From positions 1 through 22,830 of the IMG/VR virus record IMGVR_UViG_3300030104_005695: a stretch of DNA of 22,830 bases. One strand, 5' to 3'. The DNA comes from a virus. Shown in pieces: positions 1 through 22,830 of this stretch (positions are counted from its first letter, which is position 1; the number at the start of each line of letters is the position of its first letter). A model generated the notes under the pieces. It was not told the DNA's origin. It ran no database searches and was given only the letters and a program-made list of their open reading frames with translations. A program made the position numbers and the translations under genes.

Positions 1-57
1 CCTGAAACAATAGCTGCCGTAATCTCGGTCACTTTACGAATAGAGGAACTAATCTAG
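1..57 (+). CDS. 3' end of an unidentified upstream gene (partial)
   Basis: Frame 1 is open from the first base to a TAG at 55-57 and reads PETIAAVISVTLRIEELI. The piece is too short to assign a function. It runs in the same direction as the following membrane/secreted protein genes and stops 27 bases before the next start codon, which fits the tail end of a gene in the same plus-strand group. Only 18 residues are visible, so it could be a chance open frame. Confidence 0.35.
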   Translation, partial: PETIAAVISVTLRIEELI

Positions 58-73
58 ACTAAGACTAATTTGC

Positions 74-85
74 TATGTCGGCATA
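74..85 (+). promoter_or_regulatory. Palindromic motif copy 1 (TATGTCGGCATA)
   Basis: TATG and CATA flank a 4-base centre (TCGG). The motif abuts and overlaps the ATG at 85 of the first gene of the plus-strand envelope cassette. The same 12-mer, with changes only in the centre, recurs at 2967, 3684 and 13996, always next to a gene start. I infer an operator, a phage-specific promoter element or an RNA hairpin at the 5' end of the transcript; its function is not known to me. Confidence 0.5.
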
Positions 86-489
86 TGACCGAAAAACCAC
101 CAGATAAGAAAAAAGGTTTATTTGGAAGAATTAAGGCAGGTCTTGACGATAAGGAAGAACAGGTTTCTTTCATCTCAATGATTACGAGACTGGTGGTCCT
201 TGGGTGGTCGGGATTTCTGTTGACATTAGCGTATGTAGATTTACCTGAAAGTATCCTGCCTAAACAGGATATGGATCCGACCTTCATAGCTTCGATTTTT
301 GTTTCAACTCTCACGACATTCGGAATTGATGCCAATCAAAAAGGTAACGGCAAAAAGAAAGACAAAGAGTCTGATATTGAAAGCTCAGGAGGTTATCAGA
401 TTATTCGTGTAGAAACCCCAATTAAAATTATTGGAGCCGAAGAAATAAAACAAAGCAAAAAAGTAAACGACTTGGACAAACTTCAATGA
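85..489 (+). CDS. Small cyanophage-type membrane protein, possibly holin-like
   Basis: A 134-residue protein with a charged, Lys-rich N-terminus (about residues 1-30), a hydrophobic segment around residues 38-58 (LVVLGWSGFLLTLAYV), a short acidic loop, a second weakly hydrophobic stretch (FIASIFVSTLTTFGI), and a charged Lys-rich C-terminal tail. One or two membrane spans with charged ends is a layout seen in holins and other phage membrane proteins, but I see no diagnostic motif and do not assign lysis. I chose the ATG at 85 rather than the in-frame TTG at 70; neither has a clear Shine-Dalgarno sequence. The stop overlaps the start of the next gene as ATGA, so the two are probably translationally coupled. 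Confidence 0.75.
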   Translation: MTEKPPDKKKGLFGRIKAGLDDKEEQVSFISMITRLVVLGWSGFLLTLAYVDLPESILPKQDMDPTFIASIFVSTLTTFGIDANQKGNGKKKDKESDIESSGGYQIIRVETPIKIIGAEEIKQSKKVNDLDKLQ

Positions 490-986
490 AAAAACTCTTC
501 CTATTGCTCCTCTTGACGTCTCCCGTTTGTCGAGCAGATATGACGCATAACATCACGACTTCAACTCAGTTGACAGTTAATGGAGCTTATACAGATGCAA
601 GTCGTATAGGTAGTACTTATACAGTTTCAGGTTCCAATATAAAAGTTGCTGACGATGCTCATTTCGGCAAGCTAACTGCTGGTACTGCTACAGCAGCAGC
701 AACACTTGATGTTGGAGCGTATGACGTAAATACAGCAGGTGCAGCTTTTTCGTTCAGCGAATCATGGAATCAAGGTGACGCTGTAAATGCCATAGGTTCA
801 GGTGTTGACGTAACTTCAGGAGTGGTTGCAGACATGCCAGCTTACGGTGAAGTTTTAACGATGTCTGGAGGTGTTGCAGGTACTTTGGCAGGAACTATCA
901 CCAGTGCTGGAGTGGTTACTCTTACGGCTGGAGGAGCAAACACAAGTGCCATTGGCTCAGTAGTAACAAGTCTGACTGTGAAGTAA
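486..986 (+). CDS. Sec-exported Gly/Ala/Thr/Val-rich protein
   Basis: A 166-residue protein that starts with a clear signal peptide (MKK, then an FLLLLLLTS core, cleavage probably after CRA around residue 17). A cysteine at 15 lies near the cleavage site, but the surrounding SPVC is not a good lipobox. The mature part is low in charge and made of short Gly/Ala/Thr/Ser/Val strands, such as TLAGTITSAGVVTLTAGG near the C-terminus, which suggests a beta-rich extracellular or periplasmic fold. I recognise similar proteins in marine cyanobacteria and their phages, always of unknown function. It overlaps its neighbours by 4 bases upstream (ATGA) and 1 base downstream (TAATG), so it is the middle gene of a coupled group. 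Confidence 0.8.
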   Translation: MKKLFLLLLLTSPVCRADMTHNITTSTQLTVNGAYTDASRIGSTYTVSGSNIKVADDAHFGKLTAGTATAAATLDVGAYDVNTAGAAFSFSESWNQGDAVNAIGSGVDVTSGVVADMPAYGEVLTMSGGVAGTLAGTITSAGVVTLTAGGANTSAIGSVVTSLTVK

Positions 987-1411
987 TGAAGCGGTTTTTA
1001 CTGCTATTTTTATTATCTTTTTCTCCTGTTTATGCTGTCCCCGTCGTACCAAACTTTTCGAGTGGTCAAATGTCAGCCACAACACGAACCACCCAAAACA
1101 TTACTGAAACTATTGTCTCTACTGATTATAACACTGGGCATACATATACGATTAATGGAACGAATTTGTCTATTGATGGCACAACCCTTTCTCCACCGCC
1201 CACTGCAATCAATGAAACAGTAAATGGAACAAGTTACACATGGACTGGAGCAGATTTAAACCAGAAACCAAACGTCACGATTGCAAATCCAGGTCAAGCC
1301 TTTCAATACGCCGAAAGTTACATTGGACCAGGGATGTCGAACCAGACCAGAATAGATCGTGTCACCGTACTCGAATCTGTCACAGAAACGGTTTCAGTGT
1401 TCTCGCAATAA
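986..1411 (+). CDS. Sec-exported cyanophage/cyanobacterial protein of unknown function
   Basis: A 141-residue protein with a strong signal peptide (MKRFLLLFLLSFSPVYA, cleavage about residue 17) and a mature part rich in Thr and Asn. The mid and C-terminal pattern (NGTSYTWTGADL, then PGQAFQYAESYIGPGMSNQTRIDR, then VESVTETVSVFSQ at the stop, given here in pieces) matches a small family that I associate with picocyanobacteria and cyanophages. Its biochemical role is unknown. The start overlaps the previous stop by one base. The next open frame overlaps this gene in the -1 frame, and the real start of that next gene is unclear. Confidence 0.78.
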   Translation: MKRFLLLFLLSFSPVYAVPVVPNFSSGQMSATTRTTQNITETIVSTDYNTGHTYTINGTNLSIDGTTLSPPPTAINETVNGTSYTWTGADLNQKPNVTIANPGQAFQYAESYIGPGMSNQTRIDRVTVLESVTETVSVFSQ

Positions 1412-2028
1412 TATTATTTAGTGGGTCAAGTGCGTTAGCTAATACTTCACAAACAGCAGCACCAGTAGCTAATACCTCAGCTTCGCTAACTAATATGGCG
1501 ATCCAAACATTACAAGGAAATCTTATACAAAATCAATATGGAGGTGGAGTGGTTTGTCAAGGACCAATGGTAACATTTTCTCCTTTTATTACTGACTCAC
1601 ATTCATTCTCTAAACCAAGAGAATACTGGTACGACTCTCCAGTATATAGCGATGAAGGAGACATTTTATATCATCAAAGAACACGCACAGGACAAAAGGA
1701 TAATTTTTCACTTAATGTCGGTGCAAGTTTAACTTTTTCTATGCCACTTGATAAAAGATTTCAAGAGCGTTGCTTGAAAAACGCAAAACTGCAAGGAGAT
1801 CATCAACAGCAACTAATTGAGAATAAAAAACTAGACTGGCACATCGCCCGTTTAAGAGAATGTGGAAAATTAAAACTACAAGGAATAGAATTTGCTACTG
1901 ATTCTCCTTACTTTAATCTCTGTGAAGACGTTGTTGTTAAACCTAAAATGGGTCAGGTTTTACCGCATAGACATCTTATTTCTTCTCCTTCACAGGAGGT
2001 AAACCCCGTTTCTCCCGATAAGAATTAG
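1408..2028 (+). CDS. Third exported cassette protein, start codon uncertain
   Basis: From about residue 1 the frame reads a signal-peptide-like core (ILFSGSSALA, then NTSQ), followed by a conserved part with GGGVVCQGPMVTFSPF, RTRTGQKDN, a Cys-containing helical stretch (QERCLKNAKL...) and RLRECGKLK. This is the pattern of a third member of the cyanophage secreted-protein cassette. No ATG, GTG or TTG lies in frame between 1243 and 1495. The only upstream ATG, at 1240, would add about 56 charged residues entirely overlapping the previous gene. An ATA at 1408 overlaps the previous TAA, exactly where the neighbouring junctions have ATG. The start may be ATA, a mutated ATG, or translation may arrive by frameshift. 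The 3' end overlaps a minus-strand gene by 53 bases. Confidence 0.65.
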   Translation: MILFSGSSALANTSQTAAPVANTSASLTNMAIQTLQGNLIQNQYGGGVVCQGPMVTFSPFITDSHSFSKPREYWYDSPVYSDEGDILYHQRTRTGQKDNFSLNVGASLTFSMPLDKRFQERCLKNAKLQGDHQQQLIENKKLDWHIARLRECGKLKLQGIEFATDSPYFNLCEDVVVKPKMGQVLPHRHLISSPSQEVNPVSPDKN

Positions 2029-2689
2029 TTCGTCTTTCAGATAAGTTTGGTCGTTTTATTTTCTTTCCTAATATCTTTTTCACTCTATTTATTATCTGTT
2101 TGATGATGGGTTTGACGGCCTTCAAAAACAGTGGGGTACTCAATGCAGCAGTTGTAGCCACAAGAGTAATTCCTCCCGTTTTTACTACCTGCGGAACCGT
2201 GGGTATGGCATCGACTATTTGTTGTTGGACATTTAATTTTTTATATCTAGTTACACAACGGTTTCCAACCAATTCATACTTGATAATCTGTTTAGTTCCT
2301 TCTTCTACTTTTGTCCCAATGTCAGGCGCACCATCGGGAGGGCAAGCTTCTGGCGTTGCTTCTGGTACTTTTGGTGCTGGAGGGGTTTCTGGTTGTTCGT
2401 ATCGTTGAGGTTCTTCTTCTTTTATAGGCACAAGCTTATGAGGCTCATAATTCATAGGCTCATAACTTGGTGTCTGTGCAGGACACAGAATCATATTTCC
2501 ATCTGGATCGTTATCTAATAAAGCATCATTTTCAATACTCTTTCTTGCCTTTACACAAGGCATTTCAATAATTGGAAACCCTATCGGTACATTGATGGGT
2601 ACGCTCGGAGCATTAACAACAGGTGTTTTTATTAAATATGTTTTTACAGGTTGAACTCCTATTGCAGGAATTTCAATTTTAGGGATCAA
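1976..2689 (-). CDS. Proline-rich protein with C-terminal membrane segment
   Basis: A 237-residue protein. Residues 1-50 are rich in Ile, Pro and Val in a repeating pattern (IEIPAIGV, VPINVPIGFP). The centre (about 75-130) is Pro/Glu-rich and probably disordered. A hydrophobic stretch (GITLVATTAALSTPLFL) lies near residue 180, followed by a strongly basic tail (KKILGKKIKRP...KEKK). The layout is that of a cyanophage accessory protein I recognise, without known function; the extended N-terminus and basic cytoplasmic-type tail suggest a membrane-anchored linker. It is separated by 1 base from the membrane protein gene upstream and is convergent with the third exported gene, sharing 53 bases at the 3' ends. 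Confidence 0.72.
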   Translation of the reverse strand: MIPKIEIPAIGVQPVKTYLIKTPVVNAPSVPINVPIGFPIIEMPCVKARKSIENDALLDNDPDGNMILCPAQTPSYEPMNYEPHKLVPIKEEEPQRYEQPETPPAPKVPEATPEACPPDGAPDIGTKVEEGTKQIIKYELVGNRCVTRYKKLNVQQQIVDAIPTVPQVVKTGGITLVATTAALSTPLFLKAVKPIIKQIINRVKKILGKKIKRPNLSERRTNSYREKRGLPPVKEKK

Positions 2690-2690
2690 C

Positions 2691-2951
2691 TTAGAAAGGA
2701 TTATTAAACTTCATTGCTTTCTTCTCTTCATTCTTTTGCTGCCCAGGTGTTAACGCTCCAGTGGGCAAGGCAGGTCCAGATAACCCAGGAATCTTAATAG
2801 CACCCATTACTTTTTCCATTGCTTTATCTTGAAGCATCTTCTGATTATCCTCATTAGTTATCCAAAGATAACCAAACACCCCGCCACCAGTAATCGCTGC
2901 TACCAACAAAAAAGAAACAACCGCTAAACCATCAATAATTTTCCTGATCAT
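2691..2951 (-). CDS. Single-span membrane protein with Gly/Pro-rich tail
   Basis: An 86-residue protein with a short basic N-terminus (MIRK), one strong transmembrane helix at about residues 8-31 (VVSFLLVAAITGGGVFGYLWI), an amphipathic helix (KAMEKVMGAIKIPG) and a Gly/Pro/Ala tail ending in KFNNPF. This is the layout of a small cyanophage protein family of unknown role. The stop is 1 base from the ATG of the proline-rich protein, so the two form a pair. A copy of the palindromic motif lies 15 bases upstream of its start, in the spacer shared with the divergent 47-aa gene. Confidence 0.72.
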   Translation of the reverse strand: MIRKIIDGLAVVSFLLVAAITGGGVFGYLWITNEDNQKMLQDKAMEKVMGAIKIPGLSGPALPTGALTPGQQKNEEKKAMKFNNPF

Positions 2952-2966
2952 TTGTTTTAATCTTAC

Positions 2967-2978
2967 TATGTCGTCATA
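2967..2978. promoter_or_regulatory. Palindromic motif copy 2 (TATGTCGTCATA)
   Basis: This copy is in the 51-base spacer between two divergent genes, 15 bases from the minus-strand start (2951) and 24 bases from the plus-strand start (3003). TATG and CATA arms flank TCGT. Being the only obvious signal in a divergent spacer, it is well placed to act on both genes. Confidence 0.5.
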
Positions 2979-3002
2979 ATAAGCTTATATCTAATTTAAA
3001 AC

Positions 3003-3146
3003 ATGTTTGATGATATATGGAAAGATGCCTTACTTAAGGCCGCGCCATTAATGATATTAGTTTTAACCCTTACTACTATTTCTTTAATCCCTGCTTATAT
3101 GATGAAAAGCGTTGTATTAAATCAACAACAACTAATTAAAAACTAA
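3003..3146 (+). CDS. 47-residue membrane peptide
   Basis: ATG at 3003 to TAA at 3144-3146 encodes MFDDIWKDALLKAAPLMILV, a further hydrophobic run (LTLTTISLIPAYMM) and a polar tail ending in QQQLIKN. It has one transmembrane span of about 20 residues preceded by an amphipathic acidic helix. I recognise a similar small protein in cyanophage accessory cassettes, of unknown function. No good Shine-Dalgarno sequence is visible. It is divergent from the single-span protein gene and convergent, with a 4-base overlap, with the minus-strand gene that ends at 3143. Small size leaves some doubt, but the fit into the gap and the clean membrane profile support it. Confidence 0.65.
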   Translation: MFDDIWKDALLKAAPLMILVLTLTTISLIPAYMMKSVVLNQQQLIKN

Positions 3147-3469
3147 GACCAAGGAGAACCTACCTTTTCAGTTGGTGTTTTGATTAAATCAATTTGAGCT
3201 TTTAGAGCGTTTTCAATTCGTGTAACTTCTGTTGCACCTAAAGCAGCCTTCAACCATTCCAAGCATTTAGCAGCGGTCAACGAATCATACGCGATGAAAT
3301 CAGAAGGCAAGGAAGACGGCTCAGTAAATTCAACTTGCCCTGTATGTCTTGCTTTTTCTTCGCTTCCATCCATTCCCTTAACTCTATAAACTAAGGTTTT
3401 AACAAACCCATTCGACACCTTAGCTACAAGGTTTTTTTCGTTGATCTCCCATGTATAACTGTAAGCCAT
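3143..3469 (-). CDS. Small cyanophage protein next to the tail fibre
   Basis: A 108-residue protein with alternating beta strands at the N-terminus (YSYTWEINEKNLVAKV), a conserved-looking centre (FIAYDSLTAAKCLEWLKAAL) and a helical C-terminus ending in SPWS. The pattern 'MAYSY...beta...DFIAYDSLT...WL...AL...PW' matches a family of about 110-residue proteins commonly encoded beside cyanophage tail fibres, of unknown function. It lies 29 bases downstream of the coiled-coil peptide gene and is probably the last gene of the minus-strand late operon or of a short sub-operon. Confidence 0.7.
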   Translation of the reverse strand: MAYSYTWEINEKNLVAKVSNGFVKTLVYRVKGMDGSEEKARHTGQVEFTEPSSLPSDFIAYDSLTAAKCLEWLKAALGATEVTRIENALKAQIDLIKTPTEKVGSPWS

Positions 3470-3498
3470 TTTTTTTAGCGGTAATTAATAGTTATAGT

Positions 3499-3672
3499 TT
3501 AAGCGTTTTCTTGCTCTGCTTCCGTCAAGCTTTCAAGAGCTGCTAAACCACCTTGCAATTCAACAATCCTTTGTCTTGACTCGTTTACTCTTTGAGTTGC
3601 TTGATTATAAGTATTAACAACTTTCTCCATTTCAGCTTTTAACTCTGTTTTTTTCTCTTCTATCGTTGGCAT
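3499..3672 (-). CDS. 57-residue coiled-coil peptide
   Basis: ATG at 3672 to TAA at 3499-3501 encodes a peptide beginning MPTIEEKKTELKAEMEKV and ending LTEAEQENA. It has regular heptads of hydrophobic and charged residues, with QATQRVNESRQRIVELQGGL in the centre, so it should form an alpha-helical coiled coil. Short peptides of this type occur next to tail fibres in cyanophages; a role in fibre trimerisation or attachment is only my inference. The gene sits between the tail fibre and the small protein gene, and a copy of the palindromic motif is 11 bases upstream of its ATG. Confidence 0.68.
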   Translation of the reverse strand: MPTIEEKKTELKAEMEKVVNTYNQATQRVNESRQRIVELQGGLAALESLTEAEQENA

Positions 3673-3680
3673 AATAATTT

Positions 3681-3698
3681 TAATATGTAGACATATTA
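3681..3698 (-). promoter_or_regulatory. Palindromic motif copy 3, perfect 8+2+8 inverted repeat
   Basis: TAATATGT-AG-ACATATTA is a perfect 8-base inverted repeat with a 2-base centre. It contains the shared 12-mer TATGTAGACATA at 3684-3695. It lies in the 31-base gap between the tail fibre stop and the start codon at 3672. As RNA it could fold into a short hairpin with a 4-base loop. It has no GC-rich stem, so it is not a classical terminator. Confidence 0.5.
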
Positions 3699-3703
3699 TG
3701 AAG

Positions 3704-5647
3704 TTAACCCTTTAAAGTTGCAACTTCGATTTCTAATACTTCAATGCGTCCAATTGCTTCTTGTAATGCAGCAGTAAGTATTGGTGTTAATTTTGAATAG
3801 TCCATACTTTGAGGGTCAATTTTACCATCAGATTCAAGAGCGTCTTTAGTTCCTTTAACAATCCAAGGGAATCCAGCATCTGTTACTTCATGAGCAATAA
3901 AACCATCAACTACTTTGCCAGGTTCTAGTTTAAATTCAAATTCACATGGTTTTAGTTTTTTTAACTTAGTAATACTATCTGTATAAGCTGTTACATTTTG
4001 CTTTAATCTATAATCTGAACCAGTATTAAATGACGTTGTACCATTACTTTCACCATAAATATTACCTGTATTAGATCCCTGTCTTCTAAATCTTATATGA
4101 TATTCAGCACTGGAAAATGCGTTCCAATAGCTAGGACCAGATGTTGATAATCGGAGTCCTTGACCGTTTCCTCTTAAACTAAATTGAGATTCACCAGAAC
4201 TATCACCAATACCTGCATCATCACTGTCAGTATTAACTAGGCAATTGTCGTCTATTCTTACGCCATCACTTCTTGTCTCAAACTTCTTACCAGCACTAGT
4301 ACCATCAAAATATAATTCAGCAGCTCCACCGGGGATAAACTTAGCTAAATTCGAGGCCTCAGCATTATTAATATGTAATTCTTTTGAATTACGACATTCC
4401 AAAATATTATTTGAGCCTGAATAATATATTTTAAAATCTTGGTTACTACCTAGCTCAATTTTATTATTATCATCTGCATAAAGACTACCTACAAACTGAG
4501 CGCCACCTGATTGAACATAGAATTTTATATTAGTATTATGTCTGAAATAAAAAACCGAATCTGTAAAGTCACAATAAGCATTACTGCTATCAAAATATAA
4601 TTTTAGGTCTTGAGTTGAACCTAAAGAAATAGAGTTACCTGTTCCACTATCAGTACTATCATCAGCTAAGAATGCTCCAGATACTTTTACACCAGTTGAA
4701 GTCGTCGCAAGCTTGGCCGTGCCACCGTCGTAATAAAGTTCTACTTGAGCACCAGGAAATATTTTTATAGCATCATCTCCAGCACCATTAGCTTCAATAA
4801 CTAAGTTTCCACTTTCGTTTCTAATGTAACTATCACCATCTGCGTTATGCCAGATTTTCAGATCGTTACTACTACCTAAATCTAATTGAGCATTATCTCC
4901 AAGTAATACGGCGGTTCCAGTTGTGAAATTCATCAACTGGCCTGTTATTTGTACTCCTGCACTTTTTGTAGCTAATTTTGTTAAATTATTATATTTAAGG
5001 GCCGTCTCTCCTTCGGCTGTTGCCTGCAAAGAGGCTTCATATGCTGAACCATTCCAATATGTTATATAGAAACTATTATCTCCTTCCGCTTTGACTTGCC
5101 AAATATCAGAAGCATCGTCACCCTCATCAGCTTTTAAATCTAAAATAGCGGCAGAATTTTGATCACCTCTAATAGTTGTAGTTCCATCAAAAATGACAGA
5201 GCCAGAGAATGTGCCTCCAGCAAGCGGCATTTTTGTGTTGTCAGTTGTTGAGTCACTAGCCCACGACATCACACCAGCGTCAGTACAACTAAGCACCTGA
5301 CCACTACTAGCAGGGAGGGAAGTAGGAAGTGTATAAGTTAAATTTGCAGATTGAGTACCAGCTTTAAACGCTGAATAATGATCACCAGCAGTGTTAGCCG
5401 TTGCATCACTTAGCCTTAATTCTTTCTTATTATGAATAGTCAGATGATCCGTTAAGCTTCCACCGCTAAGAGGTAAAAACGAATAGGGCAATACAATCCA
5501 AGCATCTGAACCCGTACCTACTTTTATTTTGCCTGTATCTGTCTCATAACAAAGTTCCCCTGCAAGAGCCGTTGGATTTGCTGAAGACCAATTCGCCGCC
5601 GTATCACGGCGGATTTGCATTTGTACCCTTACATTAGTTTGTGTCAT
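3704..5647 (-). CDS. Tail fibre with C-terminal S74 intramolecular chaperone
   Basis: A 647-residue fibre. The N-terminal ~60 residues carry the cyanophage fibre signature (QIRRDTAANWSSANP, GELCYETDTGKIKVGTG), probably virion-attached. The shaft, about residues 240-470, has loosely repeated units of the form 'aELYYDGgtaKLaTtstGVkV...aDD...I.LGs.qDlKIyy', typical of a trimeric beta-helix. The last ~104 residues are a peptidase S74 (endosialidase chaperone) domain starting at SDYRLKQN around residue 544; the Ser of this SD.R.K motif is the usual self-cleavage site, and the domain ends in a coiled coil (IEVLEIEVATL). The chaperone is normally released after fibre folding. The fibre probably recognises the host surface. 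The start overlaps the preceding stop as ATGA. Confidence 0.9.
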   Translation of the reverse strand: MTQTNVRVQMQIRRDTAANWSSANPTALAGELCYETDTGKIKVGTGSDAWIVLPYSFLPLSGGSLTDHLTIHNKKELRLSDATANTAGDHYSAFKAGTQSANLTYTLPTSLPASSGQVLSCTDAGVMSWASDSTTDNTKMPLAGGTFSGSVIFDGTTTIRGDQNSAAILDLKADEGDDASDIWQVKAEGDNSFYITYWNGSAYEASLQATAEGETALKYNNLTKLATKSAGVQITGQLMNFTTGTAVLLGDNAQLDLGSSNDLKIWHNADGDSYIRNESGNLVIEANGAGDDAIKIFPGAQVELYYDGGTAKLATTSTGVKVSGAFLADDSTDSGTGNSISLGSTQDLKLYFDSSNAYCDFTDSVFYFRHNTNIKFYVQSGGAQFVGSLYADDNNKIELGSNQDFKIYYSGSNNILECRNSKELHINNAEASNLAKFIPGGAAELYFDGTSAGKKFETRSDGVRIDDNCLVNTDSDDAGIGDSSGESQFSLRGNGQGLRLSTSGPSYWNAFSSAEYHIRFRRQGSNTGNIYGESNGTTSFNTGSDYRLKQNVTAYTDSITKLKKLKPCEFEFKLEPGKVVDGFIAHEVTDAGFPWIVKGTKDALESDGKIDPQSMDYSKLTPILTAALQEAIGRIEVLEIEVATLKG

Positions 5648-6192
5648 AAGTAAGCGCCTCCACCTTTTAGATTTAATTGTATCGCCGTTGGTGTGGCGTC
5701 ATCTCCATCTAGGATAAACGGCGCGGTTCCATCTAGCACAAAAGAAGTAAAGGCTTCTTCAGGGGTTCCAGCTCCACCCATTCCAAAAAATGCGTTCTCA
5801 CCTTGCATTACATATAGAAGATCATTAGCAGTCAGTATTGATAGTTGTACTGTGCAATCATGGTAGACCCCTTTTTGTTCTTCTTCTGGTATGGCGTTAT
5901 ATCTATATTTTGATGTTGTTGGAACTACTGTCCCGCTACTACTCCCCCATATCACCGCATCAGGAACAAGGAAATAATAATGAAGCCCTCCCGCTTTGTT
6001 GTAATGATTCCGAATTAAACTAATTTCAGCTTGAGTTAAGTTCGTATAAGTCAACGTCATAATATTATTATTGACTCTAAGTGAATGCCTAAAACGAACA
6101 GGGCCAGCGGTTGCCGTGCTCTCATCTGTGATATTTAATCCACCTAAATCATAAGAAATCCTTGTGGGCGATAATTCTGGGAAATCAGCCAT
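5644..6192 (-). CDS. Minor tail protein, paralogue of the adjacent upstream gene
   Basis: A 182-residue protein. The first ~125 residues align by eye with the 123-residue protein encoded just upstream: FPELSPTR.SYDLGG, RFRHSLRV, YTNLTQAEISLIRNHY, G..YYFLV, VPTTSKYRY, PEEEQ, CTVQLSIL. The extra C-terminal ~55 residues include two near-copies of F.LDGTAPF / FILDGDD and a Gly-rich end. Position between the gpJ-like hub and the tail fibre suggests a tail-tip or fibre-adaptor role. It begins 2 bases after the previous stop and overlaps the fibre start by 4 bases. The specific function is inferred from context only. Confidence 0.78.
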   Translation of the reverse strand: MADFPELSPTRISYDLGGLNITDESTATAGPVRFRHSLRVNNNIMTLTYTNLTQAEISLIRNHYNKAGGLHYYFLVPDAVIWGSSSGTVVPTTSKYRYNAIPEEEQKGVYHDCTVQLSILTANDLLYVMQGENAFFGMGGAGTPEEAFTSFVLDGTAPFILDGDDATPTAIQLNLKGGGAYL

Positions 6193-6194
6193 AA

Positions 6195-6566
6195 CTAAAT
6201 TACATAAGGGGGTAATAGTTGCAGCTCAACTTGCATATCTATCTGCGTTAATGTTTCCTCTATTGTTGGGCGTTCTAAATACCTCCATTGATAATTAGTC
6301 GGAACAGTTAAATTAGTACCTTGCAAAGTTGTAGAGGTTAAATCGAAAGTCTCAAATGTGCCATGTAATGAATAATGAGAAACAAGTAAGAAATGATTAG
6401 CCCTAGTAATGTTGATAAAATTCATTCTTAGGCGATGACCTACAGACGCATTAGAGTGTCTGATATTCGTCTCATTACCCGTTAAACTTGGCAGCGCACT
6501 ACTTGCATAAGTGCCGGGGATATAAGTTCTTGTTGACGGTGCCAACGTTGGAAAATTTGCGCCCAT
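6195..6566 (-). CDS. Small minor tail protein at the tail tip
   Basis: A 123-residue protein beginning MGANFPTLAPSTRTYIPGTY. Its motif order (FP.L.P..R.Y, RHSNASVGHRLRM, INITRANHFLLVSHYSLHG, VPTNYQWRY, ERPTIEETL, VELQLLPP) is repeated in the next gene downstream, so the two come from a duplication. It overlaps the stop of the large hub gene by one base. It may form a ring or collar joining the gpJ-like hub to the fibre; the sequence alone does not show which. Confidence 0.75.
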   Translation of the reverse strand: MGANFPTLAPSTRTYIPGTYASSALPSLTGNETNIRHSNASVGHRLRMNFINITRANHFLLVSHYSLHGTFETFDLTSTTLQGTNLTVPTNYQWRYLERPTIEETLTQIDMQVELQLLPPYVI

Positions 6567-8989
6567 TAGGTGTAAGAGTCTCCGTCTTCATATGATCGGC
6601 CAGCCCATTGCAAATTAGAACCGCCATCTTGTACAGGGTTTGTGCCATCTGTTGAAAACTCCCACGATCCTGTAATTTGCCATGTTGCATAATCTGGCGT
6701 GTCTCCCGAATAATTCCTTTGGCAATAACCCGTTAACTTAGGCTCTTCATTTGGGCATGAATTGACATTCTTGCTAATGCCTCCAATGGTGATGCTACCG
6801 CCCGTACAGTTAAAGCTATGCTGAGTTAATGTCACGCTTGCTCTCCATGCTTGATAAGCAGGGTTTGGATATTTAAAACTCCCACTTGCTTGCCCGTCTA
6901 AATGTGTACAACTAACCCCAGGTGTTCCATAAGCAGGGGCCAAAGCCAAAGTATCACCTGAACTAATGGCTACCCAGTCAGAAGTGCCTGTTGTCGTACC
7001 ATTAGGATCAGAGCTGCCAGGCCATGTCGAAAGATTAGTTAAAGTTTTTGTATAAACAAATCTCGCGTGTGTGTAGGCACTTGTTGCAGGTTCAACAACA
7101 GAAGTTTCACCTATAAATTCCTCAGAGCCGAAGCCATCAGTAGAACCAGGATCAGGGCACTCTTTATATGCCTCGATGTAATGATCCATGTCTGCCGTTG
7201 TTAATGAATAGGTAAAACTATTACTTACACCGTCGCCGCCTTCACTCTTAATGTGTGTTCTTGCGCCTGTTGTTTTATCTCTTCTGTACCAGTGAACTTT
7301 TCCACCTGCACATGCAGTATTAGCGGTTAAAGCATTTCCAGTATTTAGAGCATCACCCGCGCTACTTCTATTATCTGTAAGCGTTCCAGAATTACCATCA
7401 AAAGGATCAGTAGGATTATCGATGGGATGATCAGGAGCTGAGCCGCCTAAATCGTCTAAACCTGTAGGCTCATAAGATACCTGTCCAAAAGAAGGAACAG
7501 TGAAATCACCTGGATAATCTGCGTAGTTCATCCCCGTATCTGATAAGTTACCTGTCCCGCTGTTTACATCACAACTAAAGCTCGCCTTTCCTGTTGGCAT
7601 GGTAAAGCCTGAACCCGCCGCAGTATTAACAGCAAGAGCAATCAAGCTTTTTCCATCGCTATCAATTGGAAAATGAGTTAAATCTAATTCAACTACACCA
7701 GATAAACTTTTACTAATTCTCTCGACTTCGTATAGATAATCATGGAACTCAATATCATCTAAGCTTGTTTCTCTTCTTAATTTAACTCGGACAATATCGC
7801 CAATGGTAAGAGTTGAGCCAAAAACTGAAGGTCTCACCTTTATTCGCAAAGTATGCGTAATATATTTACGTCTTGCGATGTGATAAGTACCAACCTTAAC
7901 CGCGTGATTTTCGCCGCAAACAAAGGAGCTAAGGTCGTATTGTTCAAAGGGTCCATTTGCTGCGGTGCCGCTAAATCTAACCTCACTCGTTCTAATTAAT
8001 CCAATATCATTATCGGGCTGTTGACGCCATAACACCTGGGCACAAATATCACGACGCTCAACCAACGGAACATAAGAAATCTCAAAACCACCGTCTAATA
8101 TATGCTCTTCTGTAAAACCAAAACTTTCAGTAATTGCCGTTGTCTTAATACTTCCGTCTGTATTGTGCGGCAGGCGCGGTCTTAGAAACTTCTTACCGTT
8201 TTTCTGGCTGATTCTTAACAAGAAAGCCGCGCCCGTATCACTTAACCAATCCTCTAGATTTGTACTTTTTTCAAATACACCGTTATATAAAAAACCGTTT
8301 GCATTTGTAAATTTTGCAGCGTTCAACATTTCCGTATCGTCCAACATAGAAGAAGGAAAACGGCTGCTTTGAGTAATTAGGTATTTAGCAAGATCAACAA
8401 AATTATCAGAAGGTCCAAGCGTTGAATCAATCAACCGAGTCACTTTGATTCCTTGCTCTACGAATACATGAACCTGTTTATTCCAAGTCTCGTCACCATC
8501 AGCATGTGTATTTACATATGACATTGTCGTCATGGTTTCATATCTTCCAGACGTGCCACAGAACGCGGGGCAGTTCCACGGGGTCTTTCCACTTACTACC
8601 GTTGTTGTATTTCCTGGCACCCAGTTACTAGGTCTACGGTCATAAGATTGATTCCATGTACCCTCTCGACACGCTCTTTGAAAAACGTGATTTTCTTGAA
8701 TTGTTGGGAGCTGCCCGTCACTTAAAACAAGAATTAATTTAACGGTTAATACGTTTGTTGTTCCATCGTTTGCATAGCTTCCCTCTGTTGCTGCTGGACT
8801 AACTAAAACGCCTCCAACATTGTTCTGCCTTCTACAAAACACAATGGGAATAGGTGTACCAATAATCACACTCCGCTGCTTTGAATCTAGATCCGTTGCA
8901 CCTCTTGCGCTGTTTTCTTCTAATGGACTTTGAACCAATCCATTTTGATAAATCAGAAGTTCTAAAGGATCAGAAACAGAAATATTCAT
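6566..8989 (-). CDS. Tail tip/central hub protein (gpJ-like)
   Basis: An 807-residue protein placed where lambda J lies, after the tape measure and minor tail genes. The N-terminal half looks like the conserved gpJ hub: SKQRSVIIGTPIPIVFCRRQ, LTVKLILVLSDG, a Trp/Arg-rich stretch (REGTWNQSYDRRPSNWVPG), DLAKYLITQSSRFP, and IGDIVRVKLRRE...YEVERISKSL near residue 440. After about residue 460 the sequence becomes Gly/Ser/Thr-rich and Cys-rich with a tandem-domain look and likely extends outward from the tip. It probably forms the trimeric tip that contacts the outer membrane and starts DNA ejection. The start overlaps the upstream stop by 4 bases. Confidence 0.82.
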   Translation of the reverse strand: MNISVSDPLELLIYQNGLVQSPLEENSARGATDLDSKQRSVIIGTPIPIVFCRRQNNVGGVLVSPAATEGSYANDGTTNVLTVKLILVLSDGQLPTIQENHVFQRACREGTWNQSYDRRPSNWVPGNTTTVVSGKTPWNCPAFCGTSGRYETMTTMSYVNTHADGDETWNKQVHVFVEQGIKVTRLIDSTLGPSDNFVDLAKYLITQSSRFPSSMLDDTEMLNAAKFTNANGFLYNGVFEKSTNLEDWLSDTGAAFLLRISQKNGKKFLRPRLPHNTDGSIKTTAITESFGFTEEHILDGGFEISYVPLVERRDICAQVLWRQQPDNDIGLIRTSEVRFSGTAANGPFEQYDLSSFVCGENHAVKVGTYHIARRKYITHTLRIKVRPSVFGSTLTIGDIVRVKLRRETSLDDIEFHDYLYEVERISKSLSGVVELDLTHFPIDSDGKSLIALAVNTAAGSGFTMPTGKASFSCDVNSGTGNLSDTGMNYADYPGDFTVPSFGQVSYEPTGLDDLGGSAPDHPIDNPTDPFDGNSGTLTDNRSSAGDALNTGNALTANTACAGGKVHWYRRDKTTGARTHIKSEGGDGVSNSFTYSLTTADMDHYIEAYKECPDPGSTDGFGSEEFIGETSVVEPATSAYTHARFVYTKTLTNLSTWPGSSDPNGTTTGTSDWVAISSGDTLALAPAYGTPGVSCTHLDGQASGSFKYPNPAYQAWRASVTLTQHSFNCTGGSITIGGISKNVNSCPNEEPKLTGYCQRNYSGDTPDYATWQITGSWEFSTDGTNPVQDGGSNLQWAGRSYEDGDSYT

Positions 8990-9456
8990 ATTGTGATAGG
9001 TGCCCCCACTTGATAACTTGTAAACTTCCTCGGCGGGGCTTGTGACCCGACAGGGGCCAAAGCAGAACCGAGGTTGACAGTAAGAGCCGTAAAGCTTCCA
9101 CCCATCTCAATTACTTCACCTAAATATGTCGCGATAGTAGTTTGAGATCCGCTTGGTGCTGCATTTTCATTTCTACTATCAAACTCATAAATATTGACCT
9201 CACATAAATAACCTCTAGCAATAGCAGGATTAAAAACACTTAACGCCGTTTTTGTTGCTGGAATTTCAATTGATACACCAGCTCCGCCGTTAGCAGTAGC
9301 CGCCATAATTCCTGTTGCTACAAATGGAAAATAGCTCCAACTTTGAGAACTAAGAGTTACAGATTGATTAACGTAGTAATTTTGCCAACGTGCATAAACG
9401 GTTGAATCACTTGCGTTATAGACCTTTAAGAAATGGCTTTGTGCTCTGTTGCTCAT
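8986..9456 (-). CDS. Minor tail protein (gpL-like position)
   Basis: A 156-residue protein between the tape measure and the gpJ-like hub, the place of lambda M/L/K genes. It is beta-rich at the N-terminus (FLKVYNASDSTVYARWQNYY) and ends with a conserved-looking strand-rich block (YLGEVIEMGGSFTALTVNLG, then PPRKFTSYQVGAPITI). It has no metal-binding or NlpC/P60 motif, so it is not a gpK-type peptidase, and no cysteine pattern for an iron-sulphur cluster as in classical gpL. Distal tail or hub-adaptor function is inferred from position. Its ATG lies immediately after the tape measure stop. Confidence 0.7.
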   Translation of the reverse strand: MSNRAQSHFLKVYNASDSTVYARWQNYYVNQSVTLSSQSWSYFPFVATGIMAATANGGAGVSIEIPATKTALSVFNPAIARGYLCEVNIYEFDSRNENAAPSGSQTTIATYLGEVIEMGGSFTALTVNLGSALAPVGSQAPPRKFTSYQVGAPITI

Positions 9457-12147
9457 TTAATGAACCCCCTGAAAACGACGACCGCCCGTTGTACGAGAAT
9501 TACCAAAAACGGATTTACTAAAGGTCTGTAATGCACCTTCTAAATCTGCAACAGTCACATACTCAACGCCTTGTTGTTGTAAAACTGGCCCCGTTTGAAT
9601 ATGGATGTTAGGCGTTCCACCTGTTGACCCTGACGACGAAACAAAACCGCCTTGGGCAAAAGCAGGAATGGCAGCAGGTCCAGAAATACCAGCAAGAATA
9701 TTTTTTGAAAACTGCCTTACTTTTTTTGAAGGCACGACATACTCAGAATCACCGCCCTCACCAACTAGAGCCAAAGTTGGCCCTGAAACATAACCACCCT
9801 TAGCCATTGGCTTTGCAGTTTGCGCTTTACCTTTTCCACCACTTGCAAAACTAAACGCACGCTTTGCCGCGTTGATAATATTTGTAATCCAACCAAACGC
9901 TTTTTTCATCAAGCTATGTAACCAATTCATTAATCCAGACCACACAGTTTTTACAAAGTTAATTGCTCTTTTCATCGGCTCAGTTAAGAAATCAGCTATG
10001 TTTTTTCCTACATCTAAGAACCCTTGACCAATCCACTTTAAGAAATCACCAATTTGATCTCTAAATCTCCAAATCAAAGCAATACTGCCAGCGATAGCAA
10101 GACCAATAAGAACAGGAACAGAACCAAAGACAGAAGCGAAAGCAGCTCCAATAAATTTCAAAGAAACAACTATCCCTGCAATCATCTTCGCCCCAAAACC
10201 TGCAAAGATCGCACCAACCTTAAACCCAGATATTGTTGCCCATAAAAGCTTAAATTTTGTTGCGATAAGAGCTAGAGCTTTGACAATCCCACCACCACTC
10301 AATGCCACACCAAAAGAACTCATCAAAAAGACAATGCTAGAGAGAATTGGCAAACCAACAGCAAGACCAACTATTGCCCCACCAAGAAGAAGAACGGCAG
10401 GAACAAAGCCAGGTACATTTTTGAGTAACCAACTAAAGCCATTAATCAACGGAATGATGACTTGTCCCGTAAGTTGTTTTATTACGGGGACCAATGACTG
10501 ACCTATATCAAGCGCGGCTCCTTCAAGTGCATTTCTCATCTTTTGTATTTCAGCAGCCGTTGTGTTATTCCTTTTTGCAAATTCCCTCATTGCCGAACCT
10601 GCATAATTGCTTTTATCTCCTACTAAAGACATCACTTCTTCAAACTTTTGAGCGTTATTAATTAAATTGACAAAACCTCTAGCCGATTGCTCACCAGCTA
10701 AATCAGTGAAGATGCTTAATTGTTCCGCTTTTGATAATGATCTAATTCGACTAAATACATCTGTAATTGTTCCCATTGCATTATCTTGCATTGATTGAGC
10801 CATTTGCTTACCCATTGACGAGCCAATTTCTCGCGCTGTTGCTTTTGCTTGCTCTAATTGCTCAGACCTAAAGTCCTTCTCCTGTTTTTCAAACTCCTTA
10901 AATTTCTTCTCATTCGCTTTTAATTCGACTTCTTTTTCATCATCCAACCTGTCTTGTAATTTCGTTAAGCGATCACGGTCAGCCCTTCTTCTTACTTTTA
11001 ATTCATCGCGCATATTATCTCTAACAGCATCAATTTGATCATCATATTTATCTCTTATTCTTTGAGTTTCTGCCGTTGCTGATTTTCCTGTTCTCTCAGC
11101 CCTTTGTCTTGCCATTTCCATTTCACGGTCCATTTGTCGTTGCAACCCTTTCACTTGCTTGTCTGCTTTATCAGTTACACCCTCTTCAAATTCTTCTGAT
11201 TCATCATCAACGCTATCTCTTAAAGCCGTCATTTGATCTCTATAACGCCTATTGATTTCTTTACTTATCTGATCAGTTTCATTTCTTGCAATTTCGATTC
11301 TTTCATCACTTTGTCTTTCAACTTCAGAAGTTAAACGCCTTTCCATAGCTTTTGCATTCCCTTGAGCGTAACCCAAACGAGACAAAGCACTTACTTGCTT
11401 ATCTGTCATGCTTGCGCCTCTTGTCAAAGCACTAACCAACGACCTTAAACTAGTAGCAGCAACTCTTGATTCAGTACCAGACCCAATCATGGCAGCTCCT
11501 AAAGCTGCTGTTTGTTCCGCTGCTAATCCTGCCGCTTTACCTGCACCCGCCGCACGACTCATGAACTCCATGATGTCAGAACTGGCCGCCGCCGTATTGT
11601 CTCCTAAATGGTTGATCGCATCAAATAAATCTCTTAATTTATCTTGTGGTATTCCTAACGCCGCTTTCATATTTGCCATTGCCTTCCCAGCCTCTTCTGC
11701 TGTTACATCAAAAGCAACTTTGATACGACCAACATCTAACGCAAACTCTCGCATGTCTTCTCTCGCTTCACCAGATTGTCCAGCCGCCTCGTAAATCTCT
11801 GCTATGCCTGATATGGCGATGGGTAATTCTTGCCCTAAACCAATAATCTCTTTTCTTAATGCTTTAACTTCTTTCTGGCTCATATCCTCCATTACTTTTA
11901 AAACATCTGCCATCTTTTCTTCAAAATCTATAGCGGCTTTAGCTGATAAACCGAAAGCTGTCGCTATACCTGTCGCAGCAACAGCTAAACCTTGAAACGC
12001 TTTAGTCTTAAGCATTCCACTAAATCCTTTAGCCGCTGACTTAGCAGCTTCTTCTGTTTTTAATAATCCTTTCTCAAGCTTTTGTATTTGCGGAAGACCA
12101 GTGACCTCTGCAGTGATTTTTAACGCGGCAGGTAAATTAAAAGACAT
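9457..12147 (-). CDS. Tape measure protein with inserted coiled coil
   Basis: An 896-residue tail tape measure protein. The conserved tape-measure core starts around residue 75 (FEEKMADVLKVMEDMSQKEV, IYEAAGQSGEA, AGLAAEQTAALGAAMIGSGT) and runs to about 260, then resumes at about 455 (FSRIRSLSKAEQLSIFTDLA). Between them lie ~185 very charged residues predicted to be coiled coil. Several hydrophobic segments lie at about 578-695. The C-terminus (~760-896) has a conserved block PTLALVGEGGDSEYVVPS. A good Shine-Dalgarno (GAGG, 8 bases before ATG) supports the start. Length is close to lambda H (853 aa), implying a long tail of similar size. It scaffolds the tube and is ejected with the DNA. Confidence 0.92.
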   Translation of the reverse strand: MSFNLPAALKITAEVTGLPQIQKLEKGLLKTEEAAKSAAKGFSGMLKTKAFQGLAVAATGIATAFGLSAKAAIDFEEKMADVLKVMEDMSQKEVKALRKEIIGLGQELPIAISGIAEIYEAAGQSGEAREDMREFALDVGRIKVAFDVTAEEAGKAMANMKAALGIPQDKLRDLFDAINHLGDNTAAASSDIMEFMSRAAGAGKAAGLAAEQTAALGAAMIGSGTESRVAATSLRSLVSALTRGASMTDKQVSALSRLGYAQGNAKAMERRLTSEVERQSDERIEIARNETDQISKEINRRYRDQMTALRDSVDDESEEFEEGVTDKADKQVKGLQRQMDREMEMARQRAERTGKSATAETQRIRDKYDDQIDAVRDNMRDELKVRRRADRDRLTKLQDRLDDEKEVELKANEKKFKEFEKQEKDFRSEQLEQAKATAREIGSSMGKQMAQSMQDNAMGTITDVFSRIRSLSKAEQLSIFTDLAGEQSARGFVNLINNAQKFEEVMSLVGDKSNYAGSAMREFAKRNNTTAAEIQKMRNALEGAALDIGQSLVPVIKQLTGQVIIPLINGFSWLLKNVPGFVPAVLLLGGAIVGLAVGLPILSSIVFLMSSFGVALSGGGIVKALALIATKFKLLWATISGFKVGAIFAGFGAKMIAGIVVSLKFIGAAFASVFGSVPVLIGLAIAGSIALIWRFRDQIGDFLKWIGQGFLDVGKNIADFLTEPMKRAINFVKTVWSGLMNWLHSLMKKAFGWITNIINAAKRAFSFASGGKGKAQTAKPMAKGGYVSGPTLALVGEGGDSEYVVPSKKVRQFSKNILAGISGPAAIPAFAQGGFVSSSGSTGGTPNIHIQTGPVLQQQGVEYVTVADLEGALQTFSKSVFGNSRTTGGRRFQGVH

Positions 12148-12150
12148 TCT

Positions 12151-12525
12151 TTAACCTCGTCTGCTCGTTTTTCGATCAGCAGATTTCTGATCTTTCTTCA
12201 TTTGATTATCGATTAATTCCAGTGCTTTAAATTCCATAACCTGTAGATCATCGATAAGCTCTTTTTTGTTCTCTACTGAATAGAGATCACAGAACTGCAT
12301 AACTACAGAATAGTCCAAACCGATTAATCCTGATGGGCCAGACCTCCATTGGGTTTGACAACGCAAAAACATGGCTAAAACTTCCTCATGCTCAGGCCAG
12401 ATTTCATAATGTTCTGGTTCTAATAAATGCTCAGGTAAATCGAAACCATACCTATCAGCATCAGCCTTCCATTCTTCGTTAGGACCGTCAGCCTTAAACC
12501 AATAGTCGACGGCCCCTGTTAATTT
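12151..12525 (-). CDS. T-like (DUF1799-like) domain made by -1 frameshift from the gpG-like gene
   Basis: The open frame begins after a TGA just before 12540 and has no ATG, GTG or TTG until 12372. Yet the translation upstream of 12372 is clearly coding: LTGAVDYWFKADGPNEEWKA, DRYGFDLPEHLLEPE, YEIWPEHEEVLA, continuing into FLRCQTQWRSGPSGLIGLDY and DDLQVMEFKALELI. This resembles the DUF1799 family found just before tape measure genes. It lies in the -1 frame of the preceding gpG-like gene, which ends in an A8 run. I infer that it is expressed only as the C-terminal part of a ~246-residue G-T fusion, as in lambda gpG/gpGT. The stop lies 3 bases from the tape measure start. Confidence 0.75.
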   Translation of the reverse strand, partial: KLTGAVDYWFKADGPNEEWKADADRYGFDLPEHLLEPEHYEIWPEHEEVLAMFLRCQTQWRSGPSGLIGLDYSVVMQFCDLYSVENKKELIDDLQVMEFKALELIDNQMKKDQKSADRKTSRRG

Positions 12526-12890
12526 TTTTTCTTCGCTAGTTCATTACTCTCAAACCATGCCTTGACTATTTGACTGGCAATCGTTGGGATTTCTAGTAAT
12601 TGATTTAAGGTGGATTCTCCAAACTTAATCTCTTTACCGTCATCATCAACAACACCAGACCAACCAATCAAAACCTCTTTAGCGACAGATTGATCTTCTA
12701 ATATTTCGTCATCTTCCCTATAGCGTGCCTCCATTGCTCGCGCTTGTTTAACAATTTCATTAATCCGACTTTGAGGAAGACGTTTAAATTCACCATCAAA
12801 GGTTTCCTTTTCGCGTCTCCCTCCATCAATCGGCAAAATCAATGTGATTGGCCACGTATAAGAATGTTTCTTCTTAAGAACAAAAGACAT
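12519..12890 (-). CDS. Tail assembly chaperone (gpG-like)
   Basis: A 123-residue protein beginning MSFVLKKKHSYTWPITL. It contains ETFDGEFKRLPQSRINEIV, then VLIGWSGVVDDDGKEIKFGE and LLEIPTIASQIVKAWFESNE, the usual pattern of siphophage tail assembly chaperones encoded between the tail tube and the tape measure. It ends in KKKN at a TAA just after a run of eight A bases, where a -1 slip would join it to the T-like domain. The chaperone binds the tape measure during tail assembly; the G to G-T ratio matters in lambda. Spacing to the tail tube gene is 36 bases. Confidence 0.82.
   Translation of the reverse strand: MSFVLKKKHSYTWPITLILPIDGGRREKETFDGEFKRLPQSRINEIVKQARAMEARYREDDEILEDQSVAKEVLIGWSGVVDDDGKEIKFGESTLNQLLEIPTIASQIVKAWFESNELAKKKN
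12523..12530 (-). other. A8 slippery site for programmed -1 frameshift
   Basis: On the minus strand the end of the gpG-like gene reads GCG AAG AAA AAA AAT TAA. The eight consecutive A bases allow tRNA-Lys to slip back one base, after which the T-like frame continues as AAA TTA ACA GGG. The position (directly before the zero-frame stop, just ahead of the tape measure) is the standard one for gpG/gpGT frameshifting. I did not identify a clear downstream pseudoknot. Confidence 0.75.
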
Positions 12891-12926
12891 AAAATTTTCT
12901 AAACCCTACGCAGGATAAAACCTTTA

Positions 12927-13859
12927 CTATGTAAAAACAAGAGAGAACTCGTCATTACCAGAAGAAGGAGTTGCTACAAAGGGAATTTCTAACGTTCTAA
13001 TACCATCAGAGTCTCCATAGCTTGGAGCACTAACGTCACTTTGTGGACAAGAAACGGTCACCTTGTTACCTGCTGAACCATGCGCCCATGTGTTAGTACC
13101 TGTCGAGGTGCCTGTCGCATCAGTAAAGAAGTTATGACTTGCTAGAAGTACCGATTCAATTGTGCAAGAACCACTTGGTTTACGATCAGTGATTAAAACT
13201 TCTTCTGTTCCACCAACAACGACTCTGTGAACAATCTCATTGTTCATATCAAAGGACCAGTTCTCTAAAGCACCTGCGTATCCCATTAGTTGGAAACTTG
13301 TTGTATTTCCATTCTTAAAGATTTGAGGTGCTGATTGATTTTGATAGGTGCAAGTTGGTTGGGTTACGTCAGCAGGATTGTTGTATTTGCCAGTCATTTC
13401 AAAGGCTATTGTAGGAATTTCACCAACGGATGCTGAGATAGAAAATGTCCCGCGACAACCTGTCAAAGCGTGATTTACACCATCTAAGTTCACATAAATT
13501 GTGCAACTTGAGAAAGAAGCAGAAACAGGTGCATAAGTAACAGAAGTTCCACTAGCAACCGTTTCACTTAAACCACAACTCTTTAAAAGAGCAGAAAGAC
13601 CTTGATTTGCTGTTCCTGCTGCGCCACTACCAGCAAGTTCAATCGTTGCGCTTAACTGCGCTCTTGAATTAGCTAATAAGGTCTCATAGTTACCTAAATA
13701 ACCTCTAACAAGGGTTCTTTCTACCTCATCAGATTGCAAAGGTTCTAAGGAAACATCTCTTACTAAGACAGCATTTGCTGAGCCAGTTGGCGTAGGGTCT
13801 GTTGCATAGCTACTCTCGGCCTTTACGAGTAGAGTCGTCTTCCTTGCTAGAAGTGCCAT
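12927..13859 (-). CDS. Major tail tube protein
   Basis: A 310-residue beta-rich protein starting MALLARKTTLLVKAESSY, with DPTPTGSANAVLVRDVSLEP, ERTLVRGYLG, LKSCGLSETV and IPTIAFEMTGKYNN. This is the pattern of the phage tail tube family with an N-terminal 'K.....LY...TYG.DP' strand region and a central 'f...G.y' strand. It sits between the gpU-like terminator and the gpG-like chaperone, where lambda V lies. A Shine-Dalgarno sequence (AGAGGA, about 8 bases before the ATG) supports this start, which overlaps the preceding 60-residue gene by 50 bases. Many copies should form the tail tube. Confidence 0.88.
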   Translation of the reverse strand: MALLARKTTLLVKAESSYATDPTPTGSANAVLVRDVSLEPLQSDEVERTLVRGYLGNYETLLANSRAQLSATIELAGSGAAGTANQGLSALLKSCGLSETVASGTSVTYAPVSASFSSCTIYVNLDGVNHALTGCRGTFSISASVGEIPTIAFEMTGKYNNPADVTQPTCTYQNQSAPQIFKNGNTTSFQLMGYAGALENWSFDMNNEIVHRVVVGGTEEVLITDRKPSGSCTIESVLLASHNFFTDATGTSTGTNTWAHGSAGNKVTVSCPQSDVSAPSYGDSDGIRTLEIPFVATPSSGNDEFSLVFT

Positions 13860-13992
13860 TAGTTAAATCCTCTTTTACGAGTTCAGGGTTTTCAGATGGA
13901 GAGGTTTGCTCAATAAGCGTTCTCTCTCCTGTTTCGGGATCAATCAGGAAGGTTCCCCCCTGCCCCGCGTACTTATCAACCATGTTAGACAT
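13810..13992 (-). CDS. 60-residue acidic protein of unknown function
   Basis: It begins MSNMVDKYAGQGGTFLIDPE and continues TGERTLIEQTSPSENPELVKE with a polar, charged tail. The second Met at residue 4 is another possible start. I know of similarly short proteins beside tail tube genes with a 'GG.y..DP.TG.R.LvE' pattern, but not their role. It overlaps the tail tube start by 50 bases; the tube's Shine-Dalgarno lies inside it, so translation of the two may be coupled. A palindromic motif copy ends 3 bases upstream of its ATG, taking the place of an obvious ribosome binding site. Confidence 0.6.
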   Translation of the reverse strand: MSNMVDKYAGQGGTFLIDPETGERTLIEQTSPSENPELVKEDLTNGTSSKEDDSTRKGRE

Positions 13993-13995
13993 TTA

Positions 13996-14007
13996 TATGT
14001 AGGCATA
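13996..14007 (-). promoter_or_regulatory. Palindromic motif copy 4 (TATGTAGGCATA)
   Basis: The 12-mer is directly upstream of the 60-residue gene and the tail tube gene, in the 28-base gap after the gpU-like gene. Arms extend to ATATG and CATAT around TAGG. Tail tube is needed in many copies, so a separate promoter or RNA processing site here would make sense; this is inference. Confidence 0.5.
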
Positions 14008-14020
14008 TTAATTCTAATTC

Positions 14021-14449
14021 TTATCCACTTGTTAGATCATTGACTAAGGTTCGATACTTAATCAAAAAGTCCATTTCAATGATTCCAGAGGGTTGATCTG
14101 AATCCACCATTTGAAAACCTACGCTTCCAGGTTGAACGTCTAACGCATAGCCTCCAAGAGTTAAATCGGCAGTCATTTTTGCATGAACTGATTCAATGAT
14201 TGGATCTGCTATTTCATCAGGAATATCACCTCGAACAATAATGCTGACCCTTACAGATAAAGACCAATTCAAGCGTGGCAAGGAAAAACCTTGATCAGGT
14301 TCATCACCTAATGGCTCAATTAATAAACATGGGGTTTCTGATCTCGTAACTGCTGTAACGCGAGAACGATAAATTCTTGTTGAAACATTTGTTGTCCCTG
14401 CAAGAGTTGTTTTTATTTGATCAAGGATCGATTCTCTCTTTGTTGTCAT
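14021..14449 (-). CDS. Tail terminator-like protein (gpU-type position)
   Basis: A 142-residue protein starting MTTKRESILDQIKTTLAG, with TRIYRSRVTAVTRSETPCLL, RLNWSLSVRVSIIVRG, DPIIESVHAKMTAD and MDFLIKYRT near the C-terminus. The alpha/beta order (N-terminal helix, central strands with 'l.v.V.iivrg..pd', helix 'dpi...vh..l..d', final strand) fits siphophage tail terminators, and it lies just before the tube gene, matching lambda Z/U. It would cap the tail tube and join it to the head. Its start overlaps the stop of a 29-residue frame as ATGA. Confidence 0.75.
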   Translation of the reverse strand: MTTKRESILDQIKTTLAGTTNVSTRIYRSRVTAVTRSETPCLLIEPLGDEPDQGFSLPRLNWSLSVRVSIIVRGDIPDEIADPIIESVHAKMTADLTLGGYALDVQPGSVGFQMVDSDQPSGIIEMDFLIKYRTLVNDLTSG

Positions 14450-14535
14450 GACTCAGTTTTTTTTGGAACTTTGATTGTCACGCCTGTCAAAGGATCTGTA
14501 ACTTCTTCAAATTCTTCTTTTTTTTCAGTTGTCAT
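14446..14535 (-). CDS. 29-residue peptide between connector and terminator genes
   Basis: ATG at 14535 to TGA at 14446-14448 encodes MTTEKKEEFEEVTDPLTGVT and a tail IKVPKKTES. It starts 3 bases after the stop of the connector gene and overlaps the next start by 4 bases (ATGA), so it fits exactly between two coupled genes. It shares a 'DP.TG' core with the 60-residue protein encoded after the next gene. It may be a real small protein, or serve only to keep ribosomes coupled across the gap. No function is known to me. Confidence 0.4.
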   Translation of the reverse strand: MTTEKKEEFEEVTDPLTGVTIKVPKKTES

Positions 14536-14538
14536 GAT

Positions 14539-14826
14539 TTAAGTTTTTTGTAGAGAAATTTCAACAAAAGATCCGTCATCTTGAATGCGTGTTTCTCTTA
14601 CGGTGTAAGCCACGCCACTACAAGTAATCGAATCACCACTTTTTAAACTTCCGAAATCAGAATTTTTTGCAATCAATAAATAATCAGTAAAAAGGACCAT
14701 CCCATCCATAACGACTTGAGAGGGTTGATCGAGTATCGCAAACGCACTTGTAGAACCAGAAGTGCATTCAACTCCAAAGTCAGTTAAATAAGTATTCAGA
14801 GTTGCAGCGTTCTCACTCAGTGCCAT
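14539..14826 (-). CDS. Head-tail connector protein (gpFII-like)
   Basis: A 95-residue protein with an N-terminal helix (SENAATLNTYLTDFGVE) and a beta-rich C-terminal half (DYLLIAKNSDFGSLKSGDSI, VAYTVRETRIQDDGSFVEIS). This order and size are like the lambda FII family of head-tail joining proteins, and the gene lies between the capsid and tail terminator genes as FII does. It should bind the portal-connector surface where the tail attaches. It overlaps the preceding small gene by 14 bases. Confidence 0.7.
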   Translation of the reverse strand: MALSENAATLNTYLTDFGVECTSGSTSAFAILDQPSQVVMDGMVLFTDYLLIAKNSDFGSLKSGDSITCSGVAYTVRETRIQDDGSFVEISLQKT

Positions 14827-15031
14827 TCTCTATTTTGGGTTTTTTGGGTTTTGGTTTTGACTTTGCTTTTGGTTTAGGTGGACAGGCTGGAGCATTATCT
14901 TCTGTAGTCGCCTCACGAGCCTTTCCCATTCCTATAAGAATTGCAGCATCTTTCTTGCTAACTTCATAAACAGAATTAGCGTTCAATGCTTGTCCACTAG
15001 CAATAACAGCGCGTGTTGTGAAAATTTTCAT
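14813..15031 (-). CDS. Small Lys/Pro-tailed protein after the capsid gene
   Basis: A 72-residue protein: the first ~40 residues (RAVIASGQALNANSVYEVSK, DAAILIGMGKARE) follow the pattern of a short family often encoded after phage capsid genes, with a 'l..G..y.vs..dA..Li..GkA' core. The rest is a basic low-complexity tail of Lys-Pro-Lys repeats that could touch DNA or RNA. Its position is that of lambda FI, but I see no FI homology. The ATG lies 2 bases after the T run of a strong terminator, and there is no room for a normal Shine-Dalgarno sequence. Confidence 0.7.
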   Translation of the reverse strand: MKIFTTRAVIASGQALNANSVYEVSKKDAAILIGMGKAREATTEDNAPACPPKPKAKSKPKPKKPKIENGTE

Positions 15032-15033
15032 AT

Positions 15034-15057
15034 AAAAAAGGGGGCTATTAAGCCCCC
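15034..15057 (-). terminator. Rho-independent terminator after the capsid gene
   Basis: On the minus strand GGGGGCT, loop TAAT, AGCCCCC is followed at once by TTTTTT. The stem is a perfect 7 bp with five G-C pairs in a row, the loop has 4 bases and the tract has six T. It starts 11 bases after the capsid stop and ends 2 bases before the ATG of the next gene in the same operon. It therefore probably reduces, rather than abolishes, transcription into the connector and tail genes. Confidence 0.88.
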
Positions 15058-15068
15058 ATAACTAACAT

Positions 15069-17006
15069 TTAAGTCGTTAAATCGAGACATGCAGCGAATG
15101 ATTCTGCGTGTCTTACAGCAACGTCATAAGTAATAATTCCGCGAATAGAAGTTAGTGCTTTAGCGAAGTCATCTGATTCTTCACCAACAGTTATTTCTAA
15201 CCCCGATCCCCAGAAACCAACTGAAGCCTGTGAGAAATCACCAAATACAACTGCAGAACAAACGCCTGAAGAAGATCCTTTGGTGAGATTAGAAGGAACT
15301 TGATTAGTTACTGCTAAAGGATAACCATTAACAGAACCAGGAGTACCCCCACGACCAATCGAAGCTGGATCAGTATTCCATAAGAAAGAACCATCTCCAG
15401 AAGCAGAACCACCTGCTCTTAACTTCTTAAGTTCAGCAAGTACTTTTGCATTGGTGATATACGCCAAGCTGTCAGAAACATTGCCGTTATCTATTAATAC
15501 CTGCTCCTCTAAATCAACTAATGATTCAATAGTAATAGCCCCTCCATTGGTACCTATAGCTACACTTCCGATACCTGAAGTTTGCATAATTCCTGTTGGC
15601 TGACCTGACGAACCAGATCCATTTAGGATTCCTAAATCAACAGCAAGATTCAAACCTTCAGTTAAATCTGACCTAATTAATTCTTCTATTCCTGGTGTAG
15701 CAGTAAGAAGAGTTTGTCGAGAATACTTACTTAAAGCAGCTAGATTCTTTGGTGTCATTGTCACCTGATCGAAGGTGCTTTCTGACTGTGTAATAGCTGT
15801 AGTTTCTGAACTTAAGTAATAAGTAGAAGCCACACCTGAACGTCTAGGGATTGCAACATCACCAACTAATCCAGGTAAAGCCTTAACACCTAGAGACATC
15901 ATTTTGCTTGAATTTCTTAAAGCTTCAATGAAATCTTCTGCGTACAAATCTGTCTGAACTAGATTCCCACCTGTAGTTGCTCCAGAGGTGACATAAGTCG
16001 CCCTTTTTGTTAAAGCAGTGAATGGAACAAAGAATGAACGCTCTGCTGAACGCTTAAGTCCTGAACGCTCAACTTCTTGTGAAAGTTCACGAACATAACC
16101 TGCTTCTTTTGTACTCCAATCATTTGTAATTGCAGCACGAACACCAGCAGCGATGCTGTAACGCTCTTGTTGCTTCTGATCCAATTCGACAGGAGAAACT
16201 GTCTCTACAGGTCTGTTTTTGATTTCGGCAAGAGCCTTTGTACGAACCTCTTCTATTGGCATGCCGCTATCTTCTGCTGTTTTTGCAAGCTCAGGAAGAT
16301 TATGCGCAGCGCATAATTCGCGGATAGATGCAACTCTGGCGCGTTCTTTGCTGAGTACAGATTTCTCTGCCTCGGCACGCACCACTTCAAGATCGGGAGT
16401 GGTAGACATTAGTTCTACTGTTTTTTCTAAGGGTTTACTAGGTGGTGCGACAGTTGTCGCGTCAGCGTCACTAGTACGCTCTTCTGCCATATTAGATGGC
16501 TTCTCTTTCGTTGACGTAGGCTTAGCAGATCTGCCTATTCCAACTGAGGGATCTGCAGCCAAACTACAGATGGATACCTCATGCGGACACCAGTCAACTG
16601 CTCTGTATCCACCTTCAATTTCTTGAGTATCGCGGACAGAATAACCAGTTGAAACCCCTCTCAGGATTCCTTTTTGGACATCGTTGAATACTTCAGAAGG
16701 AAATGGATTATCAGAAAATCTAACTTTTACATAGCCACGCTTATTTTTTAAATATGCAGACTCGACTACCCCTATGGGTTTATCTCTGTCGTGATTAAAC
16801 AACAAAGGAGCCGCATCTTTTAAGCGTGATAAGTCAACAGAGCTTTCAGAATGATCGAGCACCTCGTCACCTAGATAGCCTCTGTCCACTGGCATTTCTG
16901 AACTGAAAGGAAACTCAACTGTGCGTGTTTCTTCGTCAACCTTGAATTTGACTGACTTTGGTTCAGCGCGAAGTTCAAGTTTCTCTTCTACATCACGTGC
17001 CTCCAT
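15069..17006 (-). CDS. Prohead protease fused to HK97-fold major capsid protein
   Basis: A 645-residue fusion. Residues ~15-160 are an HK97-type (U35-like) prohead protease: catalytic His in LLFNHD (H72), catalytic Ser in GVSTGYS (S119), and the WCPHEVSICSLAADP block around 139-153. Residues ~170-290 are charged and helical, probably scaffold/delta domain. Residues ~330-645 are the capsid domain (VPFTALTKRATYVTSGATTG, GDVAIPRRSG, TPKNLAALSKYSRQTL, ILNGSGSSGQPTGIM, ITYDVAVRHAESFA). An internal ATG at 16490 (M173), with a purine-rich GAGAAG upstream, could also give a scaffold-capsid product without protease. The annotated ATG overlaps the portal stop by 14 bases and lacks a clear Shine-Dalgarno sequence. 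Confidence 0.9.
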   Translation of the reverse strand: MEARDVEEKLELRAEPKSVKFKVDEETRTVEFPFSSEMPVDRGYLGDEVLDHSESSVDLSRLKDAAPLLFNHDRDKPIGVVESAYLKNKRGYVKVRFSDNPFPSEVFNDVQKGILRGVSTGYSVRDTQEIEGGYRAVDWCPHEVSICSLAADPSVGIGRSAKPTSTKEKPSNMAEERTSDADATTVAPPSKPLEKTVELMSTTPDLEVVRAEAEKSVLSKERARVASIRELCAAHNLPELAKTAEDSGMPIEEVRTKALAEIKNRPVETVSPVELDQKQQERYSIAAGVRAAITNDWSTKEAGYVRELSQEVERSGLKRSAERSFFVPFTALTKRATYVTSGATTGGNLVQTDLYAEDFIEALRNSSKMMSLGVKALPGLVGDVAIPRRSGVASTYYLSSETTAITQSESTFDQVTMTPKNLAALSKYSRQTLLTATPGIEELIRSDLTEGLNLAVDLGILNGSGSSGQPTGIMQTSGIGSVAIGTNGGAITIESLVDLEEQVLIDNGNVSDSLAYITNAKVLAELKKLRAGGSASGDGSFLWNTDPASIGRGGTPGSVNGYPLAVTNQVPSNLTKGSSSGVCSAVVFGDFSQASVGFWGSGLEITVGEESDDFAKALTSIRGIITYDVAVRHAESFAACLDLTT

Positions 17007-18516
17007 TGTTTTTAAAATTAGCTTTCTCCTCTACTTTAACGACATCCTCTTTTGTAGTAGGCATATCAGCATTACTATCAAAAACCAAATCAAGCTGAGC
17101 AGCTTGTTCGACTTCTCTTTTTCTCGTACTCATCAGTTCTTCTAAATCGCCACCTTGCTCTGTGATGATCTGGGATTGCGTTTTAAAACCGCACCGCACT
17201 GCCTCCTTTGCAGCTTGAATTTCCTTTTGAGGATCGACAAACGCCCATCCCCTAAACAGCCATCTGCATTTATATCTATCTGGTTCTGTTTCGTAGTTTG
17301 GAAGAGTTAAATTGCCACTTAAAACTGCATACTTTAACCAGCTATCAAATATCGGTTGAAAAAATCTCTCTTGTAGATAACTCTGGATTGTCCTGTAATG
17401 ATCGCGATCTTCTATAAGACTTAACCTTGACGAGGAATAGTTGGTTTGACTGAAGTCACGACTCACACTTTCATACGAAACGCCGCAACCACTCGCTAAA
17501 GCACGCAACATTGCGCGAAGGAACGGTTCAAATTCTCCATTAGGAGCATCCATCTGTGGAACATGAACTTGCTCCCCAGGCATGAGGTACTTCCATGTGC
17601 CAGGAGTAAACTCTGAAACTCTTTCATTGTCATATATATCATCACCTACAAGCTCTCCTTCTGGACTGGAAATAAATCCTTGAATACTGCTCGCAGCTCG
17701 TGCCCTGACAACACTGGCTTCTTGAAATCCCGCTAAATGATGCAGGTCTTGGAGCGCACTAGCCAACCAACTAACACCACGAGTCTGCCCAGGACGATCA
17801 GCAATAAATAAATGAATGACCTCATCAGCAGGCAAAATCATGTGGTGTTTATCACCAGGAGCAGAAGGAAAAGGTGTGTCTCCTGGATGCTTTTTGAAAA
17901 ACGCATATCTTGTCGCTCTTTGAAATTGATCTCTTTCTATGCCCATCCTCCATGTATTACCAACTAATGACGGCCCTGAGTAATCATCATCAATCTGATC
18001 ACTTTCCAGAAGCTCTAAGGCAAATGGAACAATACTCCTCCCAAACGGTCTCTTAATACAACGAACAAAAACCTCTCCAGATTCAAAAAGTGATTTAACG
18101 ATTAAACGACTTATATCGTTTAAAGAATCACGACCATTAGCACTACATGAATCGTGCCTTGTCCAATCTTTCCATTCTTTCTCTATTAAATCATTGACCT
18201 TCGTATCGAGCTTGTTCCCTCTGATTTTTCTTACATCAGCCTGAAGCCTCACACCCGTGCCAATTACATTTTGAACAATTGACCTTTGAGCTTGGCGAGC
18301 ATATACGTTATCTCGACAAACTTGTCTCGTTCGATGTCTGAGTTTTTTATTGCTTGATTTAATTTCGCTATCCGCACTCGTTCCTCCTGCAAGCCAACTA
18401 AAAGTTAATCGAGATGAGTTTGCGCCTGCATACATCCTTCTTCGTGGAGTTTGCACAATTGGCTGTGTTAAGTCCTGAGCTGTAAATAAGCCCTTAAATG
18501 CATTAATAATTCCCAT
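16993..18516 (-). CDS. Portal protein (lambda gpB family)
   Basis: A 507-residue protein. The arginine/serine-rich N-terminal part (RLTFSWLAGGTSADSEI, LRHRTRQVCRDNVYARQAQR) is typical of lambda B-type portals, followed by VQNVIGTGVRLQ, SLFESGEVFVRC, LLESDQIDDDY, ADEVIHLFIADRPGQTRGVS and ALQDLHHLAGFQEASVVRAR. The later part has GCGVSYESVSRDFSQTNYSS, another family signature. It forms the dodecameric ring at one capsid vertex through which DNA enters and leaves. It overlaps the connector gene stop by one base upstream and the capsid gene by 14 bases downstream. Lambda B is 533 residues, so the length is normal. Confidence 0.92.
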   Translation of the reverse strand: MGIINAFKGLFTAQDLTQPIVQTPRRRMYAGANSSRLTFSWLAGGTSADSEIKSSNKKLRHRTRQVCRDNVYARQAQRSIVQNVIGTGVRLQADVRKIRGNKLDTKVNDLIEKEWKDWTRHDSCSANGRDSLNDISRLIVKSLFESGEVFVRCIKRPFGRSIVPFALELLESDQIDDDYSGPSLVGNTWRMGIERDQFQRATRYAFFKKHPGDTPFPSAPGDKHHMILPADEVIHLFIADRPGQTRGVSWLASALQDLHHLAGFQEASVVRARAASSIQGFISSPEGELVGDDIYDNERVSEFTPGTWKYLMPGEQVHVPQMDAPNGEFEPFLRAMLRALASGCGVSYESVSRDFSQTNYSSSRLSLIEDRDHYRTIQSYLQERFFQPIFDSWLKYAVLSGNLTLPNYETEPDRYKCRWLFRGWAFVDPQKEIQAAKEAVRCGFKTQSQIITEQGGDLEELMSTRKREVEQAAQLDLVFDSNADMPTTKEDVVKVEEKANFKNNGGT

Positions 18517-19091
18517 TAGAAGCGTACATGAAGGTTTCTAGGGTTTCCGAGACCCTGTGCAAGCAATGCTGCAGTTTTTTCTCTAAAGCAAACTGCTTTC
18601 AATTCTGATAAACGTATTCTTAAATCTTTCATCTGAACTCGTTTAAATGTTCTATTCCCAATGCTGTATTCCTGTGCGCCGTCTTCAAATTTACGAAGTG
18701 CAGCTTCTATATTATCTCTGTCTTTTTCGTTCTGAGTTCTATTGTCTATAGCAACTGGTGTCCCTGTATAACTCAAAGTCTGCTTAACTTCAAATTCGCC
18801 ATAACCCAATCGATATTTTTCACTTCCTTTCGTTAATAAAGCTTCCCACGTCCAATCGCCTGCATCAAAACCAGCACTATCACTTGCTGAAATTGTAAAT
18901 TCCCATCCCGTCGAATATGCGCTGCCCGCAACTGTATGTCCTTCTCCTGCAGCAACATTGGTCCTTAAATAATAAGTCAGAGTCCAATCGCTAGAAGTTG
19001 CCGATTCATTGAAAGGAACTACAGCCGCTTCATCTCGCCACTTAACCGTTGTGCCTATTGCAATAACACTTGGCAGATCAGATCTCCACAT
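18516..19091 (-). CDS. Ig-like domain fused to gpW-like head-tail connector
   Basis: A 191-residue protein. Residues 1-115 are beta-rich (TTVKWRDEAAVVPF, SDWTLTYYLRTN, WEFTISASDSAGFDAGDWTW, LGYGEFEV), like an Ig/BppU-type N-terminal domain. Residues ~120-191 are helical (RDNIEAALRKFEDGAQEYSI, RTFKRVQMKDLRIRLSELKA) and end in NLHVRF, resembling gpW-type connectors that plug the portal. The gene lies between the large terminase and portal genes, the place of lambda W. This combined architecture, to my knowledge, occurs in other phages, usually unannotated. The gpW assignment is based on position and the C-terminal pattern. Confidence 0.65.
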   Translation of the reverse strand: MWRSDLPSVIAIGTTVKWRDEAAVVPFNESATSSDWTLTYYLRTNVAAGEGHTVAGSAYSTGWEFTISASDSAGFDAGDWTWEALLTKGSEKYRLGYGEFEVKQTLSYTGTPVAIDNRTQNEKDRDNIEAALRKFEDGAQEYSIGNRTFKRVQMKDLRIRLSELKAVCFREKTAALLAQGLGNPRNLHVRF

Positions 19092-19100
19092 TTTTTAAAA

Positions 19101-20981
19101 TCACCAGTTATTGATATAACCCTGTTTAAGGGGCTGTTTAGATTTTAGATGTTTCTTTTTCGATGGATTAGCGGCATTTTTGAGCCTTTTAGCAAATTGG
19201 TCCCAAATCGATCTGCGGTCATAACGCATGTATAAACAATTTAAAGCTGCATAGGAATAAACAAGAGTGTCTAAACTTTCATTCCTTGCGTTTGGTTTCT
19301 TAACCCATTCTCGATGAGCGAAGCCACCTCGGTTATGTCTCATTACCTGTTTCTCTGCAGTCAGCTGATCAAAGTATTCATTTGTGGTCGACATATGAAA
19401 ATGCAAATAACCAGGTCCAGGCTCGTTATGTTTTAAACGCGAAAATAAAGTCGTTTTAATCGTGTCACTTCCGACGGGATAAACCAAAGCTCCACCCTTC
19501 AAAGCTTTTCCTTTGTAATTAATATCGACCTTTGTTGGTCGTCCTATTGCTGGTTTGTTCCTTTGGGATTGACCTTTAATTGCAATAACACCCTGCCTTG
19601 TTCTTTCTCTTGCGTACTGATAAACCTCAGAAGTGAAATGGCCGCCAGAATCTATTGCAACAATATCTGGTCTTATTTTGACTCCAGAAGCATGGGGCCA
19701 TTCACGCAAAACAATTTCATCAAGTTGCTTCCATATTTCTGGTCGTCCAGGATCACCATAAATTTCTTGATGATGAATTAACCAACCTTCCTCGCATTCT
19801 GATGGACCACGCCATGCGAGCATCGAAATTGCGAGTCGATTATCTTGCACATCAACTGCACCAGTTAAAACAAGACTTCCCTCTGGCATAACGCCAGGTT
19901 CGTAATGCTCACATCGCTCCATCAAAGCATTAGAAGAAATCTTTGAGGCATAATCCTCCTCCCATGTTTCACCAAGAATTGTGTTGACCCAGGTTTTTAA
20001 TTTTGGTGCGTCATGTTTGCTTTTTAGAAAGTCCTCGCATATTTCTTCCCATGACTTCCAACCCAATGGGCTGTATAAAGAAGAAAGGTGGAAGCCTGCA
20101 GTTTTCCCATCACCTTCTGCTGTTGCAATCCACCTTCCATTCATTAACAGATCTGTTTTGTGAGCTTCGCTATAACGCTCTTTGCAATGCTCACATTCAT
20201 AAAGAACAGTTGATGGGTCTTCGTTTTCCATTTTTAATTGCGGCCATTTCAACCAATCCAAAGTTCCACAGGAAGGACAAGCGACATGAAATCTACGTTG
20301 GTCACTTAATAAAAACTCCGTTTCAATTCTTGAATAGTCTTTGATCGTTGGAGTACTTGCCATAAATATTTTTCTACGAGCAAAGGTTGTCGATCTACGT
20401 TCAGCCAAGGAACAAGGATCGCCTTCACCTTCTACGTCCGCAGGAAACGCATCAATTTCGTCAAGAAAAATGTAACGGCAAGGTGTACTTCTGAGACCTA
20501 CTGCAGAGTTGGCCCCAGTAAGGAGCATCATGCCTCCAGGAAATTCCTTCGAAAATAATGTATTTCCAGAATCCCTAGATCGAGGAGAAGCTATCTTTGC
20601 CCTTAAGCGAGGTGTCTCCTCAATCATTGTTTGAAGCCTTTGTTTCGACAGCCTCTTCGAGAGTTCAACAGTCGGTTGCACCGCGAGTAGAGGTCCAGGC
20701 GCGTGATCGATTATGTACCCAAGCCAATTCGACCCGCATTCAGTCGCGCCTAATTGAGCACCTTTCATAAAGACAACTCTTTGAACAGGATCAGATGCAG
20801 ATAAAGCATCCATTATTCCGCGCAAATATGGAGTTCTATCAGTCGACCAAGGCCCAGGAGCAGCAGAAGCACGACTTGAAAGCACTCTGTGCGAATCGGC
20901 CCATTGACTCACCGTAAGTTCTTTTTCAAAACGAAGAGAAGCAAGGCTTTCTTCTAGTAATTCATCAATAGCTACTGACAC
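19101..20981 (-). CDS. terL: Terminase large subunit (GpA family)
   Basis: A 626-residue DNA packaging motor. ATPase: Walker A-like KGAQLGATE at ~73-81, Walker B IFLDEID at ~171-177, coupling motif MASTPT at ~207-212. A zinc-ribbon-like set of cysteines (CPSCG at 235-238 and CEHC at 263-266) sits after the ATPase, as in GpA. The nuclease domain has acidic residues in GAVDVQDNR (~377) and VAIDSGGH (~444), and an ARNESLDTLVYSYAA block near 585. GpA-type terminases usually cut at cos sites, so cohesive ends are likely. The start overlaps the small subunit by 17 bases. Confidence 0.95.
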   Translation of the reverse strand: MSVAIDELLEESLASLRFEKELTVSQWADSHRVLSSRASAAPGPWSTDRTPYLRGIMDALSASDPVQRVVFMKGAQLGATECGSNWLGYIIDHAPGPLLAVQPTVELSKRLSKQRLQTMIEETPRLRAKIASPRSRDSGNTLFSKEFPGGMMLLTGANSAVGLRSTPCRYIFLDEIDAFPADVEGEGDPCSLAERRSTTFARRKIFMASTPTIKDYSRIETEFLLSDQRRFHVACPSCGTLDWLKWPQLKMENEDPSTVLYECEHCKERYSEAHKTDLLMNGRWIATAEGDGKTAGFHLSSLYSPLGWKSWEEICEDFLKSKHDAPKLKTWVNTILGETWEEDYASKISSNALMERCEHYEPGVMPEGSLVLTGAVDVQDNRLAISMLAWRGPSECEEGWLIHHQEIYGDPGRPEIWKQLDEIVLREWPHASGVKIRPDIVAIDSGGHFTSEVYQYARERTRQGVIAIKGQSQRNKPAIGRPTKVDINYKGKALKGGALVYPVGSDTIKTTLFSRLKHNEPGPGYLHFHMSTTNEYFDQLTAEKQVMRHNRGGFAHREWVKKPNARNESLDTLVYSYAALNCLYMRYDRRSIWDQFAKRLKNAANPSKKKHLKSKQPLKQGYINNW

Positions 20982-21474
20982 TTAACCCCTCCAAAGCAAG
21001 AGATATTTCTTTAGATAACAAAGTGTGAATTTTTGCTTGCTCCGTTTCTGAGGCAATAATTGGAGTTACTCGATCAGGGATTGCCTTTAAAGAATCACGT
21101 AATCCCATGTGCAATCTTGCAAGCTTTAATTTCAAATCAGACTTATCAACTAACTTGGCACTTTTCTCTCGATATTCCAATTCACAAAGCCTCGCAGCAA
21201 AAGCTTCTCGAATAGCTCGACTCCTAGCAAAAGAAGGAACAGCCTTGTTATCTGCTTCTTGCCTCCTTAAGTTTTCATCTAAGTTTGGTGCGCCACCTAA
21301 GCCTCCTCTATCTGGTGATCTGGTCCCCGCTATCTCCCTGTCTAGAGCCTCTTTATCTGTAATCATGTAGGTTCGGCCCTGTTTGCGAAGACTTGGCAAC
21401 CTTCCCGTAGCTGCCCAACGAATCAACGTCGTATAAGCAACATCACATTTGGCTGCATACTCTTTTAATGTCAT
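20965..21474 (-). CDS. Terminase small subunit (Nu1-like)
   Basis: A 169-residue protein with an N-terminal winged helix-turn-helix of the MerR/Nu1 type (LKEYAAKCDVAYTTLIRWAATG, LPSLRKQGRTYMI), a linker, and a helical Nu1-like domain (NLRRQEADNKAVPSFARSR, CELEYREKSAKLVDK, RLHMGLRDSLKAIPDRV, TLLSKEISLALEGL). It should recognise the phage cos region and load the large subunit. The ATG overlaps the methyltransferase stop as ATGA and its stop overlaps the large subunit start by 17 bases, so the three genes are translationally linked. Confidence 0.88.
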   Translation of the reverse strand: MTLKEYAAKCDVAYTTLIRWAATGRLPSLRKQGRTYMITDKEALDREIAGTRSPDRGGLGGAPNLDENLRRQEADNKAVPSFARSRAIREAFAARLCELEYREKSAKLVDKSDLKLKLARLHMGLRDSLKAIPDRVTPIIASETEQAKIHTLLSKEISLALEGLSVSSY

Positions 21475-22694
21475 GCCGCTATAACCTCCATTTGTCCGTT
21501 ATAAGGCTCACAAATAGCTGTTTTAGATGTATATTCCTCCCATCTTTTAACAATTACGTCGCAATAACGAGGATCTAGTTCCATTAAGCAAGCTTTACGT
21601 CTTGCTCGTTCCGCAGCAATAATTGTCGTCCCCGATCCACCGAACGAATCCAAAACCACTGCTCCTTGAACAGAGGAATTACACATCTGATATTGGAATA
21701 AATCAACAGGCTTCATTGTTGGGTGTTCCTTATTCCTACTTGGTCTGTCAAATTCAAGAACGGTTGTTTGCTTTCGATCTGTATTCCAAGTGTGAGCAGC
21801 ACCTTCCTTCCAGCCATATAAACAGGGTTCATGTTTCCAGTGATAATCTTGACGACCCATAACCATTGTTTGCTTTAACCAAATCAAGCACTGCCTTACC
21901 CTCCAACCCATCTCATCTGCAGCTCCTCGGAAATTAAAACCTTCACTATCTGCATGCCAAATATAAAAAGGTGCTCCAGGTTTCATTACAGCATCAGCCG
22001 CCGTATATACATCAACAAGAAACTGCCTGAAATCTTGATCGTTCATTGAGTCGTTTTCAATTACTAATTTCTCCTTTGTCTTGCCTTCGTAATCCACGTT
22101 GTAAGGAGGATCAGTAAGCCATAAATCAGCTTGCTTCCCATCCATTAACCTTTCCAACTGTTCAATACTTGTTGAGTCACCACAAAGAAGACGATGCTCT
22201 CCCAATATCCATATATCACCTGGCTTAGTAATTGGATCTTCTGGTGGTTCAGGTATCTCCTCCGCATCACCGTCATAAGCAGGATCTATCTCCTCTGGCA
22301 TTAAATCCGACAACTCCTCATCACTAAAACCAAGCAGACTTATATCAAAATCATCAACGACCAAATCCTTAATCTCACTGCGCAATAACTCCAAATCCCA
22401 ACCAGCATTTAGCGCAAGTTGGTTATCAGCCAGAACATAAGCTCTTCTTTGCCTTTCACTTAAATGATCTAAAACAACTATGGGAACTGTAGAAAGACTT
22501 AACTCCTGCGCAGCACAGAGACGACCATGACCAGCAATAATTCCATCGCTGCTATCAACCAAGATCGGATTTGTAAAACCAAACTCAACGATTGATTTTG
22601 CTATTTGTGCAATTTGTTCTTTATCATGTGTCCTCGCATTTTTTTCGTATGGCTTAAGACGATCTATTGGCCACAACTCAATTCTTTGAGCCAT
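21471..22694 (-). CDS. ParB-like domain fused to DNA adenine methyltransferase
   Basis: A 407-residue protein. Residues 1-110 are a ParB/Srx-like domain (IDRLKPYEKNARTHDKEQI, SIVEFGFTNPILVD, GIIAGHGRLCAAQ, RAYVLADNQLALNAGWD). Residues ~160-400 are a beta-type N6/N4 methyltransferase: DPPY motif (DLWLTDPPYNVDY, ~191), HPTMKP at ~324 and the AdoMet-binding VVLDSFGGSGTTI at ~347. DPPY points to N6-adenine. I chose the ATG at 22694 over an in-frame GTG at 22730, because GGAAAGGAG lies 12 bases upstream of the ATG and the sequence MAQRIELWPIDRL is the usual family start. Such enzymes often protect phage DNA from restriction or alter its regulation. It is the first gene of the terminase operon. Confidence 0.92.
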   Translation of the reverse strand: MAQRIELWPIDRLKPYEKNARTHDKEQIAQIAKSIVEFGFTNPILVDSSDGIIAGHGRLCAAQELSLSTVPIVVLDHLSERQRRAYVLADNQLALNAGWDLELLRSEIKDLVVDDFDISLLGFSDEELSDLMPEEIDPAYDGDAEEIPEPPEDPITKPGDIWILGEHRLLCGDSTSIEQLERLMDGKQADLWLTDPPYNVDYEGKTKEKLVIENDSMNDQDFRQFLVDVYTAADAVMKPGAPFYIWHADSEGFNFRGAADEMGWRVRQCLIWLKQTMVMGRQDYHWKHEPCLYGWKEGAAHTWNTDRKQTTVLEFDRPSRNKEHPTMKPVDLFQYQMCNSSVQGAVVLDSFGGSGTTIIAAERARRKACLMELDPRYCDVIVKRWEEYTSKTAICEPYNGQMEVIAA

Positions 22695-22754
22695 GTGGAT
22701 AGATAACTCCTTTCCAATCTCTTCAATCACTAAGAAATGAAAATCACTAAAACC

Positions 22755-22760
22755 ATATTA
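22755..22760 (-). promoter_or_regulatory. Possible -10 element of the methyltransferase-terminase operon
   Basis: On the minus strand TAATAT stands about 60 bases before the ATG at 22694. No good -35 hexamer is found at 16-18 bases; an imperfect inverted repeat occupies that place, so activation by a protein is possible. This is the only promoter-like hexamer I noticed in the 136-base leader. Confidence 0.25.
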
Positions 22761-22764
22761 GACG

Positions 22765-22792
22765 TTTGAAAACCACTCAATCGGTTTTGAAA
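22765..22792. repeat. Imperfect inverted repeat upstream of the terminase operon
   Basis: TTT-G-AAAACC, 8-base centre ACTCAATC, GGTTTT-G-AAA: nine paired positions with one G/G mismatch. It lies immediately upstream of the possible -10 element and overlaps the -35 position, so it could be an operator. It has no GC-rich stem plus T tract, so it is a poor terminator candidate. Confidence 0.4.
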
Positions 22793-22830
22793 GGCAGACG
22801 CTAGGCAAAAATTGCGGTGCTAAATTACCT

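Follow-up and report, generated by a model that had tools for sequence, protein, structure and literature searches.

The window is an entire virus contig of 22.8 kb (22,830 nt; IMGVR_UViG_3300030104_005695), and the seven small envelope-directed genes that a sequence-only reading had placed in its first 3.1 kb are all present between positions 85 and 3146, with topologies that are conserved in their relatives. The contig ends 84 nt upstream of the first gene, so the sequence preceding it is outside view. Five genes lie on the + strand: g1 (85..489), a protein of 134 aa with two hydrophobic segments and a charged C-terminal tail that is a candidate holin; g2 (486..986; 166 aa) and g3 (986..1411; 141 aa), which are secreted by means of a signal peptide; g4 (1240..2028), also secreted, which starts within g3; and g7 (3003..3146), a hydrophobic protein of 47 aa. 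On the − strand are g5 (1976..2689; 237 aa, TTG start), a proline-rich protein with a C-terminal span and a basic tail, and g6 (2691..2951; 86 aa), with an N-terminal span. Since g5 and g6 share the strand of the late operon, the earlier description of the cassette as lying opposite that operon holds for only five of the seven genes. The claim that none of them carries an enzyme motif was borne out by Pfam and PHROG searches of g1 to g7, which gave no enzyme or lysis motif and, in particular, no peptidoglycan hydrolase domain of the kind expected of an endolysin.

The genes g1 to g6 match PHROG families beyond chance, with E values from 2e-82 (g4) to 6e-9 (g6), and each family is represented by hundreds of loci. 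Six of the seven genes are members of a cassette seen in more than 400 cyanophage records; the g4 family occurs in 442 phage records, and g3 is present in 312 of the 324 loci with g4. The earlier statement that similar genes recur together in cyanophages was therefore right: the neighbourhood analysis found these families co-located in hundreds of loci, so that the condition set for discarding the idea, genes that do not occur together in other genomes, did not hold. The cassette is common to myo-, sipho- and podoviruses, in three fixed layouts. The podovirus layout, g5-g1-g3-g4, represents the minimal core. In myoviruses the g1 unit follows regA, among replication genes, and in the siphovirus layout of the window g1 is shifted upstream of g2 and gp163 is absent. 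Myo- and siphoviruses add g2, g6, gp163 and g7 to this core as accessories; g7, which is restricted to siphoviruses and outside the core, was found in 27 loci only and has no Pfam or PHROG match. A host origin of the cassette was rejected, as a two-peptide-pattern scan of 84,980 genomes gave only 18 loci, apparently phage contigs inside the assemblies.

Part of this system was reported before. In the accessible part of their article, Sullivan et al. described in 2010 a cyanomyovirus cluster formed by T4-GC 218/219/234/235/237 and a 'plasmid stability' protein, clustered in 15 of 16 genomes, to which no function was given (PMC3037559). The genes of the window belong to this cluster, as they match families labelled T4-GC in P-HM2 and P-SSM7, with the equivalences g1 = 218, gp163 = 219, g5 = 234, g4 = 235, g2 = 237 and g6 = 'plasmid stability'; GC 219 is absent from the window. 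The 2010 cluster is from cyanomyoviruses; the present one is a siphovirus version, in which gp163 is missing and g1 has shifted to a place upstream of g2. Thus, the suggestion of an undescribed system has to be restricted: the cyanomyovirus cluster was known, but its function, the podovirus and siphovirus versions and the overlap of g3 with g4 do not appear in the accessible part of that account (PMC3037559). New here are the presence of the cassette in all three virus types with its three layouts, the podovirus slot, the endolysin distribution, the myovirus late-promoter motif and the g3/g4 overlap.

The three secreted proteins are related in part. g2 matches phrog_564 (E=2.7e-43), as does g3 more distantly (E=2e-4), and is a paralogue of g3 that is missing from podoviruses. 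g3 belongs to PF19847 (DUF6322; E=1.3e-32) and phrog_650 (E=6e-45), has a conserved SVFSQ C-terminus and is predicted to form a long beta hairpin (pLDDT 83). g4 belongs to phrog_848/phrog_1755 (E=1.8e-82 for the former) and has no usable start codon close to its signal peptide. Its sole in-frame ATG is at 1240, within g3, and the N-terminus that results has a long basic n-region and a hydrophobic stretch spanning the g3 stop, with cleavage after about 1440 and the mature part following after about 1441. The stretch 1240..1411 (+ strand) would then code for the C-terminus of g3 and, in the −1 frame, for the N-terminus of g4. Across the loci this overlap measures 112–178 nt in a conserved −1 frame, both proteins being secreted, and the g4 frame is free of stops in 253 of 263 loci, versus 2–4 expected from synonymous resampling. 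Entropy at 4-fold sites of the overlap is reduced in myo- and podoviruses, not in siphoviruses; for this reason the argument draws on the lack of stops alone. Because the overlap is in the −1 frame, a programmed −1 frameshift from g3 to g4 was considered. By inspection there is no slippery heptamer at the end of g3, and a frameshift fits worse than an independent start, given the conserved upstream ATG and the signal-peptide-like segment. In fold searches, neither g3 nor g4 matched a solved structure significantly. The best PDB matches, long-hairpin pores and phage collars, had E >= 0.02 and a TM-score of about 0.2, so they are not used as evidence and g3 and g4 are not taken as pore-formers. 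An endolysin role of g4 was discarded too, as neither family nor fold matched. In a viral library g3 had five significant matches, all to uncharacterised proteins, and the named ones are from cyanophages or uncultured marine phages.

Regarding the membrane proteins, g1 matches PF20048 (DUF6450; E=6.8e-25) and phrog_2714 (E=8.6e-33). Two hydrophobic segments are found in 207 of its 236 relatives, and by inspection its charged C-terminal tail is lysine-rich. It thus has the features of a class II holin (small size, two spans and a charged C-terminus), and its homologue PSSP7_043 occupies the T7 holin slot. No similarity to holin families was detected by Pfam or PHROG. Judging from its topology, g1 is holin-like and the likeliest holin candidate of the cassette. 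g5 (phrog_570, E=3.9e-59) keeps its C-terminal span in 186 of 206 relatives, and its C-terminal region aligns with the podovirus version, g5p (hhalign Prob 90.5). At their 3' ends, g4 and g5 overlap convergently by 53 nt (1976..2028), identically in 58 of 97 siphovirus loci; in myoviruses the two genes overlap in 95 of 103 loci, with a median of 101 nt. g6 (phrog_568, E=6e-9) has an N-terminal span in all 178 relatives; 'plasmid stability' is a PHROG label and the sole basis for that name, as there is no Pfam match.

A canonical two-component spanin (Rz/Rz1) was rejected for want of a lipobox, a pattern found in only 0–2 members of each cassette family (2 of 271 for g4). Neither does any protein correspond to an i-spanin, with an N-terminal span and a periplasmic coiled coil: g5 is anchored by its C-terminus, and g6 has the N-terminal span but an outer part that is, by inspection, short and Gly/Pro-rich. 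A unimolecular spanin is not found either, since g5 has the C-terminal span without a lipobox. Overlapping or embedded genes, typical of Rz/Rz1, are present in g3/g4, here for two secreted proteins. We consider g5 a candidate for an inner-membrane, spanin-like component.

The genomic position in T7-like cyanopodoviruses is informative. In P-SSP7, NATL1A-7 and S-RIP1, g5p-g1-g3-g4 sits between the tail fibre and the small terminase, which is the position of the T7 late slot, where 17.5 (class II holin), 18 and 18.5/18.7 (Rz/Rz1) are located. Among phages without the cassette, P60 has the endolysin gp37 in that slot (phrog_181, E=2.8e-31), S-CBP2 an annotated endolysin, and S-CBP4 a homologous reading frame. 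Genes g4, g1 and g3 occur together in 7 records and are all missing from 9. The families phrog_10051, phrog_181 and PF00959 match 8 of 9 cassette-less and none of 13 cassette-bearing cyanophage records (Fisher p=2.8e-5, where two of the three families had been selected for their presence in cassette-less phages and the records compared come from related phages); PF13539, PF01510 and PF01551 had no match in any of the 13 cassette-bearing records. The Pfam matches of 27 P-SSP7 proteins without clear function did not include any family of endolysins, holins or spanins. Of 6 carriers of an endolysin domain in a follow-up set, 5 lacked g4; S-CAM7 has a diverged partial g4 plus a C39-type domain, and Syn5 has neither cassette nor recognised endolysin. 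Moreover, a GH24 lysozyme lies 1–2.6 kb downstream in about 9 of 68 podovirus loci with the cassette; among such myovirus loci, about 6 of 112 have a protein of the C39 or GH24 type no more than about 5 kb away. Strict complementarity was therefore rejected, and the cassette does not simply equal an endolysin; the negative association stands, with these exceptions.

In myoviruses, the T4-type late-promoter motif [ACT]ATAAATA lies upstream of both transcription units of the cassette: before g1 in 34 of 84 loci and before g2 in 19 of 90, against a background of 1.8% and 0–2% before g4, g5, g6 and gp163. In S-RIM2 and S-H35, 6 of 20 late structural genes have the motif in front of them, compared with none of 26 replication genes. 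The siphovirus and podovirus versions of the cassette showed no such motif.

We think that this is probably a late lysis cassette of marine cyanophages, replacing the canonical holin/endolysin/spanin set or sometimes standing beside it. Of the three roles that had been suggested, the lysis or spanin-like one gained support from slot replacement, endolysin distribution, late-promoter motifs and topology, and receptor masking and virion decoration gained none. In the mechanism that we propose, g1, which is small and has two spans and a charged tail, would permeabilise the inner membrane, and Sec would export g3 and g4 to the periplasm or outer membrane. The C-terminal anchor of g5 would sit in the inner membrane, presumably with the N-terminus out, so that its proline-rich outer part would span the periplasm, and g5 and g3/g4 would jointly break the outer envelope in a spanin-like manner without a lipoprotein. 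A bolder version, in which many ocean cyanophages lyse their hosts by a holin-like g1, an anchored g5 and a dual-coded beta pair with no need of classical endolysin or lipoprotein spanin, seems to us rather unlikely. The envelope that the cassette proteins would jointly rupture in this endolysin-free version is the thin-walled picocyanobacterial one.

Other roles would fit some of these data. The exported proteins might alter the infected-cell envelope and block further injection, like T4 Imm in the membrane and Sp in the periplasm. The mixture of membrane and secreted proteins, the myovirus location amid replication genes adjoining regA and the near-universal presence in phages whose hosts form a dense and competitive population would suit such exclusion or receptor masking, but the late-promoter motif before both myovirus units, the podovirus location in the lysis slot, where the late operon ends, and the replacement of endolysins, not expected of exclusion genes, make it improbable. 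A membrane-remodelling or transport module that aids late infection (e.g., nutrient uptake or membrane stress), accompanying lysis without performing it, is no less improbable: it agrees with the absence of enzyme or lysis motifs, with the coexistence of cassette and endolysin in some phages and with the mobile-cassette reading found in the accessible part of the 2010 article (PMC3037559), yet it leaves the podovirus slot replacement and the negative endolysin association unexplained. Improbable, too, in our opinion, are envelope-directed parts of the particle serving adsorption or genome entry across membranes. Late-promoter motifs, a podovirus position directly after the tail-fibre genes and the long beta strands predicted for g3 would be in line with virion components, for which Sec signal peptides are however unusual when assembly is cytoplasmic; besides, two of the proteins, g1 and g6, are integral to membranes, and the virion surveys, in the accessible part of the source, do not single out the cassette genes (PMC3037559).

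Prochlorococcus and Synechococcus lose a large share of their cells to cyanophages, whose lysis genes are for the most part unassigned, and the cassette provides a named four-gene lysis candidate common to the three virus types. A spanin survey listed 20 phages from these hosts as spanin-less, P-SSP7, Syn9 and P-HM2 among others, and asked about another outer-membrane route (PMC6139136); the lysis reading, if true, would address this status. Another consequence of the conserved overlap between g3 and g4 is that some records misannotate where g4 begins, an error that would have concealed the g4 signal peptide from earlier searches.

Compared to known systems, the cassette resembles Rz/Rz1 in having overlapping genes for envelope proteins and both inner-membrane-anchored and exported parts, but it has no lipoprotein signal, both overlapping proteins are Sec-exported and the i-spanin candidate has its anchor at the C-terminus. 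T1 gp11, a unimolecular spanin, likewise has a C-terminal span together with predicted beta structure (PMC6139136), the lack of a lipoprotein signal being again the difference. Endolysins of the P60/S-CBP2/P-SS2 type (phrog_181, phrog_10051) occupy the same podovirus slot or stand in place of the cassette in related phages; they are enzymes, whereas none of the cassette proteins has a match among endolysin families. The class II holin 17.5 of T7 has, as g1 does, two spans and a charged tail, and where T7 has one gene in its slot, the cyanophages have four, with secreted proteins added.

The window is an entire virus contig (22.8 kb). The seven genes at its low-coordinate end are all present: g1 (85-489, a candidate holin with two spans), the signal-peptide genes g2 (486-986), g3 (986-1411) and g4 (stop at 2028), g5 (1976-2689, proline-rich with a C-terminal span), g6 (2691-2951, with an N-terminal span) and g7 (3003-3146, 47 hydrophobic residues). 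The cassette described in the sequence-only reading is thus real, and its count of three Sec-signal proteins, three proteins with spans and one proline-rich protein is correct. Its placement opposite the late operon holds for the five plus-strand genes, whereas g5 and g6 share the minus strand with that operon, which, judged from inspecting its translations, is of siphovirus type (terminase, portal, protease-capsid and tail genes, plus a tail fibre with a chaperone-like domain at its end). The terminase gene adjoins a gene for a 419-residue protein (21471-22730) whose sequence suggests that a ParB-like domain is fused to a DNA methyltransferase. PHROG families match g1 to g6, none matches g7, and two genes carry Pfam domains of unknown function (DUF6450 in g1, DUF6322 in g3); neither database gave an enzyme or lysis annotation for g1-g7. 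The 'plasmid stability' PHROG label of the g6 family has no Pfam match behind it.

The cassette is widespread in cyanophages. With tblastn, g4 turned up in 442 phage records, g1 in 420 and g5 in 403, nearly all of them named as those of cyanophages. Profiles built for this analysis were run over 324 g4-containing loci, 282 of them distinct; g3 was found in 312. Three layouts predominate: a single-strand g5-like gene-g1-g3-g4 in podoviruses, g2-g3-g4 convergent with g5-(gp163)-g6-g1 in myoviruses, where gp163 is an accessory gene, and g1-g2-g3-g4 convergent with g5-g6 in siphoviruses. The podovirus g5-like protein resembles g5 in having a C-terminal span and a basic tail (hhalign Prob 90.5), and PHROG assigns PSSP7_044 and PSSP7_045 of P-SSP7 to g3 and g4. 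Since a scan of bacterial genome assemblies for two peptide patterns yielded only 18 loci, apparently on phage contigs, the family looks phage-specific. Contigs filed under a Nonlabens strain (L325, NZ_RMVE01000006.1) and a Prochlorococcus single cell (L330, QCLS01000003.1) carry a cyanomyovirus cassette and, at 188-189 kb, are as long as a complete cyanomyovirus genome, so they are probably co-sequenced phages. Among the genes of a 38-kb siphovirus relative of the window are those for a sigma-70 family factor and an excisionase-like protein (L343:4408-5313 and nearby), a hint that this phage may be temperate or may steer host transcription.

In the window, the g3 stop codon lies within the stretch coding the g4 signal peptide, near which there is no ATG, GTG or TTG; the sole in-frame g4 start is ATG 1240, inside g3. 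This -1-frame arrangement recurs in 262 of 265 loci from the three virus types, and the g4 frame is free of stops across the last 37-57 g3 codons in 253 of 263. Synonymous codon resampling predicts 2-4 stops, with the frame open in only 0.7-9% of cases, and stops do occur in the other frames and further upstream in the g4 frame. MED4-184, with a short overlap of 44 nt, is an exception. Part of the g3 gene thus also codes for a long basic n-region of g4. For this reason PSSP7_045 is annotated too short: the GTG chosen as its start (L004:8548-9171) omits the signal peptide, and the frame begins inside PSSP7_044. The genes g4 and g5 converge, and in most loci their 3' ends overlap as well (53 nt at 1976-2028 in the window, 221 nt in P-SSM7, L088:6761-6981), which gives the cassette another conserved overlap. 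The topologies of g5 and g3/g4 are conserved. The g3 model (pLDDT 83) is a small beta domain flanked by two strands of 24-25 residues and that of g4 (pLDDT 71) a beta meander with a 42-residue helix; neither significantly matched solved structures.

The slot between tail fibre and small terminase is occupied in T7 by the holin. In T7-like cyanophages it holds the cassette core, and in cassette-less relatives an endolysin (P60 gp37, phrog_181, E=2.8e-31), an annotated endolysin (S-CBP2) or a homologous reading frame (S-CBP4). Just before the small terminase, with or without the cassette, stand the small families phrog_12220 and phrog_2738 (L348:36392-36835, Syn5 gp47-48; L087:6404-6637; L086:6501-6659; L349:34061-34324, P60 gp38), possibly further lysis genes; P60 gp38 has a weak likeness to an Rz-type spanin (E=0.03). 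Among the myoviruses, g1 is immediately preceded by a T4-type late motif in 34 of 84 cases and g2 in 19 of 90, but the internal genes g4, g5, g6 and gp163 are not. Across two genomes, 6 of 20 late structural genes have the motif and none of 26 replication genes does; in a third, S-SZBM1, only 1 of 12 late genes has it.

Endolysin families phrog_10051, phrog_181 and PF00959 match eight of nine cassette-less cyanophages (S-PM2, S-SZBM1, P60, P-SS2, S-CBS1, S-CBS2, S-CRM01 and S-CBWM1) versus none of 13 with the cassette (p=2.8e-5). PF00959, whose choice did not depend on these phages, by itself gives 4/9 versus 0/13 (p=0.017), and PF13539, PF01510 and PF01551 likewise match none of the 13. Of six additional phages with the P-SS2-type endolysin domain, five have no g4 and one, S-CAM7, has a diverged partial copy. 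In P-SSP7, 27 proteins that lack a clear function were compared with Pfam, and no lysis family was among their matches; for 30 proteins of the 38-kb siphovirus relative, the matches listed include just one such family, of the NlpC/P60 tail-assembly type. The association is not absolute: about 9 of 68 podovirus loci have a GH24 lysozyme shortly after g4, about 6 of 112 myovirus loci encode a C39- or GH24-type protein within about 5 kb, and Syn5 has neither the cassette nor a match to the three endolysin families. At L125, a locus with a myovirus-type cassette, a 299-residue protein matching GH24 and C39-type endolysin profiles is encoded about 2 kb upstream of g4 on the opposite strand. S-RIM2 and S-H35 combine the cassette with a related glucosaminidase-like domain, within proteins of 730-840 residues (adjoining other large genes in S-RIM2), as would be expected of tail-borne lysins.

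The slot, the endolysin distribution, the missing other lysis families, the late motifs and the conserved topologies together suggest a late lysis cassette, a reading we consider reasonably probable; lysis, which the sequence-only reading listed, is among the cassette's likeliest roles. Given the incomplete association and Syn5, the cassette is best understood as supplying the membrane and envelope steps of lysis; the wall-degrading part would come from an unrecognised protein or a neighbouring endolysin, or may not be needed. Taken alone, a published list of spanin-less phages gives no pointer to the cassette, because it also names P60, S-PM2, P-SS2 and Syn5, which do not carry it (PMC6139136).

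The cluster, which the sequence-only reading put forward as its best candidate for an undescribed system, is in part already known. Sullivan et al. (2010; PMC3037559) found the myovirus version in 15 of 16 cyanomyoviruses, as five hypothetical clusters (218, 219, 234, 235 and 237) often accompanied by a 'plasmid stability' protein, and called them 'clustered for functional reasons'. Compared with that set, the spread across families, the overlap architecture, the late-promoter motifs and the lysis-slot evidence are new as far as the searchable literature shows.
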